Part shown: positions 1 through 64,000 of the stretch, piece after piece
Layout of the letters: every line of letters starts with the position of its first letter
Numbering within the stretch: the first letter of the stretch is position 1
Assembly (NCBI GenBank): GCA_963667425.1
Contig: OY763407.1
Coordinates: 1,178,001-1,242,000, forward strand
Reading direction: 5' to 3'
DNA length: 64,000 nucleotides
DNA from: G963667425 sp963667425 [NCBI: bacterium]
GTDB taxonomy: Bacteria; UBP6; UBA1177
Made by a program: the position numbers and the translations under genes
Notes under the pieces: generated by a model
What the model saw: only the letters and a program-made list of their open reading frames with translations
Told to the model about the DNA's origin: nothing
The model's database searches: none

Positions 1-1068
1 ATCACCAAGATAATAGTTACCGTCTTTTACAACTTTGGCAGATTTAGCAACGTAGGAACCTGCGGCTTCCTTTGAGACAAAAATGTGATCTATTGCCTGT
101 CCTGTTCCATTATATTTATATGTGCTGTCGTCTGAAATATCTGAGGCAACTCTTAAGAGTTTTCCATCATCAGAAAGTTCATCAAGCGGATCGGATCCCG
201 GAGTATCATTCATGTCTCCGCCTGTTACAATGAGTGAATCAGGATATTTTTCAGCTGCTTCAACAAGAGTGTCGTGTGTAACTTTGGCTTCACAGCGTCT
301 TCTGTCAGGATCATCATAGGATTTTGCTTTATAATGAACCGGAAAGAGAATAATATTTCTTCCCTTGTAAGCCACATGGATTTCTGCAAAATTCCTTGCA
401 AAAAGTCCTGAGTAATCTTCACTTCCGTCACCATCAAAATCACAGGATATTGTCCTGCTGTGGAGTGTCTGGCGAACTTTTTCACCTTTATATAACATTG
501 CAGTGTTTACTGAACCGTCACCTGTACTTGCAAAGAAGTATCCGTCATATTTTCCTTCAAGAAGTGTCATGAGCTGTTCAACACATTCTTTGGTTTCAAC
601 TTCTTCAAGCATTACTATATCGGCATCAATATCTTCTATGGAATTTGCAACACTCATTGCCTTTTGTTCAAACTCATATGTCGAGAACTGTTCTTCATAA
701 TCACCTGAATCACAGCTTCCTGAATCACAGTTTGTGTCAAAGAAACGGAGAACATTATATACGCCGATAACAATTGTTGCCGGTGCTGTAGCATCTTCAT
801 CAGGAGTTTCATCGATATCAGCATCCTGATTTTCATCAGGAGTTTCAGTATCAGTATCATTAATTACATCATCATCAGCTTCTGTATCTGAAAACATGTC
901 ATCATCCGAACCATTTTCATCTTCATCATAAGTAATGACATCTTTATCATCATTATCTATAGTATCTTTATCAGTTGGATCTTCTGCACGTTTCGCATCA
1001 TCACAACCTACAGAAATAAAAGAAATAAATAAAACGATAAGCAATAAATAGATTTTTTTTCTTTTCAT
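1..1068 (-). CDS. Endonuclease/exonuclease/phosphatase-family lipoprotein (3' end cut by window)
   Basis: The frame is open from an ATG at 1068 to the window edge, so the C-terminus is missing. The N-terminus is a hydrophobic signal ending in SVGC, a plausible lipobox. A linker of about 70 residues rich in Asp, Glu and Thr follows, then an EEP (DNase I-like) domain. Visible family motifs are the N-terminal YNVLRFFD segment, the metal-binding Glu in MLEEVE, the catalytic GGDMND motif, and AIDHIF near the edge. Members hydrolyse phosphodiesters of nucleic acids or lipids, and the substrate here cannot be told. It is probably an outer-membrane-anchored exported hydrolase. A sigma-70 promoter lies about 45 bp upstream. 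The family call is firm and the substrate is open. Confidence 0.85.
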   Translation of the reverse strand, partial: MKRKKIYLLLIVLFISFISVGCDDAKRAEDPTDKDTIDNDDKDVITYDEDENGSDDDMFSDTEADDDVINDTDTETPDENQDADIDETPDEDATAPATIVIGVYNVLRFFDTNCDSGSCDSGDYEEQFSTYEFEQKAMSVANSIEDIDADIVMLEEVETKECVEQLMTLLEGKYDGYFFASTGDGSVNTAMLYKGEKVRQTLHSRTISCDFDGDGSEDYSGLFARNFAEIHVAYKGRNIILFPVHYKAKSYDDPDRRRCEAKVTHDTLVEAAEKYPDSLIVTGGDMNDTPGSDPLDELSDDGKLLRVASDISDDSTYKYNGTGQAIDHIFVSKEAAGSYVAKSAKVVKDGNYYLGD

Positions 1069-1112
1069 ACCTTCTCCCACATAATATTAACAAAAAACGA
1101 AAAGCGGTGTCT

Positions 1113-1141
1113 ATTTTAGGAATAAAATCAGCGTTTGTCAA
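1113..1141 (-). promoter_or_regulatory. Sigma-70 promoter of the EEP lipoprotein
   Basis: On the minus strand a TTGACA -35 box (1136-1141) and a TAAAAT -10 box (1113-1118) are separated by exactly 17 bp, upstream of the ATG at 1068. Confidence 0.7.
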
Positions 1142-1243
1142 TCTATGTTAGTATTTTGTTAAAGAAAAAAAGAAAGAGTCTCCTATTTAAAACACTTTTA
1201 TAAGTAATTATCCTGTGAAAAAATTAATATTGATACATTAAAC

Positions 1244-1317
1244 AAAAAAACAGGCACCTGAAACCAGGTACCTGCTTTGGGGGTGGGAGGGGAATCTGTG
1301 GAAATTGTCTAACCACG
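1244..1317 (-). ncRNA. Candidate C-rich small RNA with intrinsic terminator
   Basis: The gap 1069-1529 has no gene but contains a self-contained minus-strand transcription unit. It starts just after a promoter at 1323-1351. The 5' end carries a short GTGG/CCAC stem. A single-stranded C-rich stretch follows (1277-1295, reading CCCCTCCCACCCCC inside it). It closes with a 10-bp stem, arms CAGGTACCTG and CAGGTGCCTG with one G-U pair and a GTTT loop, followed by seven T residues. The predicted RNA is about 75 nt. C-rich unpaired regions of this type pair with Shine-Dalgarno sequences in known regulatory RNAs. No homologous family was recognised, so both the RNA and its role are inferred. Confidence 0.6.
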
Positions 1318-1322
1318 AGGAG

Positions 1323-1351
1323 AAAGTACTAAAAATTTTAAACTGAGTCAA
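1323..1351 (-). promoter_or_regulatory. Promoter of the candidate small RNA
   Basis: A minus-strand TTGACT -35 (1346-1351) and TACTTT -10 (1323-1328) with 17 bp between them sit directly upstream of the C-rich transcript. No open frame follows. Confidence 0.55.
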
Positions 1352-1468
1352 GATTTTAAATAAAAAATATATTATTTTTCCTAAGTATTCTTTATCTAAT
1401 GAATTTAAATGGTTACAAAACAGAAAAATATGAGGTGGAAAAAATTTAAAAAAATATCATTTTTTTTC

Positions 1469-1496
1469 TTGACGGTGATGTTTTTTTTCGTATAAA
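1469..1496 (+). promoter_or_regulatory. tRNA-Asn promoter
   Basis: TTGACG (1469-1474), a 16-bp spacer and TATAAA (1491-1496) lie upstream of the tRNA. A small hairpin (1504-1520, arms GCGTTT and AAACGC) lies in the leader before the mature 5' end. Confidence 0.65.
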
Positions 1497-1529
1497 TACC
1501 CATGCGTTTGATGCAAACGCTTGCTTGGT

Positions 1530-1605
1530 GCCTTGTTAGCTCAGTCGGTAGAGCGGGTGGCTGTTAACCACTAGGTCGGCAGTTCGAGTCTGTCACAAGG
1601 CGCCA
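1530..1605 (+). tRNA. tRNA-Asn (anticodon GTT)
   Basis: A full cloverleaf can be drawn. The 7-bp acceptor stem is GCCTTGT/ACAAGGC. The D-arm is GCTC/GAGC with GTCGGTAG in the loop. The anticodon stem GGTGG/CCACT encloses the loop CTGTTAA, giving anticodon GTT. The T-arm contains TTCGAGT. The discriminator is G and CCA is encoded. A T-run follows at once and may terminate transcription. Confidence 0.95.
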
Positions 1606-1675
1606 TTTTTTTATGTCTAATTTTTCTCCACACAAATATTGTTTTTAAAAATGTTGTTTTAAAAACCTTTTTTTC

Positions 1676-1703
1676 TTGACAATAAAGATACACATGCTAG
1701 GCT
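1676..1703 (+). promoter_or_regulatory. Promoter upstream of the cpgS-like gene
   Basis: TTGACA (1676-1681), 16 bp, then TAGGCT (1698-1703). The presumed start region reads CTCCTCGTG, the same nine bases that follow the -10 box of the small RNA candidate on the other strand. Confidence 0.55.
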
Positions 1704-1758
1704 CCTCGTGTAGGAACATGGTTTTTTTTATTGTATTTGAAGAAAAAGGGAGTTTTAA

Positions 1759-3087
1759 ATGACTAAGAAGAAAGTTCTCATTATGGGTGCCGCTGGAAGA
1801 GATTTCCATAACTTCAACACTTATTACAGAGATAATGAAGAGTTTGAGGTCGTTGCTTTTACTGCTACACAAATTCCTGATATTGATGGCAGAAAATATC
1901 CTGCTGAACTTGCCGGTAGACTTTATCCGGAAGGGATTCCGATATTTGATGAATCAGAGCTTCCTGCACTTATAAAGAAATACGATGTTGAAGAAGTTGT
2001 TTTTGCATATAGTGATGTTCCTTATAAATATGTAATGAACAGAAGTGCTTTAGTTAACGCTTTGGGTGCAGATTTTACACTTATGGGCTATAATAGAACA
2101 AAAGTTAAATCAGTAAAACCTGTTATTTCAATATGTGCTATAAGAACCGGTTGCGGAAAATCACAGACAACCAGATTCGTTTATGATATTTTCAAGAAAA
2201 TGGGTAAAAAAGTTGTTGCAGTTCGTCATCCAATGCCTTACGGTGACCTTGCGGCACAGAAAGTTCAGAGATTTGCTGAAATAGCTGACCTTGAAAAACA
2301 TAAATGTACAATTGAGGAAATGGAAGAATATGAGCCACATATTGCTGCAGGAAATATCATTTATTCAGGTGTTGATTACGAAGCTATCGTAAGAACAGCA
2401 GAGAAGATAGATAATCCTGATGTTATTTTATGGGACGGTGGAAATAATGATATTCCTTTCTATGATTCAAATCTTAAAATTGTTGTTGTGGATCCATTAA
2501 GAGTCGGACATGAAGAAAATTACTTCCCTGGAGAAGCAAATTTAAGAATGGCAGATGTTGTTGTAATAAATAAAATGGACAGTGCAACACCTGAAGATAT
2601 AAAAACTCTTAAGGCAAACATTGCAAGACTTGCACCTAATGCAGTTGTTGTAGATGCAGATTCAGCTCTTACAGTAAATGGAGATATTAAGGGCAAGAGA
2701 GTTCTTGTTGTTGAAGATGGTCCAACACTTACACACGGTGAAATGAAGATTGGTGCCGCTTCTGTTGCTGCAGAAAGATTTGGTGTAAAAGAAATGGTAG
2801 ATCCAAGACCTTATGCAGTTGGTAAAATAGAATATACATACAAAAAATATCCTAATATTGGTAAAGGAATACTTCCTGCAATGGGATACAGCGATCAGCA
2901 GAAAAAAGACCTTGAAGAAACTATCAACAAAGTTGATGCTGACATCGTTTTAAGTGGAACACCTATAGACCTTGGCAGAATTGTAAAATCAAATAAGCCT
3001 ATTGTTACTGTAGGATATGAACTTAAACCTAGAGCAGGTTTTGAAGATATTATTGAGAAAGCAATAAAGGAAAAGCTTTTTAAATAG
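1759..3087 (+). CDS. Cyclic 2,3-diphosphoglycerate synthase-like GTPase (COG2403 type)
   Basis: The protein has 442 residues and a GGGAG ribosome site before the ATG. It has an N-terminal Rossmann-like segment (VLIMGAAGRDFHNF), then a P-loop-like RTGCGKSQTTR at about residue 131, followed by the conserved VRHPMPYGDL, ILWDGGNNDIPFY, VDPLRVGHE and VINKMD segments. This is the architecture of archaeal cyclic 2,3-diphosphoglycerate synthetase, which makes an intramolecular phosphoanhydride from 2,3-bisphosphoglycerate with ATP. The length matches the roughly 460-residue archaeal enzyme. Bacterial members are common but functionally untested, so the name records family only. The carbamate kinase gene 83 bp downstream runs the same way, but a terminator lies between them. 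A metabolic link is possible but unproven. Confidence 0.8.
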   Translation: MTKKKVLIMGAAGRDFHNFNTYYRDNEEFEVVAFTATQIPDIDGRKYPAELAGRLYPEGIPIFDESELPALIKKYDVEEVVFAYSDVPYKYVMNRSALVNALGADFTLMGYNRTKVKSVKPVISICAIRTGCGKSQTTRFVYDIFKKMGKKVVAVRHPMPYGDLAAQKVQRFAEIADLEKHKCTIEEMEEYEPHIAAGNIIYSGVDYEAIVRTAEKIDNPDVILWDGGNNDIPFYDSNLKIVVVDPLRVGHEENYFPGEANLRMADVVVINKMDSATPEDIKTLKANIARLAPNAVVVDADSALTVNGDIKGKRVLVVEDGPTLTHGEMKIGAASVAAERFGVKEMVDPRPYAVGKIEYTYKKYPNIGKGILPAMGYSDQQKKDLEETINKVDADIVLSGTPIDLGRIVKSNKPIVTVGYELKPRAGFEDIIEKAIKEKLFK

Positions 3088-3105
3088 TATTTATATATAT
3101 AATAA

Positions 3106-3145
3106 AGGAAGAGGGTCGTATTTATGCGGCCCTCTTTCTTTTTGA
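3106..3145 (+). terminator. Intrinsic terminator after the cpgS-like gene
   Basis: The stem arms GAGGGTCG (3111-3118) and CGGCCCTC (3127-3134) extend outward through A/T pairs and are followed by a T-rich tail. It may attenuate rather than fully separate the next gene. Confidence 0.7.
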
Positions 3146-3170
3146 TAATTAACATGCAAAGGAGGATTTT

Positions 3171-4109
3171 GTGAGAATAGTTGTGGCTCTGGGTGGCAAT
3201 GCACTTATAAAACCAGGACAAAAAGGTACTGCTGAAGAACAGATGCAGAATGTTGAAGCATCTCTTGTTGATATTATAAAGCTTATAGAGGAAGGTCATG
3301 AAGTTGTAATTACACACGGAAACGGTCCACAAGCAGGATCTCGTCTGATAAGAAATGAAATGGCCGTAACTGAAGTCTACCCTGACCCTCTTGTTGTATG
3401 TGTTGCTGATACTCAGGGAAGCATGGGATATATGATCGAACAGGGTCTCATAAATGCTATGGCTAAAAATGGCAAAAGAGCCAAAATTGCAACTCTTGTG
3501 ACCGAAATAGAAGTAAATCCTGGAGATGAGGCATTTAAAAAACCTACAAAACCAGTTGGTCCTTTTTATAGTCAGGAAAAAGCTATTCAGAAAATGAAAA
3601 ACGGCTGGAAAATGGTTGAAGATGCAGGAAGAGGTTATAGAAGAGTTGTTCCATCACCTATGCCGATAAGGCTTGTAAACCCTGATGCACTTGAATCTCT
3701 TATAAAAAGCGGTTTTACTGTAATAACAGGCGGCGGCGGCGGTATTCCGGTCTACAGAGATGAAGAGGGTTTCTTAAGGGGCATTGATGCAGTTATTGAT
3801 AAAGATCTTGCTTCAGTTATGATAGCAAAAACTATAAATGCTGATATGGTTATTATTCTTACAGGTGTTGATCAGGTGGCTATCAACTTTAAATCTGAAT
3901 CACCTACCTGGCTTGACAAAATTTCCGTAAGAGAAGCAAAAGCTTACCTTGCACAGGGAGAATTTCCTGCCGGAAGCATGGGACCAAAAATTCAGGCAGC
4001 TGTAAACTTTGTTGAAAATGAATCAGACAAACAGTTTCTTATAACATCAGAAACCAAACTATTTGATGCAATTCATGGAAAAACCGGAACTGTAATCTAT
4101 TCCAATTAA
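3171..4109 (+). CDS. arcC: Carbamate kinase
   Basis: The protein has 312 residues and starts at GTG 3171 behind a strong AAAGGAGG site. Amino-acid kinase family features are clear: VVALGGNALI at the N-terminus, VVITHGNGPQAG, GYRRVVPSPMP, ITGGGGGIPV and GSMGPKIQAA near the end. The enzyme interconverts ADP plus carbamoyl phosphate with ATP, CO2 and ammonia, usually to make ATP in fermentative arginine, agmatine or purine breakdown. No arginine deiminase or carbamoyltransferase is nearby, so the source of carbamoyl phosphate is unknown. It shares a bidirectional terminator with the convergent gene that follows. Confidence 0.95.
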   Translation: MRIVVALGGNALIKPGQKGTAEEQMQNVEASLVDIIKLIEEGHEVVITHGNGPQAGSRLIRNEMAVTEVYPDPLVVCVADTQGSMGYMIEQGLINAMAKNGKRAKIATLVTEIEVNPGDEAFKKPTKPVGPFYSQEKAIQKMKNGWKMVEDAGRGYRRVVPSPMPIRLVNPDALESLIKSGFTVITGGGGGIPVYRDEEGFLRGIDAVIDKDLASVMIAKTINADMVIILTGVDQVAINFKSESPTWLDKISVREAKAYLAQGEFPAGSMGPKIQAAVNFVENESDKQFLITSETKLFDAIHGKTGTVIYSN

Positions 4110-4127
4110 ATTAGAAATTAAAGAAAT

Positions 4128-4161
4128 AAAAAAAGGGGCTTTTAAAAAGCCCCTTTTTTTT
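4128..4161. terminator. Bidirectional terminator between convergent genes
   Basis: A GGGGC/GCCCC stem extended by A/T pairs is flanked by an A-run on the left and a T-run on the right. It can therefore stop both the carbamate kinase transcript and the opposing lipoprotein transcript. Confidence 0.9.
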
Positions 4162-4178
4162 ATAAAGCAAACAATAGA

Positions 4179-5777
4179 CTAGCTACCGCAACCTGCGCCA
4201 CTAGGAACATTTGATTTATCATTAAGTTTCTTTTCACAACCTTTCTTTCCAGGATTGTTCTGGCAGAAACTTGTCTTTATTGCATCTGCTGCTATGCCTG
4301 AGAATTTGAACTTATTATTTGCAACCCATGTTGGACTTGCACCGATTCCAAGTTCATTTGCATTTTTAATGTTTTCGGAAAGAAGTTTAACTCCTTCTTC
4401 TCCTGTAGAACATTTTTCAATAACTTTTGCATCGATACCGTTAACAGCACATGACTGCCAGTTTGCATCTCTGATGTTTTTGTTTCTGCAAAGTACATAA
4501 TCCATATATTTGTAGTTCTTTGGATAATGTTTTATAGCACAAAGTTCTCTTATATTTTCATCAACTTCAGGCTGACCGTGAAGTGATCTGAATTTACCAG
4601 GAGCTGTTTCATTTGCAATGTAATTTACATGAAAATCAATATCATTACCGAAAGCTTCAAGAACTTCTTTCATTGCATCAAGAGCTTTTACGCCATAAGG
4701 ACACTGGCTCATTACAAACACATCAAGTCTGTTCTTTATCTCTTTTCTACATACGAAATCACCTTTACAGCCGTCATCTTCACAGTCGATTTTTCCATTT
4801 GCATCATCATCAACGTTGTTGTCACAGATTTCAGCGGTTGGATCAAATTTAGCACCAACTTTAAGACTTTTGTATTTTCCGCCACCAACAGCATCAAGAT
4901 ATCTAACTATTCTGTCAGCACCGTCAACTTTATCAATATCCTTATCGAAAAGGATAACAGGAAGAAGTTTTGATCCGTCTTTTATTTCATCATAAAGCTT
5001 TTTTCCTTCTTCTGACATATAGTCAACATATTTTGGCTCAAGTTTAGGGAAAACACCCCTTTTAAGCTGATCAGCTATTCTGTCAGCATTACAGTTTTTA
5101 CATCTTTTGTCTGAAAGCACAGTAACGTTTACAACTGGAGCTTCAGGAATGTTTGCACAAACTGCAGGTTTGTTTGCTTTAAATTCATCACAGATTCCTC
5201 TAAGGAAATCGTTTGTTCCTCTCTGACCATTATATTTTTTGTTATTAACATAAATGGTTGGAGAACCGGATGCCTTTTTAGCGTCTGAAGCAGCAAAAGA
5301 AGCTTTAAGAAGGTCTGTTCCCTCTTTTCCTTCAACACATGTTTTTATTGCAACATCATCAAGACCGGCTTCTTTAGCACATGCTTCATAACCGTCAGGA
5401 ATGTTTCTCCATGTCTTATTAACACAGCTTATCATTTTAAGAGCTTTAGAATAATCCTGTTTAAGAGCACAAACCTGAACTTTGTCACCTTTCACTTCAG
5501 GCTCACCGTGCATTGAGCTTAAAGTATCACCCTGAGTCTTTCCAATAAAATGGATGTTGAGTTTTGCTGCGCCGCCAAGTTGTTCTATAGCAGGAAGTAC
5601 AGCATCAACAGCTTTTACACCGAAAGGACATTTTGACATTACATACATGTCAACATCAATCTTTTCACCTGAGTAGGAAGCGTCTGTCTTGCTACCAGAT
5701 GCAGCATTCTGCTTACAACCTACAGCAAATACAGCTGCAAGTGCAGAAACAAGAATCAAAAAAGAAATCTTTTTCAA
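4179..5777 (-). CDS. Lipoprotein with duplicated DsbA/GILT-like thiol domains
   Basis: The protein has 532 residues and begins at a TTG codon (5777) behind GGAGATTAA. The signal ends in AVGC, a lipobox. Two related thioredoxin-fold domains are visible, at about residues 38-205 and 345-515. Each has MSKCPFG or MSQCPYG, an HGxPEV segment with a later conserved CA, and a cis-proline SPT loop. This resembles the GILT-type layout, although CPxG keeps only one cysteine of the usual CxxC. Between them lies a third thioredoxin-like segment with KRCKNC, then CDNNVDDDANGKIDC, an Asp repeat bracketed by cysteines that may bind calcium. It probably handles thiols or disulfides of exported proteins. Activity is uncertain. 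Confidence 0.75.
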   Translation of the reverse strand: MKKISFLILVSALAAVFAVGCKQNAASGSKTDASYSGEKIDVDMYVMSKCPFGVKAVDAVLPAIEQLGGAAKLNIHFIGKTQGDTLSSMHGEPEVKGDKVQVCALKQDYSKALKMISCVNKTWRNIPDGYEACAKEAGLDDVAIKTCVEGKEGTDLLKASFAASDAKKASGSPTIYVNNKKYNGQRGTNDFLRGICDEFKANKPAVCANIPEAPVVNVTVLSDKRCKNCNADRIADQLKRGVFPKLEPKYVDYMSEEGKKLYDEIKDGSKLLPVILFDKDIDKVDGADRIVRYLDAVGGGKYKSLKVGAKFDPTAEICDNNVDDDANGKIDCEDDGCKGDFVCRKEIKNRLDVFVMSQCPYGVKALDAMKEVLEAFGNDIDFHVNYIANETAPGKFRSLHGQPEVDENIRELCAIKHYPKNYKYMDYVLCRNKNIRDANWQSCAVNGIDAKVIEKCSTGEEGVKLLSENIKNANELGIGASPTWVANNKFKFSGIAADAIKTSFCQNNPGKKGCEKKLNDKSNVPSGAGCGS

Positions 5778-5818
5778 ATTAATCTCCGTATTCTTCAGTT
5801 TACCAAAAAAACGACTTT

Positions 5819-5848
5819 ATATTAAAGCTTTTTTATTAACTTAGTCAA
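5819..5848 (-). promoter_or_regulatory. Promoter of the thiol-domain lipoprotein
   Basis: Minus strand TTGACT (5843-5848), 18 bp, TAATAT (5819-5824), about 40 bp upstream of the TTG start. Confidence 0.5.
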
Positions 5849-5957
5849 TTTTTTATCTATCCTGACAGAAAATTCAAGCTTTTTTTTATAAAACCTGCTT
5901 TTATTGCATCGTAAAAAAGCAGATGTATAATAAAGTGTATTTTTTGAAGAGGCAGAT

Positions 5958-7289
5958 ATGATAAAAGTTATAATTTCTCAGGATCCATTTTATTTTTGCA
6001 AAAACAGGGCTGATACATTTATATGGTCTTCAACACAAAAAGAAAATTTACTTACTTCAATTTTTAATAAAATGGAGACCGATAGCTCAATTATTATTCC
6101 ATATGCTGAAAAAATATTTGATAATGAAAGCATCGCAATTCCTTTTCTGCAAAAATTGGAACAAACAAAATGTGATATAACTTTTATCTGTCACGAACCT
6201 ATCTTTTCAGATCTTATTCAAAGACATTCAATTATTACAAAAGAAGAAAGCAGACTTGAACAATTTACATCTTCTTTAAAAGTAGAAAATTTCTCGGAAT
6301 ACGCACTTTCAAATATTACAGAAAATCTATCAGGTTTTCCCTACTCAACAGTTGAATCAATAGTTTCAGAAATTAAAGAGATGAATGAACAGAATGCCTC
6401 AAATTATGTAATTGAACAGAAAAAGAATCTGCTTAAAACAAACAGAACTTTAGAAGTAATAGATGTTCAGGGAGATATCGCCGCTATCGGAGGGCTTGAA
6501 GAATTAAAACACTGGATAATTTCAAGAAAGGAAAATTTCGGAAGCAGAGCAAGAGAATTTGGAATACCTTTACCAAAAGGAGTTCTTATGCTTGGAGTTC
6601 AAGGCTGTGGAAAATCTCTTACAGCTAAAATAATAGCAAACATATGGAAATTCCCACTACTAAGGCTTGACTTCATAAATCTGTTTGAACAGAACAGAAG
6701 CGTTGAAGAACTTATGAAGGAAACAATTGAGCTTGCTGAGAAATTTTCACCGCTTGTCTTATGGATAGATGAAATTGAAAAAGCTCTGTCTCAAACTGAA
6801 TCATCATCAGAAATAAGAAGAGTTTTAGGTTGGCTTATGACATGGATGCAGGAAAAAAAGAGTTCCGTCTTTCTTGTTGCCACTGCAAATAAAGTTCAGA
6901 TGCTTCCTCCTGAACTTCTTAGGAAAGGACGTTTTGATGAAATATTTTTTGTTGATCTTCCATCAAAAAATGAAAGAATTGAAATTTTTGATATTCATCT
7001 TCAAAAAAGAGGTCGTTCTGCAAAAGATTACAATATAAATAAACTGGCAGAACTTGCTCATAATTTCAGCGGTGCCGAAATTGAACAATCAATTATTGAT
7101 GCACTTACTGAAGACTTCACAAAAGGCAGGGAGCTTTCACAAACTACAATGGAAGAGACAATAAGACATACTGTTCCTCTTTCTGTTACATATGATGAAG
7201 AAATAAAAGCACTGAGATTATGGTCAAAAGATAGAGCAAAAAATGCCTCAGGCACCAAAAAGATTGAAGATATGTTTTTTAGAAAATAG
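5958..7289 (+). CDS. Ycf46-like AAA+ ATPase
   Basis: The protein has 443 residues. The N-terminal half (to about 170) is a family-specific domain with no recognised catalytic motif. The C-terminal half is an AAA+ module with Walker A GVQGCGKS (213-220), Walker B LVLWIDEIEKAL (267-278), a sensor-1 region ending in ATANK, and an arginine-finger-type segment RKGRFDE. The GVQGxGKSLTAK and WIDEIEKA signatures are typical of the Ycf46 family of cyanobacteria, plastids and scattered bacteria, where roles in CO2 use or stress have been suggested. It stands alone on the + strand between two minus-strand blocks, so context gives no partner. The ATPase call is firm and the function unknown. Confidence 0.8.
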   Translation: MIKVIISQDPFYFCKNRADTFIWSSTQKENLLTSIFNKMETDSSIIIPYAEKIFDNESIAIPFLQKLEQTKCDITFICHEPIFSDLIQRHSIITKEESRLEQFTSSLKVENFSEYALSNITENLSGFPYSTVESIVSEIKEMNEQNASNYVIEQKKNLLKTNRTLEVIDVQGDIAAIGGLEELKHWIISRKENFGSRAREFGIPLPKGVLMLGVQGCGKSLTAKIIANIWKFPLLRLDFINLFEQNRSVEELMKETIELAEKFSPLVLWIDEIEKALSQTESSSEIRRVLGWLMTWMQEKKSSVFLVATANKVQMLPPELLRKGRFDEIFFVDLPSKNERIEIFDIHLQKRGRSAKDYNINKLAELAHNFSGAEIEQSIIDALTEDFTKGRELSQTTMEETIRHTVPLSVTYDEEIKALRLWSKDRAKNASGTKKIEDMFFRK

Positions 7290-7463
7290 AAATAATTCTT
7301 TATTTTATAAAACATTCGATTAAAAATCTTATTTTCTTATTTTTTGTATTTCAGCTTTTATTATTTCTTATTTTTTTTAAATAATATTTGTTTTTAAAGT
7401 TTTAATCTGTAATATATTATCGTGTTGGAAATTTTTTCCTAAAGTTTCGATAGTCACTTTTGT

Positions 7464-7497
7464 CGCCATGGGGTGATTTTTCGTTTTTTTTATGGCG
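7464..7497 (+). promoter_or_regulatory. Leader hairpin with T-tail before the RRM gene
   Basis: The arms CGCCAT (7464-7469) and ATGGCG (7492-7497) are followed by TTTTTGAT, 20 bp before the start codon and just upstream of the ribosome site. AT-rich promoter-like boxes lie at about 7388-7420. The hairpin could be an attenuator or a binding site for the RNA-binding protein itself. The long loop makes this tentative. Confidence 0.4.
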
Positions 7498-7516
7498 TTT
7501 TTGATAGGGTTTGAAG

Positions 7517-7774
7517 ATGAGAATTTATGTAGGTAACGTTGCTTATCGTCTTATGGATGAAGAACTTAAAAATGCTTTTGCCACTTTTGGCGAAGTTGAA
7601 TCAGCAAAAATTATTACAGACAGAGAAACCGGTCGTTCAAAAGGTTTCGGTTTTGTAGAAATGCCAAACAGCACAGATGCCCGTGCAGCAATAACCGGTC
7701 TTAACGGCAAAGAACTTCTTGGAAGAGCCATTACTGTAAGTGAAGCCAGACCTCGCCCAGAAAGAGGACATTAA
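7517..7774 (+). CDS. RRM-type RNA-binding protein
   Basis: The protein has 85 residues and is a single RNA-recognition motif. RNP2 is IYVGNV at residues 3-8 and RNP1 is RSKGFGFVEM. It has the usual beta-alpha-beta-beta-alpha-beta length and only a short Arg/Pro tail (RPRPERGH) in place of the glycine-rich tail of some relatives. The ATG at 7517 is preferred over the TTG at 7511, because TAGGG is well placed for it and the family begins M(R/K)IYVGN. Bacterial RRM proteins bind single-stranded RNA and are often cold- or stress-induced, some with autoregulation through the leader. It appears monocistronic, with a structured leader. Confidence 0.93.
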   Translation: MRIYVGNVAYRLMDEELKNAFATFGEVESAKIITDRETGRSKGFGFVEMPNSTDARAAITGLNGKELLGRAITVSEARPRPERGH

Positions 7775-7808
7775 ACATAACTCTTATATTGTTCTAATCA
7801 CTATCTCT

Positions 7809-8198
7809 TTAAAGATTATTAACAACTATTTTCGCTAAATATGTTCCAAGAAAAAAGAATACCAGACCAATTATAAGATGCATCGATATATTCATAAAAG
7901 CGTGTATATATCCCGATTTTATATATAGTTTTCCGCTATCGGAAATAAAAGTTGAAAAAGTTGTAAAAGCACCCATAAATCCAGTAAGAAGTATCAATTC
8001 CGTGTTTTCTGATATCACAGCTTTTTCTGCTGCTACTGCAGAAATAAAAGCAAAAAGAAAACATCCAAGCATATTAACAGCAAAAGTTCCCATAGGAATA
8101 TTAGATGTAAAAAATCTATTTACAACAGAAGAAACAGAAAATCTTGCAACTGTCCCGCATGCTCCCGCAAATGCAATTAGAAATATTTTTTGAAGCAT
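7809..8198 (-). CDS. crcB: Fluoride channel Fluc/CrcB
   Basis: The protein has 129 residues and four hydrophobic segments. Family signatures are GACGTVARF near the N-terminus, PMGTFAVNMLGCFLF, and GFMGAFTTFSTF, which carries the Phe and Ser/Thr residues that line the pore. It acts as a dual-topology dimer that exports F- from the cytoplasm. It is the last gene of a three-gene operon, 11 bp after a DUF2752 gene. I looked for a fluoride riboswitch before the gene and there is no room for one. Expression probably follows the operon promoter. Confidence 0.93.
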   Translation of the reverse strand: MLQKIFLIAFAGACGTVARFSVSSVVNRFFTSNIPMGTFAVNMLGCFLFAFISAVAAEKAVISENTELILLTGFMGAFTTFSTFISDSGKLYIKSGYIHAFMNISMHLIIGLVFFFLGTYLAKIVVNNL

Positions 8199-8209
8199 AA
8201 TTTTCCCCC

Positions 8210-8614
8210 TTACGCTGACAAGGTTTTTATCAACCTGTATATCCAGAAGATAAAAATAACTATTAATGATAAATATTCAAGCCTGTATTTAAGAAACAAG
8301 GCATAAAATCGATCTTTATATCTGGTAAGATAAATAACCATAGAAAAAATTAGCGGATAGGAAATAAAGTTATATTTAAGAGCATCATAGAATTTCAATT
8401 GAGAAATTGAAATAAAGGCTCTGGTCATTCCGCATCCCGGACATTCAAAACCTGTTAAGTACTTAAATGGACACAGTATAACATGAGAAAGAGTGTTATT
8501 TAAATCTATCCCTTTCCAGTAATACAAAACAGAGGAAACAAATAATGAGAAAAATATTGTATAAATTACAATTTGAAGAAGTTTAGCTGACAACAGCCAG
8601 GTTTTTTGATTCAT
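8210..8614 (-). CDS. DUF2752 membrane protein
   Basis: The protein has 134 residues and several hydrophobic segments. The family signature is CPFKYLTGFECPGCGMTRA (residues about 48-66), with a CPxCGxTRA core in a short loop between membrane spans. The function is unknown in the family. The cysteines could bind metal or form a disulfide. Its start lies inside the upstream gene (32-bp overlap), which suggests translational coupling in the DUF4234-DUF2752-crcB operon. Confidence 0.85.
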   Translation of the reverse strand: MNQKTWLLSAKLLQIVIYTIFFSLFVSSVLYYWKGIDLNNTLSHVILCPFKYLTGFECPGCGMTRAFISISQLKFYDALKYNFISYPLIFSMVIYLTRYKDRFYALFLKYRLEYLSLIVIFIFWIYRLIKTLSA

Positions 8615-8966
8615 AGATTTTGTTTATCTGATCCTGATGAATTGCGTCCACAACTATTGAAAAACCAAATAATGTTCCAAAAAGGCTTACCATCGGAAGA
8701 TTGTCAAAAACAGGAACATTCTCCGATTTTTCTATTAAGAAAAGAGCTTCTCCCATTTTATACTGATAATATATATGGTATATCCCACACGTAATAAGTG
8801 ACAAAAGAAACCATGATCCCCAGCTGAACTCGTTACGCCCTAAAAGTTCATTGCATGACTCCATCTGCTTATAATTCCAATAAAGGTTATAAATACCGCA
8901 TGTAATTAAAGTTAATATTATATCAACAGGAATACTTCTTACTCTGTCACTGGAATAACTGTTCAT
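8583..8966 (-). CDS. DUF4234 membrane protein
   Basis: The protein has 127 residues. It carries two copies of the motif ITCGIYxxYxxYK (residues about 21-34 and 59-70), each at the end of a membrane span, which is diagnostic of DUF4234. Function unknown. It is the first gene of the operon with the DUF2752 and fluoride channel genes, behind a good sigma-70 promoter. Confidence 0.8.
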   Translation of the reverse strand: MNSYSSDRVRSIPVDIILTLITCGIYNLYWNYKQMESCNELLGRNEFSWGSWFLLSLITCGIYHIYYQYKMGEALFLIEKSENVPVFDNLPMVSLFGTLFGFSIVVDAIHQDQINKIYESKNLAVVS

Positions 8967-8994
8967 ATTTTCTCCATTAAAAAATTAACACTAG

Positions 8995-9023
8995 AGAGTA
9001 ACAGTTATAGAAAACAGTGTCAA
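8995..9023 (-). promoter_or_regulatory. Promoter of the DUF4234-DUF2752-crcB operon
   Basis: Minus strand TTGACA (9018-9023), 17 bp, TACTCT (8995-9000), about 30 bp upstream of the first start codon. Confidence 0.65.
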
Positions 9024-9156
9024 TTTTTTCAAAACAAGAGCCTAGATGTATTAATAGAAATTAATCTTTGATAATTATATTCAATTCTGATATTATTTCC
9101 TCCACGGAAATTGTTTATTTTTTAATTTGAATAACTATTTGTAGATTTTTAGTTCA

Positions 9157-10215
9157 GTGAAAGAAAGTATTAGAAAAAAACTCAATAACAAACTTGTATT
9201 AACAGCACTTATAACAGCAAGTTTTCTTTTCGGTTCAGCTTTTGTCTTTTATATGATAGGATATAAATACAGCTGGTCATTTTTCGACTGTTTCTACTTT
9301 ACAATAACAAGCTTTACAACCGTAGGTTACGGGGAAATAATAGATTTTGCCAAATTTGGAACTGAAGGCAAAATGGCCAGAACATTCACTATGTTCGTTA
9401 ATTTATGGGGTGTTGGAACCTATCTTTTTCTTGTGTCAGCCATAACCGAAACCTTTGTCAAAGGTGGAATTCGTGATTTTTTCAGGAGGAGAAAAGTGAA
9501 AAAGGAGATAAATTACACAAATAAGCATTACATACTTTGCGGATTTGGTGAAACAGGTCTTCATGTTGCAAAAGAACTTTATCACGCCTATGCCCCCTTT
9601 GTTATAATTGATAACAAAAAAACTATTTTTGATGATGTTGAAAGAGAACTTTCAGATGATATTCCTGTTATAAAAGGTGATGCTTCCGAAGAAAAAGTTC
9701 TTAAAGAAGCCGGAATTGACAAAGCTGCCGGTATAATAACCACCCTTCCTGACGATAAAGATAACTTATTTGTAATAGTTACAGCAAAATCAATAAATCA
9801 GAACATAATGATAGCTACAAAATGTGTTCATGAGAGTGCAAAAAACAAACTTAAACTTGCAGGAGCTAATAAAGTTATACTTCCAGCTGAAATTGGAGGA
9901 ATAAGGTTGGCTTCAGAATTACTTAGGCCAAATGTAACTGTTTTTCTCAATGAAATGCTTAGAGACAGAGAAAAAAATCTTGGAATTGAAGAAATAAGAG
10001 TTCAAGAAAAAATGGACTGCGCACATAAAACTCTTCAGGAAAGTGCATTTAGAACAAATGTAAACGTTCTTGTAATTGCAATATCATATAAAGATGAAAC
10101 CGGCAAACTTAAATTCATGTATAATCCTCCTGCTAAATTCAAACTTGAGCCTGGAATGGATCTGATAGTGCTTGGAAAAGCTATAGATATTGCTAAGTTT
10201 AAAGAATTTATATAG
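9157..10215 (+). CDS. Potassium channel with RCK (TrkA-N/TrkA-C) domains
   Basis: The protein has 352 residues and starts at GTG with only a weak ribosome site. It has one transmembrane helix (about 15-37), the pore helix and selectivity filter TTVGYGE, and a second helix to about residue 100. This is the two-helix KcsA/MthK topology. The cytoplasmic part has a Rossmann nucleotide-binding fold (ILCGFGETGLHVAKEL) and a C-terminal TrkA-C-like domain. RCK domains gate K+ conductance in response to Ca2+, nucleotides or redox state. It converges on the HD-domain gene with 5 bp between the stop codons. Confidence 0.9.
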   Translation: MKESIRKKLNNKLVLTALITASFLFGSAFVFYMIGYKYSWSFFDCFYFTITSFTTVGYGEIIDFAKFGTEGKMARTFTMFVNLWGVGTYLFLVSAITETFVKGGIRDFFRRRKVKKEINYTNKHYILCGFGETGLHVAKELYHAYAPFVIIDNKKTIFDDVERELSDDIPVIKGDASEEKVLKEAGIDKAAGIITTLPDDKDNLFVIVTAKSINQNIMIATKCVHESAKNKLKLAGANKVILPAEIGGIRLASELLRPNVTVFLNEMLRDREKNLGIEEIRVQEKMDCAHKTLQESAFRTNVNVLVIAISYKDETGKLKFMYNPPAKFKLEPGMDLIVLGKAIDIAKFKEFI

Positions 10216-10220
10216 AAAGA

Positions 10221-11666
10221 CTAACCAATTCTATCGAACATACCAAATATTGCCACAAAAGTTTCAGATGGTATTTTCATATATTCACGACTTGAAAGAT
10301 GTTCCAGTTTTAAAGGTGCTATTTTTTCCACACCTGCAAAAGAATAATCTTCATTCAGTACAAACACATCTCTTGGTGATTCATAATCATAAAAACCGCC
10401 AAACGATATTGCACATTTATTATCACCTTTAACCTTAAGCAGTGAACCATGAGGGAAAAGCCCTGTAATAGCAAGCAGAACATTTGCCGCATCATAAAGA
10501 AAATATCCTTTATCCGAAAGATTAATGATTCTTCTGACAGCTTCAGTCCTTGAAAGAAATGACATACCGCTTTTAGGCCATGAACGTGTCACTGTATCAT
10601 AGTAGATTGCTATTTTAACAATCTCTTCTACCGGATTATCTGTTGTCTGTGGAACTTCTGCAATGTTCCCGAAAAAATCAAAATTTCTATGATGTTTTGC
10701 CGCAACCATGGCAGCTTCCATCATGCCCATATTAAGAGAATTAAGTCTGCTGAGAATATTAAAACCTCTTACGGAATGACTATCTGCGAAATAAACCATA
10801 TTATTTTCTTTATCATCAATACCGATGTCGTGAAAATAAGCAACCATACCTATCGTTTTAAGGTCTTTTTTGGAAAGCCCCATTTTAACACCCATAGCAA
10901 TCGCTATTACAGCAGTGTTTGTGCAGTGTGTTGCAACGTAGTTACCTCTGAAACATGAAAAAGTAGCCATTGTAAGAAGTGTATCTATCTGAGCATCTTC
11001 TGCTGTATCAGTTAAAAGATCTATTAGAGCCTGAATGGACCTTGCAGCAAGTTTCACAGGAAGAGGAGAACCTGTTTCAATACTGTTTTGAAAAACAGAA
11101 AAATCCTCGATCATTCTTGAATAAACCTGTTTAGCCAGAATCGGTTTTGATAGTACAGGCTTTGCATCTCTTTCAGTAAGCTGAAATTCTGAAATCTTAA
11201 CGCCAAGAGCAGAGGCTGTAAGTTCATTCTGAAATTTCACAAAAGCTTTATCATCCGCTGCTATTCCTGATGCAATAAGTTCTGAACCTATATGACAGAA
11301 TCTTATAACATCATCCCAGTTGACACCGGAAGGAATAATTACAGCACCTATACACAGAGCATTATATATATCTATCAATTTGGAAATATAAGTCTTTGCA
11401 CCTCTTGCAACTTTTATTCTCTGATCATTAAGATAAAGATCGTTGCCATTAAAAATGAGCTGAACTTCCCCGTGAGATGCAATTATAGGTTCACAAAGTG
11501 ATTGAAGTTTTGCTAAATTAATTTTTACAGTATCATTATTTTTGTCTCCGGCATGCATTTTAACAGCACTCCAGAGAGAGAAAAACGAACCTGCAACCTC
11601 TGCAGCATGTTTTTTACTATCTGAACCTACAAATTCGGCAAAACCTTTCAATGAAGAATCACTCAT
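10221..11666 (-). CDS. HD-GYP-like phosphohydrolase-fold protein
   Basis: The protein has 481 residues. The N-terminal module (to about 165) contains LIFNGNDLYLND and resembles the start of the adjacent HEAT protein. The C-terminal part is an HD domain: H247 in VATHCTN, H279-D280 in AYFHDIGI, and H325-H326 in AAKHHRNFD. The GYP part is degenerate (FDFFG in place of DGxGYP), so c-di-GMP phosphodiesterase activity is doubtful. HD-GYP relatives hydrolyse c-di-GMP, and degenerate ones act as signalling scaffolds. Its ATG overlaps the stop of the HEAT gene by 4 bp, so the two are co-translated. Confidence 0.8.
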   Translation of the reverse strand: MSDSSLKGFAEFVGSDSKKHAAEVAGSFFSLWSAVKMHAGDKNNDTVKINLAKLQSLCEPIIASHGEVQLIFNGNDLYLNDQRIKVARGAKTYISKLIDIYNALCIGAVIIPSGVNWDDVIRFCHIGSELIASGIAADDKAFVKFQNELTASALGVKISEFQLTERDAKPVLSKPILAKQVYSRMIEDFSVFQNSIETGSPLPVKLAARSIQALIDLLTDTAEDAQIDTLLTMATFSCFRGNYVATHCTNTAVIAIAMGVKMGLSKKDLKTIGMVAYFHDIGIDDKENNMVYFADSHSVRGFNILSRLNSLNMGMMEAAMVAAKHHRNFDFFGNIAEVPQTTDNPVEEIVKIAIYYDTVTRSWPKSGMSFLSRTEAVRRIINLSDKGYFLYDAANVLLAITGLFPHGSLLKVKGDNKCAISFGGFYDYESPRDVFVLNEDYSFAGVEKIAPLKLEHLSSREYMKIPSETFVAIFGMFDRIG

Positions 11667-13588
11667 ACTAACCTCCCTGCCTCGTCTATAATAGCTTTTG
11701 TCTGAGAACTGCCTATCTGCATTCCTCTTTTAAGCCATCCCGCAGCAAGCGGATCACTTTTATATCTGGCAATAGAAAAGATAACAATTTTCTTAAAAAC
11801 AAGAACTGCATTCTTGTTAAAAAGCTTACCCTGCATCAGAAAAACTTTTTCAAGCTGTGGAAGAATAAGCTTAAAGACAGGTGGTTTTACAAGAAGCATA
11901 AATATTGAAAGTTCGTCTTTATCCATTTTCTCAAAGTTCTGATCACTGATTATTCTTTCTATATGTTTAAGAATTATGGAAGTATCTTTAAGCTTGGCAA
12001 ACATATTCATTGCAAGAATCCTTATATCCTGCCTTTCTGCATGAAGAAGCTTTGCACCAATAAGGATAACATCAATATTTTCCGAAGCAAAAAGAACCGT
12101 TAAAGCCTCTTCGACTTCAGAAATTTCCATATTTTTCAGTTTATCATCTCTAAAAAATCTGTCTATAGCCATTCTTGCTCTGCCACCTTCAATCTCGCAA
12201 ACTTTTGCTATAGCCATCATTCGAAGTCTTTTATCATCACTCATTATAGCTTTTTCAAAAGCAGGAAGAGCTTCCTCAGCGGAATAACCTGCAAGTATTG
12301 AAAGAGCTTCAAACCTTATCTGTTCCTGCGGATGGTTTATTATCTGTCTGAGATAAGGGATAACATCAGGATTCTTTGAAAATTTTGCAATAAAAAGGGC
12401 ATTTCTTACAACATGCCAGTCACTGTTTGTAAAAAGAGGCTTGATATATTCCAGAATATCTTTTTTATCAGCTATCTTCTTAAGACATGTTACTCTAAGT
12501 TCCTTATCAGGAAGAGCAGAAATTCTTATTATTATTTTTTCAGCAGCCTTGGCGGGAATTAAAGCAATCAGAGCAGCAAAATACCTGTACTCTTCAGGCT
12601 TTGTATTATCAAGAAGATGAAAAAGCTGATTTATAAAGTCATCTTCGGCAAAAACTTCAAGATCACGCTCTATTTTATCTGAAAGAAGAGGTTCGGTACT
12701 CTTTATTCTTGAACCTATAGCATTCATAGCTGTTATAAAATATACAGATTCTTTAAGTGCTCCAAAGAAAAGAAGCTTTTTCCAAAGTTCAAGCCCTGTT
12801 TTAACAAGCCCTTTCTTGGCAGAGGCATCTGTTCCGATAAGAATCTGCTCGGAAAGTGCTTTTATAAAATCATTTATTATTGCATTCTCATTATGAAGCT
12901 CTCTTTTCTGACGATATTTTTCACTTACAATATTATTTACCTGATAAGCTCTTGAGATATCTATTCTGCCGCCGGAAGAAGCCCCTTTTGATTCTCCACC
13001 TTTGGGTTCATTCGACTGAATCATCTCCTCTTTCTCAAATTCTTCAAGATTAGCTGTAAGCATTGCAGAAAAATCGTCATCATTAAAAGTATTATCATCT
13101 CTAAGTTCATCATCTGTAATATATGAAATAGATTGAAAATCCTTATCCCATAAAAGTGTGACGACATCATAATCATCATTTCTGGAAGATGTTACTGTGG
13201 AAACGACTTCAAAGAAAGCAAGAATCTCTTCATAAGTTATCCCCTTATGAAAAAAAAGCTCTCTTATACCATCATTAAAAAGAACAAAGATTATTTCCGC
13301 TTCATCTTCCGAAGATTCAATCGCATCACCGTTAAATATAAAAGAACTTCTCGATAAAGTTAATGGTAAAAGAGCAAATTTCTCATGAAAAACTTCAAGC
13401 TTTGCCTTAAACTCATTTGCAAAAGATTTAAATACAGGATTTGTTATCGGATATAACTTAAATCCCCTGAGAACCTTATAAAAAAGGCTTACAATATCTT
13501 TTACAGGTTGAAGATATTCAACAGTTCTCCCCTCTTCTTTTGCCTGAGCCAGAAGAGCCATTACCTCACTTCTGTTTTTAACATTCAT
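11663..13588 (-). CDS. HEAT-repeat protein paired with the HD protein
   Basis: The protein has 641 residues and no signal peptide. The N-terminus (to about 150) has SSFIFNGDAI and GIRELFFHKGITYEEI, a module also found in the HD partner. An acidic, Ser-rich linker follows. From about residue 330 there are alpha-helical HEAT repeats, for example VVRNALFIAKFSKNPDVIPYL, EQIRFEALSILAGY, RLRMMAIAKV and DIRILAMNMFAKL. HEAT solenoids bind proteins. Pairing with an HD-GYP protein suggests a cytoplasmic signalling complex, which is an inference. It is the first gene of a two-gene operon. Confidence 0.8.
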   Translation of the reverse strand: MNVKNRSEVMALLAQAKEEGRTVEYLQPVKDIVSLFYKVLRGFKLYPITNPVFKSFANEFKAKLEVFHEKFALLPLTLSRSSFIFNGDAIESSEDEAEIIFVLFNDGIRELFFHKGITYEEILAFFEVVSTVTSSRNDDYDVVTLLWDKDFQSISYITDDELRDDNTFNDDDFSAMLTANLEEFEKEEMIQSNEPKGGESKGASSGGRIDISRAYQVNNIVSEKYRQKRELHNENAIINDFIKALSEQILIGTDASAKKGLVKTGLELWKKLLFFGALKESVYFITAMNAIGSRIKSTEPLLSDKIERDLEVFAEDDFINQLFHLLDNTKPEEYRYFAALIALIPAKAAEKIIIRISALPDKELRVTCLKKIADKKDILEYIKPLFTNSDWHVVRNALFIAKFSKNPDVIPYLRQIINHPQEQIRFEALSILAGYSAEEALPAFEKAIMSDDKRLRMMAIAKVCEIEGGRARMAIDRFFRDDKLKNMEISEVEEALTVLFASENIDVILIGAKLLHAERQDIRILAMNMFAKLKDTSIILKHIERIISDQNFEKMDKDELSIFMLLVKPPVFKLILPQLEKVFLMQGKLFNKNAVLVFKKIVIFSIARYKSDPLAAGWLKRGMQIGSSQTKAIIDEAGRLV

Positions 13589-13620
13589 ATCCTTCTCCCA
13601 GATATTCTATTTACGCTCTT

Positions 13621-13649
13621 ATTCTATAAGATGAAACTTTTTTTTTCAA
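13621..13649 (-). promoter_or_regulatory. Promoter of the HEAT-HD operon
   Basis: Minus strand TTGAAA (13644-13649), 17 bp, TAGAAT (13621-13626), upstream of the ATG at 13588. Confidence 0.5.
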
Positions 13650-13759
13650 GAAAACAATTAGCTCTTTTTTCAGACAAAACGATATAAGATTTATAAAATT
13701 TCAGGAAACAAAAACCGTTTATAACTAAAGGATAGAAGATAATTTAATATACTGAATAT

Positions 13760-16700
13760 TTACAGTGATTTAACATTTTTTCTGTTTTTAAGTTTTACAA
13801 CAAATTTTGAAAAATCATCAAAAACTGCATATAAAGTAGGAATTACGAAAAGAGTAAGAGTAGTTGCAAATGAAATACCCCATATCATCGTTATTGCCAT
13901 CGGCTGCCACATCTTATTTGAACCGGTAGCAAAAAAAGCCATAGGGAGAAGTCCGCCTACAGTAGTAATTGTTGTAAGAAGAATTGGACGAAGACGTTTA
14001 GATCCGGCCTCTATAAGATTTTCCCTACGGGAACTTTTGTTACCGAGATTATTAATAAAATCAACAAGTATAATAGAATCATTTACAACAATTCCGGCAA
14101 GAGCTACCAGTGAAATAAGTGCAAGAAGAGACAAATCCAGCCCTGATATAAAAAGTCCGTAAGAAACACCTATAAAACCAAGCGGAAGGGTAATCATTAC
14201 AACAAACGGCTGCAAAATACTGTTAAACTGAATACCCAGAATAATATAAATAAGAGCAACAGCTACCATGAAAGCATAAAAAACATCTTTATTAGCCTTC
14301 TGCTGTTCCTCATATTCTCCGTGAAACTTAACACTCATTCCCGGATACTTTTTAGGGATATCTTTAAATTTCTCCTGAAGAATCTTATTAACTTCAACAG
14401 GAGTCGTTTTTGAATAATCAACATTGGCGCTTACTTTTATCTCTCTCATTCTGTCACGCCTTCTTATTCTTGCAGTAGTCTGAACTTCCTTTATATCGGA
14501 AACATCTCTAACTCTGAGAACAAGCCCTTCAGGTGTTTTAACAGGAATATCTCTTATATCATCAAGAGTATATGAATTATTTTCGTCAAACTTTATCCAT
14601 ATATTAAGCTCTTTGCCATCATCATTTAAATATCTTCCGGCATATTTACCGCTTGTAGCGGATCTGACAGCATCAGCAACCGCAGCAAGAGTAACACCAC
14701 TCTGTTCCAGACGTTCATAATCAGGCACAATAACTATCTGATTTATTTTATCTATTACAGAACCTCTGAGATCTACAATTCCGGGAACAGTTTTAGCATA
14801 TTCAACAATTTCATCACCAACCTTTTCAAGATCCTCCATAGATTTCCCGCTTACACTCATATCAAGAGCCCTTCCGGTAGGAGGTCCGCTTGCCGCCTTT
14901 AAGAATTCAAAATTAATTATTTCAGGATTTTTAGAAGCCTTCTCTCTCATCTTTTTCTTAACGAAATTCATAACATCGTTATCATATTCATTAAGATCTA
15001 TTCGGAATTCAGCAACTTCCTCCTTTTCGATCCATCTGTAATCCTCAATAACTCTGCCGACAATAGTAACAACAGAAGTTACATATTTAGGCTTTAATTC
15101 AGCAATAACATAATCTTCTATTTCTCTTGTAGCCTCTCTTGTCTTTTCTATCGGAGTATTATCAGCCATTTCAAGCTTTGCAGTAACAGTTTTAGTATTA
15201 TCATCACCAAAAAGAACAACCCTCAGCCTTGTTGCAATAAAAATAGAAGAAACAAAAAGAATAAAAACAACAAAAAGAGTGATATAGCGATGCTCAAGAA
15301 CAAAATTAAGCATTCTTTTATATACTGAAAGAAGCTTTAAAAACCATTTTTTCTCCTTTGCATTTTCTTTGTAAATATTCTTCATCTCATAAAGATGCAC
15401 AGGAAGAACAACAAGAGCTTCAAGCAAAGATGAAATAAGTGTAAGCACAACTATAACAGGAAGCTGAGCCAGAAACTTACCCATAATACCGCTTATAAGA
15501 AGCAGGGGAATAAAAGCGCACGCTGTAGTAGCAACAGCCGAAACAACAGGCCACATTATCTCTTTTGTTCCCTTTAAAACAGCATCAAAACTTGAATACC
15601 CCTCCTCTCTGTAACGATATACATTTTCAATCACAACAATTGCATCATCAACAAGCATTCCGCTGACAAGAATCATAGCAAAAAGAGAAAGGGAATTTAT
15701 AGTATAACCAAGAAATTTCATCATGAAAAAAGTGGCAAGGAATGAAAAAGGGATTCCTATAACAGCCAAAAGACTTGCTCTCCAGCCCATAAAAATAAAA
15801 AGAAGAATCGTAACAAGAGCCATACCGAGGAAAGCATTATTTTTCAGAACAGAGATAGTCTCATCAATAGATTCACCCTGATCATTCTTAAAACTTGCCT
15901 CAAGCTCAGGATGAAGCGAAACAAATTCATTGACACTCTTTTTAACATTCTCAGTTATCCCGACAATATTTGATTCAGGTTTTCTCATAACATAAAGAGA
16001 AACCGACTTCTTCCCATTAAGATAAGACTGAATACTGCCACGCTTAAAATCCTTAATTACCCTTGCGACATCTTTAAGATAAAGCTTCTGACCGCTATCT
16101 CCGGTTTTAATTAAAACCTGCTCCATCCTCTCAACATCGGCAAAATTTCCTGTAACCTTTACAAGATAACGCTTACCTGAAATATCAAGAACACCTCCGG
16201 GCGAACGGAAATTGGAAGAAAGAAGAGCAGCATAAATATCATCAATAGCAAGACCATACGTCAAAAGCCTTTCATTCTCAATAATTACATTTATCTCTTC
16301 ATCAGCCACACCGGCAATCTCAATCGATTTTATACCATCAATCTTGGAAATAAGATCACGCTTCAAATTATCGGAAATATCCTTAAACTCACTATCTGAA
16401 ACTGTTGCAGAACTAAGCATTACATTAATTACAGGTTCAGTGTCACCAGTCGCAATCTTAAAAACATAAGGACCCGCCATCTCATTTTTAGAAGGCAAAT
16501 CAGGAATCTTATTAATCTCAGTCTGGATATCAAGAACACGTTTATCAATATCCTTAACATTCTCGAGAAAATTTATAAAAACAGTCGATTTACCATTTGT
16601 GGAGCTACTGTTGATATAATCAATATCTTCAACATTAGCAACAGCATCTTCAATTGGAATAGTAATAAGCCTTTCCATCTCCTGAGGAGCAGCACCTGGA

Positions 16701-16852
16701 TACATAGTAACTACAATTGCAAACCCCAGATTAATCTCAGGACTCTCTTCAACAGGCAGAGTCTGAGTAGCAATAATTCCAAAAAAAAGCACAGCAAAAA
16801 AGAGAAAATGAGCAACTATCGGCTTTTTAAGGAAAACATTTATAAAGCTCAT
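13760..16852 (-). CDS. RND efflux pump inner-membrane transporter (AcrB/MexF type)
   Basis: The protein has 1030 residues, the normal length for a hydrophobe/amphiphile exporter. It has an N-terminal helix (PIVAHFLFFAVLFFG) and a large periplasmic porter domain. A membrane block contains GMLVDDAIVVIENVYRY with the paired Asp residues of the proton relay. A second half repeats the plan (VALAGIVVNDSIILVDFIN). It is the last gene of the tolC-MFP-RND operon, overlapping the adaptor gene by 4 bp. The substrate cannot be predicted from sequence. Drugs, dyes or bile-like compounds are typical. Confidence 0.95.
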   Translation of the reverse strand: MSFINVFLKKPIVAHFLFFAVLFFGIIATQTLPVEESPEINLGFAIVVTMYPGAAPQEMERLITIPIEDAVANVEDIDYINSSSTNGKSTVFINFLENVKDIDKRVLDIQTEINKIPDLPSKNEMAGPYVFKIATGDTEPVINVMLSSATVSDSEFKDISDNLKRDLISKIDGIKSIEIAGVADEEINVIIENERLLTYGLAIDDIYAALLSSNFRSPGGVLDISGKRYLVKVTGNFADVERMEQVLIKTGDSGQKLYLKDVARVIKDFKRGSIQSYLNGKKSVSLYVMRKPESNIVGITENVKKSVNEFVSLHPELEASFKNDQGESIDETISVLKNNAFLGMALVTILLFIFMGWRASLLAVIGIPFSFLATFFMMKFLGYTINSLSLFAMILVSGMLVDDAIVVIENVYRYREEGYSSFDAVLKGTKEIMWPVVSAVATTACAFIPLLLISGIMGKFLAQLPVIVVLTLISSLLEALVVLPVHLYEMKNIYKENAKEKKWFLKLLSVYKRMLNFVLEHRYITLFVVFILFVSSIFIATRLRVVLFGDDNTKTVTAKLEMADNTPIEKTREATREIEDYVIAELKPKYVTSVVTIVGRVIEDYRWIEKEEVAEFRIDLNEYDNDVMNFVKKKMREKASKNPEIINFEFLKAASGPPTGRALDMSVSGKSMEDLEKVGDEIVEYAKTVPGIVDLRGSVIDKINQIVIVPDYERLEQSGVTLAAVADAVRSATSGKYAGRYLNDDGKELNIWIKFDENNSYTLDDIRDIPVKTPEGLVLRVRDVSDIKEVQTTARIRRRDRMREIKVSANVDYSKTTPVEVNKILQEKFKDIPKKYPGMSVKFHGEYEEQQKANKDVFYAFMVAVALIYIILGIQFNSILQPFVVMITLPLGFIGVSYGLFISGLDLSLLALISLVALAGIVVNDSIILVDFINNLGNKSSRRENLIEAGSKRLRPILLTTITTVGGLLPMAFFATGSNKMWQPMAITMIWGISFATTLTLFVIPTLYAVFDDFSKFVVKLKNRKNVKSL

Positions 16853-18027
16853 TTTTTATCCTCCAGAATCTCAACACTGCGACCATCCTCAAGAGCATCA
16901 ATACCAGTCACAATAAGATTGAAAGATTTAGCAGAATCATCCGCAAGCTTTACAATTCTGTTCTTTGACAAATCAGAAAGGAGGAGAACCTCTTTTTTAA
17001 AAGCCTTTCCGCCCTCCTCAACAAAAATATAATACTTATCCTTTATAAAACGGACAAAACTTCTGCTTATCTCAAAAGAATTCTCATACTCCTTACCCAA
17101 AACAGCAACCTTAAGCTGCATACCCGGGAAAACAATTCGTTTCTTCGTAGCCTCATCCTCCTTACTCTCAAAGAAAATCTTCATAGAATAAAGAGAGCTT
17201 TTTCTATCAGGAGCCTCGGCAACACCCTTGATAATTCCCGGAATAACCGTTCCATCATTTAAAATAATCTCAACATCCTTTTTCTGATGCTTCTTATAAG
17301 AAAGGACATCAGTATAAGTAAGCCCGACAATAGCCTGAAGATTCTTAGTATCAACAAGCCTTGCCACCGGAGAGCCAATAGTAAGATACTGACCAGCCTG
17401 AGCAGGACGCTCGGCAATAATCCCTGAAAAAGGAGCAGTAATATAACAGTTATTTAAATTAATCTTAGCCGTTTCAAGAGAAGACTTTGCCTGATTAAGA
17501 GAAAGCTCGCTATTCTTATAAGTATTCTCTGAAAGATCAAAAGATTCCTTCGAAAGAGCATTACTCTCAAAAAGAGCCCTATCCCTATCAAAAAACTTCT
17601 TTCTAAGCTCATAAGTAAGTTCCGCCTGAGAAAGAGTAAGATTAGCCTGATCAAGAGCCGCTTTTTGCAAATCATGCTCAATAACAGCTAGAGTATCGCC
17701 CCTTTTTACAAACTCACCAAGCTCAAAATTAACCCTTTCCACCTCACCCGTAGTCTTAGTAGTCACAACGACATCGCTCTGAGCCTCAATAACAGCATTA
17801 AAAAAAGTCTTACCGGCAATCTTTGAAGGAGTAATCCTTGAAACCCTTATCTTTCTAGGAGGAAGCTCAGGTTTCACAGAATCACCCAAAGACTCAGGAA
17901 CTACATCAGCATCAGAAACACCACCTGCAGGAGATTTTGTCTCAACCTCAATCTTAACATCAGCAGACTTATCTCCGCATGAAACAACCAAAAGCAAAAC
18001 AAGTGAAAAAACTATAAAATATCTCAT
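16849..18027 (-). CDS. RND pump periplasmic adaptor (membrane fusion protein) lipoprotein
   Basis: The protein has 392 residues. The signal ends in VVSC, a lipobox, so the adaptor is lipid-anchored like AcrA. The biotinyl-lipoyl half-motifs (GEVERVNFELGEFVKRGDTLAVIE and GIIAERPAQAGQYLTIGSPVARLVD) flank an alpha-helical hairpin of about residues 115-190. A beta-barrel and membrane-proximal domain follow. It bridges the inner-membrane transporter and TolC. Four-base overlaps at both ends show translational coupling with both partners. Confidence 0.93.
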   Translation of the reverse strand: MRYFIVFSLVLLLVVSCGDKSADVKIEVETKSPAGGVSDADVVPESLGDSVKPELPPRKIRVSRITPSKIAGKTFFNAVIEAQSDVVVTTKTTGEVERVNFELGEFVKRGDTLAVIEHDLQKAALDQANLTLSQAELTYELRKKFFDRDRALFESNALSKESFDLSENTYKNSELSLNQAKSSLETAKINLNNCYITAPFSGIIAERPAQAGQYLTIGSPVARLVDTKNLQAIVGLTYTDVLSYKKHQKKDVEIILNDGTVIPGIIKGVAEAPDRKSSLYSMKIFFESKEDEATKKRIVFPGMQLKVAVLGKEYENSFEISRSFVRFIKDKYYIFVEEGGKAFKKEVLLLSDLSKNRIVKLADDSAKSFNLIVTGIDALEDGRSVEILEDKK

Positions 18028-19358
18028 CTGATTTCTCCGGAACCTGTTATCAGTTTCAACTGAAAGAAACTGTTATAAATAGAATTCTCTATAAAAGTCA
18101 TGTTTTTTAAAGCATCATAATAATTATTCTCGGCATTAAGAAGATCAAGATAAAGAGCCTTACCGCTCTCATACTCAAGCCTGCTCTGATCCATAGCCGA
18201 CTTAGCCACCTCAAGAGAAGCCTCGGCAACCCTTTTCTGTTCAAGCAGAGAATAAATAGAAACAACAACAGACTTAAGATTATAAAGCTGAGTATTCAGC
18301 AAATCAGCAAAAGCAAGCTCGGAACCGACCATATCAGCAGCAGCCTTTCTCCACTCCAGGACATCAGAAAAACCGTTAAAAAAATTCCAGTTAAGCGATA
18401 CAGTAATTGAATCGTCACTATCAAGATAAGTAGATTCAAAAGGATGATTCTCAGTCGGCCCGAAATCATGCGTATAATTAAAAGAAAGCGTAGGAAAAAG
18501 CGCGCCCAGAGCAATATATTTCTTATACTCCGCAATAAACTTCAGACGACTCGAACGGGCAAGCAGAGGAGAATTATCAAGCATAACCTTCTTCTCAGAC
18601 TCAAAAACCTCATCAGCACCCTGACTGCTGAAACCCCTTTCCACAGCTGAAAAATCTCCGCCATCAAGAACATCAAACGAAACATCTCTGCCCGCTACCA
18701 TTGACATCTTTGCAGCATTTTTCTTAAAAGTCATCCTGTAATCCTCAAGCTCCTGAAGCCTCTTTTTATAAGCAAGCTCAAAATTAAGATAAGCAAGCCT
18801 CGTTGTCTTACCGGAATCAAGCTGAAGCTTAGCCGTTCTCAAATTCTCCGAAGCCGCCTTAATAGACAGTTCCGTAGTCTTAATATTTTCCTGAGTTATA
18901 AAAGCCTCAAAAAAAGCCGAAACAGCAGTTGCCTCGACATTAGCCATCTCATACTTAAGCTCAATATCAGCAATTTCATCATTCTTATCAGCAATAAAAT
19001 TACCGAAAAGACGACTACCGCCAGTAAAAATCGGAAGAGAAACCTTCAAAGACCTAGTCCACAAAGGATTCCGCTTAGAAGCAAGCGACGTATCCAAGTC
19101 AGCACCCGGAGCATTCAAAGCATCCTCAGTAGCCTGATCATAATAAAACGAAGTACCCACATCAACCGAAGGGAAATACCCCGAAAAACTCTGATAATAA
19201 GAAAGCCTCGCCCTATCCTTTGCAACAGCCGCCGATTTAATAGAAACACTACCCTCTTTAACAATATCAAGATACTCATCAAGAGACATGCCATTCAAAA
19301 GAAAAGGGGTAAGAAATGTCAGAAAAGACATCAACTTGAAAAAACTAAAAGCTCTCAT
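18024..19358 (-). CDS. TolC-family outer membrane efflux protein
   Basis: The protein has 444 residues when started at ATG 19358, which has AGGG in front. An in-frame TTG 15 bp upstream is less likely. A signal peptide (FFKLMSFLTFLTPFLLNG) precedes duplicated outer-membrane-efflux repeats with long coiled-coil helices (for example TELSIKAASENLRTAKLQLD and AEASLEVAKSAMDQSRLEYE). It forms the trimeric exit duct for the RND pump encoded downstream. First gene of the operon. Confidence 0.92.
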   Translation of the reverse strand: MRAFSFFKLMSFLTFLTPFLLNGMSLDEYLDIVKEGSVSIKSAAVAKDRARLSYYQSFSGYFPSVDVGTSFYYDQATEDALNAPGADLDTSLASKRNPLWTRSLKVSLPIFTGGSRLFGNFIADKNDEIADIELKYEMANVEATAVSAFFEAFITQENIKTTELSIKAASENLRTAKLQLDSGKTTRLAYLNFELAYKKRLQELEDYRMTFKKNAAKMSMVAGRDVSFDVLDGGDFSAVERGFSSQGADEVFESEKKVMLDNSPLLARSSRLKFIAEYKKYIALGALFPTLSFNYTHDFGPTENHPFESTYLDSDDSITVSLNWNFFNGFSDVLEWRKAAADMVGSELAFADLLNTQLYNLKSVVVSIYSLLEQKRVAEASLEVAKSAMDQSRLEYESGKALYLDLLNAENNYYDALKNMTFIENSIYNSFFQLKLITGSGEIR

Positions 19359-19388
19359 ACGATACCCTGTCAAAATTTCAGGAAAACC

Positions 19389-19417
19389 AATATACTTAAA
19401 CTTATAAAAAAAAGCAA
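19389..19417 (-). promoter_or_regulatory. Promoter of the tolC-MFP-RND operon
   Basis: Minus strand TTGCTT (19412-19417), 17 bp, TATATT (19389-19394), about 30 bp before the tolC start. No operator palindrome was recognised. Confidence 0.5.
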
Positions 19418-19486
19418 AAAATCAGGATTTATCCCTTGAACCGTTTTATTTTATGAAAAAAACAAATCATAAATAAAGAGTTAACC

Positions 19487-19507
19487 GATGTGTTTGACCT
19501 TTGGCTG
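19487..19507. repeat. Copy 1 of a dispersed TTGACCTTTGGCTG repeat
   Basis: G(A)TGTG(T)TTGACCTTTGGCTG lies immediately beyond the stop codon of the minus-strand DJ-1 gene. A near-identical copy lies in the same position beyond the barrel-protein gene at 30345-30365. Both are preceded by AGAGTTAA at different distances. Confidence 0.55.
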
Positions 19508-19510
19508 ATA

Positions 19511-20131
19511 TTACTGAAGAGCTTTCATAAGGCTCATAAAATATTTTTCTTCTTTTGTGGTGTATAGCTGATACCAATTTTCAAGCACTTCGGGCTTCAT
19601 TACTTCCATTTTCCTTAATATTTCATAGGTAAAATCAACTGGTGCAAGACCTGTTGCTGTTATTAGGTTTCTATCTGCCACGGCTGCTTTTTCCACATAG
19701 TTGTCGTCACCTTTGTAGTTCGGGCAGAATATTTTAAGGAAATCTTTGCCGCCGCTTGTGTGTTTTCTGTTATTAAGGATTCCTCTGTTTGCAAGTGCAG
19801 CTGTGGCTGCGCAGATTGCCGCTATGTTCACGTTTTTGTCTATGAGTTTTTCTGTCAGTTCTATTATTTCATGGTGTTCTCCGCTCAGCCATTTGTCTGA
19901 ACCTGGAATTATCAGAAAATCTCCTTCTTTAAAGTCTGCTTTTTCAATTGTTGTTTCAGGAATAATTTTAATCCCGCCCATTGTTGTTATAGGGTCAGGT
20001 GTTTTACCGATTGTTATCAGGTTTATTTCTTTTGTCTTTATAAGAAATCTTCTGCTGTTAAGTTCAGACGTGAGGTATGCAATTTCCCAGTCTGCAAGTG
20101 TATCCAAAACATATATATAGCAGTTTATCAT
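19511..20131 (-). CDS. DJ-1/PfpI family protein
   Basis: The protein has 206 residues. It has the flavodoxin-like DJ-1/PfpI fold, with FLIIPGSDKW and the nucleophile elbow AAICAATAAL, whose Cys is the family nucleophile. ITATGLAPVDFTYEIL follows near the C-terminus. Relatives include glyoxalases, deglycase-like stress proteins and type-1 glutamine amidotransferase homologues. The exact chemistry cannot be assigned. It is monocistronic with its own strong promoter and a GGAGATTACAG ribosome site. Confidence 0.85.
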   Translation of the reverse strand: MINCYIYVLDTLADWEIAYLTSELNSRRFLIKTKEINLITIGKTPDPITTMGGIKIIPETTIEKADFKEGDFLIIPGSDKWLSGEHHEIIELTEKLIDKNVNIAAICAATAALANRGILNNRKHTSGGKDFLKIFCPNYKGDDNYVEKAAVADRNLITATGLAPVDFTYEILRKMEVMKPEVLENWYQLYTTKEEKYFMSLMKALQ

Positions 20132-20165
20132 CTGTAATCTCCTTAATTAATTAACAGGTGTAGCG

Positions 20166-20194
20166 AGTATATTTTTTAGCTTTTTTTCTGTCAA
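20166..20194 (-). promoter_or_regulatory. Promoter of the DJ-1 family gene
   Basis: Minus strand TTGACA (20189-20194), 17 bp, TATACT (20166-20171), about 30 bp before the start codon. It is one of the best sigma-70 matches in the window. Confidence 0.75.
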
Positions 20195-20215
20195 TTATTT
20201 AATGATGATGAAAAA

Positions 20216-21289
20216 CTACATTACTTCGATTTCGGCATCTATTGATCCGGCTTTTTTAAGTGCCTGTATTATTGAGATAAGGTCTCTGGGTGAGACTCCG
20301 AGTGCGTTTAATCCTTTCACGAGGTCGGATATTTTACCTCCTTCGATGAAGTTAAGATTTCTGTGTTCTTCTTCTATGTTGAAGTTTTTCTGTTCTCCTG
20401 CGACTGTGTTTCCGTTGCTTAATGGTCCAGGCTGAGAGACGAATGGAGAACTATCAACAGTCACGCTTAGATTTCCGTGCGAAACTGCTGTTTTTCTGAC
20501 TATTATGTCGCCGCCCATAACTACTGTTCCTGTTCTTTCGTTTAGAACTATGACTGCTTTTTTATCAGGCATTACTTCTATCTGTTCGAGGAATGCAGCC
20601 ATTTTTATGGGTGAGAATCCTTCTTTTACTTCAACTTCTATTTCCCTGCCGTCTACTGCTCTTGCAACGTTTGATGCGAAGTATCTGTTTACTGCGTCTG
20701 CAACTATAAACGATGTTGAAAAATCGGCTCTGTTCAGTACAAGGGTTATTTTTCCGTTTTTAACGAACTGATTTTCAATTCCTCTTTCTATTACTGCGCC
20801 TTCGGTTATTGTTCCGACTGTCGGATGATTTTTGGTTTTGTTTCCGATTGAGTATCCTCCGATACTGAGAACTCCCTGAGCTACTGCATATACTTTTCCG
20901 TCAGGAGCTTTTAATGGTGTCATAAGCAGTGTTCCGCCCTGAAGCGATTTTGCATCACCGAGCGAGCTTACCGTTATATCTATTTTAGATCCGCTTTCTG
21001 CAAATGGAGGAAGTGTTCCTGTTACCATTACTGCTGCCGCATTTTTTACTTTGAGTTTACTTACGTCAACCTTTATTCCCATTTCAGCAAGCATGTTGCC
21101 TATTGACTGAACTGTAAATATGGCTCCCTGCCCGTCTCCTGTTCCTGACAAACCGACAACTATTCCGTATCCGACTATCTGCTGGCTTCTCACCCCTTTT
21201 ATGTCGGCTAAATTTTTTATTCTGGTCCCGGCATACAGCGTTCCGCTGATAAGGAGTAATGTCAGCATCATTTTTATAATATTTTTCAT
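20216..21289 (-). CDS. flgI: Flagellar P-ring protein FlgI
   Basis: The protein has 357 residues from ATG 21289, where GGAGAAATAAG is the ribosome site. A longer in-frame extension to 21346 has no such site and would bury the signal peptide. The signal (MMLTLLLISGTLYAG) is followed by TRIKNLADIKGVRSQQIVGYGIVVGLSGTGDG, the FlgI hallmark. The C-terminus is LVKGLNALGVSPRDLISIIQALKKAGSIDAEIEVM. It forms the ring around the rod in the peptidoglycan layer. It is the last gene of the flg operon, and no flgJ follows. Confidence 0.96.
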   Translation of the reverse strand: MKNIIKMMLTLLLISGTLYAGTRIKNLADIKGVRSQQIVGYGIVVGLSGTGDGQGAIFTVQSIGNMLAEMGIKVDVSKLKVKNAAAVMVTGTLPPFAESGSKIDITVSSLGDAKSLQGGTLLMTPLKAPDGKVYAVAQGVLSIGGYSIGNKTKNHPTVGTITEGAVIERGIENQFVKNGKITLVLNRADFSTSFIVADAVNRYFASNVARAVDGREIEVEVKEGFSPIKMAAFLEQIEVMPDKKAVIVLNERTGTVVMGGDIIVRKTAVSHGNLSVTVDSSPFVSQPGPLSNGNTVAGEQKNFNIEEEHRNLNFIEGGKISDLVKGLNALGVSPRDLISIIQALKKAGSIDAEIEVM

Positions 21290-21311
21290 CTTATTTCTCC
21301 TAAAACAACCA

Positions 21312-22013
21312 TTAAAACGGCCAGACCCAGTCAAAGAATCTTGCAAATACTCCGGGCTGCTGTTTGTCGGAAACGATTCCTCTGCCTGAAAATTCTATCT
21401 GTAGTTCAGCTATTCTGTCACTTGGAACACTGTTATCCTGACTTATGTCGTCAGATCTTATTATCCCTGAAAGATAGAGATGTTGTTCCTCTCCGTTTAC
21501 CAGTGTCACTTTCTCCCCTTCTATGAAGAGGTTTCCGCTTGAATATACTTTTTTTATGACGACTGTTATTGTCGCTTTCATTGTTTCTTTACGATTGGTT
21601 GAGCCTTTGCCTGAAAAATTATTTTTACTTGTCGCTGAGACCATACTACCGGTATCAAGTCCGCTTCTTTTGGCAGCAAAATTTTCCCATACACCTAACC
21701 CATTGGGCATTGATGCACTTGTTGTTCCGCCTCTTTCAAGGTTTGTGTCAGCTGCCTTTTCTGCAATATCGCTTTCTGAAACCACAACCTGAATTATATC
21801 ATTGATTTTGTGTGCCCGTTTTTCGGAAAACATGCTTGCATTGCTGGATCTTTCTGTCCAGAGGCTTCCTTCGGATAGTCTTTCCTCTTTATGCTCGACT
21901 TCTATTTCGCTTACGTCTCTTTTTTTGGGATTATAGTGATCTATTCTTTTCACACATCCCTGAAATATGATCAGAGTGGTAAATATTGCTAAGAATATTT
22001 TTATTTTTCTCAT
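21312..22013 (-). CDS. flgH: Flagellar L-ring lipoprotein FlgH
   Basis: The protein has 233 residues. The signal ends in IFQGC (lipobox). The family region GSLWTERSSNASMFSEKRAHKINDIIQVVVSE leads to VKKVYSSGNLFIEGEKVTLVNGEEQHLYLSGIIRSDDI. FlgH forms the outer-membrane bushing for the flagellar rod, which shows a true outer membrane. It overlaps flgA by 4 bp. Confidence 0.96.
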   Translation of the reverse strand: MRKIKIFLAIFTTLIIFQGCVKRIDHYNPKKRDVSEIEVEHKEERLSEGSLWTERSSNASMFSEKRAHKINDIIQVVVSESDIAEKAADTNLERGGTTSASMPNGLGVWENFAAKRSGLDTGSMVSATSKNNFSGKGSTNRKETMKATITVVIKKVYSSGNLFIEGEKVTLVNGEEQHLYLSGIIRSDDISQDNSVPSDRIAELQIEFSGRGIVSDKQQPGVFARFFDWVWPF

Positions 22014-22651
22014 TTTCCACCTCCGACAGTCACTCTTCCGCTCCCCAGAACGGTTCCTCTGAGTATTTTTCCTGACTGGCTGTTCTTTATATTTATAGAA
22101 TCGTTCAGAGATCCGTTTCCCAGAGCGATTGCTTCAACGATTATACTTATTCCTTTGGCAGAATAGTTGGCAAGTATTATATCTCCTCTTTTTATCAGGA
22201 TTCTTTTTCTAAGCAGGTTTTTTGTAACTTTTTCCCCTTTGGAAACTGCTACTCTGGTTTCTTTTCCTTCTATTGAAAAGATGTATCTTCTGTTGTTGCC
22301 GCCATCTATTTTTTCTCTTGTTACAATTACCATATCCTGAGTAAGAGGAGTTCCTTTCGGATATGAATCTGTAAAGCTCAGGACATCTGCCTTTACTGTA
22401 AGATTAAAGGTTACAACTTTCACACCTTCATCTGTTTCGGCAAAAATTTTCTTGAATCCTGAAAAACAGAGTTGTCTGCCTGAAAAATCCGCACTTTTTA
22501 TAACTGTTTCGGGTACAGAAAGGTTTTCTATCTCAAAGTTTTTCACTTCACTGCATGACTCTTCGATTTCTGCCTGTATAAGTCTTGTGAAATCAGAGCT
22601 TAAAAGCGAGTATGAAATAAAAAATGTTATTAAGATGATTACCTTTTTCAT
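22010..22651 (-). CDS. flgA: P-ring assembly chaperone FlgA
   Basis: The protein has 213 residues with a signal peptide. The C-terminal half is an SAF-type domain (GTPLTQDMVIVTREKIDGG, ISKGEKVTKNLLRKRILIKRGD and GKILRGTVLGSGRVTVG are the matching stretches). FlgA is a periplasmic chaperone for FlgI polymerisation. Its position between flgG and flgH fits the usual order in deltaproteobacteria and epsilonproteobacteria. Confidence 0.9.
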   Translation of the reverse strand: MKKVIILITFFISYSLLSSDFTRLIQAEIEESCSEVKNFEIENLSVPETVIKSADFSGRQLCFSGFKKIFAETDEGVKVVTFNLTVKADVLSFTDSYPKGTPLTQDMVIVTREKIDGGNNRRYIFSIEGKETRVAVSKGEKVTKNLLRKRILIKRGDIILANYSAKGISIIVEAIALGNGSLNDSINIKNSQSGKILRGTVLGSGRVTVGGGK

Positions 22652-22655
22652 TGCA

Positions 22656-23447
22656 CTATCCCTGTCTTAAGTTTGTAGCTGTCTGAAGCATCGAATCACT
22701 TGTCTTTACGGCTTTTGAATTTATTTCGTATGCTCTCTGACCTTCTATCATGTTTACCATTTCGGTTACCATATCAACATTTGAACCTTCGATAAATCCC
22801 TGAAGAAGTTCACCTGTTCCATTTTCTCCGGGATTTGAAATTATAGGATCACCTGATGCGGCACTCTGTTCAAAAAGATTTTTACCAAGAGCTTTCAATC
22901 CACCCGGATTTATAAATGTCGCCACTTGTATAACACCTATTTCTGTTGTGTCGGTCTGCCCTGCCTGTTTGACAGAAACTGTTCCATCTTCACCGATAAG
23001 AAGACTTACTGCATCTGGAGGAATTGTTATTTCAGGTTCTATCGGATAGCCGTTTGCAGTAACAATGCGCCCTTCGTTGTCTGTCTTGAACGAACCGTCT
23101 CTTGTGTAGGCGACTGTTCCGTCAGGTCTTGTTATCTGAAAGAATCCATTGCCCTGAATTGCTATATCAAGTGAATTTTCAGTGTTTCGAAGAGAACCCT
23201 GAGCAAATTCTTTTGTCGTATCTGAAGTTTTTACTCCAAGACCGTACTGTGTCGAAACAGGACTCGGCGTTCCGGCTGTTGTTGAAAGTCCGGGCGCTTT
23301 ATCTGTCTGATAAAGAAGATCTTCAAAATTGGCTCTGTTCCGTTTAAAGCCGGTAGTGTTGACATTTGCAAGGTTGTTGGATACAACCGCCATTTTCTGC
23401 TGCTGAGCACTCATGCCTGTTGCAGCGATATCCAATGCTTTAAACAT
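22656..23447 (-). CDS. flgG: Flagellar distal rod protein FlgG
   Basis: The protein has 263 residues, normal for FlgG. The N-terminal rod motif MSAQQQKMAVVSNNLANVNTTGFKR and the C-terminal SNVDMVTEMVNMIEGQRAYEINSKAVKTSDSML are typical. It is exported by the flagellar type III system and has no signal peptide. It follows flgF by 12 bp. Confidence 0.96.
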   Translation of the reverse strand: MFKALDIAATGMSAQQQKMAVVSNNLANVNTTGFKRNRANFEDLLYQTDKAPGLSTTAGTPSPVSTQYGLGVKTSDTTKEFAQGSLRNTENSLDIAIQGNGFFQITRPDGTVAYTRDGSFKTDNEGRIVTANGYPIEPEITIPPDAVSLLIGEDGTVSVKQAGQTDTTEIGVIQVATFINPGGLKALGKNLFEQSAASGDPIISNPGENGTGELLQGFIEGSNVDMVTEMVNMIEGQRAYEINSKAVKTSDSMLQTATNLRQG

Positions 23448-23459
23448 ATTTTACCTCCA

Positions 23460-24218
23460 TCACATTACACCTACTTTATTAACAGCCTTCTCATCAAGTG
23501 TCTGATAGGCTTTTATGGCTTTAGAGGCTGTTTCATAATGACGCTGAAGCTTTATCATTTCTGTCATTTCAGCCACGATATTAACATTGGAGCTTTCAAG
23601 GTATCCCTGATGGATTCTTGAATTCTGTGCAGTTGACTCAACACCTGAATTCTCATCCAATGTATATCTTGTTCCGTATTTATTGGTAAGCCATCTTGTG
23701 TCGTTTACATCAAAGAGAGCTATTCGCCCAACTTCATCTTCACCCTGAACTATCATTCCGTCTTCTCTGATGTTTACTCCTGCATTTCTGTCAACGATTA
23801 TCGGTTCCTGATTTTCATTTAAAAGATAGGCTCCATCAGCATCTGTAATATAACCTTCATTGTCCACAGTAAATTCACCGCTTCGCTGAAGAAAAAGTTC
23901 TTCCCCTTTTTTTACTTTAAAAAATCCGCTTCCTTCTATTGCAAGGTCAAGAGGATTATCTGTCTGTCTGAATGAACCTTGTGAATGATCATTATATGTA
24001 TCAGAGAGTTCTGTAAATGATTTATCCTGCTGAGTGTAGTATTCTTCCATTTTTTCAGGAATATCACTCTGTTTATACTTATGAATATATTCGGAAAAAA
24101 CCGATTTCTCTTTCTTAAAACCTGAAGTTGAAGCGTTTGCAAGATTGTTGGAGACTACTTCAAGATTTTTCTCTATTGCAACATTACCGGATAAGGCAAC
24201 ATAAATTCCATTACTCAT
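23460..24218 (-). CDS. flgF: Flagellar proximal rod protein FlgF
   Basis: The protein has 252 residues of the FlgF/FlgG type: NLEVVSNNLANASTSGFKKEKSVF at the N-terminus and LESSNVNIVAEMTEMIKLQRHYETASKAIKAY at the C-terminus. It sits just before flgG and is called FlgF by order and divergence. Its first 8 bases overlap the upstream unknown gene. Confidence 0.92.
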   Translation of the reverse strand: MSNGIYVALSGNVAIEKNLEVVSNNLANASTSGFKKEKSVFSEYIHKYKQSDIPEKMEEYYTQQDKSFTELSDTYNDHSQGSFRQTDNPLDLAIEGSGFFKVKKGEELFLQRSGEFTVDNEGYITDADGAYLLNENQEPIIVDRNAGVNIREDGMIVQGEDEVGRIALFDVNDTRWLTNKYGTRYTLDENSGVESTAQNSRIHQGYLESSNVNIVAEMTEMIKLQRHYETASKAIKAYQTLDEKAVNKVGVM

Positions 24219-24618
24219 TTACAGCCCTCCTCTTTTTCATTTTCTGAAAAATATGAAATTCACTTTCAGACATCCCTGAAAAATTTCCTTTTTCTGTCGG
24301 ATATTCATAAACTTTTGCTTTTACTGAAGCATTTATCTCTTCGGTTTCCCTTTTTATTTTTTCTTCTTCAATCATCTGCATAAGATTTCTGATATCGTCC
24401 TCTTTATCCTGAAGTATTGTAAGCATTTCGGTAGCCATTTTATTGATTTTAAGAACTGTTTCTTTCCCTGGAGCGTTTTTCTGAATCTTTTCAAGTTCCT
24501 GTTCCAGAGTTTCGACCTTGTATTTCATGAGAGAATATTCCTTTTTGTAATCACGAAATATTATGAGCAGTGTTATAACGATAATCACCCATAAAACTGC
24601 TGCAAAAACAAAAATCAT
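24211..24618 (-). CDS. Unknown membrane-anchored coiled-coil protein in the flg operon
   Basis: The protein has 135 residues and I do not recognise a family. It has one N-terminal transmembrane helix (residues about 2-21), then a charged helical segment with heptad character (YKVETLEQELEKIQKN, LQDKEDDIRNLMQMIEEEKIKRETEEI) and a short tail. It lies between a lipoprotein gene and flgF, overlapping flgF by 8 bp. An accessory role in flagellar assembly or a membrane tether is plausible from context only. Confidence 0.6.
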   Translation of the reverse strand: MIFVFAAVLWVIIVITLLIIFRDYKKEYSLMKYKVETLEQELEKIQKNAPGKETVLKINKMATEMLTILQDKEDDIRNLMQMIEEEKIKRETEEINASVKAKVYEYPTEKGNFSGMSESEFHIFQKMKKRRAVNE

Positions 24619-24627
24619 ATTTTCCCC

Positions 24628-25182
24628 CTATACCCCAGAGTCATTATCTTCATCAGAAACTTCTTCATCAACATAGATTATATTTCCGACAGTATCTCTG
24701 ATATCACGTGCTATATCCCGCATCTCTTCAAATGAAATTTCACCTGTAACAAATTTATTGTCACTGTCTGTATCCGTGTCACTGTCACTTTGCTCTGTAT
24801 CACCGTCATATATAAGTTTCATGTCAATATCTACAAAAATACCTATATCATGGCTAAAATCGTAATCTATAAAATGAGCATCCTCATCAATGGTTTCTTC
24901 ATCCGTTAAGTCAAAGTCTTCATCATTAAAATCATCATCAGAAAACTCCACATCGCTGTCATCAAAAGCACAGTCACCTTTATAACAGGCTTCGGAATAA
25001 CAAAGACCTTTTATGCAGAATCCTTCATTTGGACACCATCCGTTTGAACTGCAACTATATCTGCAAATATTTTCGCTGCACTTTTCTGATACTCCACAAT
25101 CACTTTCTCTTACACATTCCACAGGAGAACATGAAATAAGCAGGAAAAATATTAACATAAACAACACAAAACAAAGGCGCAT
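24628..25182 (-). CDS. Cys- and Asp-rich lipoprotein heading the flagellar operon
   Basis: The protein has 184 residues. The signal ends in LISC (lipobox). Residues 22-70 hold twelve cysteines in a small-domain pattern (CVRESDCGVSEKCSENICRY is the start). This leads into a very acidic stretch of D/E/S/T, then a short hydrophobic tail. Such Cys-rich plus Asp-rich lipoproteins recur in Myxococcota-like genomes, and two more are in this window. It is transcribed from the sigma-54 element at 25217 and followed 9 bp later by the rest of the flg operon. The function is unknown. A surface or basal-body-associated role is inferred from the shared promoter. Confidence 0.65.
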   Translation of the reverse strand: MRLCFVLFMLIFFLLISCSPVECVRESDCGVSEKCSENICRYSCSSNGWCPNEGFCIKGLCYSEACYKGDCAFDDSDVEFSDDDFNDEDFDLTDEETIDEDAHFIDYDFSHDIGIFVDIDMKLIYDGDTEQSDSDTDTDSDNKFVTGEISFEEMRDIARDIRDTVGNIIYVDEEVSDEDNDSGV

Positions 25183-25216
25183 TTAAAGCTCCTTAAAAAT
25201 TAACGCTCTGCTATTT

Positions 25217-25232
25217 TGCAAATTATATGCCA
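25217..25232 (-). promoter_or_regulatory. Sigma-54 (RpoN) promoter of the flagellar operon
   Basis: The minus strand reads TGGCATATAATTTGCA. This fits the -24/-12 consensus TGGCAC-N5-TTGC with the correct 16-base length and invariant GG and GC. The predicted start is about 24 bp before the lipoprotein ATG. No sigma-70 boxes of similar quality are seen here. Confidence 0.7.
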
Positions 25233-25360
25233 TTTTCAGATTAACCACCTATCTAATAAAATGCTTTTTAAATATTTAAGAAAAAATTTGCGTAACGAAA
25301 AAAAAAACGATACAAGTATGTGGTCTAACTAAGATTATTACATTTTTCAAGGAGATTAGT

Positions 25361-26656
25361 ATGGTAAAAGCCGGTATTAGATGTGAAGACAGATATGCTA
25401 TGGAAAGAAGGGTTTCTATTATACCTAAACATGTTAAAAAACTTATCGAAGAGGGCATTAATGTTTCAGTTTACCCATCTTCAAAAAGAGTTTTTCCAGA
25501 TATCGAATATCAGAATGCCGGAGCACAACTTACAGAAGATCTTTCAGACTGTGATGTAATATTTGGAGTAAAAGAAGTTCCTATAAATGCTTTTGTGCCG
25601 AATAAGACATATGTTTTCTTCTCTCATACTATTAAAGGACAGGTTTACAATATGCCTTCACTTAAAAAGATGATGGAACTTAAATGTACCTTGATAGATT
25701 ATGAAAGAATAACCGAAAAAGGAAGGCGATTAATATTCTTCGGTAAATATGCAGGCCTTGCCGGAATGATAAACTCGCTCTGGTCGATGGGACTTAAATT
25801 AAAAGATGAAGGTTTTGACACCCCTTTTCTAAAACTTAAACAGGCTCATAAATATTCTTCCCTTGAAGAAGCAAAACAAGCAATATCCCAAGTTGGTCAG
25901 GATATCGCAGACTATGGGCTTCCACGTGAAGTTACACCTTTAACAGTAGGTTTTGCAGGTTATGGAAATGTTTCAGTGGGTGCACAGGAAATATTTTCTC
26001 TTCTTCCTGTAAAAGAAATTTCTCCAGAAGAACTTGAAGCCCTTTCAAAAAGAGAAAATCTGCCTTTAAATATTATTTACAAAGTTGTATTTCATGAAAA
26101 GCATCTTGTAAAACCAAAAGATTATGATGCCTCTTTTGAACTGTATGACTACTATAATTTCCCTGAAAAATATGAAAGTATTTTTGATCAGTACATACCT
26201 AAATTATCAATGCTCGTGAACTGTATTTTCTGGACAGAAAAATATCCCCGTTTAATTACAAAGAAAACCATAAACGAACTTTGGAGCAAAAATAAAAAGC
26301 TCAAAGTAGTCGGAGATATTTCATGTGATATAAATGGTTCCGTTGAAATAACTGAAAAAGCAACGGAAATAGAAAACCCTCTTTTCATATATGCCCCTGA
26401 AACAGGTAAAATATCCGAAGGTTATTCAGGAGACGGTATACTTGTTATGAGTGTAGATATTCTTCCAAGCGAACTTCCTAAAGAATCATCAGAAACATTC
26501 AGCAACGCACTTATGCCATTCCTTAAAGAAATTATGATAGCCGATTATTCTGCTGATTTCGATAACCTTAACCTTCCTGAACCGATACTTAATGCAGTTA
26601 TTCTTCACAAAGGTGAACTTACACCCGATTTTAAATATATGGAGAAATTTCTCTAA
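25361..26656 (+). CDS. Lysine-ketoglutarate reductase (saccharopine dehydrogenase, lysine-forming domain)
   Basis: The protein has 431 residues. The N-terminus KAGIRCEDRYAMERRVSIIPKHVKKL belongs to the alanine dehydrogenase/PNT-like fold. A Rossmann segment VGFAGYGNVSVGAQEIF lies at about residue 195, and KVVGDISCDINGSVEIT follows near 325. This is the arrangement of the N-terminal half of eukaryotic aminoadipate semialdehyde synthase. It condenses lysine with 2-oxoglutarate to saccharopine using NADPH. The next gene encodes the matching saccharopine dehydrogenase, which supports the assignment. RBS AAGGAG. Confidence 0.82.
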   Translation: MVKAGIRCEDRYAMERRVSIIPKHVKKLIEEGINVSVYPSSKRVFPDIEYQNAGAQLTEDLSDCDVIFGVKEVPINAFVPNKTYVFFSHTIKGQVYNMPSLKKMMELKCTLIDYERITEKGRRLIFFGKYAGLAGMINSLWSMGLKLKDEGFDTPFLKLKQAHKYSSLEEAKQAISQVGQDIADYGLPREVTPLTVGFAGYGNVSVGAQEIFSLLPVKEISPEELEALSKRENLPLNIIYKVVFHEKHLVKPKDYDASFELYDYYNFPEKYESIFDQYIPKLSMLVNCIFWTEKYPRLITKKTINELWSKNKKLKVVGDISCDINGSVEITEKATEIENPLFIYAPETGKISEGYSGDGILVMSVDILPSELPKESSETFSNALMPFLKEIMIADYSADFDNLNLPEPILNAVILHKGELTPDFKYMEKFL

Positions 26657-26739
26657 TATTCATTTTTTCTTTGATTGTTCATTTAAAAAAAATTATAACA
26701 TTAATGTGTGCCTTTAAAAATTGATATGGGAGAGATTAA

Positions 26740-28086
26740 ATGAAAAAAGTTCTCATTCTCGGAGCCGGACTTGTTGTAAAGCCTATGGTAACCTATCTTC
26801 TTGAAAATGGTTATGAAGTTACAGTAGCTAGTAGAAGAACTGTTGTGAGTGAACAAATGATTGATGGACATCCAAACGGCAGAGCTGTTGCCTGGGATGC
26901 TTCCGACATGAACGGATTAAGACCTATAGCAATGGAACAGGATCTTGTTGTCAGCCTTCTTCCTTATATTTACCATGTACAAGTTGCAAAACTCTGTATC
27001 GAACTTGGCAAAAATATGGTCACAACATCCTATGTAAAACCTGAAATGATGGAACTGGATGATGAATGTAAACAAAAAGAAATTATCATTCTTAACGAAT
27101 GCGGTCTTGATCCAGGTATCGACCATATGTCAGCAATGAGAGTTATAGACCACGTTAAAGCAAATAACGGCACAATAGAAGAATTCTATTCATTCTGCGG
27201 AGCTCTCCCTGCACCGGAATATGCAGACAATCCTTTTGGGTACAAATTTTCATGGAGTCCAAGAGGTGTTGTTATGGCAGGAAACAACTCGGCAAAATAC
27301 TACAGACACGGCAAAGTAGTTGACATTCCAACTGAAAATCTTTTTGCAAAACCAGGAAAAGTAAACTTTGAAGGGAAAATAGGAACACTTGACCTTTATC
27401 CTAACAGAGACTCAATATCATATATAGATATATACGGAATCAAGGGCACAAAAACAATGATGAGAGGAACATTCAGATTTAAGGGATGGTGTGAAAACAT
27501 TCATAATATGAAAAAACTCGGCGTTACCCTTGAGAAAGAATATGATTCAACAAATAAAACATATAAAGATTTCATAGCAGATCTTATTGGCGCAGGATGC
27601 AGCTGCGGTATAGAAGAGAAAACAGCAAAATTCCTTGGCCTTGAAAAAGATTCAACCGTTATGAAATCACTCAAATGGCTTGGCTATTTTGAAGACAATC
27701 AGATAAATCTCGGAAAGACAACAGCTCTTGACATTACAACCGAACTTATGAAATCAAAAATGATGCTCAGCAAAAATGAAATAGATCTCTGCATCATGCA
27801 GCATACATTTGTTGCAGATTATAACGGCAAAAAAGAAGTTATAAAATCAACACTTGAAGATTACGGTATAAAAAACGGTGACACATCAATAGCAAGAACA
27901 GTTGCTCTTCCGGCAGCAATAGCTGTAAAAATGATACTTGAAGGCAAAATAACCGAAAAGGGTGTTTTCAGACCTACAATACCGACAATATACAATCCTA
28001 TTCTTGACGAACTTGAAACACTTAACATCAAAATGGTAGAAACACACGGACTTTCAATCGATGAAATAGGAATTGAACTTGACTAA
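26740..28086 (+). CDS. Saccharopine dehydrogenase (glutamate-forming)
   Basis: The protein has 448 residues. The N-terminal Rossmann motif VLILGAGLVVKPMVTYL is followed by ECGLDPGIDHMSAMRVID, the saccharopine reductase signature, and TALDITTELMKSKM. It corresponds to the C-terminal half of aminoadipate semialdehyde synthase and to yeast Lys9. It oxidises saccharopine to glutamate and 2-aminoadipate semialdehyde. With the gene 83 bp upstream it forms a complete first stage of lysine degradation, or run in reverse of biosynthesis. The terminator after it closes the pair. Confidence 0.88.
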   Translation: MKKVLILGAGLVVKPMVTYLLENGYEVTVASRRTVVSEQMIDGHPNGRAVAWDASDMNGLRPIAMEQDLVVSLLPYIYHVQVAKLCIELGKNMVTTSYVKPEMMELDDECKQKEIIILNECGLDPGIDHMSAMRVIDHVKANNGTIEEFYSFCGALPAPEYADNPFGYKFSWSPRGVVMAGNNSAKYYRHGKVVDIPTENLFAKPGKVNFEGKIGTLDLYPNRDSISYIDIYGIKGTKTMMRGTFRFKGWCENIHNMKKLGVTLEKEYDSTNKTYKDFIADLIGAGCSCGIEEKTAKFLGLEKDSTVMKSLKWLGYFEDNQINLGKTTALDITTELMKSKMMLSKNEIDLCIMQHTFVADYNGKKEVIKSTLEDYGIKNGDTSIARTVALPAAIAVKMILEGKITEKGVFRPTIPTIYNPILDELETLNIKMVETHGLSIDEIGIELD

Positions 28087-28108
28087 ATAAAAATATCTGT
28101 TATTTTCT

Positions 28109-28136
28109 GAAGGCGGGATTATCCCGCCTTTTTTTT
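28109..28136 (+). terminator. Terminator after the saccharopine dehydrogenase gene
   Basis: The arms AAGGCGGGA and TCCCGCCTT enclose TTA and run straight into eight T residues. This is a strong intrinsic terminator 20 bp before the next start codon. Confidence 0.93.
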
Positions 28137-28155
28137 ATTTTTTTGAGGGGTTTTT

Positions 28156-29889
28156 ATGAAAAAGTTATTTCTATTATTAATTGGAGCTGTTTTTGTTTTA
28201 ACTGCGTGTGATGACGCTACAGGAATTAAAAATGATACCGATCTTTTAACAGCTGATGACGACACCGTTTTAAATGATACAGACATAGAAGAAAACGACA
28301 TTGAAAACGAAGACAATGATGCCGTATCAGACACAGATCTTGCAGATGAAGAAAACGACACTGAAAACGAAGACAGTGACATCACACCACTTGATGAAGA
28401 TTCTGAAATAGATGAAGACACAGTGACAGAAGAAGAAAACGACATAGAAACAGAAGACAGCGACGTTGTAGTAGACGAAGAAGCAGATACTGAAGCAGAC
28501 GAAGACACAGCAACTCCTGATGAAGATTCTGTAATTGGAGAATGCGATTCATACGAATCAGAAACAGTATTAATAAAAAATGGATCTTTCACAAAATGGT
28601 CAGAAGGAAAACCGGATTCATGGGTTGGAGTAAAAACAAGCCTTTCATCAATATCAAACTCTCTTGATGGAAAAAGTTGTGGAGGCAGTGTTGAGCTCAT
28701 CAACAATGCAGACAAAAACTTAAGATTTACAACAGCAGCACAGGCAATGAAACATGGAAAATACAACTGTTCATATTTTGTAAAAGGAACCGGCGAAATA
28801 AGAAATGCATACTATGATGGAGACGGTTTCTCAAACTACTCATCATACATTCCAGCAGACACAGAATGGAAAGAACTGACATATTCATTCAACCTTGCAG
28901 ATGACATAGCTGACGGATTTGAACTTATATTCTCATTAAGAAACACAGGCGAAACAGCAGGAATACTTCTTGATAACGTAAAATGCACAAGAGCCCCTGA
29001 ATATTGTGACACAACAACCTGTGATGAATGGGAAGAGTGCAGCAACACAGAAGAAAAATGTATACCCCTTGAAGAAAGATGCAATGAAAACAGCGACTGT
29101 AACGAATGGGAAGAATGTAACAATGAACATTACTGCGTTCCAGCTCAGGGAAAATGCAATACAACTGCCGACTGCCCGTATCCAGGAGAAACTCCAAAAT
29201 GCGATACAGCAAACCATACATGTGTAGCAGGGGATCCATGTGAAAACGTTACCTGTGACGAATGGAAGGAATGCAAGCCGGAAACAGCGCTCTGCGTACT
29301 CTCTGAAAACAGATGCATAAAAACTACAGACTGTCTCGGAACACTTCCGGCATGTGACACAGCAAACCACACATGCGTATCAGCCAACAACGCAGTAAAC
29401 GTTATACCAAACGGTTCATTTGAAGCCTGGGATGTATACTCAATACCTTATTATGGTGATAATTTAATCCCCGATTACTGGTATGGAATAAACTTTACAG
29501 GAGACGACAACACAGGAAATACCGAAATAGACCCGGCTGCAATAATTCAAAGTACAGATGCCCACACAGGCAGCTATGCACTTAAAATAAATTTTCCTGG
29601 AATGCCCGCAGAAAGATTTACATCCGAAGGAGTTGATATTCCACTTGGAAATTACTCATGCCACTACTTTGTTAAAGGAAAAGGCGATTTCCGTCACCGC
29701 TGGTATTCAAAACTCGGATGGGCAACAAATACAGACTTTACAAGCATCGATTCCGTAAATTGGATTGAAGTTCCATTTACAATGAATTTTACAGGACAGG
29801 CAACAGATTTCAGATTCATCTTTTATGTAAGCAACACCGATAACGATAACCAGATAATCATAGACGATCTAGTCTGCACCAGAAATTAA
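28156..29889 (+). CDS. Large Cys-rich lipoprotein with two carbohydrate-binding-like domains
   Basis: The protein has 577 residues. The signal ends in LTAC (lipobox, Asp at +2). Residues about 25-135 are an acidic D/E/N/T linker with repeated EENDxENEDSD units. Domain A (about 137-283) and domain B (about 400-577) are related beta-sandwiches of the CBM4/9 type: each begins NGSF..W and ends ILLDNVKCTR or IIDDLVCTR, with CSYFVKG or CHYFVKG in the middle. Between them lie Cys-rich modules with CDEWEEC and CDTANHTCV repeats. It is probably surface-exposed and may bind polysaccharide. No catalytic motif was seen. Confidence 0.7.
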   Translation: MKKLFLLLIGAVFVLTACDDATGIKNDTDLLTADDDTVLNDTDIEENDIENEDNDAVSDTDLADEENDTENEDSDITPLDEDSEIDEDTVTEEENDIETEDSDVVVDEEADTEADEDTATPDEDSVIGECDSYESETVLIKNGSFTKWSEGKPDSWVGVKTSLSSISNSLDGKSCGGSVELINNADKNLRFTTAAQAMKHGKYNCSYFVKGTGEIRNAYYDGDGFSNYSSYIPADTEWKELTYSFNLADDIADGFELIFSLRNTGETAGILLDNVKCTRAPEYCDTTTCDEWEECSNTEEKCIPLEERCNENSDCNEWEECNNEHYCVPAQGKCNTTADCPYPGETPKCDTANHTCVAGDPCENVTCDEWKECKPETALCVLSENRCIKTTDCLGTLPACDTANHTCVSANNAVNVIPNGSFEAWDVYSIPYYGDNLIPDYWYGINFTGDDNTGNTEIDPAAIIQSTDAHTGSYALKINFPGMPAERFTSEGVDIPLGNYSCHYFVKGKGDFRHRWYSKLGWATNTDFTSIDSVNWIEVPFTMNFTGQATDFRFIFYVSNTDNDNQIIIDDLVCTRN

Positions 29890-29990
29890 TTATTCTCATC
29901 TATTTGTGTAAACCAGTCTTACAATTAAATATAACTCATTAACCGTTACTCTTCATCTATATAAATTGCCGCATTCAATTCTCAATCATC

Positions 29991-30199
29991 TTGCCTGAGT
30001 AAAAAAGTGAATTACTTTGCCAAATTCATGCCTACCTGAGCATAACCATGCCTTACTTTGCATAAATTCCTGTTTACCTGAGCATAATCGTGCCTTACTT
30101 TGCATAAATTCCTGTTTACCTGAGCATAAAAGTCATTTACTTTGCACAAAGTCCTCTTTACCTTAGTAAAAAACTGCTTCACCAAGCATCTTTACATCT
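29991..30199. repeat. 21-bp tandem repeat (about 10 units)
   Basis: Ten units of about 21 bp run head to tail. They alternate between a TTACTTTGCATAAA type and a TTACCTGAGCATAA type, which makes a 42-bp higher-order period. The central units are nearly identical and the edge units decay. One central unit is 20 bp. On the minus strand a frame through the best-conserved units encodes the 14-residue repeat LCSGKQEFMQSKAR. A TGA upstream and no start site argue against a gene. Confidence 0.85.
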
Positions 30200-30344
30200 A
30201 TTATTATACATTTTTCTCTTTCTTTTATACATTTAAGACTTCAAATGACTTATAAAGAGACAAATTAGAAATAAAAGGAAGAAAAGGCAGCAATGATTTA
30301 AAAAGAAGACTTGGGTTATAGAGTTAAATATTTAGGGGCGAATT

Positions 30345-30365
30345 GGTGTGATTGACCTTTGGCTG
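30345..30365. repeat. Copy 2 of the dispersed TTGACCTTTGGCTG repeat
   Basis: GGTGTGATTGACCTTTGGCTG abuts the stop codon of the minus-strand barrel-protein gene. It is the direct-orientation partner of the copy at 19487-19507. Confidence 0.55.
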
Positions 30366-30935
30366 TTAGTTATAAGTTGCAGTAAATAAAACACCGCCAC
30401 CAATAAAGCTTGAAGAACCATCACCAACTTTAGGATTATAAAAAAACTGACCAGCAACACCAAGACCCCAATTATCACTTACCCACCATTCTTTACCAGC
30501 GGCAAAGTTCATTGAAAATCCCCAGTCAGATGATAAATCTTCATCACTACCATCAATATCAAACGAAACATATCCAGCACCTAAAGAACCAGTAACATAA
30601 ACATTTACAGGCATAAAATAATAAGTTGCACCAACACCAAACCCGTAAAAATTCATACTGCCATCAAGAGCTATATCAGTGGCACTATATTCAGGATCTT
30701 TTGCCACTGAACCATATAGATCTGCATTTATAATAAGATTTTCAGCAACAGCACCGCCAATCCCAATTGTTGTAATACCTGACATTCCAGAAAAACTCTC
30801 ATCTTCAAAAAGAGATGAATAACCAATTCCGGTAGTTAATCTTAAATAAAAACCATCATGCTCATGGACACCGTCAGCCGCAGAAACAACGAAAGGAAAA
30901 GCTAATAAAACCAAAATAAAAAGTCTGTTTTTCAT
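30366..30935 (-). CDS. Outer membrane beta-barrel protein
   Basis: The protein has 189 residues from ATG 30935, chosen because GGAGGATTTT precedes it and the signal peptide MKNRLFILVLLAFPFVVSA starts there. The mature part has alternating aromatic/Gly beta strands (FYLRLTTGIGYSSLF, MNFYGFGVGATYYFMPVNVYVTGSLGAGY, WGLGVAGQFFYN and a final GVLFTATYN), typical of an 8-strand OmpW/OmpA-like barrel. Expression is probably controlled by the divergent XRE regulator through the two operators upstream. Confidence 0.78.
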   Translation of the reverse strand: MKNRLFILVLLAFPFVVSAADGVHEHDGFYLRLTTGIGYSSLFEDESFSGMSGITTIGIGGAVAENLIINADLYGSVAKDPEYSATDIALDGSMNFYGFGVGATYYFMPVNVYVTGSLGAGYVSFDIDGSDEDLSSDWGFSMNFAAGKEWWVSDNWGLGVAGQFFYNPKVGDGSSSFIGGGVLFTATYN

Positions 30936-30960
30936 AAAATCCTCCATAAAATAAAAACAT

Positions 30961-30978
30961 TGTTGGCTATAAACTACA
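30961..30978. promoter_or_regulatory. Operator copy 1 between the barrel protein and XRE genes
   Basis: TGTTGGCTATAAACTACA covers the -10 region of the barrel-protein promoter. It matches the copy at 31004-31021 in 17 of 18 bases. Binding here should repress. Confidence 0.65.
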
Positions 30979-30998
30979 CTAAAAGCATCAACTGTCAA
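30971..30998 (-). promoter_or_regulatory. Promoter of the barrel-protein gene
   Basis: Minus strand TTGACA (30993-30998), 16 bp, TAGTTT (30971-30976). The -10 lies inside operator copy 1, and copy 2 sits just upstream of the -35. Confidence 0.6.
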
Positions 30999-31003
30999 GT
31001 TTT

Positions 31004-31021
31004 TGTTGGCTATAGACTACA
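31004..31021. promoter_or_regulatory. Operator copy 2 between the barrel protein and XRE genes
   Basis: TGTTGGCTATAGACTACA is an imperfect palindrome (TGTnGnCTATAGnCnACA). Its centre is 43 bp from copy 1. It lies upstream of the barrel-protein -35 and in the promoter region of the XRE gene. The form recalls C-boxes of restriction-modification controller proteins. Confidence 0.65.
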
Positions 31022-31053
31022 GATTTTTTATAGACATTTAGTATTGTTGCAGC

Positions 31054-31263
31054 ATGAGTAGTGTACAGGATAAATTTACAGAAAAGCTTATTTATTTCAG
31101 GAAACAGAAAAATCTATCTCAATCCAAACTTGCCATTTTAAGCGGAGTAGACAGAGCATTTCTTTCTAAAATAGAATCAAAGCAGGCTGTACCTACAATT
31201 CTCACACTTGAAAAGCTTGCGAATGCACTTGAAATAGAAGTTAAAGAGTTTTTTGAGGGGTAA
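31054..31263 (+). CDS. Small XRE/Cro-type HTH regulator (controller-protein-like)
   Basis: The protein has 69 residues, all one helix-turn-helix domain: LIYFRKQKNLSQSKLAILSG with recognition helix VDRAFLSKIESKQAVPTILTL, then LEKLANALEIEVKEFFEG. Length and layout match restriction-modification C proteins and similar small Cro-like regulators, which act as dimers. It is divergent from the barrel-protein gene, and two matching 18-bp operators lie between them. No restriction or methyltransferase gene is nearby. Confidence 0.88.
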   Translation: MSSVQDKFTEKLIYFRKQKNLSQSKLAILSGVDRAFLSKIESKQAVPTILTLEKLANALEIEVKEFFEG

Positions 31264-31336
31264 TTGAGCAAATTAGAAAATGGAATCTAAGCACCGGCAC
31301 GAACTAATCAGATTGAAATATTTAATCTATGCTATT

Positions 31337-33217
31337 TTATTTTTCAAGACTCTTTTTTATATATTTCTGATCAGGATGATTTCTGAGATTTTGATGCAGC
31401 ATTTCAAGCTTGTCCTGATCAAGCAAAGGGTTAATATAATTATTTCTTAGAGAATCCGGTTTTCTGTTTAAGATTTCAGCAAGTTCCCTTATTGTCAAAT
31501 AACGTTCTTCGCATAACATTAAAATAGTCTCTTCCATTACTGTTTTATCAACCTTTTTTTTAGCTGAAATTTCTTCCACTTCTTTTTTTAATTTATCTAT
31601 CTCTCTCTGCGTATCGAAATGTTCGGAGCTTTTTCCCAAATGTTCGGAGCTTTTTCCCAAATGTTCGGAGCTTTTTCCCAAATGTTCGGAGCTAAAAAGT
31701 TCAGACTCAATGTTTATCGGATCATTCCCAGGAAGAAAATAGTAGGTTGAGCGTCCCTGTCCACTGGAATCAAGAAGTTTTTTGTCAACAAGTTTATGAA
31801 GATTTTTTGTAATATCAGAAGAATGTTCCATTGATAACTCAAGCAATCTTTTATGTGTCACACATCCTTCATTTAATGCCGTAACTAAAGCGATTCTATC
31901 AATTTCGTTTAATTTTGAAAACTGGCTTGGAAATTTTGCCTTAATCTCATCAAGAGAGTCAGTAGGAAGAAGATTTTCCATTCTCAATGTAAGAATAGTT
32001 TGCTCATAATCCCCTGTTTTCTGCTCAAAGTCAGGATATTTCCATGACTGACTTTCCCACCCATTAATTATTTTCGGAAAACCTGAGCCAGCTTGCTCAC
32101 CAAAGCCGATAAGTTGAAACATTTTTTGAAGTTTTCTATTTCTTGAGTCGCTTAAACCTCCTCGTTTAACATCATCAACAGGAACTCTTGACAAGCCTGG
32201 ATTCCTAAATCCAAAAAGATCAGGGCGTTTTACTACAAGTATAGAAACTCGTCCATTATAATCAGCATGAATAAGTGTATTTACGAAAGCTTCTCTGATA
32301 GCTTCATGCACAGGTGTATCATCTATCCTGTTTCCACCTTCAAGCTTGAATGGAATTTTTAACCCTTCATACAATTTTAGAATAACAATGCTGTAGAAAT
32401 CAAAAAGGTTTCCTGACCACATAAAATCGGTTGTAATTCTGTCTACCCATCTGTTTTCTGTAATTGCTCTTGGCCGTTCCTGATAGTCAACACAATAATT
32501 AGGAACTGCTTCAAGAATTGACCTAAGTTTTCCAAACATCAAAAGACCTGCAAGAGTCAATCCTTCTTTTCCAGAAGCCCGATCTTTTGCATAACCACCT
32601 AAATTTCTAAGAAATTCTTTAGCATCAAGGCCTAAAAAAGGGTGTGAAGGGCTCCTGTTTTGGAATATATTCATATATTTTTTCAAAGAATTGTGATCTA
32701 TATCATCCATACTAAAATCTTCAAAAATTTTGCTGTCTTTTGATTCGTCTATCTTATCAGCAATCATCCTGTCGATATGCTCTTTACTGCATCTGTAATC
32801 ACCTTCGTAATTTCTGATAAAAGTTCCTGTGTATGGATTTTGACCGACAAAAACAGGCCTTTGCTTTCTGTTTGCCTGCGGTATATCAATTCTGATTATC
32901 CTTTTTTCTTCAATATTTAAAATTTCAATGTTCTTTTCTGAAAGTATGTTAACACTGATTTTTTCATGGTTATTTAAAGTGTCCCATAAATCTTTTTTAA
33001 GTTTTTCAGGGTTTGTTATACCATGAATCTGAAACTTATCATCTTTCTGTTCAACACCAAGAAAAATAACTCTGCCTGATGTATTTGCCATTGAGGAGTA
33101 TGATTCCCAGAGATTTTTGGGAACTTCCCCTGAACCATCTCGTCCGGCAGCTTTTTTACATTCAAGATCAAAATCTTCTCTGATTCCCTGGAAATCTATT
33201 TCACCCTGATAACGCAT
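31337..33217 (-). CDS. AlbA_2/Schlafen-type ATP-binding regulator
   Basis: The protein has 626 residues. The N-terminal AlbA_2 (Schlafen-like, formerly divergent AAA-4) domain shows DFDLECKKAAG, SSMANTSGRVIFLGVE and FIRNYEGDYRCSKEHIDRMI. A central ATPase-C-like region has HEAIREAFVNTLIHADY and GFRNPGLSRVP, resembling GHKL-type sequence. Winged-helix segments follow (GCVTHKRLLELSMEHSSDITKNLHKLVDKKLL). Three exact copies of SEHLGKS plus a partial fourth form a linker before a coiled coil and a last winged helix. Such proteins are putative transcriptional regulators, and some act in defence. Target unknown. Confidence 0.8.
   Translation of the reverse strand: MRYQGEIDFQGIREDFDLECKKAAGRDGSGEVPKNLWESYSSMANTSGRVIFLGVEQKDDKFQIHGITNPEKLKKDLWDTLNNHEKISVNILSEKNIEILNIEEKRIIRIDIPQANRKQRPVFVGQNPYTGTFIRNYEGDYRCSKEHIDRMIADKIDESKDSKIFEDFSMDDIDHNSLKKYMNIFQNRSPSHPFLGLDAKEFLRNLGGYAKDRASGKEGLTLAGLLMFGKLRSILEAVPNYCVDYQERPRAITENRWVDRITTDFMWSGNLFDFYSIVILKLYEGLKIPFKLEGGNRIDDTPVHEAIREAFVNTLIHADYNGRVSILVVKRPDLFGFRNPGLSRVPVDDVKRGGLSDSRNRKLQKMFQLIGFGEQAGSGFPKIINGWESQSWKYPDFEQKTGDYEQTILTLRMENLLPTDSLDEIKAKFPSQFSKLNEIDRIALVTALNEGCVTHKRLLELSMEHSSDITKNLHKLVDKKLLDSSGQGRSTYYFLPGNDPINIESELFSSEHLGKSSEHLGKSSEHLGKSSEHFDTQREIDKLKKEVEEISAKKKVDKTVMEETILMLCEERYLTIRELAEILNRKPDSLRNNYINPLLDQDKLEMLHQNLRNHPDQKYIKKSLEK
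31617..31693. repeat. In-frame 21-bp perfect tandem repeat
   Basis: Three exact 21-bp units (31617-31637, 31638-31658, 31659-31679) and a 14-bp partial fourth encode the SEHLGKS linker of the Schlafen-like protein. Unit identity at DNA level points to recent slippage, which keeps the reading frame. Confidence 0.92.
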
Positions 33218-33340
33218 GTTGAAAGCTCCTCATTGATTCCGAATATCGTGTCAGTGTCGTCACAGTCAATACTTTTTCTTCAATCTTAATATATCAGTCC
33301 ACTATTAAAATTCAAACATTTATTATAAAAATTAATCTCA

Positions 33341-33362
33341 GGATAGACACACGGGTCTATCC
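33341..33362. repeat. REP-like palindrome
   Basis: GGATAGAC and GTCTATCC form an 8-bp stem around ACACGG. It is followed by CTACAAAAG and has no clean T-tail, so it looks more like a dispersed palindromic element than a terminator. It stands between the divergent Schlafen-like and argS genes. Confidence 0.5.
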
Positions 33363-33412
33363 CTACAAAAGAAAAAAATCCTTTCCAAGAATCTTCCCAC
33401 TTTTTTCTAATC

Positions 33413-33440
33413 TTGTAAAAAAAACACTCATGGTTATAAT
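33413..33440 (+). promoter_or_regulatory. Promoter of argS-rpoH
   Basis: TTGTAA (33413-33418), 16 bp, TATAAT (33435-33440), 40 bp upstream of the argS ATG. Confidence 0.6.
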
Positions 33441-33480
33441 GACGCTGTTTTTTATCTGTTTTATCAAATTTGGGGTGTTT

Positions 33481-35175
33481 ATGATAAACTTCACAAAGAA
33501 TCTTATACTTGAGACTGTAAGAAAAGAATTTAATAACGAAAATATTTCTCTTCAGTTTAAGCTTTCTGCAAAAAAAGATGATAATTATGATCTTGCTGTT
33601 TTGTCTTTTCCTGCGGCTAAGGATCTTAGGGTCGCTCCGCCTGAGGCTGGCAAGCTTATCGGCAGGGCTATTGAATCGGCTGATATTGATGTGATTGAAA
33701 GGGTTGAGGTTGTCGGTCCTTTTGTTAATGTCACTTTTGACAGGAAGGTTATTAAGGCTCTTTTGTGGAAGAGTTTCTGTAATGGTGTTTCTCATCCTTA
33801 CCCTGCTAGTGATAAGACTGTTGTTGTTGAGTATTCTTCTCCTAATATTGCTAAGCCTATTGGTTTTCATCATATCCGTTCGACTGTTATCGGCGAGGTT
33901 GTTTCAAGGATTTACAGTGCGATTGGCTGGAAGACTGTGAGGATTAATTATCTTGGTGACTGGGGTATTCAGTTTGGTAAGGTTCTTGCCGCTTATGAGT
34001 TGTGGGGCGAGAATAAAGAGATTGATAATGTTGATGCTCTTTTTGAGTTTTATACGAGGTATCATAGGGAGGAGGAGAATATTCCCGAGCTTAGGCAGAT
34101 GGCTGATAAGTGGTTTAAGATGCTCGAGAATGGTGATAAGGATGCTCTAAAGCTTTGGGAAAAGTTCAGGAATGTGAGTATTACCGCTTTTAAGGATATT
34201 TATGAGAGGCTTGATATTGAGTATGATTTTTTTACCGGTGAGGGTGATTATTATCTCAAGGGGAAGGAACTTACTAAAAAGCTTATGGGTTTGGGTGTCG
34301 CTGAGATTAGCGAGGGTGCAAAGGTTATAAATATTAATGAAAAAATTCCGCCTCTGATACTTGAAAAGAGCGATGGGACGACTATATATGCTACCCGTGA
34401 TATGGCTGCGGCTGTTGATCGTTTTGAGAGGTTTAAGTTTGACAGGATGTGTTATGTTGTCGGTTCGGATCAGAAGCTTCATTTTACGCAGCTCTTTTCA
34501 GCTCTTAAAAAGGCTGGAGAGGTGTTTGCCGATAGACTTAAGCATATTGATTTCGGCTTAGTTTTAATGAATGAGGGTAAGATGTCGACCAGACAGGGTA
34601 ATCTTGTGACTTTGACTGATGTTCTTGATAAGGGTAAGGAGCTTATGCTTGAGCAGATAAAGGAAAAGAATCCTGATATGGTGGATAAGGACAGCACTGC
34701 TGAGTCTGTTTCGAAGGCTGCTATTTTCTTTTCAACTCTTTCAAAGAAAAGGAGCGTTAATATCACTTTCAACTGGGATGAGATGCTTTCTTTTTCGGGT
34801 GAATCGGGTCCTTATCTTCAGTATAGTTATGTGAGAGCCTGCTCTATTTTAAGAAAATTTGAGGCTGATGGCGGTAAGGTTGAGGATATTTATAAAACTG
34901 AGTTTAAATCGGTTCCTGATGAGGATGAGGCTTCTCTTTTAACTGGTTTTTATTCTCTTTTTAATGAGATTGAGAGGGCTGCGACTGATGAGGAGCCTTA
35001 TATTGTTGTTGAGAAGGCTCTTTCGATGGCTCAGGATTTTAATAAGTTTTATTATACTTCGCCTGTTCTTAAATCTGAGAACAGAAATGAGCTTCTTGCT
35101 TCTGTTATTCTTTTTAAGAAGGTTATGGAGTTTGTTCTTCCGATTCTCGGTATTGATTTGCTGGAGGAGATGTAG
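33481..35175 (+). CDS. argS: Arginyl-tRNA synthetase
   Basis: The protein has 564 residues from ATG 33481, preceded by GGGG. An upstream in-frame ATG at 33430 would overlap the -10 box and lacks a ribosome site. Class I features are SSPNIAKPIGFHHIRSTVIG with the HIGH-like motif (about 128-132), the Arg-specific N-terminal domain, YATRDMAAAVDR, and MNEGKMSTRQGN as KMSKS equivalent. The anticodon-binding DALR domain is at the C-terminus. It charges tRNA-Arg. The gene uses AAG, GAG and AGG heavily, unlike most neighbours, and runs directly into rpoH. Confidence 0.96.
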   Translation: MINFTKNLILETVRKEFNNENISLQFKLSAKKDDNYDLAVLSFPAAKDLRVAPPEAGKLIGRAIESADIDVIERVEVVGPFVNVTFDRKVIKALLWKSFCNGVSHPYPASDKTVVVEYSSPNIAKPIGFHHIRSTVIGEVVSRIYSAIGWKTVRINYLGDWGIQFGKVLAAYELWGENKEIDNVDALFEFYTRYHREEENIPELRQMADKWFKMLENGDKDALKLWEKFRNVSITAFKDIYERLDIEYDFFTGEGDYYLKGKELTKKLMGLGVAEISEGAKVININEKIPPLILEKSDGTTIYATRDMAAAVDRFERFKFDRMCYVVGSDQKLHFTQLFSALKKAGEVFADRLKHIDFGLVLMNEGKMSTRQGNLVTLTDVLDKGKELMLEQIKEKNPDMVDKDSTAESVSKAAIFFSTLSKKRSVNITFNWDEMLSFSGESGPYLQYSYVRACSILRKFEADGGKVEDIYKTEFKSVPDEDEASLLTGFYSLFNEIERAATDEEPYIVVEKALSMAQDFNKFYYTSPVLKSENRNELLASVILFKKVMEFVLPILGIDLLEEM

Positions 35176-35179
35176 ATAA

Positions 35180-36073
35180 GTGTGCGCTAAAAAAGGTGAT
35201 GAGTTTATTCCTGTTCTTGCGACTAACAATGTTGCGGCTTATGCCAAGAATGTTGTTAAGATAAAGGAGCTTACTCCTGAGGAGGAGCGGGAGCTTTTCA
35301 GAAGGTATCGTGAAGAGAATGATCTTGATGCGGCTAAAGAGATAATTATGGCCAATTTAAAGCTTGTTGTTCATCTTTCTTATAAATTCCGTCACTTCAG
35401 AGATGTTGCTGATCTTATTCAGGAAGGTAATATTGGTCTTATGACTGCTTTTAAGAAGTTTGATCTTTCGAGGGATGTCAGGTTTGCAACTTATGCGAGC
35501 TGGTGGATTAAGGCTAAGCTTCAGGAATTTATCATTTCACAGATGAGTATTGTCCGTTTCGGCAAGACCAGAGATGAGAGAAAGCTTTTTTTCAATATGA
35601 TTTCCACGATTAAAGATATTGAATCTTACGAAAAAGGGAGAGAGCTTACTAAAGAGGAGCTTATTCAGGAGGTCGCAAAGAGGCTTGAGCTTTCGGTCGA
35701 GAAAATCAGGGAGAGTATGAAGACTCTTTCAAATATGAGCGATATGTCTATTGATACTTCTTTTACTAAAAGTGATTCCGATACGACTCCGGTGACTTAT
35801 CAGCTTGAGGATTTCAGCACGAATGTTGCTGATGATTTTATTGAAAAGGATTACGAGGAGAAGAGAAAGAATCTTTTTGATGAGGCTTTTTCAAAACTTT
35901 CGGATAGAGAAAAGGATATTATTCACCGTCGTTATATAACTTCTCCGCCTGAGACTCTTGAGAGTATTGGTGCTGAATATGGTATTACAAAGGAGAGGGT
36001 AAGACAGATTGAGGCAAACGCTATTTTGAAAATGAAGAAAATGGCGGAAGGAACTCTTGAGCCGGCTGAGTAA
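35180..36073 (+). CDS. rpoH: Heat-shock sigma factor RpoH (sigma-32)
   Basis: The protein has 297 residues and a GTG start 4 bases after the argS stop, with GGAGGA inside the end of argS. Region 2 is clear (NLKLVVHLSYKFRHFRDVADLIQEGNIGLMTAFKKFD, then FATYASWWIKAKLQEFI). ERKLFFNM follows as the RpoH box, which separates it from RpoD. Region 4 is LSDREKDIIHRRYI...ESIGAEYGITKERVRQIEANAILKMK. It directs RNA polymerase to heat-shock promoters. Tight coupling to argS suggests cotranscription. Confidence 0.9.
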   Translation: MCAKKGDEFIPVLATNNVAAYAKNVVKIKELTPEEERELFRRYREENDLDAAKEIIMANLKLVVHLSYKFRHFRDVADLIQEGNIGLMTAFKKFDLSRDVRFATYASWWIKAKLQEFIISQMSIVRFGKTRDERKLFFNMISTIKDIESYEKGRELTKEELIQEVAKRLELSVEKIRESMKTLSNMSDMSIDTSFTKSDSDTTPVTYQLEDFSTNVADDFIEKDYEEKRKNLFDEAFSKLSDREKDIIHRRYITSPPETLESIGAEYGITKERVRQIEANAILKMKKMAEGTLEPAE

Positions 36074-36145
36074 AAAAAATATCGACTCTCAAATTTTAAT
36101 GATTAAAATCCAGTTGTAATTTCTGTTAACTAAAGGGAGCTTAAA

Positions 36146-37174
36146 ATGCTTGCAAAATCTTTTGGAAGCGACAACCATTCAGGAGTTCATCCCCGTATTC
36201 TGAAGGCTATCGAAAATGCTAACTGTGGCGATGCCATGGCTTATGGTTATGATGTTTTTACTGATAGAGCGGTTAAACGTTTTGAAGAGCTTTTTGGTAA
36301 TGATATTAAGGTTTATTTTGTTTTTAACGGAACTGGTGCAAATGTCACTGCACTTAGGTCTGTTACGAAGTCTTATCATTCTGTGATTGCTGCTGATACG
36401 GCTCACATTAATGTTGATGAGTGCGGTGCTCTTGAGAATCTTGGCGGTTTAAAGATTACTCACATAAAAACTTCAGATGGTAAGCTTTCGCCTGAACTTA
36501 TTGATCCGATATTTAAGCTGAGAAATGATGAACATATGGTTATGCCTAAGGTTATTTCCATTTCCCAGCCTTCTGAGCTCGGAACTTTATATTCGGTTGA
36601 GGAAATTAAAGCGCTTGCTGATTATGCTCACTCAAAGAATCTTTATCTTCATGTTGATGGTGCAAGAATTGCCAATGCGACTGCTGCTCTTAACTGCGAT
36701 GTAAAGGATTTTACCACAAGTGCCGGGATTGATATTTTAAGTTTCGGCGGCACAAAAAATGGTCTTCTTGCCGGTGAGGCTGTTGTTTTTTTTAACACTG
36801 CTCTTGCAGAGGATTTTAAATTTGTGAGGAAGCAGAATCTTCAGCTTGCAAGTAAGATGCGTTTTATTTCTGCTCAGTTTGATGAGTATCTTAAAGATAA
36901 TCTCTGGCTTGAGAATGGAAAAAAAGCTAATAAAATGGCTAGGCTTCTTGCTGAAAGATGCAGCGATATTCCAAATGTGAAGATTGTTTCAATGCCTGAA
37001 TGTAACGAGGTTTTTGCTGTTTTACCTCACGATTCTATTGATAGGCTTATAGAGAAATGTTTCTTTTATGTCTGGGATAGCGAAACTGATGTTGTAAGAT
37101 GGGTTACAGCTTTTGACACGACAGAAAAGGATGTTGAGGGATTTATAGATATTTTAAAATCAGAGCTTGGATAA
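36146..37174 (+). CDS. Low-specificity threonine aldolase (PLP enzyme)
   Basis: The protein has 342 residues of the beta-eliminating lyase family (fold type I). SFGSDNHSGVHPRIL is the N-terminal substrate region, and LHVDGARIANA holds the PLP-contacting Asp. SFGGTKNGLLAGEAVVFF holds the Lys that forms the Schiff base. It cleaves threonine or allo-threonine to glycine and acetaldehyde. RBS AAGGGAG. It converges on fliA with 1 bp between stop codons. Confidence 0.9.
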   Translation: MLAKSFGSDNHSGVHPRILKAIENANCGDAMAYGYDVFTDRAVKRFEELFGNDIKVYFVFNGTGANVTALRSVTKSYHSVIAADTAHINVDECGALENLGGLKITHIKTSDGKLSPELIDPIFKLRNDEHMVMPKVISISQPSELGTLYSVEEIKALADYAHSKNLYLHVDGARIANATAALNCDVKDFTTSAGIDILSFGGTKNGLLAGEAVVFFNTALAEDFKFVRKQNLQLASKMRFISAQFDEYLKDNLWLENGKKANKMARLLAERCSDIPNVKIVSMPECNEVFAVLPHDSIDRLIEKCFFYVWDSETDVVRWVTAFDTTEKDVEGFIDILKSELG

Positions 37175-37175
37175 A

Positions 37176-37940
37176 TTAAATCATTCCTGGATTAGCCACA
37201 ATATGCTTGAGCAGCTGAAGTGCTTTTGTATGAATCTGGCTTACTCTTCCGGGCGTTATGTTTAGAACCATTGCGATTTCTTTAAAGTTAAGTCCGTCAT
37301 AGTAATGAAAAGAAAGAACGAGTCTTTCCTGAAATGGTATTTTATCAAGCCCTTTAAGAAGTTCAGTCTGCATGTCTAACTCTCCAAGTTTTGTTTCTCC
37401 ATTATCTGATTCTCCGGCAACAGTGTCTTCAAAACTGCTTTCGCCGTCATTGCCTTTAAACCAGTCCTCAATACTGTAAAAACTTGATGTTTCGCTTTTA
37501 CGAAGCTCATCTAAGAGCTCTGATTCATCCATTTCAAGTTCTTCAGCTATTTCGTGTGTCGTGGGTCTTATGCCTGTTGATTCATAAAGTTTGGAAAAGG
37601 CCAGTTCGTATGTTGAAAGAAAATCTCTGGTTGAACGTGACAGAAAATCTTCTTTTCTAAGTTCATCATACATTGAGCCTTTTGCTCTTTTTAAAAGATA
37701 ATGCCTGAATTTTTCAGGATCTGAATCATCTATTGCTCTCGCTGATTCCACAACGGCAAGAAGCGCTGTTCCAAAAAGGTCATCAACTGTGTATGATGAA
37801 TAGATTCTGTTTTTCATTCTTATTGCCATCCTTTTTATTTCGGGAACAAGAGAAATAATGACTTCGTCATTTTTTCCCCCTTTTTTACCGCCGCCATTCA
37901 TTTGTCTGGCGTAATTTTTAAGGACAGCTCTACATTCCAT
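37176..37940 (-). CDS. fliA: Flagellar sigma factor FliA (sigma-28)
   Basis: The protein has 254 residues. Region 2 appears as IKRMAIRMKNRIYSSYTVDDLFGTALLAVVESARAID. Region 3 (RPTTHEIAEELEMDESELLDEL) and region 4 (QERLVLSFHYYDGLNFKEIAMVLNITPGRVSQIHTKALQLL) are of the FliA/WhiG type. It transcribes late flagellar and chemotaxis genes. It is the last gene of flhA-flhF-flhG-fliA with 3 bp after flhG. The anti-sigma factor FlgM is not in the window. Confidence 0.92.
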   Translation of the reverse strand: MECRAVLKNYARQMNGGGKKGGKNDEVIISLVPEIKRMAIRMKNRIYSSYTVDDLFGTALLAVVESARAIDDSDPEKFRHYLLKRAKGSMYDELRKEDFLSRSTRDFLSTYELAFSKLYESTGIRPTTHEIAEELEMDESELLDELRKSETSSFYSIEDWFKGNDGESSFEDTVAGESDNGETKLGELDMQTELLKGLDKIPFQERLVLSFHYYDGLNFKEIAMVLNITPGRVSQIHTKALQLLKHIVANPGMI

Positions 37941-37943
37941 TTA

Positions 37944-38753
37944 CTATTCTCCGGTAAATCCACTTGTCATTTTCTCCCAGAAACTGGAAGAATTTCCCGT
38001 TGAAAGAAAATCTTTTGAGTCAATTCTGTCTACAAGAGCTCTTATACATGCAGCAACCGATGATGAAGGAAATTCCTTTATAAACGGTTTCTGGGTCATA
38101 ATTGCTCTGTTAATTATTTTATCGTCGTATACAAATCCGGCAAAATCAAGTGAAACGTTGAGAAAGTGTCCTGTAACCTGACCTATTCTCTGATAAATTC
38201 CTTTTGCCTGTTTAACATTGTCTACTCTGTTTATGAGAATTTTAAATCGTTCTATTTTATACTGCTGGCTCAGCACTTTCATTATTGCATAACCATCTGT
38301 AAGTGATGTCGGTTCAGGTGTAAGGACTATAAATACATCCTGAGCTACGGAATTAAAATAGAGTACATTATCAGAAATCCCGGCTCCTGTATCCAGAAAT
38401 ATATAATCAAAATCGGAAAATGTTTTTATTGCATTTATAAAACCGTATGCTTCTTCTTCACCAAGGTGAACCAGACTTTGAATACCACTGCTTGCAGGAA
38501 GTATATTAAGCCCTTCAGGTCCTTTGATAATTATATCTTCCAGATTTTTTTCACCTGAAAAAAGATGCCTGAGATTAAATTCCGGAGCAAGCCCCAAAAC
38601 TATATCGACATTTGCCAGTCCCATATCGGTGTCAATAAGGAGAACTTTTTTTCCACGGGAAGCAAGCTCTATAGCCGTATTGACTATCATGTTTGTTTTG
38701 CCGACTCCACCTTTGCCGGAGGTAAAACTTATTACTCTCAGTTTTTCGTTCAT
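37944..38753 (-). CDS. flhG: Flagellar number regulator FlhG (FleN/YlxH, MinD family)
   Basis: The protein has 269 residues. Deviant Walker A SGKGGVGKTNMIVN at about residues 12-25, LIDTDMGLANVDIVLGL and FLDTGAGIS mark a MinD/ParA ATPase. Its position between flhF and fliA identifies it as FlhG, which restrains FlhF to set flagellar number and place. It ends 3 bp before fliA. Confidence 0.93.
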   Translation of the reverse strand: MNEKLRVISFTSGKGGVGKTNMIVNTAIELASRGKKVLLIDTDMGLANVDIVLGLAPEFNLRHLFSGEKNLEDIIIKGPEGLNILPASSGIQSLVHLGEEEAYGFINAIKTFSDFDYIFLDTGAGISDNVLYFNSVAQDVFIVLTPEPTSLTDGYAIMKVLSQQYKIERFKILINRVDNVKQAKGIYQRIGQVTGHFLNVSLDFAGFVYDDKIINRAIMTQKPFIKEFPSSSVAACIRALVDRIDSKDFLSTGNSSSFWEKMTSGFTGE

Positions 38754-38764
38754 TACATTTTCCT

Positions 38765-40024
38765 TTAGCAGATTTCATTTTTAAAAATCATATCCGAAAG
38801 CTGAGATGAAGACTTCAATCGAACTATATCTTCAGGAATCTTTTGTCCGTTGGTAACAAAACATGGAGAAACAGATGTTTTACCGGCGAGAGATCCCATC
38901 AATCCGTTTCTTATCGCCTCATCTTCTTTCGTATATACGACAAGCATTTCTCCAAGGACAGTTTCAAAACGGTTTATAACCGAAAGAGCCTGTTCATACT
39001 CTGTTGCAACCGGAATATGAAGTATCGGACAAGTATATACGGCAGAGGCAATCTTTTCAAGAAATTGCATTGATGACTGCGATTTATGACTTACACCGGC
39101 GGTATCAATAAGAACTGTTTTATAATTTATTCTAATATCTTCTATGTTGGCAAAATATTCATCTGCTGTTCTGAAATGAAAAAATGGAAGATTAAGAATA
39201 TCTGTAAACTTCTTTATTTGAGAACCTGCATCAGCTCTCATAAAATCGAGAGAAATAATTGCAATATCATTTCTATTACGTTCAAGTATGAGTTTTGCTG
39301 CAATTTTAATTAATGTTGTTGTCTTTCCAACACCGGTAGGACCAACGAAAAGATATATTCCCCCCTCTTTATCCATTATGTTGAAGACATCTGTAACTTC
39401 TATTTTAGATGAAAAAAGATCTGTCATAAAAAGTTCCAGTTCACTGTCGGTCATAAATGAATTATCTGGAAGTTTTGTCTCTTTAAGAATTTTTTCCATT
39501 GCTGTTTCATCAATACCGGCTTTTATTCCTTTTTTTATGTACGGCATAAGATGAAAAGCATGTTCCGATAATTTAGAAACGCTGTTTTTAAGTAAAGCTT
39601 CAAGAGATTCTCTAAGCATGGCGAGTTCATTTAAGAATTTTGATTCCTGCTGTCTTGAACGAATCTGCTGTTCTTTCAACTGCTCCTTTAGGGAAGCAAA
39701 TTCTATACTGTTATTTAAATCTGTAAAGGAGTCTACCTCTCTTGGCACTTCAGCAACAGTTGGAGAAATTCCTTTAAAAGAAGACTCCTGTAATCCTCTG
39801 CTGTCAGTTCTGCCGTATGTGGCAGTTTTATTGGTGTAGCCATAGGCACCACGAGATTTAAATGGCGTTCCCCCTTCTTCAAGATCGTAATCTCTCGCCG
39901 CAGTAACAATAACTTTTCCTCCAATATTTTCTGTAGAGACGATAACAGCATCTTTTCCAAAATCTTTTTTTACTCCTATCATTGCTTCTGCAACGTTCCT
40001 TCCTTCAAATCTTTTAATTTTCAT
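38765..40024 (-). CDS. flhF: Flagellar SRP-like GTPase FlhF
   Basis: The protein has 419 residues. An N-terminal basic domain (MKIKRFEGRNVAEAMIGVKKDFG) is followed by a variable region, then an NG GTPase domain: LFVGPTGVGKTTTLIKIAAKL (G1), DFMRADAGSQIKKF and LIDTAGVSHKSQ (G3). FlhF marks the pole or site of flagellar assembly and is regulated by FlhG, encoded next. RBS GGGGGATAACAG. Confidence 0.94.
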   Translation of the reverse strand: MKIKRFEGRNVAEAMIGVKKDFGKDAVIVSTENIGGKVIVTAARDYDLEEGGTPFKSRGAYGYTNKTATYGRTDSRGLQESSFKGISPTVAEVPREVDSFTDLNNSIEFASLKEQLKEQQIRSRQQESKFLNELAMLRESLEALLKNSVSKLSEHAFHLMPYIKKGIKAGIDETAMEKILKETKLPDNSFMTDSELELFMTDLFSSKIEVTDVFNIMDKEGGIYLFVGPTGVGKTTTLIKIAAKLILERNRNDIAIISLDFMRADAGSQIKKFTDILNLPFFHFRTADEYFANIEDIRINYKTVLIDTAGVSHKSQSSMQFLEKIASAVYTCPILHIPVATEYEQALSVINRFETVLGEMLVVYTKEDEAIRNGLMGSLAGKTSVSPCFVTNGQKIPEDIVRLKSSSQLSDMIFKNEIC

Positions 40025-40027
40025 CTG

Positions 40028-42064
40028 TTATCCCCCTACCACACCAAGTGTCTGCAATCTTACTGAAGAAACTTCAGCAGTGGAAATAACTGCAACACCC
40101 GGCATACTGCGTTCTATCATTTTTTTTACAAACCTTCTTGTATCAGGATTGGTAAGAAGTACCGGCATTGAACCTGTCATAGCAAAATGCTCAGCATTTT
40201 TATCAATTGAATCCATAAACTTTTTCATAAGCATTGGACTCACCACTCCACTTTCTTTATATGCTTCCTTTATTTCTATTTCGAGTCTTGGATCTATTGT
40301 CAGAACATATAAATTTCCATCATCACTTTTTAATCTTGAAGATATCTGAGCTCCAAGCTGTTGTCTTACAAATTCTGTAAGATATTCAGCATCTTTTGTA
40401 ACAGGAGCATAGTCAGCAAGAGTTTCAAGTATTGTTCTCATATCTCTTATACTGATCCCTTCCTTGAGTATATTTTTAAGCACTTTAAGAACTGTTCCCA
40501 TTGGAAGCAGGTTTGGTATAAGCTCTTCAACCACTTTCGGATATTTTTCCTTAAAGAGATCAAGCAGCCTCTGAAGTTCATCTCTTCCAAGTATGTCATG
40601 AGCATGGGACTTAAGAATCTCTGTTATATGAGTGGCAACAACAGTTGCAGGATCTACTACAACAAATCCCAGACCTGTTGCTGAATCTCTATCAGATTCG
40701 CTTATCCATTTTGCAGGAAGTCCGAATGCAGGCTCTTTTGTGTTTGTACCATCAAAAGGAACTGCTTCGCCAGTTGAATTTATAAGGAGATACTGATCAT
40801 GATACACCATACCTCTGCCAGCTTCAACATCTCTTATTTTAAAGGCATATTCCTGCGCATTAAGATCCAAATTATCCCGTATATGAATTGAAGGAACAAT
40901 TATTCCCATATCGGAAGCGAACTGCTTTCTTATAGAGACAATTTTTGCAAGAAGCTCTCCGCCCTGGCTTGAATCAACAACCGGAATTACAGCATAACCT
41001 ACTTCAAGTTGAAGAAGATCCATTCCAAGCATGGACTCAACTTCTTCTTTTTCGTTTAAAGGTTTACTGTTATCAGAAGTAGATTCTTTTTTGTCTTTTT
41101 CATCTTCATCAAGATCAAAACCATCGCCCTCTCTTCCAATATAAAAGAAAAGTGCGGCAAATATCCAGAATATTATTAAAGGAAAACCTGGAATAAAACC
41201 TAAAAGGAAAAGTACTGTTCCAACAACTTTTAAAGCTCTGTTATATCTGAACAACTGACCTATAACTTCTTCCCCCATTCCCCCTTCAGAACCTGCACGA
41301 GTGACAATAACACCGGCAGCAGTAGAAATAAGAAGTGATGGAATCTGAGAAGAAAGACCATCTCCGACTGTGAGAATAGTATAGGTTGCCGCTGCATCTG
41401 AAGCACTCATTCCATGTTGAACAACGCCAATTATGAAACCTCCGACAATATTTATAACGGTAATAATTATGCCGGCTATTGCATCTCCTTTTACAAACTT
41501 TGAAGCACCGTCCATTGCTCCGTAAAAATCAGCTTCTCTTGCAACTTCTTTTCTTTTCTTTCTTGCCTCAGCTTCAGTTATAAGACCGCTATTTAAATCT
41601 GCATCAACGCTCATCTGTTTTCCAGGCATAGCATCAAGAGTAAATCTTGCACTTACTTCAGCAACTCTGCCTGAACCTTTAGTGATAACCATAAAATTTA
41701 TTAAAACCAGAATAACAAAAACTATAATACCTACAACATAGTTGCCGCCGACAACAAACTGACCAAAACTTTGAATAAGTTTTCCTGCTGCGGAAGGTCC
41801 TTCATTGCCATTTAATAAAATAAGCCTTGTCGAAGCTATATTTAAAGAAAGTCTGAAAAGCGTAGCCATAAGAAGTACTGAAGGAAAACTTGAAAAATCA
41901 AGCGGTTTTTGGAGATATACTCCAACCATAAGTATCAAAACACCTGATGTAATACTCACAACAAGCAGAAAATCCAGCATAAACGGAGGAATTGGAAGTA
42001 TCATTGCGACGATAATCCCTAAAAGGGCTGCAACTATTACTAAGTCGGTTCTTCCTTTAAACAT
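40028..42064 (-). CDS. flhA: Flagellar export gate protein FlhA
   Basis: The protein has 678 residues from ATG 42064 (GGAACGGGT in front). An upstream TTG gives six more residues but lacks a site. It has eight hydrophobic segments in the N-terminal half, including the FHIPEP-family region GNYVVGIIVFVILVLINFMVITKGSGRVAEVSARFTLDAMPGKQMSVDADLN. A large cytoplasmic domain forms the C-terminal ring. FlhA is the proton-driven export gate of the flagellar type III system. flhB is not upstream here. Confidence 0.96.
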   Translation of the reverse strand: MFKGRTDLVIVAALLGIIVAMILPIPPFMLDFLLVVSITSGVLILMVGVYLQKPLDFSSFPSVLLMATLFRLSLNIASTRLILLNGNEGPSAAGKLIQSFGQFVVGGNYVVGIIVFVILVLINFMVITKGSGRVAEVSARFTLDAMPGKQMSVDADLNSGLITEAEARKKRKEVAREADFYGAMDGASKFVKGDAIAGIIITVINIVGGFIIGVVQHGMSASDAAATYTILTVGDGLSSQIPSLLISTAAGVIVTRAGSEGGMGEEVIGQLFRYNRALKVVGTVLFLLGFIPGFPLIIFWIFAALFFYIGREGDGFDLDEDEKDKKESTSDNSKPLNEKEEVESMLGMDLLQLEVGYAVIPVVDSSQGGELLAKIVSIRKQFASDMGIIVPSIHIRDNLDLNAQEYAFKIRDVEAGRGMVYHDQYLLINSTGEAVPFDGTNTKEPAFGLPAKWISESDRDSATGLGFVVVDPATVVATHITEILKSHAHDILGRDELQRLLDLFKEKYPKVVEELIPNLLPMGTVLKVLKNILKEGISIRDMRTILETLADYAPVTKDAEYLTEFVRQQLGAQISSRLKSDDGNLYVLTIDPRLEIEIKEAYKESGVVSPMLMKKFMDSIDKNAEHFAMTGSMPVLLTNPDTRRFVKKMIERSMPGVAVISTAEVSSVRLQTLGVVGG

Positions 42065-42100
42065 ACCCGTTCCAACCAAAAATTTTTCTGCTATTACTAT

Positions 42101-42116
42101 TACAAAAACCTTGCCA
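42101..42116 (-). promoter_or_regulatory. Possible sigma-54 element before flhA
   Basis: The minus strand reads TGGCAAGGTTTTTGTA. It has the right length and the -24 GG, but T replaces the normally invariant C of the -12 GC. It is placed about 25 bp before a plausible leader and is listed because the flg operon has a full sigma-54 element. Confidence 0.3.
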
Positions 42117-42178
42117 GAAAATTAAAGAAAGCTGAAGAAGAATTCTAAATTGTGGTATTTTTTAGGGAAAAAAGATTT

Positions 42179-42397
42179 TTATTTTTCAGATATAATTCTA
42201 TTTGCGGCATCTACCATATTTGGATAAAGAGTTGGCGGAACAAAAGATTTGCCCTTTACTTTAAAGACCATATATCTGGCACATTTTGAATTATCTCCAA
42301 GACAATACTTGTTTTTATAAATTAATCCGATTCCCTGTTCTATGTCCATTTTATCGTTAAAAAAAGGACAACCTGGCAAACATTCACATTTAGTCAT
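42179..42397 (-). CDS. Small cysteine-rich protein, probable metal binding
   Basis: The protein has 72 residues from ATG 42397. The GGGGG before it is the ribosome site, so the GTG at 42409 is not used. Cysteines are arranged as CECLPGC near the start and CLGDNSKC at mid-length, followed by ARYMV, VPPTLYPNM and an AANRII helix. Five cysteines could hold an Fe-S cluster or zinc. Family not recognised. It starts 12 bp after the solute-binding protein gene and is probably cotranscribed with it. Confidence 0.65.
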   Translation of the reverse strand: MTKCECLPGCPFFNDKMDIEQGIGLIYKNKYCLGDNSKCARYMVFKVKGKSFVPPTLYPNMVDAANRIISEK

Positions 42398-42409
42398 AAA
42401 AACCCCCAC

Positions 42410-43117
42410 TTATTCTTTGTTAATTTTTAAAGTACCTTTTTTTTCGAACTGTTTTAATAACTTATTGAAAAAAATCAGTTTTTTTCTGTTTTCTTCAGTG
42501 TCTCTAAAAGAGACAACCAATGGTATTTCATCAATTTTATCTTTCAGAGTGACAATATTATTAATACCCAGTTTTGACGCATAGTAATAAATAACAGCGG
42601 AATCAGTTAAAGCAATATCAAAACGACCTTTTGAGAGCATTCTAATCAATGCTGTCTCATCAGGCACAAGACAAACATTTTTTTTATATTTATTTACAAA
42701 CTTTGTTATTTTCTCTGGATAAACATATGTTTCAATCATGCCTATACTACCATTTTTAAAAAGACTTTCAATATCAGAAAAAGATATATCAGAGCCTTTT
42801 CTAATAAATGCCCCTATATTTGAAATTTCTACAGTATCAGAAGCAACAAACCCTTCTTTCACTTCTTCAGGCCATGCAGGAAAATAACCGACATAAATAT
42901 CCTGTTTAGCAAGTTTTTGAGATCTTAGCCATGGATAATATTCAACAACGACATCAATATTTTTTGTTTTAAGAATTTCTTTAATTTTTTCAACAAATGA
43001 ACCTTTTGATTTTAAATCATTTGAAGAATAAGGAGGCCATTCCAAAGATGTTAGACGCCATACTTCGGCATAAATAGTTGTTGTAAAAAATAAAACAGAT
43101 AAAATAAACAGTTTCAT
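42410..43117 (-). CDS. Periplasmic solute-binding protein (family 3-like)
   Basis: The protein has 235 residues from ATG 43117, which begins the signal peptide MKLFILSVLFFTTTIYA. The mature part has the SBP_bac_3 pattern: LTSLEWPPYSS, then FVEKIKEILKTKNIDVVVEYYPWLRSQKLA, IGMIETYVYP and RFDIALTDSAVIYYYA. Such proteins bind amino acids or similar small ligands. No permease or ATPase is adjacent, so it may be an orphan receptor. It resembles the sensor domain of the protein at 50236-52347 in fold, not in close sequence. Confidence 0.78.
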   Translation of the reverse strand: MKLFILSVLFFTTTIYAEVWRLTSLEWPPYSSNDLKSKGSFVEKIKEILKTKNIDVVVEYYPWLRSQKLAKQDIYVGYFPAWPEEVKEGFVASDTVEISNIGAFIRKGSDISFSDIESLFKNGSIGMIETYVYPEKITKFVNKYKKNVCLVPDETALIRMLSKGRFDIALTDSAVIYYYASKLGINNIVTLKDKIDEIPLVVSFRDTEENRKKLIFFNKLLKQFEKKGTLKINKE

Positions 43118-43272
43118 AACATACCACAATATAATCCACACCAAACATTCTAACAAATTAATTATTATTTGCATCATTTTTTAGACAAAAAAAATTTCAT
43201 CTATTTCAAAACATGTTAATATAACAGCAAACAAAAATGCTTCCACTTCTTAAATAAATTTTTATTTTTTTA

Positions 43273-43300
43273 TTGACAAACATTCTTTAATTCGGATAAT
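43273..43300 (+). promoter_or_regulatory. Promoter of the ferredoxin gene
   Basis: TTGACA (43273-43278), 16 bp, GATAAT (43295-43300), 34 bp before the ATG at 43335. Confidence 0.65.
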
Positions 43301-43334
43301 AGACTCCAGATTGACTATTTGTACGGAGATACAG

Positions 43335-44174
43335 ATGAAACGCAAAATAATAAAAATAGATGAGTCCAAATGTAATGGATGTTCACTTTGTGTTCCAGAC
43401 TGCGCAGAAGGGGCTCTTCAAATAATCGACGGCAAGGCAAGACTTGTCAGTGATCTTTTTTGTGATGGACTTGGAGCATGTATCGGTAGTTGTCCGCAAA
43501 ATGCAATAACAATAGAAGAAAGAGAAGCCGAACCATATAACGAAAGAAAAGTAATGGAACTAAATATTATACCTCTTGGGATAAATACAATAAAAGCCCA
43601 TCTTGAACATTTACAGGCTCACAATGCTACAGAATATTTAACTGAAGCAGTAGAATACTTAAAAGAAAAGGGAATATCAAATCCAGTTGAGAAAAAAACA
43701 GAAACAACTTTACATTCTCATATTTGTCCTGGCAGTCGGCAGTTTGAAATAAAAAAGTCTTCTTTTTCAGAAAAAAAAGAAAAAACAAATTCCAGCTTTA
43801 AGGAAAGTGAACTTATAAACTGGCCTATTCAACTTCATCTTATTTCTCCGAATGCTTCATATCTTAAAAATAGTGATATAACAATTATTGCCGACTGCGT
43901 TGCATACGCTTACGCAAACACCCATTCCGAGTTTATAAAAAACAGAGTAACTATTATCGGATGCCCAAAACTTGATGACAAGGAAAAATATATAGAAAAA
44001 ATATCACAAATAATAGAATACTCTGACCCTAAAAGTTTTCATATAGTTAAAATGGAAGTCCCATGCTGCTCTGGAATTGTTGAAATAGTTAAAAAGGCAA
44101 TGATGAGAGCAGATAAGCTGATACCTTTTTCGATAACAACCATATCTATCAAAGGTGATATAGTTGACAACTAA
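43335..44174 (+). CDS. 2x[4Fe-4S] ferredoxin-like protein linked to Hcp
   Basis: The protein has 279 residues from ATG 43335, where GGAG precedes it. An upstream TTG frame is not needed. The N-terminal ferredoxin domain has CNGCSLCVPDC and, after 25 residues, CDGLGACIGSCP. This gives two [4Fe-4S] sites, one with CxxxxxC spacing. The C-terminal domain of about 200 residues has HICPGSR, ADCVAYAYA, IIGCPKLDD and PCCSGIVEIV, with extra cysteines. Ferredoxins of this kind accompany hcp in anaerobes (frdX of the HcpR regulon) and probably feed it electrons. hcp follows in the same direction. Confidence 0.83.
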   Translation: MKRKIIKIDESKCNGCSLCVPDCAEGALQIIDGKARLVSDLFCDGLGACIGSCPQNAITIEEREAEPYNERKVMELNIIPLGINTIKAHLEHLQAHNATEYLTEAVEYLKEKGISNPVEKKTETTLHSHICPGSRQFEIKKSSFSEKKEKTNSSFKESELINWPIQLHLISPNASYLKNSDITIIADCVAYAYANTHSEFIKNRVTIIGCPKLDDKEKYIEKISQIIEYSDPKSFHIVKMEVPCCSGIVEIVKKAMMRADKLIPFSITTISIKGDIVDN

Positions 44175-44225
44175 AAGTATTAATGTATTTTATTTTTATA
44201 TATTATGTTGATTTTTATATGTAAT

Positions 44226-44245
44226 TTCAGATAATAGAATCTGAA
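44226..44245. promoter_or_regulatory. Perfect dyad upstream of hcp
   Basis: TTCAGAT and ATCTGAA are 7-base inverted arms separated by AATAGA, 72 bp before the hcp start. It may be an operator for the Rrf2 regulator encoded downstream or for a CRP/FNR-type factor. It does not match the NsrR consensus I know. Confidence 0.45.
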
Positions 44246-44317
44246 TTTAACTTTTTTCTTAAGCAGATCATAGCTTTTTGGGAAAAGTATATTTTTTATT
44301 TTTTTATGGAGGCAACT

Positions 44318-45979
44318 ATGAATGAATTTAAAATGTTCTGTCATCAGTGTCAGGAAACAGCTATGAACAAAGGCTGCTCAGCAAAACAGGGAGTTTGTGG
44401 AAAAACTGCTGAAACAGCAAACCTGCAAGATCTTTTTATCTGGACATTAAAAGGAATTTCTTTTTGGTCAGTTCGTGCAAAAAAGCATGGATGGTATGAT
44501 GAAAAAACAGCTTTTTTTGTCGATGAAGGTCTTTTCAAAACAATTACTAATGCCAACTTTAATAAAACTGATTTCATTAAAGATATTTATGAGGCATTAA
44601 AACTTCGTGACTCCGTAAAAGACTTAGTTCTTTCAAAAGAAAAAATAGAAAACTTACCTGAATTTTCAATATGGACACCTCAAAAAGATGAAGAAATTCT
44701 CAAAAAAGCAGCGGAAGGAACTGGCGGTTGGCTTGAAATAGAAAATGAAGATATTCGCTCCTTAAAATCACTTGTTTTATATGGATTAAAAGGAATTGCA
44801 GCTTATCTCGAACATGGTTATCAGATAAAAAAAGAAGGAAAAGAAATTTTTGAATTTCTAATGGAAGCTTTAAATGCTATTTCAGATAAAACAATCGGTG
44901 CTGATGATCTTATAGCTTTAACAATGAAAACAGGCGAATATGGTGTAAAAGTTATGGCTTATCTTGATGAGGCAAACTCAAGGTATGGAGATCAGGAAAT
45001 AAGCGAAGTAAATCTTGGAGTTGGCACAAAGCCGGGAATTCTTATCTCCGGTCATGATTTTGTTGATCTTGAAGAGCTTCTTGAACAGACAAAAGATAGC
45101 GGTGTTGATATCTATACACATAGTGAAATGCTTCCGGCACATTACAGACCATTCTTTAAGAAATACAGCCACCTTATAGGAAATTATGGTAGTTCATGGT
45201 GGCTTCAGAAAGATGAAATAAAAAAGTTCAACGGTCCTGTTCTGTTTACAACAAATTGTCTTGTGCCACCTGAGCTCGAATACAAAGAAAGGGTTTTTAC
45301 AACTGGTGCTGTAGGTTTTGAAGGACTTAAATATATCCCTGCAAGAAAAGAAGGTGGACATAAGGATTTTTCAGAAATAATAAATATGGCAAAAAAATGC
45401 AAGCCACCGGTTGAACTCGAAAAAGGAAAAATAGTTGGAGGATTTGGTCATAAACAGACACTTGCACTTGCAGATAAAGTTATTGATGCTGTAAAAAGCG
45501 GTGCAATAAAAAGATTTATTGTAATGGCCGGGTGCGATGGAAGACATAAAACAAGAAGTTACTATACAGAAGTTGCAGAAAAACTTCCAAAAGATACTGT
45601 AATTCTGACAGCAGGATGTGCAAAATACAGATACAACAAACTCAATCTCGGCGATATTGGAGGAATTCCAAGAGTACTTGATGCCGGACAGTGTAATGAT
45701 TCATATTCTCTTGCTGTTATTGCAATAAAACTTGCAGAAGCATTTGGTCTTGATGATATCAACAAGCTTCCACTATCTTTTGATATTGCATGGTATGAAC
45801 AAAAGGCGGTGCTTGTACTCCTTGCTCTTCTTTATCTTGGAGTAAAAGGAATCAGACTTGGACCAACTCTACCTGGATTTCTTTCTGAAGGTGTTGCAAA
45901 AGTTCTTGTTGAAAAATTTCAAATAAAAGGTATAACTGATGCTGAAAGCGACGTTGCTTTTATGATGGATGGAAAATAA
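44318..45979 (+). CDS. hcp: Hybrid-cluster protein (hydroxylamine reductase / NO reductase)
   Basis: The protein has 553 residues from ATG 44318. The GGAGG that sets this start overlaps an upstream in-frame ATG at 44306. The N-terminal cysteines C8, C11, C20 and C27 bind the proximal cubane cluster, with the short spacing of anaerobe-type Hcp. Hybrid-cluster ligands are in [60 protein letters not shown] and [10 protein letters not shown]. It reduces hydroxylamine in vitro and NO in vivo. It lies between a ferredoxin gene and an Rrf2 regulator gene, a nitrosative-stress arrangement. Confidence 0.97.
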
Positions 45980-45996
45980 AAGATTAAAAGGCGGTT

Positions 45997-46413
45997 ATGG
46001 AAAAGATTCTAAACATAACAGAAAAGACGAACATTGTAATTCATGCTCTGGCATTTATTGCTGCAAAAAGTGAAATGGATTCCGTTCCTGTAAAGTTTAT
46101 AGCCAAAGAACTCAGTGTTTCAGAAAGCTATCTGGCAAAAGTTCTGCAACCTATTGCAAAAGAAGGAATAGTTGATTCTGCAAGAGGCGCAAAAGGAGGA
46201 TATAAACTTAAAAAAAAGGCTGATGAAATAGATCTTCTGGAACTTCTGTTACTGTTGGAAGGCTCTTTTCCACATGATGAGTGCCTTTTTGACCGTCCAA
46301 GATGCAATCTTAAAAAATGTCCATTTAGAAAAGTTTCTGAAAAAGTAAAGGAAACTGTTTTCAATGAACTGAAAGGAACAACTATTGCCGACGTAGCGGA
46401 AAACTTTAAATAG
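45997..46413 (+). CDS. Rrf2-family transcriptional regulator
   Basis: The protein has 138 residues. A winged HTH appears at the N-terminus (VPVKFIAKELSVSESYLAKVLQPIAKEGIVDSARGAKGGYKL). Three cysteines (CLFDRPRCNLKKC) lie in the loop where NsrR and IscR bind a [2Fe-2S] or [4Fe-4S] cluster. With hcp 17 bp upstream it is probably a nitric-oxide or redox sensor acting on this operon. The next gene starts one base after its stop. Confidence 0.92.
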   Translation: MEKILNITEKTNIVIHALAFIAAKSEMDSVPVKFIAKELSVSESYLAKVLQPIAKEGIVDSARGAKGGYKLKKKADEIDLLELLLLLEGSFPHDECLFDRPRCNLKKCPFRKVSEKVKETVFNELKGTTIADVAENFK

Positions 46414-46414
46414 T

Positions 46415-47047
46415 ATGATTCTTACAGAAAAAAATCTCGTTTCAGGCTTTATAGAAAACAGAGATGGAAAAGCGGAAAAAGAAACAATAATAAATGAACT
46501 TAAAGCAAAATACCATCTTACTGAGTTTTATACCGTTAAACAGATACACAGTACAAATATTGTTGTTAATCAAGGAGGCTGTGAAGCAGACGGAATAATA
46601 ATTACCGGAAAAGGTAAAGGAGCCGCTGTTTTTACCGCCGACTGCGTTCCTGTTGTTATTTTTGATAAAACAAAAGAAATTTCAGGTATTTTTCATAGCG
46701 GCTGGAGAGGAACTTTTAACGGAATTGTCCAAAGCGGAATAAAAATGATGAAAGAGTTAGGGGCAAATGAGCTTTCAGCAATAATTTATCCTTCAATACA
46801 AAACTGCTGTTTTGAAATTGGCAGCGAACTTCTAAAAGAATTTTGCTCCAATGGAATTGAAGTTGAAAAAAGGAATTCAAGACTTTATGCCGATCTTAAT
46901 TCAAAACTGTTAAATGTGATGAAAAACCACAATATAAAAGTACTTCAAAACATAACAACATGTACATGCTGTACAAAACAGTTATTTTCATACAGACAAA
47001 ATAAAACAGCAAAAAGACATTTTTCATGGATAGCCAATTTACCATAA
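46415..47047 (+). CDS. pgeF: Peptidoglycan editing factor / YfiH laccase-domain purine enzyme
   Basis: The protein has 210 residues of the YfiH/DUF152 family. TVKQIHSTNIV, FTADCVPVVIFD, GIFHSGWRGTFNGIV and PSIQNCCFEIG contain the conserved His and Cys metal ligands. Members phosphorolyse or deaminate purine nucleosides, and in E. coli PgeF prevents mis-incorporation of L-Ser into peptidoglycan. It is slightly short relative to E. coli (243 residues). It is translationally coupled to the Rrf2 gene. Confidence 0.92.
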   Translation: MILTEKNLVSGFIENRDGKAEKETIINELKAKYHLTEFYTVKQIHSTNIVVNQGGCEADGIIITGKGKGAAVFTADCVPVVIFDKTKEISGIFHSGWRGTFNGIVQSGIKMMKELGANELSAIIYPSIQNCCFEIGSELLKEFCSNGIEVEKRNSRLYADLNSKLLNVMKNHNIKVLQNITTCTCCTKQLFSYRQNKTAKRHFSWIANLP

Positions 47048-47221
47048 CATCATAAAATTCAAAAAAAATACAAAAATTAAGAAAATCTAATTACATAGCA
47101 GATTATTTTAAGTTCAGACTATTTATATCTTATATGATAATAAAAAAAGATGCCGTTTTTGTAACCCACCTTAAATATAGTTTATTTAAGAGAAGTTTGT
47201 TTTTATTTCTTCTTTTTTTTG

Positions 47222-47249
47222 TTGAAAAAAAATCTCTTTGGAATAGAAT
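47222..47249 (+). promoter_or_regulatory. Promoter of the khpA operon
   Basis: TTGAAA (47222-47227), 16 bp, TAGAAT (47244-47249). It implies a leader of about 55 nt before khpA. Confidence 0.6.
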
Positions 47250-47309
47250 GTCAACGTGGTTAGTTTGGAAACTGGTTTTACTGCCTAAAAACGGAAATGG
47301 AGAATGGAA

Positions 47310-47546
47310 ATGAAAGAATTTATCGAAGCAATCGCAAAAAAACTTGTAGACAATCCTGATTCTGTTGATGTAAACTATATTCAGGGAAACAGTACAGGTA
47401 TTATCGAACTTAGAGTAGATCCCGCTGATGTTGGCAAAGTTATTGGTAAAAGCGGAAGAACGGCCAATGCTTTAAGAACTCTTCTTTCTGCTGTAGCCAG
47501 CCGTCACAATCAGAAAATTGTTCTTGAAATTATTGAAGACAAATAA
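47310..47546 (+). CDS. khpA: KH-domain RNA-binding protein KhpA
   Basis: The protein has 78 residues. The ATG at 47310 is preferred over 47304 because GGAGA is then well spaced and the family begins MKEF/L. It is a single type II KH domain with the GXXG loop in VGKVIGKSGRTANALRTLL. KhpA pairs with KhpB (Jag) to bind sRNAs and mRNAs in many bacteria. Here it is not next to rpsP/rimM, its usual neighbours, but heads an operon with an unknown gene and rarA. Confidence 0.93.
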   Translation: MKEFIEAIAKKLVDNPDSVDVNYIQGNSTGIIELRVDPADVGKVIGKSGRTANALRTLLSAVASRHNQKIVLEIIEDK

Positions 47547-47551
47547 AAATT

Positions 47552-48976
47552 ATGGATATTAGAAAGAGGAGACGCATAACAGCCTCCTCTATGTTCAAAA
47601 AAAATAGGAAAGAAACTGTTTTTGTAATGTTCTTTCTTTCTATTATTTTCGTTGGAATAGTTCTATTTATAAATTTCATGAAAGATTTTTCAACTGGCGC
47701 TACAAAAAACCATATGAAAAGTCTTATTGAAGAAAAAAATGAAAAAGCAGGTTTTACAAAAGAATTCTTTGAAAGGAATTTCACTAAAAAAACAATTGAT
47801 GTTTTTGGAATAAGAAAAGGACTTTCAATTACAGCCAATGATCTTGGTGAAAAATTTTGGCGAGAAGAATTTACACAAATGGTTCAGGAGTCGGAAAACA
47901 AGGCGCTTGAGCTTGTCTCAATTGCCGAACAGATCAATAGAGAAGCAGAATGTAAGGGGGATTGTGAGACATCATTAAAGAAAAAAGTTGATCTTTCAGA
48001 TTATCCAATAATTTACGATCTTATAAAAGATGGTGTGAATTTATCTTTAAAAACAAAATTCAACATTGCGGACGGAGATATATCATTTCTTTGGAAAAAA
48101 GCTTTTGTTCGCTATGGAGAAATTAGTAAAGCCAGAAAAAATATTGAGATTTTTGAACAACAGCTTCTTTTAAATGCACAGGAAAGAACTCTCTCAAATG
48201 AGGCCGTCTCTAAAATAAAAGAAAAGCTGGAAAACAATAAAAATTTTGTTGAAACCACAAGCATTCTTCCTGATATGAAAAATATCAAAGCTTTTATTCC
48301 TTTTGCGAATCCTGATTTTATTACATTTAACGAAAAAGAAAAAACTGTTCAGATAACCAGTTCTAATACATCCATTGATTTATCTGCTTTTAAAGAAGCT
48401 ATTTTTCTTAAAATATTAAGTAAAAAACTTCCTGAAAGAATGAATTATTTTGTAATTTTAGGCGACAGACACGGAATGTGGAAACTCGATAAAAACTATG
48501 AAAGATGGAGTGTTTCTATTGACGATCCATATTCTCTTATTGATGTTTGGCGTGGAGCAATAGCTCTTAGAGCAGAAAGTGGTTTTTTTGCTATCGCCCA
48601 CAAAAAAGAAGATTATGTCATGGTACCTCTTGATAAAAAACCTACAGAAATCGAATTGAAAGAATCTTTTAAAAAGAATTATGTTTTTGATATTACACAA
48701 AACAAATATTTTAAAATTTATGATCTCCCGATAGACTGGAAAACAGCTATGCCAGCTGAAGAAAATCTGGCAGCTATGGTTTTAGATTCAGAGCCTGTTA
48801 AAGCCAGAATGAAAAGTTTGGCTCTTTTTCTTTCAAATGAAAATGAGACTGAAATTTTCAGGCAGAATTTTAAAGAGACAAAATTTCTTATTCTTCATAA
48901 AGATCAGACAATTTATGTGCCTGAATCTGCAAAAGAGGATTTTATTCCAAAAAAAAAGCTGACTAAGAAAAAATAG
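47552..48976 (+). CDS. Unknown membrane-anchored protein between khpA and rarA
   Basis: The protein has 474 residues and I recognise no family. It has a short basic N-terminus, then one transmembrane helix (VFVMFFLSIIFVGIVLFINF, about residues 25-44), with the rest predicted outside. A long helical middle region has NREAECKGDCETSLKKK, the only two cysteines in a CxxxC. A C-terminal alpha/beta part ends in a Lys-rich tail. YFVILGDRHGMWKLD is the most motif-like stretch. It starts 5 bp after khpA and ends 20 bp before rarA. Confidence 0.75.
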   Translation: MDIRKRRRITASSMFKKNRKETVFVMFFLSIIFVGIVLFINFMKDFSTGATKNHMKSLIEEKNEKAGFTKEFFERNFTKKTIDVFGIRKGLSITANDLGEKFWREEFTQMVQESENKALELVSIAEQINREAECKGDCETSLKKKVDLSDYPIIYDLIKDGVNLSLKTKFNIADGDISFLWKKAFVRYGEISKARKNIEIFEQQLLLNAQERTLSNEAVSKIKEKLENNKNFVETTSILPDMKNIKAFIPFANPDFITFNEKEKTVQITSSNTSIDLSAFKEAIFLKILSKKLPERMNYFVILGDRHGMWKLDKNYERWSVSIDDPYSLIDVWRGAIALRAESGFFAIAHKKEDYVMVPLDKKPTEIELKESFKKNYVFDITQNKYFKIYDLPIDWKTAMPAEENLAAMVLDSEPVKARMKSLALFLSNENETEIFRQNFKETKFLILHKDQTIYVPESAKEDFIPKKKLTKKK

Positions 48977-48996
48977 TCCCGTTTCGGAGCCGTTAA

Positions 48997-50226
48997 ATGT
49001 ATCTTCCATTATCTTCAAGAATAAGACCTGAAAAACTTGAAGGGATAAAAGGACAGGAAACTGTCGTAAAACTTTTATCATCATTTCTTGAAAGAGGCTT
49101 TCTCCCATCAATGATATTTTTTGGTCCTCCAGGATGCGGAAAAACCACCGTTGCAAGAATTGTCGCATCAGAAATAGATGCAAGTTTTCATCAATTTTCC
49201 GCTGTGAATACATCTGTACAGGATATAAAGAAAATACTTTATAATGAGAAAAATTCTATTTTTGCAAAACAGCAGATAGTTTTTATAGATGAACTTCACA
49301 GATTTAACAAAGCACAACAGGATATTTTTCTTCCAATGATAGAAGATGATGGTGTAATATTTATCGGAGCTACAACAGAAAACCCTTCATTTTCCGTAAA
49401 TAATGCTCTTATTTCAAGAGCAAGAGCGATACGATTTATCAAAACTGATAAAACAGCCGTAACCGAGGTTTTAAATAAAGCCAAGTCGGAGCTTGAAGCA
49501 AATGTTTCGGAAGAATTAATAGAGCTGCTTGCAGAAAATTCAAATGGCGACATAAGATACGCTGTAAATACGCTTGAATCTGCATACATGATTTCTCAAA
49601 ATGGTCTGATAACACTTGAGTCCATCAAAGAAGTTGTTACTGATCCTGAAAAATATGATAAAAAAGGAGATTTTCATTATCGTTATATTTCAGCTTTTAT
49701 AAAAAGCATGAGAGGCTCAGATCCTGATGCTTCTCTTTATTATCTCTCTGCAATGCTTGCCGGCGGAGAAGATCCGCTTTTCCTGCTTAGAAGAATGATA
49801 ATTTTTGCCTCGGAAGATATAGGAAATGCTGACCCCAGAGCATTACAAGTAGCAGTATCCGCACTGCATGGTTTTAAAGATACAGGTTTTCCTGAAGGAA
49901 AAATAATCTTAGCTCATGCGGTAACATATCTTGCAACAGCTCCGAAATCAAACGCAAGTTATCTGGCAGGAAAAAAGGCAGAAATATATATTGCAGAAAA
50001 TGGATCTAAAATGCCGCCTCAGAATATAATAAACAATTCATCTTTAGAGCCAGGAGAGGAAAAAGGAAACTATAAATATCCGCATGACTATCCTAATCAT
50101 TATGTAGAAGAGACTTATCTTCCTGAATCTGTTGATAAAAACATAAAATTCTATGATCTTTCAGATGTTGGATATGAAGCTAAAATAAAAAATTACAGAA
50201 AAAATATTGGCTGTAAAAAAATCTGA
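48997..50226 (+). CDS. rarA: Replication-associated recombination protein RarA (MgsA)
   Basis: The protein has 409 residues, an AAA+ clamp-loader-like ATPase. Walker A is FFGPPGCGKTTVARI, Walker B is FIDELHRFNKAQQD, sensor 1 is FIGATTENPSFSVN, and the arginine finger region is ALISRARAI. The C-terminal MgsA domain has SLYYLSAMLAGGEDPLFLLRRMIIFASEDIGNADP. It acts on SSB-coated stalled replication forks. It converges on the PAS sensor gene with 9 bp between. Confidence 0.95.
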   Translation: MYLPLSSRIRPEKLEGIKGQETVVKLLSSFLERGFLPSMIFFGPPGCGKTTVARIVASEIDASFHQFSAVNTSVQDIKKILYNEKNSIFAKQQIVFIDELHRFNKAQQDIFLPMIEDDGVIFIGATTENPSFSVNNALISRARAIRFIKTDKTAVTEVLNKAKSELEANVSEELIELLAENSNGDIRYAVNTLESAYMISQNGLITLESIKEVVTDPEKYDKKGDFHYRYISAFIKSMRGSDPDASLYYLSAMLAGGEDPLFLLRRMIIFASEDIGNADPRALQVAVSALHGFKDTGFPEGKIILAHAVTYLATAPKSNASYLAGKKAEIYIAENGSKMPPQNIINNSSLEPGEEKGNYKYPHDYPNHYVEETYLPESVDKNIKFYDLSDVGYEAKIKNYRKNIGCKKI

Positions 50227-50235
50227 AACAAGAAA

Positions 50236-52347
50236 CTATGAGCCTTTAATTTCGCTGGAAAGCCTTTCTATTTCAAGTTCATGTTCTTTCTTGCGTGTTA
50301 TGTCCTGATGAAAACCGACTATTTTTAAAGGAATATTATGCGTGTCTTTCTCTACAACTGTTGCAGAAACACCCATCCAAATAATTTGGTTATTAAAAAC
50401 TGTTTTACATTCAAACCTTGTAAATGCTCTTTTGCCTTCTTTAAGCATTTTAAATTCATTAAAAACTCTATCTTTATCTGATACATGAATCGATTCCATC
50501 CATAATTCAAGATAATTCTTATTTTTTAATGATTTTTTTGAAATATTAAGAATTTCAAGCCATTGATTAGTTATATCAACCCTATTTAAAAGGCAATCCC
50601 ATTCCCATAAGCCGAAGCGCATAAATCCCGAAGCAATATCAAGGCGATTAAACCATGAATTAAGAATCTTCTTTTCAGTATTCTGCTGAGTAACATCCTT
50701 CACTGCAAAAACAAAACCATTCTTATTCCCAAAACGGTCTTTTATAGGAGTTACAGTATATGATATTTCGACTTTGGAACCATTCTTAGTCACAAGAACT
50801 GATTCATTTGAATAATCAGCAATAGAATCATCAGCAAGCTTTTTAAGTGTGTATGAAATAATAGAACCGGAGTTCTGAGAAAGTATAGTAAAAACGGATT
50901 CCAATTCTCTACCCATAATTTCATCAGCTTTATAACCTGTCATTCTTTCTGCAGCAGGATTAAACATTGTAATAAATCCCATATAATCAGTTACAACTAC
51001 AGCCTCACCTATTGAATTTAAAACTGTCCTGAAATTTTCCTCACTTTCATAAACTTTCTCTTCTGCTATAATTTTTTCAGTTATATCATGATTAGAACTT
51101 CTTCTGCCAATCCATTTCCCCTCATCATCATAGATAGGGTAACAAAAATGTTCAAGCCATTTTACAGATCCATTTCTATGAATAAATCTTAAAACTACAG
51201 ATTCAGCAAGTGATGAATTTTCTGAATGATGTGTTTTAAGGAGATGATGCTTATATTTCACTACGTCTTCAAGATGTATTATTCTTAAAATAAAATCAGG
51301 ATTGTCATTAAAACTGATTGATGGATATCCTGTTATTTTTTCTACAGATGAAGAAACAAAAACCATATTACCTTCACTGTCTGTCCAGTATTCCCAATTA
51401 TAAGAAGTATCAGATAAAAGTTTAAATTTTTCATTCTGCTTTTTTATGACATTTTTTAATTTCTTTGTATAAAAGAAAAAAACGCCCAAAAGACCTAAAA
51501 ATATTGCTATTAATACTACAAAAACATACATTAAAGTTTTACATGAAACCAATCCTCCGGTGGTGTCAACACCTGTATAATGAGCTATTATTTTTTCTTT
51601 CGTTTCAAGAGGTAAAATTGAAAGCGCCTTGTTAATAATAGAAAGAAGATGGACATTTTTTTTATTTATATCAAAAGAAAGATTTGTATAAAGCTCAGGA
51701 GAAAAGATTAATTCAATATCATTAATTTTATATTTGTTTATAGCATATTCGGCTGTAACGATATCTGTAATCCAGATTTTTACAGTATCATTTCTCAATT
51801 CATTAATAGCGTCTGAAGCATTGTCAAGTAATGTAAAATTAAAATGTTTGTATTTCTTATAAATTTGAAGACATTTTGAAATAGCTATTTTTTCCCCCTC
51901 AAGAGATTCAATCGAGTATACTGAAGATACATTTTTCTTTCCATAAACACCATATTGAAGAGAAAAATAAGATTCAGAACTGACAAAATTATTATTATCA
52001 ATATCACATTCTGCAACAGATAAAATATCCATATCGCTAAGATCAGAATCCTTAAAATAAGAAATATCAATAAAATTTAATTTAATACCGGTGGCACGCC
52101 CTATCATTTGAAGAATTTCTATTGCAAAACCATCTTCTGAATCATCATAGTACGAAACAGGCTCATCCTGCAGAACACCAACATTAACAAGAGGAGCTGT
52201 CTTTAACCATTGTTTTTCATCTTCAGATAGAAGAGTAAAAAGAACTTTTTTATTAATATCTTTAATGTCAAAATGAACTTTGGAAGAATAGAGTGGTAAA
52301 AATAAAAAAAGAATGAAAATTATAAAAAATAATTTTATAAACTTCAC
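50236..52347 (-). CDS. Membrane sensor: solute-binding domain plus three PAS domains, no output domain
   Basis: The protein has 703 residues. The GTG start directly follows the TAG of the nitroreductase gene, with AGAGGAGA as ribosome site. A signal/anchor is followed by a periplasmic family-3 solute-binding domain (about 40-260) and a transmembrane helix (about 268-292). Three PAS domains end in PAC motifs (WIGRRSSNHDITEK, FVFAVKDVTQQN and KIVGFHQDITRKK). The protein stops about 18 residues after the last PAC, where a kinase or GGDEF domain would normally begin. It may be a truncated kinase or may signal through a partner. Confidence 0.8.
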   Translation of the reverse strand: MKFIKLFFIIFILFLFLPLYSSKVHFDIKDINKKVLFTLLSEDEKQWLKTAPLVNVGVLQDEPVSYYDDSEDGFAIEILQMIGRATGIKLNFIDISYFKDSDLSDMDILSVAECDIDNNNFVSSESYFSLQYGVYGKKNVSSVYSIESLEGEKIAISKCLQIYKKYKHFNFTLLDNASDAINELRNDTVKIWITDIVTAEYAINKYKINDIELIFSPELYTNLSFDINKKNVHLLSIINKALSILPLETKEKIIAHYTGVDTTGGLVSCKTLMYVFVVLIAIFLGLLGVFFFYTKKLKNVIKKQNEKFKLLSDTSYNWEYWTDSEGNMVFVSSSVEKITGYPSISFNDNPDFILRIIHLEDVVKYKHHLLKTHHSENSSLAESVVLRFIHRNGSVKWLEHFCYPIYDDEGKWIGRRSSNHDITEKIIAEEKVYESEENFRTVLNSIGEAVVVTDYMGFITMFNPAAERMTGYKADEIMGRELESVFTILSQNSGSIISYTLKKLADDSIADYSNESVLVTKNGSKVEISYTVTPIKDRFGNKNGFVFAVKDVTQQNTEKKILNSWFNRLDIASGFMRFGLWEWDCLLNRVDITNQWLEILNISKKSLKNKNYLELWMESIHVSDKDRVFNEFKMLKEGKRAFTRFECKTVFNNQIIWMGVSATVVEKDTHNIPLKIVGFHQDITRKKEHELEIERLSSEIKGS

Positions 52348-52899
52348 CTAATCTCCTCTGAAATTATTTAAAGCACTTATTTTATCAAGCTCTTTTCTCT
52401 TCTTAGAGTTTTTTTCGCCTTCATCAGGATAACCGACAGTTATAAGAAGTTCAATGCTATATTTATCAGGAACAGAAATAACTTCTTTTAACTTTTTTTC
52501 ATCAAACCAGCCAATCATACATGTTCCAAGACCTAATTCAGCAGCCTGTAAAGTAAAAAAACCGGCAGAAATTCCGCAATCAAAAATATCATAGTGCCTC
52601 CCTTTTGTATGCTCTGCTATTTTAGAGGGAAGAGTTCCCTTTGTGTTAACAAGAGCAACAATAATTGGAGCTTCGGATACAAATTTATTAAATTTAATAA
52701 TAGAGTTGTAGGTAGTGGCTGCAACTTGATCTCTAACTTCAGAATTGTCAATTATTACATAATACCATGGCTGGCTGTTACAAGCTGAAGGTGACACACC
52801 CGCAGATTCTATACATTTATAGACATCTTCTCTTTTAACTTCCTTATCGGAATATTTTCTCACGCTATATCTTGAATTCACAAGTTCTTTGAACAACAT
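52348..52899 (-). CDS. Nitroreductase-family FMN oxidoreductase
   Basis: The protein has 183 residues. SRYSVRKYSDKEVKREDVYKCIESAGVSPSACNSQPWYYVII is the FMN-binding N-terminus, and AAELGLGTCMIGWFDEKKL is typical of the family. It reduces nitro-compounds or quinones with NAD(P)H, and the native substrate is unclear. Its stop touches the start of the PAS sensor gene, so the two are probably cotranscribed. Confidence 0.9.
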   Translation of the reverse strand: MLFKELVNSRYSVRKYSDKEVKREDVYKCIESAGVSPSACNSQPWYYVIIDNSEVRDQVAATTYNSIIKFNKFVSEAPIIVALVNTKGTLPSKIAEHTKGRHYDIFDCGISAGFFTLQAAELGLGTCMIGWFDEKKLKEVISVPDKYSIELLITVGYPDEGEKNSKKRKELDKISALNNFRGD

Positions 52900-52945
52900 T
52901 TTTTCACCGCCTTAAAAAATACAATATACTATAAAATATTCAAAA

Positions 52946-53830
52946 TCAATTTTTAATAAAGCTCAAAAACTCTTCTATTTGTGAATCTGGAGTTGATGCT
53001 CCTGCTGTAACACCTATTTTATCTGAATTTTGAATTTTAATATTTAAAAATTCATCAACCTCATCAACAGATTCTATCCAGAAACTGTTGCTATTGACAG
53101 AATTTACAATAGAAAAAAGTTTGGAAGTATTAGAGCTGTTTTTTCCACCAATAACAAACATCATATCCACAGAACCGGCAAGCTCCAGAGCTGCATTTTG
53201 TCTTTGAAGTGTTGCATCACAAACAGTATTGCTATAATCAAGTTCCTTTACATCAGAATCATGTTCAAGCCTCTTAATAAGCTTTTCAAAAATCTCTGAT
53301 CTACTTGTTGTCTGAGCTACAACAAATAATTTATGATGATTTTTTATAAAAGAAGAAAGAGTTTCTCCAAGACAATCAGGTTTGTCAAAGTCAGAAGGAG
53401 ATACTACAAAATATTCACCCTCTATACGACTCGTTATGCCTGTAACTTCAGAATGAATTTCATCCCCAAGTACAATGACAGCAAACCCCTCTTCAGATTT
53501 TATCTTAACTACATCATGTATTTTCTTAACAAAAGGGCACGTTGTATCTATCACTTTAACATTGTTTAAAGAAAAAAGATATTCAGATTCCTCCTTAGTA
53601 ATACCATGACTTCTAACAACTACAACTGAATTATCAACTACTTTATCAATATCAATTACAATGACACCTTTTTTTCTATAATCATCTATAAGTCTGGGAT
53701 TATGGATCAAAGGTCCAAGCATAAAAACTTTTTTATCATTATTTCTATTGCATGCCTGATCCAAAAGAGATATAGCCCTTTTTACTCCAAAACAAATACC
53801 TGAAAATCTTGCCACAAAAACAGTTACCAT
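52946..53830 (-). CDS. ispH: 4-hydroxy-3-methylbut-2-enyl diphosphate reductase
   Basis: The protein has 294 residues. The three cluster cysteines are in GICFGVKRAI (C13), DTTCPFVKKIHD and SNTVCDATLQRQ. RSHGITKEE and the final GVTAGASTPDSQIEEF complete the signature. This [4Fe-4S] enzyme makes IPP and DMAPP in the last step of the MEP isoprenoid pathway, so the organism uses that pathway. It appears monocistronic. Confidence 0.97.
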   Translation of the reverse strand: MVTVFVARFSGICFGVKRAISLLDQACNRNNDKKVFMLGPLIHNPRLIDDYRKKGVIVIDIDKVVDNSVVVVRSHGITKEESEYLFSLNNVKVIDTTCPFVKKIHDVVKIKSEEGFAVIVLGDEIHSEVTGITSRIEGEYFVVSPSDFDKPDCLGETLSSFIKNHHKLFVVAQTTSRSEIFEKLIKRLEHDSDVKELDYSNTVCDATLQRQNAALELAGSVDMMFVIGGKNSSNTSKLFSIVNSVNSNSFWIESVDEVDEFLNIKIQNSDKIGVTAGASTPDSQIEEFLSFIKN

Positions 53831-53961
53831 AACTTTAAAGCCCTAAAATCAACCATAAAAAAAACAAAAAATATAATAACACAAATAAACGTTATAACAA
53901 GTTATGAACACTTTTATTAATTATCATAAAACTAACACTTTTATGACATTTTTTTAAAAAA

Positions 53962-53989
53962 TTGCTTTTTGAATTGCAATATGTATAAA
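53962..53989 (+). promoter_or_regulatory. Promoter of the porin gene
   Basis: TTGCTT (53962-53967), 16 bp, TATAAA (53984-53989). An ATTGC/GCAAT inverted repeat spans the -35 and spacer and could be an operator. Confidence 0.55.
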
Positions 53990-54035
53990 ATTAAGAACGT
54001 TGTTTTTTGTTTTATTAATTTCAAGGGAGTGCAAC

Positions 54036-55238
54036 ATGAAGAAAAGTCTAATATTTTTAATTACTTTCTTCTTTTTCATCTCAATTCTGTATGCTGAAGA
54101 AACCAAAAATGTAGAATTCAAACCCTATGGATTTGTAGAGCTTTATGGTTGGTACAACGATGCAAAATTTGCAAATAGTGATCTTCCCTTATTCGTAAAA
54201 GACGAAGACAAAGGAGAAGAAATGTCAATGTCTATAAGAAAAACACGAATAGGGCTTGACATACTCTTCCCCTCTATAAAAGCAGTCTCTCTTATGATAA
54301 AAGGTGAAGTGGATTTTTCAGGAAACATGGCATCATCCGGTACCGCTGAATCTCGTCCTCAAATAAGAATGCGCCATGCGTATGCAGATCTTAATAAAGA
54401 TTTTGGAATTGGCTCAGTAGGCATTCTTGTTGGAAGCACATGGGCACCAGCAACTCCAAACATTTTTATATCAGGAGTAAATCCTTCAGGAGGCTGGGGA
54501 GTAGGAAACATATGGCAGAGAATGCCCCAGATAACCTTAAAAGGAAAATTAAACTTTAACAAAATAACGACAGGAGTTCTCCTTTCAGCTACAAGACCTA
54601 TGAGTGGTAACAGTGCTAACAAAGGACTTTTCTCAGAAGTTGGAGATGCCGGAGACTACAGCCTTATGCCTATGTGGCAGGGACAAATATATACATCAGG
54701 AGATATTGGTCCGATAAACTTCCTTCTTGGAATTGGCGGAGCATATGGAAAAGAAAACTATAAAGATGGCGTTGTTCTTCCAAATGGAACAACACTGGAA
54801 GGAGACGAAGTTGACGTACAGCTTTTCAATGTAGGACTTCAGATTAAACACAAATATGCCGGACTTGCAGGCAAATTCTATATGGGAAAAAACCTTAATG
54901 TTTTTGGTGTAATGGGTGCAGATGTAATAAAAGATGACAGTGGAATGATAGTTGATGGTGCGAAAGCAAAAGGATACTGGATACAGGGCGAATTAAAACC
55001 AGTTTCAACACTCTATATATCAGGAGGGTTTGGAAGCGAAGATCCTGATGATGAACAGGAATTTGCATACAATTCTATAAGATACAGCATGAACAGCGCA
55101 ATCTGGGCTTATGCATCATACACATTCTTTGAGAGATTTCTAATCGGATTTCAGTGGACACACCTTATCACAGAAACTAAAGACGATGTAAAACTAACTG
55201 GAAACAGTTATATGTTCCAGACAAAAGTAAGTTTCTAA
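54036..55238 (+). CDS. Porin-like outer membrane protein
   Basis: The protein has 400 residues from ATG 54036 (AGGGAGTGCAAC in front). An upstream TTG frame would bury the signal peptide. The signal ends near ILYA. The mature protein starts FKPYGFVELYGWYNDAKF and shows alternating beta strands with Gly/aromatic girdles to the C-terminal SYMFQTKVSF, which ends in Phe as required for barrel insertion. The length fits a 16-18-strand trimeric porin. RPQIRMRHAYADLNKDFGIGSVGILVGSTW is reminiscent of the DcaP group. Substrate unknown. Confidence 0.82.
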   Translation: MKKSLIFLITFFFFISILYAEETKNVEFKPYGFVELYGWYNDAKFANSDLPLFVKDEDKGEEMSMSIRKTRIGLDILFPSIKAVSLMIKGEVDFSGNMASSGTAESRPQIRMRHAYADLNKDFGIGSVGILVGSTWAPATPNIFISGVNPSGGWGVGNIWQRMPQITLKGKLNFNKITTGVLLSATRPMSGNSANKGLFSEVGDAGDYSLMPMWQGQIYTSGDIGPINFLLGIGGAYGKENYKDGVVLPNGTTLEGDEVDVQLFNVGLQIKHKYAGLAGKFYMGKNLNVFGVMGADVIKDDSGMIVDGAKAKGYWIQGELKPVSTLYISGGFGSEDPDDEQEFAYNSIRYSMNSAIWAYASYTFFERFLIGFQWTHLITETKDDVKLTGNSYMFQTKVSF

Positions 55239-55267
55239 TTTAAATTTCTTTAATTTCAATATAATCT

Positions 55268-55296
55268 TTGACATTCTCTATAAAAATTTTTATATT
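55268..55296 (+). promoter_or_regulatory. Promoter of the C39-like lipoprotein gene
   Basis: TTGACA (55268-55273), 17 bp, TATATT (55291-55296), 33 bp before the ATG. Confidence 0.6.
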
Positions 55297-55328
55297 TAAC
55301 AAGTCTTATAATTTTTTGAAGGTACCAT

Positions 55329-56168
55329 ATGAACATACCTAAAACAAACATGTTCTTCTTGATATTAATAATTTTTCTTATTTCATGTATGGAAGAAAAA
55401 ACCTCCTTCAAATCCTATATATCATCAGAAAATGACAGCTTCATAATAACATCTGATGAATCTGCAATTCCTGATCCACAAGATATTCCCCCGACAGAAT
55501 GGGGATTTGAAGAAATGCAGCAGTCATATGCATCAAACAACAGATATTACGAATGGTACATAGATCAGAAAAATACCGGAACATACAATTATGAAAACTG
55601 CGGACCAGCTTCAACGGTAATGGCATCAAAATGGTCTGACAGCTCTTTTACCAAAACAGCAGGCGGAGCCAGAAAAAGATTTCGCTCAAATGGTGGATGG
55701 TGGTACACTTCAGATATAGACACATATCTCACAGAAGAATCAATACCGCATGCCATAGTGGAACTTCATGAAAACACAATACAAGATACAATAGATAATG
55801 GCAGAATAATGATACTTTGCCTTAATATGTCAATTCTAAGAAAAAACAACACTGATAAAAACCGTATTGACAGATTTTATGACAACGTTACAGGTCACTT
55901 TATTGTAATAAAAGGATATAGAGAGTTTGAAAATGAAATCTTCCTTGAAAGTTACGATCCAAACAGCTGGGGAAAACAATATGGAGATGAAGCACCTAAA
56001 GGAAGAAACAGATACTACAGACTATCTGAAATTCTAAGATCTGCAGCTGCATGGTGGAACTACGGGTTTATAATTGCTGAAAAAAGAGACACAAATATTA
56101 AAATGCGAGGGCTTACTTTTAGTGAAATCCCTGATGCATCAGGAGGGACAGCTACTCAGCTTCAGTAA
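55329..56168 (+). CDS. C39-like cysteine peptidase lipoprotein
   Basis: The protein has 279 residues. The signal ends in LISC (lipobox, C20). The catalytic pattern of papain-like C39 peptidases is visible: C91 in ENCGPASTVMA, H190 in VTGHFIVIKGY and D210 in ESYDPNSWGKQY. Aromatic-rich SNGGWWYTSDIDTYL follows the Cys. Stand-alone exported C39-like domains are mostly uncharacterised hydrolases, since bacteriocin-exporter C39 domains are fused to ABC transporters and face the cytoplasm. It overlaps the convergent LRR gene by 17 bp. Confidence 0.75.
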   Translation: MNIPKTNMFFLILIIFLISCMEEKTSFKSYISSENDSFIITSDESAIPDPQDIPPTEWGFEEMQQSYASNNRYYEWYIDQKNTGTYNYENCGPASTVMASKWSDSSFTKTAGGARKRFRSNGGWWYTSDIDTYLTEESIPHAIVELHENTIQDTIDNGRIMILCLNMSILRKNNTDKNRIDRFYDNVTGHFIVIKGYREFENEIFLESYDPNSWGKQYGDEAPKGRNRYYRLSEILRSAAAWWNYGFIIAEKRDTNIKMRGLTFSEIPDASGGTATQLQ

Positions 56169-57165
56169 CAATTTTCACATCAGGATTATTCTTTTTTATA
56201 ACATCAACTTCAGCTGGATCAATAGTCAGACCTGCAATAACTAGCCTTTTAAGATTTTTAAGTTTATAAAGCGGTTTTAAAGTCGTAACTGAAGTGTTCC
56301 AGAGATCAAGCTCATAAAGTTCTTTCATATCTGAAAGAACTGAAAGATCACTAATTTTTACACCCCAAAGCTTAAGTCTCTGAAGGTTTTTAAATTTTCT
56401 AAGGATATTAAAATCAGTAAAACCGGTATTACAAAGGTCAAGATAAGTAACCTGTTCCGCTCTTGAATAAACAGGTGTCAAATCTTTTACATCAGTGGAA
56501 CATAAAAGGACCTCTTTTATATTTGTAAGATTGGCAAACGCTTTAATGTCACTTACTTTTGTCTGAAGAAGATCTATAGATTCGAGAATCTGCATATCAT
56601 TTAAAGAGGAAACATCAGAAATAGAAGTCATCTTAGCATCAATAGTTTTAAGATTAGGAAGAGATATTATTGGAGAAAGATCTGTAACTGCTGTTTTCCA
56701 GATATTAAGATATTCAAGATTGTTAAGACCTTTAAGCGGAGAAAGATCTTTTATATTTGAAGCGAAACGCATATCAAGCTTCTTAAGTTTTGTCATATTT
56801 GCAAAAACATCAAGAGAATCTATTTTCGTAAAACCAATAAAAACATTCTCCATATCTCCACACCTTTTTATATCATCAACAGTAACCCTGCTCATAACAG
56901 GAACGGTAACACCATACCATTTTTCAAATTCTTCGGGATGAGCCTTGCCCCATGACTCCCAAAACTCATCTCCCCATGGAGGATAAAAAACTGAACATTT
57001 TACTGGCTCCTTTTTTTCAGCAGTGTTAACAGCAGCTTTTTTTTCAACTTCAGCAGGTTTGTTTTCCTGTTTTACAGGAGGATTGTCTTTTGCTTTTTGG
57101 CATGAAACAGTAGAAAACAACATAAAAAGAGAGATAAAAACAATCATTTTTGACCATACAAACAT
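56152..57165 (-). CDS. Leucine-rich-repeat lipoprotein (internalin-like)
   Basis: The protein has 337 residues. The signal ends in STVSC (lipobox, C22). A Lys/Glu/Pro linker is followed by a short Trp-rich domain (FYPPWGDEFWESWG) and about nine 21-23-residue LRRs of the form LKxLxLxxTxIxDLSPLxxL, like internalin repeats (for example NLEYLNIWKTAVTDLSPI). It is surface- or periplasm-facing and probably binds proteins. The 3' end overlaps the convergent peptidase gene, so their mRNAs are antisense there. Confidence 0.85.
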   Translation of the reverse strand: MFVWSKMIVFISLFMLFSTVSCQKAKDNPPVKQENKPAEVEKKAAVNTAEKKEPVKCSVFYPPWGDEFWESWGKAHPEEFEKWYGVTVPVMSRVTVDDIKRCGDMENVFIGFTKIDSLDVFANMTKLKKLDMRFASNIKDLSPLKGLNNLEYLNIWKTAVTDLSPIISLPNLKTIDAKMTSISDVSSLNDMQILESIDLLQTKVSDIKAFANLTNIKEVLLCSTDVKDLTPVYSRAEQVTYLDLCNTGFTDFNILRKFKNLQRLKLWGVKISDLSVLSDMKELYELDLWNTSVTTLKPLYKLKNLKRLVIAGLTIDPAEVDVIKKNNPDVKIVTEAE

Positions 57166-57198
57166 AGAAAACCTCCATTATCGTTATAAAACACAAGG

Positions 57199-57227
57199 AT
57201 AATATTGAGCATATGTTCATTTGTCAA
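57199..57227 (-). promoter_or_regulatory. Promoter of the LRR lipoprotein gene
   Basis: Minus strand TTGACA (57222-57227), 17 bp, TATTAT (57199-57204), about 35 bp upstream of the ATG. It is a near-consensus sigma-70 element. Confidence 0.75.
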
Positions 57228-57341
57228 GAAAGAAACAGCCATAACTAAAAAAACAGCAACAAATTATATACCACGAAATCCAATTTGATTTTCTTTTAAA
57301 AGTATGTAATATTGCACGTTTTTTATTTTTATGAGGTTAAG

Positions 57342-59228
57342 ATGGTTCTTCTTACAGATATATCAAAGCATTATGCAGGACAGACAGTTCTCAATCATAT
57401 CTCTGTTCCGCTCTCAAAAAACAGAACAGCTCTCGTCGGAACAAACGGCTCAGGCAAATCAACATTAATGAAAATAATTGCAGGTTTGGAACAGCCGGAT
57501 ACAGGAACAATCATTACAAAAAAGAACTGTTCAGTTGAATATCTGCCTCAGCAGGCAGCTTATGATTTTAAAGGAACAGTCTTTGATGAAGTAAATGCAT
57601 GGAGAAACAGCGACAGACTTAATTTTCTCAAAGAACAGGAAGAAAGTATATTAAAAATACTCGAAACAAGTCAGGATGAAGCCCTGTTTCAGAGGCTCAC
57701 TGAAATAATAGAAGAAATCGGTCAGCTTGAAATATCTGAACAGAAAAAGAATTCAGTTGAAAATATCCTGCTAAATCTTGGATTTGATAAGGAAAGCTGG
57801 CAAAAGGAAGCTAAAACATTAAGCGGCGGCTGGCAGATGAGAATCGCACTTGCAAGAGTTCTTGTAAGAGAACCCGATGTCATCATGCTTGACGAACCGA
57901 CCAACTACCTTGACATTGCAACAATCGACTACCTATCAAACTGGATACTTGAATACAGCGGGCAGATACTCCTCGTCTCACACGACAGAGATTTTCTTAA
58001 CAGAGTTGTAGAAGAAACATGGGAAATATTCAGAGGAGATATATCAATATACAGAGGAAACTACGATTACTACATTAAAGAAAAAGATGTCAGAGTAGAA
58101 GTTTTAAGCAGACAACGTGAAAAACAGCTTGATGAAATCAAAGTTCTTCAGGAATTTTATGAAAAAAACAGATTCAATGCCGCAACTGCCCCACTCGCAC
58201 AATCAAAATTCAAACAAATGAAAAAAATAAAAGAAGAACTCATAGAACTCCCAAGAATCCCGCCAGTAATGACATTCAAACTGCCAACAGCAAAGAGAAG
58301 CGGAGACATTGTAGCTGAACTTGACACAATATCACACAGCTATGGAGACAATAAAGTAATATCAGACTACAAAAGAATATTTGCAAGAAAAGAAAGAGTT
58401 GCATTAGTCGGAAGAAACGGTTTCGGCAAATCGACACTAATGAACATAATAAGCGGAGAAATCACACCAACATCAGGAACATTCAACATAGGCTCAGAAA
58501 CATCCGTATCATATTTCAGGCAACATGAAATCACACTGCTGCCTCAGGATATGAACGTACTCCAGTTCGTCGAATCAGTTGCCCCATTCAATATGATACC
58601 AAAAGTTAAAAGCCTTCTCGGAGCATTCCTGTTCTACGAAGAAGCCTGGGACAAGAAAATCAGTGTACTGAGCGGTGGAGAAAAAGTAAGACTCGCATTC
58701 ATAAAAATGATACTCAATCCCGGCAACCTTTTCCTGCTTGACGAACCGACAACACATCTTGACATAGATTCAAAAGAAGTCATACTTAAAACACTTAAAG
58801 ACCTTGATGCAACAATAATATTCGTTTCCCACGACTCACACTTTATAAATGAACTTGCAACATCACTCGTATACTTCAGAGGAAAACAGGACATACTCAA
58901 CTTTCCCGGCACATACACCGAATATCTTAACCTCTATGGGCATGACATCATTGAAGATGAAAATAGTAAAAGTAAAGAAGTTAAAACCAAAGCTGAAGTT
59001 TCAAAAGGAAAATCCGACTATTCAAAACAGAAAGAGATAAGAAACAGATTAAACAAACTTAAAAAAGAAATCCCGGCCCTTGAAAAACTTATTGCTGACA
59101 AAGAAAATGAACTGTCAAACACTTCTCTTTCAAAAGCAGCAAGAAAAAACTGTGAAGATGAAATAAAAAGACTCTACAACGAACTTGAAGAAAAAATAGA
59201 AGAAAACAGAGAACTCTCTGAAAACTAA
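57342..59228 (+). CDS. ABC-F family ATPase (Uup/YheS-like)
   Basis: The protein has 628 residues from ATG 57342 (GAGGTTAAG in front). Two nucleotide-binding domains are present: Walker A GTNGSGKST and GRNGFGKST, signatures LSGGW and LSGGE, and Walker B VIMLDEPTNYLD and LFLLDEPTTHLD. A long P-site-tip linker joins them and a charged C-terminal coiled coil follows. There is no transmembrane domain. ABC-F proteins act on ribosomes, in translation quality control or antibiotic protection. The gene is isolated. Confidence 0.93.
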   Translation: MVLLTDISKHYAGQTVLNHISVPLSKNRTALVGTNGSGKSTLMKIIAGLEQPDTGTIITKKNCSVEYLPQQAAYDFKGTVFDEVNAWRNSDRLNFLKEQEESILKILETSQDEALFQRLTEIIEEIGQLEISEQKKNSVENILLNLGFDKESWQKEAKTLSGGWQMRIALARVLVREPDVIMLDEPTNYLDIATIDYLSNWILEYSGQILLVSHDRDFLNRVVEETWEIFRGDISIYRGNYDYYIKEKDVRVEVLSRQREKQLDEIKVLQEFYEKNRFNAATAPLAQSKFKQMKKIKEELIELPRIPPVMTFKLPTAKRSGDIVAELDTISHSYGDNKVISDYKRIFARKERVALVGRNGFGKSTLMNIISGEITPTSGTFNIGSETSVSYFRQHEITLLPQDMNVLQFVESVAPFNMIPKVKSLLGAFLFYEEAWDKKISVLSGGEKVRLAFIKMILNPGNLFLLDEPTTHLDIDSKEVILKTLKDLDATIIFVSHDSHFINELATSLVYFRGKQDILNFPGTYTEYLNLYGHDIIEDENSKSKEVKTKAEVSKGKSDYSKQKEIRNRLNKLKKEIPALEKLIADKENELSNTSLSKAARKNCEDEIKRLYNELEEKIEENRELSEN

Positions 59229-59462
59229 AATAATATTCAGGAACTATTACAGTAATCAAAATTAATAAAGCTACCAGATCAAATAATATATTCCAAACCT
59301 AAGACATCTTAAAGAATTTTTTTAACTAAAATTATGCTACAATTGTTATAAAAAAACATCATAAAGAAAGTTTTCAAAAACTATATTTTAGTCTATATTT
59401 GATTTGTAAAATTAATTCATTAAAATGATTTGACCGCTAAATTAAAGAGTGAGGACGTTAAT

Positions 59463-60167
59463 ATGGATAAAATTATCGCTGTTGTTGATGACGAACCGGA
59501 TATTCTGGAACTGGTATCGATAAATCTTGAACGGGAAGGTTACAACGTTAAGACATTTGAGGATGCTGGAGATTTTCTTTCTTTTATCAGAAATCAGCGT
59601 GTGGATCTGGTTGTACTTGACCTCATGATGCCGGGATATGATGGATTGGACATCTGCAAACAGCTTAGAAATAGTCCGGAGCTTTCAGATATGGGAATCA
59701 TTATTCTTTCTGCAAAGGGTGATGAAATAGATCGCGTTGTTGGTCTTGAACTCGGTGCGGATGATTATGTTCCAAAACCTTTTTCACCTAAAGAACTTGC
59801 TGCCAGAATCAAGGCTCTTCTAAGAAGAAAGAAACCGTCAGATAAAACGTCTACGCCTGAGCCTGCTGAACAACTTAAGATTCTGGGTGGAATAATGGAA
59901 ATAGATCCCAACAGATTTAAAGTTAAAATCAACAATGAAACAATTGAGCTTACATCAACAGAGTTTCGAATACTGGAAGTACTTGCTTCAAAACCTGGCT
60001 GGGTTTTTTCAAGAGAAAAAATCCTTGAATATTTGTGGGGAAATGAAAAGCTTGTTTTAGATAGAACAGTTGATGTTCATATAAAAAAACTGAGAGACAA
60101 GCTCGGTTCGGCTTCCAAGTTTGTTAAAAGTGTTCGCGGAATAGGATATAAACTGGAAGAAGAATAG
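59463..60167 (+). CDS. OmpR/PhoB-type response regulator
   Basis: The protein has 234 residues from ATG 59463 (GAGG nearby), which starts MDKIIAVVDDEPDIL. The receiver domain has the acidic pair VDDEPD, phospho-acceptor Asp in VVLDLMMPGYDG and Lys in DDYVPKPFSPKEL. The C-terminal winged HTH has LTSTEFRILEVLASKPGWVFSREKILEYLWG and VDVHIKKLRDKLG. PhoB is the closest class by sequence feel. The histidine kinase gene follows after 2 bp. Target genes are unknown. Confidence 0.94.
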   Translation: MDKIIAVVDDEPDILELVSINLEREGYNVKTFEDAGDFLSFIRNQRVDLVVLDLMMPGYDGLDICKQLRNSPELSDMGIIILSAKGDEIDRVVGLELGADDYVPKPFSPKELAARIKALLRRKKPSDKTSTPEPAEQLKILGGIMEIDPNRFKVKINNETIELTSTEFRILEVLASKPGWVFSREKILEYLWGNEKLVLDRTVDVHIKKLRDKLGSASKFVKSVRGIGYKLEEE

Positions 60168-60169
60168 TC

Positions 60170-61594
60170 ATGAAATCTCTTTTTGTCCGTTTTTTCAGTG
60201 GTTTTATTATTATTGTCTTTCTGCTTATTGCTTCCATATTTTTCATTTCCGTTAAAACTGTAAGAGAAAGTTATATTGAATCTTTTAAAAACAATCTTTC
60301 CCTAACTGCAAAATCATCTATTTTTGCAATAGAACATTGCAGCAGCGCAGATGAACTTAAATCAAAAGTTAAAGAACTTGCAACCGCATCAGACACAACA
60401 ATAACCTTGTATTCAACTGATGGTAAAGTTATAACAACTTCTTCCGACGACTTGGAATCTATGGCAAAGGGAGCGGACAAAAAAGAGGTCAGAGCTGCTT
60501 TAAACGGAAAGGAAGGCTACGCATTGAGAAACAGTCTGACAGTGCAGAAAGAGACAATATATATTGCCCTTCCGGTTAAAGAAAATGATAAAATAAAATA
60601 TGTTATAAGGGTTCAGTACAGACTTAAAGAACTTGAGAATCTCATAGAAGGAATTAAAAAGAATATTGTCAGAACAGGTTTTATTTCAATTATTATTTCA
60701 ATGTTTATAGCATTTTTCTTTTTTAGAAAAATTCTTGATCCGATATCGGAAATAACAAAGGCTGCCCAGCAAATTTCCGATGGAGATTTCTCTGTAAAGG
60801 TAAAATCAAAGAATAATAGTGAGGAAATAGAAAAACTTGTCTCCACTTTTAACCTTATGACGGAAAAAATAAACCTTCTTTTTATTGAAATATCCATGCA
60901 GCAGAAAATTAAAAAAGATTTTGTTGCAAATGTATCGCATGAACTTAAAACGCCTCTTACTGCGATAAAAGGCTTTAGTGAAATGATGATAGAAGATGAA
61001 ACTCTTTCTAAAAGATATCTTGATATAATAAGAAGAAACACTGACAGGCTTATAAATATAGTTAATGATCTACTTATGCTCTCGTCTCTTGAAGATGAAA
61101 ATGCTTCTTTATATATTGAAGAAATAAATCTTGCAGATATGCTTGAAAACACACATATGGTTCTCAGGCACAAGCTTGAAAAATCGGGGCTTTCACTAAT
61201 AAAAGAGTTTGAAAGTCACAGTATTGTAATTGAAGGAGACAGATACAGGCTGGAACAACTTACAATAAATCTTCTTGATAATGCTATCAAATATACTGAA
61301 AAAGGCTCAATAACCATAAAACTTAAAAAAACAGAAAACAATCGGGTCGAACTTGCTATAAAAGACACAGGCATTGGAATACCTGAAAAAGATATACCAA
61401 GAATTTTCGAGCGTTTTTATGTAGTTGATAAATCAAGATCAAGAAAATCCGGAGGCACCGGTCTTGGACTTTCAATAATAAAGCATATCGTAGCACTTCA
61501 TAAAGGAACAATAAGTATTAAGTCAAAAGAGGGAGATGGAACTGAATTTAAAGTTACACTTCCTGTTATAAACAAATCAGGATTGAAAACATAA
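60170..61594 (+). CDS. PhoR-type sensor histidine kinase
   Basis: The protein has 474 residues. TM1 is at about 7-28, an extracytoplasmic sensor domain at about 30-160 and TM2 at about 163-183. HAMP follows (FFRKILDPISEITKAAQQISDGDFSV). HisKA has the phospho-His in FVANVSHELKTPLTAIKGF, and HATPase_c has N (LLDNAIKYTEKG), G1 (IKDTGIGIPEKD), F (RIFERFYVVD) and G2 (GGTGLGLSIIKHIV) boxes. It is the partner of the upstream regulator and is cotranscribed with it and probably with the channel gene 19 bp downstream. Confidence 0.95.
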   Translation: MKSLFVRFFSGFIIIVFLLIASIFFISVKTVRESYIESFKNNLSLTAKSSIFAIEHCSSADELKSKVKELATASDTTITLYSTDGKVITTSSDDLESMAKGADKKEVRAALNGKEGYALRNSLTVQKETIYIALPVKENDKIKYVIRVQYRLKELENLIEGIKKNIVRTGFISIIISMFIAFFFFRKILDPISEITKAAQQISDGDFSVKVKSKNNSEEIEKLVSTFNLMTEKINLLFIEISMQQKIKKDFVANVSHELKTPLTAIKGFSEMMIEDETLSKRYLDIIRRNTDRLINIVNDLLMLSSLEDENASLYIEEINLADMLENTHMVLRHKLEKSGLSLIKEFESHSIVIEGDRYRLEQLTINLLDNAIKYTEKGSITIKLKKTENNRVELAIKDTGIGIPEKDIPRIFERFYVVDKSRSRKSGGTGLGLSIIKHIVALHKGTISIKSKEGDGTEFKVTLPVINKSGLKT

Positions 61595-61613
61595 AAAGTT
61601 CAGGAGATAATTT

Positions 61614-62831
61614 ATGGAACATTTGTTAGAGATGATTAAAAATTTTGAAACTGGCTATCCGATCTTAATGCAGCTGATAAAAATATCTCTGGTTGTAATA
61701 TTTTCAGTTATTTTTTCCAAAATACTTAAAAAATATATACTGAGCATTATTGAAAAAATTATTAAAAAAACCAAGAATGAATGGGATGACATCATTTTCG
61801 GTAGAAAAGTTTTTAACAGAATTTTTGATATTATTCCGGCAGCTGTTATTTATATTTCTGCCTATCTTATTCCTCAGGCAGAAATACTTATAGAAAGAGT
61901 CGCCCTCTCCTACATTGCATTAATAATGCTGATTGTCATCTCAAACCTTTTAAATGCTGTCAATGATATTTATGAACTCACTCCCAAAGCAAAGGAACGT
62001 TCGATAAAAGGAATCATCCAGACAATAAACATTGCTTTTTATGCTGTTGGTGCCGTTGTCATAATATCAATAATAATGGGAAAATCACCACTTATAATAC
62101 TTAGCGGTGTAGGAGCAATGACAGCCGTTCTTATGCTTGTTTTCAAAGATACACTTCTTTCTTTCGTTGCAGGTCTTCAGCTCAACTACAATGAAATGAT
62201 TTCTAAAGGTGACTGGATTTCTATGCCTTCCTTCCAGGCAGACGGTACTGTCATAGATATAGCTCTTCATACTGTGAAAGTTCAGAACTGGGATAAAACA
62301 ATAACAACAATTCCAACCTATGCTCTTATGCAGAATAGTTTTAAGAACTGGAAAGGAATGGAAAAATCAGGAGGCAGAAGAATCTGCAGGAATCTGTTTA
62401 TAGATATTTCTTCAGTAAAATTTCTTACAGCAGAAGAGATAGAAAAGCTCAAAAATATTAATCTTCTGAAAGATTATCTTGAATCAAAGGAAAAAGAGAT
62501 TGCCATATATAACCATGACAGGAACATATCATCAGAAGATATTATAAACGGAAGAAATTTAACAAACATAGGAACTTTCAGAGAATATATCAGAGCATAT
62601 ATAACAAATAATCCAATGATTAGAAAAGATATGACAATACTTGTAAGACAGCTTGAAGCCACACCTACAGGTCTTCCAATGCAGCTTTATCTTTTTACGG
62701 ATACAACTGAATGGATTAAATATGAAGCAATACAGTCTGATATTTTCGATCATCTTTTCGCTGTTGCACCTGAGTTCGATATAAGGCTTTTTCAAAATCC
62801 TTCAGGAAAAGATTTTAGAAAATTGACATAA
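61614..62831 (+). CDS. MscS-family mechanosensitive channel (YbdG-like)
   Basis: The protein has 405 residues with about five N-terminal membrane segments. The pore helix region ILSGVGAMTAVLMLVFKDTLLSFVAGLQL is followed by the beta domain MISKGDWISMPSFQADGTVIDIALHTVKVQNWDKTITTIPTYALM. The FKNWKGMEKSGGRRICR and LFTDTTEWIKYE stretches are typical of the YbdG branch. It opens under membrane tension in osmotic downshock. RBS GGAGATAATTT. Lying right after the two-component genes, it may be part of the regulon they control. Confidence 0.93.
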   Translation: MEHLLEMIKNFETGYPILMQLIKISLVVIFSVIFSKILKKYILSIIEKIIKKTKNEWDDIIFGRKVFNRIFDIIPAAVIYISAYLIPQAEILIERVALSYIALIMLIVISNLLNAVNDIYELTPKAKERSIKGIIQTINIAFYAVGAVVIISIIMGKSPLIILSGVGAMTAVLMLVFKDTLLSFVAGLQLNYNEMISKGDWISMPSFQADGTVIDIALHTVKVQNWDKTITTIPTYALMQNSFKNWKGMEKSGGRRICRNLFIDISSVKFLTAEEIEKLKNINLLKDYLESKEKEIAIYNHDRNISSEDIINGRNLTNIGTFREYIRAYITNNPMIRKDMTILVRQLEATPTGLPMQLYLFTDTTEWIKYEAIQSDIFDHLFAVAPEFDIRLFQNPSGKDFRKLT

Positions 62832-62897
62832 CTCTCGCAATATTATAAAGAATTATGAAGTGTTAATTGTTTGATAAATAATTTAAAGGAGTTTCAA

Positions 62898-64000
62898 GTG
62901 AGAAAAGGACTTTTTTTTATTTTAGCAACCATTCTGTTTATGGCCAACGTATTTGCTGCAGAAAAAGTTTTTGTTTTTCCCATTGCATCAAAAAACAACA
63001 ATGAAAAGAAAATTGCATCAAAAATAGATGCAGAGATATCAAGTCTCTACGCCTCTATTAAAGAAGCGGAACTTATCGGAACCGATTCTCTTAATGAAAA
63101 AGAGAAAAAAATGGTTGAAAGCTGTAACAGAAACTATAAATGTTATCAGGCAAGAATAAAGAAATTCACATCTGTAGAAAAAGCTGTGCTTTACAGACTT
63201 AGAGATAAAGAAGGGTCTTCTCTTATTTCAATAGAACTTATTGACAATAAAGGTAAAATTTTAGGCAAAGAGTTCTTTAAATCTGAAGCAGGCACCGAAA
63301 TTGAAGATATAACCACAGCTCTGATGATAAAAACAAAAAAGATATTTCCTGAACCTTCCGCCCCGGCATCAGAAGAATTTACCGATAGCAATGAAGAGTC
63401 TTTTGATGAGGAAAACACTGAAACACCTAAAGCAGAGCCTGTAAAAGTAAAAAAGCAGCTCTCAGCTGAAGAAAAAAGAACACTGAGAAGAGAGAAAAAA
63501 GCAAATACAAAAAAAGCTTTTACATTATATAGCGAAGGCAAACTTAAAGAAGCTGCTGAACTTTTCTCCATGGCTGAGGAAGATGAATTCTCATCTCTTG
63601 TAGAATCTATAATGAAAGATATTAAAGATGCTGAAGATTTAAATGCGTCAGGTGATTTTTCAAAAGCATATGACAAGCTTAAATCAGCACTTGAAAAAGA
63701 TAGCAAATTAAGAACTGAAGGTTACAACAGGCTTGTTTACAAAAAAGAAAATCTTTCTGTAAAATCATATAATGAAAACGATTCAAAAGACAGTTCAGCA
63801 ATACGCAAACTCCATAAAAAATATGCCAAGGAACTAGCTGCAATAGAATCTTGGAAAGCAGGCGAACTTGCAAAAATAGAATCATGGAAAAAAGATAATA
63901 TAAAAAGTAAGGATCAGCTTAAAGATGATTTCAGAAACAATGAAAGAAAAATAGAGAAGGAAAATGAAAATGCATTAAAAGATGAAGAACATAAAATCGC
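62898..64000 (+). CDS. Exported Lys/Glu-rich coiled-coil protein (3' end cut by window)
   Basis: A GTG at 62898 behind AAAGGAG opens a frame that runs past the window edge. The signal peptide is LFFILATILFMANVFAA. The mature N-terminus (EKVFVFPIASKNNNEKKIASK) looks like the small folded domain of exported delta-type proteins. An acidic linker is followed by a TPR-like helical region (KAFTLYSEGKLKEAAELFSM, DFSKAYDKLKSALEKDSKL). A repeated coiled coil (ELAAIESWKAGELAKIESWK) continues to the edge. Function not recognised. Confidence 0.75.
   Translation, partial: MRKGLFFILATILFMANVFAAEKVFVFPIASKNNNEKKIASKIDAEISSLYASIKEAELIGTDSLNEKEKKMVESCNRNYKCYQARIKKFTSVEKAVLYRLRDKEGSSLISIELIDNKGKILGKEFFKSEAGTEIEDITTALMIKTKKIFPEPSAPASEEFTDSNEESFDEENTETPKAEPVKVKKQLSAEEKRTLRREKKANTKKAFTLYSEGKLKEAAELFSMAEEDEFSSLVESIMKDIKDAEDLNASGDFSKAYDKLKSALEKDSKLRTEGYNRLVYKKENLSVKSYNENDSKDSSAIRKLHKKYAKELAAIESWKAGELAKIESWKKDNIKSKDQLKDDFRNNERKIEKENENALKDEEHKI

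What the first reader, a model, noticed from the sequence alone, without database searches (positions are those of the whole stretch)
1244..1351. Candidate C-rich small RNA with its own promoter and terminator
A minus-strand unit with TTGACT-17-TACTTT, about 75 transcribed bases and a 10-bp stem plus T7 terminator fits a short non-coding RNA. No open frame fits inside. The unpaired middle is almost pure C with short T breaks, complementary to GGAGG/GGGG ribosome sites used throughout this window. C-rich sRNAs that block ribosome sites are established in other bacteria (for example UCCC-motif RNAs). Promoter, stem and C-tract are seen directly, and the regulatory role is inferred.
Basis: partly seen in the sequence, partly recalled or inferred. 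Interest (0 to 1): 0.7.

Follow-up and report, generated by a model that had tools for sequence, protein, structure and literature searches.

The report
Conserved C-rich small RNA gene
A stretch of about 75 bases next to a transfer-RNA gene very probably encodes a small RNA with no Rfam match, whose cytosine-rich middle is identical in the related copies compared, and which may switch messages off by covering their ribosome landing sites.

Summary
Window 1351-1244 (-) has a weak promoter, about 75 bases without a conserved frame, a C-rich tract and an intrinsic terminator. It is conserved: a search with this segment alone found copies in related genomes, and an exact 15-mer of the tract occurs once in each of 8 of 28 genomes of the phylum, reversed control 0. 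Six copies plus the window share CTTGAC, GTGG, an identical 16-base ATTCCCCTCCCACCCC and a compensating terminator stem. A model built without the window finds it at E 2.2e-6. A divergent tRNA-Asn lies 144-180 bp away in the window and 7 homologous loci; downstream genes differ, so it is a stand-alone gene. No Rfam match; Hfq in 0 of 28 genomes. Best mechanism: the C-tract pairs with G-rich ribosome sites, as in RoxS/RsaE or sX13. This is inferred: target tests gave no clear order-specific signal and no conserved target. A second, probably independent C-tract family appeared in another phylum (21 of 136 genomes). Verdict: real new sRNA family of a known functional kind; function plausible, not shown.

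The parts
1323..1351 (-). sigma-70-like promoter: TTGACT (1351-1346), 17-base spacer, TACTTT (1328-1323)
   Evidence: sequence; CTTGAC invariant in 7 of 7 aligned copies, of the -10 region only GTA invariant; too weak for the scan
1298..1316 (-). 5' hairpin GUGG/CCAC, 4 bp in the window; RNA start probably near 1316-1321 (inferred from the -10 position)
   Evidence: folds: 5-7 bp in 5 of the 6 relatives folded, not the predicted fold in G024; GTGG invariant in 7 of 7
1279..1295 (-). mostly unpaired C-rich tract AUUCCCCUCCCACCCC(C), the presumed pairing region; contains CCUCC, complementary to GGAGG
   Evidence: 16 of 16 columns identical in 7 copies, against 45-64% mean pairwise identity in promoter spacer, -10 to start, hairpin, and linker plus terminator; mean P(unpaired) 0.72 (G024) to 1.00, window 0.84
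1244..1275 (-). intrinsic terminator: GC-rich hairpin followed by seven T
   Evidence: 4 of 8 stem pairs with changes on both sides across 7 copies
1530..1605 (+). tRNA-Asn(GTT), divergent neighbour kept beside the sRNA gene
   Evidence: same arrangement in 7 of 8 homologous loci, the eighth (G023) broken by a contig end
1..1080 (-). downstream exo/endonuclease/phosphatase-family gene with its own promoter-like site at 1141-1113; context, not part of the sRNA unit
   Evidence: Pfam PF03372; TTGACA-17-TAAAAT, 11 of 12, best of the first 20 kb

Best explanation
Window 1351-1244 (-) is a free-standing gene for a trans-acting small RNA of about 75 nucleotides. Shown by sequence comparison: -35 box, hairpin base GTGG, constant 16-base C-rich tract, terminator, no conserved reading frame, one copy per genome in part of one phylum, beside tRNA-Asn wherever the contig reaches. 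Inferred: the RNA is made; hairpin and terminator guard its ends and leave the C-tract open; the C-tract pairs with G-rich Shine-Dalgarno regions of several mRNAs, without Hfq, and stops ribosome binding. Constancy of the tract would then reflect many targets at once. Probability of a real sRNA gene about 0.93; of the ribosome-site mechanism about 0.6.
For: Homologs found with window 1351-1236 alone: 7 of 25 genomes match at E <= 0.1, best 9.3e-4 in G025 and G026; 77% and 75% identity over 54-55 bases in G022 and G019; G002 matches by the terminator arm only. Exact 15-mer once each in 8 of 28 genomes of the phylum, reversed control 0 of 28. Model R1: E 9.7e-22 to 2.4e-13 as best hit in those 8 (six of them were in the model), next best genome 7.8e-4, among 290. 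Leave-one-out model R2 finds window 1352-1245 (-) at 42.6 bits, E 2.2e-6; next match 23 bits. Tract 100% identical in 7 copies. Structure: 94.5% of cells paired, 0 of 500 shuffles as high, slid versions 35-58%. tRNA-Asn divergent in window and 7 of 8 homologs; downstream genes differ. A GTG at the hairpin lies in different frames to the tract in different copies. Hfq in 0 of 28 genomes, control rang in 5 of 14. Parallels, passages seen: RoxS pairs by C-rich regions with the ppnKB ribosome site, no major effect of hfq (PMC4409812); sX13 repression needs its C-rich and the targets' G-rich motifs, Hfq dispensable (PMC3771888).
Against: No transcript data. Weak -10 box; 4-bp hairpin in the window and no such predicted hairpin in G024. 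Without the window the both-sided pair changes are less striking (3 pairs, 29 of 500 shuffles as high). Pairing with start regions: for 51 window genes the top-2 mean is matched by 6% of 150 shuffled tracts and the overall mean by 20%; for 465 genes of G019-G021, 21-70% of shuffles are as strong, by measure. k-mers complementary to the tract are denser before starts than inside genes, but so are those of the reversed tract. Lipoprotein genes are not significantly preferred (p 0.074, while their ribosome sites are stronger anyway, p 0.0145). The best window duplex is flhF (dG -22.0), yet that protein matched 0 of 28 relatives at E <= 1e-20 (no positive control). In sX13, joint mutation of C- and G-motifs did not restore regulation, so even there direct pairing was not fully proven.
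Confidence: 0.6

Rival explanations
1. The C-tract is a landing site for a protein or for another RNA (sponge or decoy), not for ribosome-binding sites; one partner would keep a constant 16-base single-stranded motif.
For: Tract identical in 7 copies and longer than a Shine-Dalgarno sequence needs; no order-specific pairing signal at start codons.
Against: The tract contains the complement of GGAGG, and C-rich sRNAs studied elsewhere act on ribosome sites (PMC4409812, PMC3771888, passages). I searched for no partner.
Confidence: 0.2
2. It is a 5' leader or attenuator of the downstream gene rather than a free RNA.
For: In the window and in G023-G026 the next gene lies on the same strand (G026 read by eye).
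Against: The downstream genes differ between these, and in G019-G022 the next gene is on the opposite strand; the window's downstream gene has its own strong promoter-like site.
Confidence: 0.05
3. The conserved object is DNA: a G-rich strand forming a quadruplex or a protein-binding site near tRNA-Asn.
For: The + strand reads GGGGGTGGGAGGGG.
Against: The terminator stem keeps pairing through changes on both sides and is followed by a T-run, and the -35 box is kept.
Confidence: 0.05
4. Chance: a C-rich stretch that happens to lie before a terminator.
For: Weak promoter; 19 terminator-like sites against 11.3 expected in 20 kb, so a terminator alone means little.
Against: Conservation in 8 genomes and leave-one-out detection.
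Confidence: 0.02

Closest known systems
RsaE / RoxS (Firmicutes C-rich sRNAs)
   Same: C-rich regions offered to G-rich ribosome sites; no major effect of hfq on RoxS (PMC4409812, passages)
   Different: Several separate C-rich regions (CRR1-4) against one continuous 16-base tract here; other phylum; the window has no Rfam match at gathering score
sX13 (Xanthomonas)
   Same: C-rich motifs and G-rich target motifs needed for repression, Hfq dispensable (PMC3771888, passages)
   Different: 115 nt with C motifs in the loops of three stem-loops, at the polA locus; here about 75 nt, a linear tract, beside tRNA-Asn
SmelA075/SmelA099 (Rhizobiales) and RS0680a (Rhodobacter); CcsR recalled as the same group
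   Same: CCUCCUCCC anti-Shine-Dalgarno motif (PMC3927594, section 2.7 read)
   Different: Motif in loops of repeated hairpins, several copies per genome; here single-stranded and single copy
mmgR / suhB family RF00519
   Same: CCUCCC-containing stretch before a terminator; cmscan 16.1 bits, E 0.79
   Different: Far below the gathering score of 41
Second C-tract family found here (G040 clade)
   Same: TTGACA promoter, constant C-rich tract, terminator, once per genome; model R2 scores 7 of 7 of its loci weakly, E 0.001-0.039
   Different: Tract CCCCTATCCCCCTCCCTCCTCCCC, no conserved 5' hairpin seen, no tRNA in the flanks of 15 loci; neighbours PilZ-like and MnmA-like genes in L208 (named by eye)

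Membership tests
Free-standing intrinsically terminated bacterial sRNA | own promoter and terminator around a short non-coding unit | tested here: met
   -10 box weak; frame not kept
Free-standing intrinsically terminated bacterial sRNA | conserved independently of flanking coding genes | tested here: met
Free-standing intrinsically terminated bacterial sRNA | transcript detected | not testable with these tools
   no RNA data
C-rich Shine-Dalgarno-blocking sRNAs (functional class of RsaE/RoxS, sX13) | unpaired C-rich motif complementary to Shine-Dalgarno sequences | tested here: met
   mean P(unpaired) 0.72-1.00 in 7 copies; CCUCC inside the tract
C-rich Shine-Dalgarno-blocking sRNAs (functional class of RsaE/RoxS, sX13) | identified targets paired at the ribosome site | tested here: inconclusive
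   no clear order-specific enrichment; no conserved target
C-rich Shine-Dalgarno-blocking sRNAs (functional class of RsaE/RoxS, sX13) | works without Hfq | tested here: inconclusive
   Hfq (PF17209) in 0 of 28 genomes, control rang in 5 of 14; function itself not tested
RF00519 suhB/mmgR | cmscan score at or above the gathering score of 41 | tested here: not met
   16.1 bits
Any Rfam 15 family | match at gathering score | tested here: not met
   window, (only the tRNA); L116, L118, L120-L123, (only tRNA)

The most novel reading that the evidence does not exclude
Bacteria of unrelated phyla have independently evolved a minimal kind of regulator: a 60-75-base RNA that is little more than a promoter-driven, invariant, linear C-tract with a terminator, acting without Hfq as a general brake on messages with G-rich ribosome sites. 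The window's family and the G040-clade family would be two such inventions.
Probability: 0.25. Interest if true: 0.75.

Novelty: new member of a known kind. Interest (0 to 1): 0.52.

Why it matters
With the second family it offers two natural, minimal C-tract RNAs for asking how an RNA with a long generic anti-ribosome-site sequence picks its targets. If the tract serves many messages at once, its constancy is expected and testable.

Tried and rejected
Lipoprotein genes as target class: suggested by three lipoprotein-like and one secreted-protein start among 30 of the 33 GGGAGGGG-N(1-14)-ATG places of G019-G022 (the other three places had no locus); not borne out in the larger gene set (516 genes, 64 lipoprotein-like, p 0.074; motif tests p 0.14 or higher). 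Flagellar genes as targets: the two best duplexes of the window are flhF and a 135-aa gene without a Pfam match beside flagellar rod genes; the flhF protein matched none of 28 relatives at E <= 1e-20, so it cannot be the target that keeps the tract constant there. GGGAGGGG-N(1-14)-ATG occurs 170 times in 8 genomes against 71 for the reversed pattern, as ordinary ribosome sites would give; one place in each of the 8 genomes is the antisense of the sRNA itself. Viral contigs: 38 stretches hold the 15-mer; in the 50 bases before and 60 after, read by eye, none showed the hairpin-tract-terminator layout. Plasmid collection: 40 records match, and the 20 listed match only the tRNA part of the query. 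An ATTAC-N5-GTTA-like string upstream of the -35 box in G019-G022 was seen by eye and not tested. Weak model hits beyond the 8 genomes and G040 were taken as noise; I looked at five of them or fewer.

Full report
What is there. On the minus strand, between tRNA-Asn (1530-1605, +) and a gene of the exo/endonuclease/phosphatase family (1080-1, -), lies a compact unit: TTGACT (1351-1346), a 17-base spacer, TACTTT (1328-1323), a short hairpin GUGG...CCAC (1316-1298), a C-rich tract AUUCCCCUCCCACCCCC (1295-1279) and a terminator hairpin with seven T (1275-1244). The RNA from 1322 to 1243 folds at -26.3 kcal/mol, z -4.28, with the tract open. The tract is the most C-rich 16-mer of the window. The terminator stem (14 pairs) is the second longest of 19 terminator-like sites in the first 20 kb; the promoter is too weak for that scan. 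Rfam gives only the tRNA at gathering score; the permissive scan gave only sub-threshold matches, among them mmgR/suhB at 16.1 bits.

More than chance. No whole genome is held for the window. Through the protein encoded at 1759-3087 I reached related genomes; the nearest encode it at 82-83% identity. Most are unnamed; G001 and G002 are the bins 'bacterium isolate SW_4_4' and 'RGIG2292' from goat duodenum. A search of 25 genomes of the order with window 1351-1236 matched 7 at E <= 0.1: the tract region in G025, G026, G022, G019, G023 and G024, and only the terminator arm in G002; a second match in G019 (L115) looked like coding sequence and I took it as chance. The exact 15-mer TTCCCCTCCCACCCC is present in 8 of the 28 genomes held of the phylum (G019-G026), once each; reversed control 0. 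All eight line up with the window. G023 is split over two contig ends that disagree and G025 nearly equals G026, so I left both out of the core alignment. In its seven rows the 16 tract columns are 100% identical, against mean pairwise identities of 55% in the promoter spacer, 45% from -10 to the start, 64% in the 5' hairpin and 57% in linker plus terminator; the -35 hexamer has 90%. The two-helix structure keeps 94.5% of cells paired (0 of 500 shuffles; slid controls 35-58%) with both-sided changes in 4 terminator pairs; the 5' helix shows none, and the aligner shifts it in the window. Without the window: 97.4% (6 of 500) and 3 both-sided pairs (29 of 500). Model R1 finds the eight genomes at E 9.7e-22 to 2.4e-13 among 290 relatives, six of them by construction; 26 genomes had a hit at E <= 0.5, the best outside the eight being 7.8e-4. 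Model R2, built without the window, finds window 1352-1245 (-) at 42.6 bits, E 2.2e-6; the next match has 23 bits, E 0.021.

A stand-alone gene. tRNA-Asn(GTT) lies divergently upstream in the window and in 7 of 8 homologous loci; in the eighth, G023, one contig ends too early and the other fragment also carries tRNA-Asn. From coordinates the tRNA start is 144 to 180 bases from the -35 end. Downstream the context changes: a lipoprotein-like gene in the window; an ATPase of ABC type (named by eye) on the same strand in G023-G025 by blastp and in G026 by eye; a small CxxC protein gene on the opposite strand in G019, G020 and G022; another opposite-strand gene in G021. A GTG at the hairpin lies in different frames to the tract in different copies. 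This speaks against a leader of one gene and against a conserved peptide. The tRNA-Asn region of G001 shows no such tract in the 650 bases read, and the G002-like genomes and G027-G030 lack the 15-mer and any strong model hit (completeness of these genomes is not told), so the gene seems restricted to part of the phylum.

How it probably works. The tract contains CCUCC, core of the 16S anti-Shine-Dalgarno sequence (established knowledge; the 16S of this organism was not examined), and is predicted mostly open in seven copies (mean 0.72 in G024, where part pairs with GUGG, to 1.00). C-rich RNAs acting on ribosome sites are known: RoxS/RsaE (PMC4409812, passages), sX13 (PMC3771888, passages), the CCUCCUCCC-loop RNAs of Rhizobiales (PMC3927594, passages and section 2.7). 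RoxS and sX13 showed no major need of Hfq, and Hfq was found in 0 of 28 genomes of this phylum with a working control. Pairing of the tract with G-rich ribosome sites of several mRNAs is therefore the best reading, at about 0.6.

What speaks against certainty. I called 516 genes in the window and parts of G019, G020 and G021. Their start regions do not pair clearly better with the true tract than with 150 shuffled ones: window 6% (top two), 7% (top five), 20% (mean) of shuffles as strong; the other 465 genes 21-70% by measure. Complementary 6- to 8-mers are about 2.5 to 5.6 times denser before starts than inside genes, and those of the reversed tract about 3.2 to 5.5 times (rough comparison): general G-richness of ribosome sites, not a specific order. 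Lipoprotein genes are not significantly preferred. The best window duplexes are flhF (start 40024) and a 135-aa gene at 24618 beside flagellar rod genes, but the flhF protein matched none of 28 relatives at E <= 1e-20, eight of which carry the sRNA. A conserved target is missing, and a protein or RNA partner remains possible (about 0.2).

Beyond the finding. The model's best hit outside the phylum-wide family, in G040 (E 7.8e-4), led to a second conserved C-tract RNA. Of 81 relatives of G040, 24 matched at E <= 0.01, 21 of them at 2.2e-9 or better. Of 15 loci fetched, 13 passed my filter and were aligned: TTGACA, TATTAT, then CCCCTATCCCCCTCCCTCCTCCCC constant in 13 of 13, then varying terminators. 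A 23-mer of it occurs in 22 of 136 genomes of that phylum, in 21 without mismatch and once each, reversed control 0. No Rfam match in five loci, no tRNA in the flanks of 15 loci. Model R2 scores 7 of 7 of its loci tested weakly (E 0.001-0.039), which a shared C-tract and terminator can explain; I think convergence likelier than descent. Its phylum is unnamed to me; Aquificota is only a guess from genome size. The passages seen of the Aquificales ncRNA paper (PMC4227106) mention no C-rich RNA ('c-rich' occurs 0 times in its main text). I found neither family in print in searches, of which I saw listings, and which cover open-licence papers only.

Verdict.

Noticed in passing
L208, L336-L350 (G040 and relatives), e.g. 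L208 around 1510-1610 (+): A second C-tract sRNA family: TTGACA/TATTAT promoter, constant CCCCTATCCCCCTCCCTCCTCCCC, terminator; a 23-mer of it is exact and single in 21 of 136 genomes of its phylum; no Rfam match in five loci.
   Followed up: partly
L178, L180, L182-L187, L189 (nine G002-like genomes), upstream of tRNA-Asn: In 9 G002-like genomes the same tRNA-Asn interval carries, on the other strand, a conserved element with CCCC(C)T-n-AGGTTATGTTGTAATA and the terminator CCCCCGG(C/A)AACGGGGGATTTTTTTT, behind two different upstream sequences; perhaps another C-rich or 3'UTR-derived RNA.
   Followed up: partly
window 1141-1113 (-): TTGACA-17-TAAAAT, the best promoter-like match of the first 20 kb (11 of 12), placed to serve the gene downstream of the sRNA.
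   Followed up: no
window 20216-24218 and 37944-42079 (-): Flagellar genes by Pfam (FlgI, FlgH, FlgA-type, two rod proteins, FlhA, an SRP54-type FlhF), although the FlhF protein matched none of the 28 genomes of the related phylum at E <= 1e-20; motility may be special to this lineage.
   Followed up: partly
L226 and L207 (G023 contigs C124 and C111): The sRNA copy of G023 sits at two contig ends whose letters disagree, and the C111 copy joins a G019-like upstream part to a G024-like downstream part; looks like an assembly fault at the C-tract.
   Followed up: partly
L227 (G026:C100), near 1525 (-): CACCCTCCCACCCCCC shortly before a GC-rich terminator, E 0.0173 with model R1; possibly a C-rich 3' UTR.
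   Followed up: no
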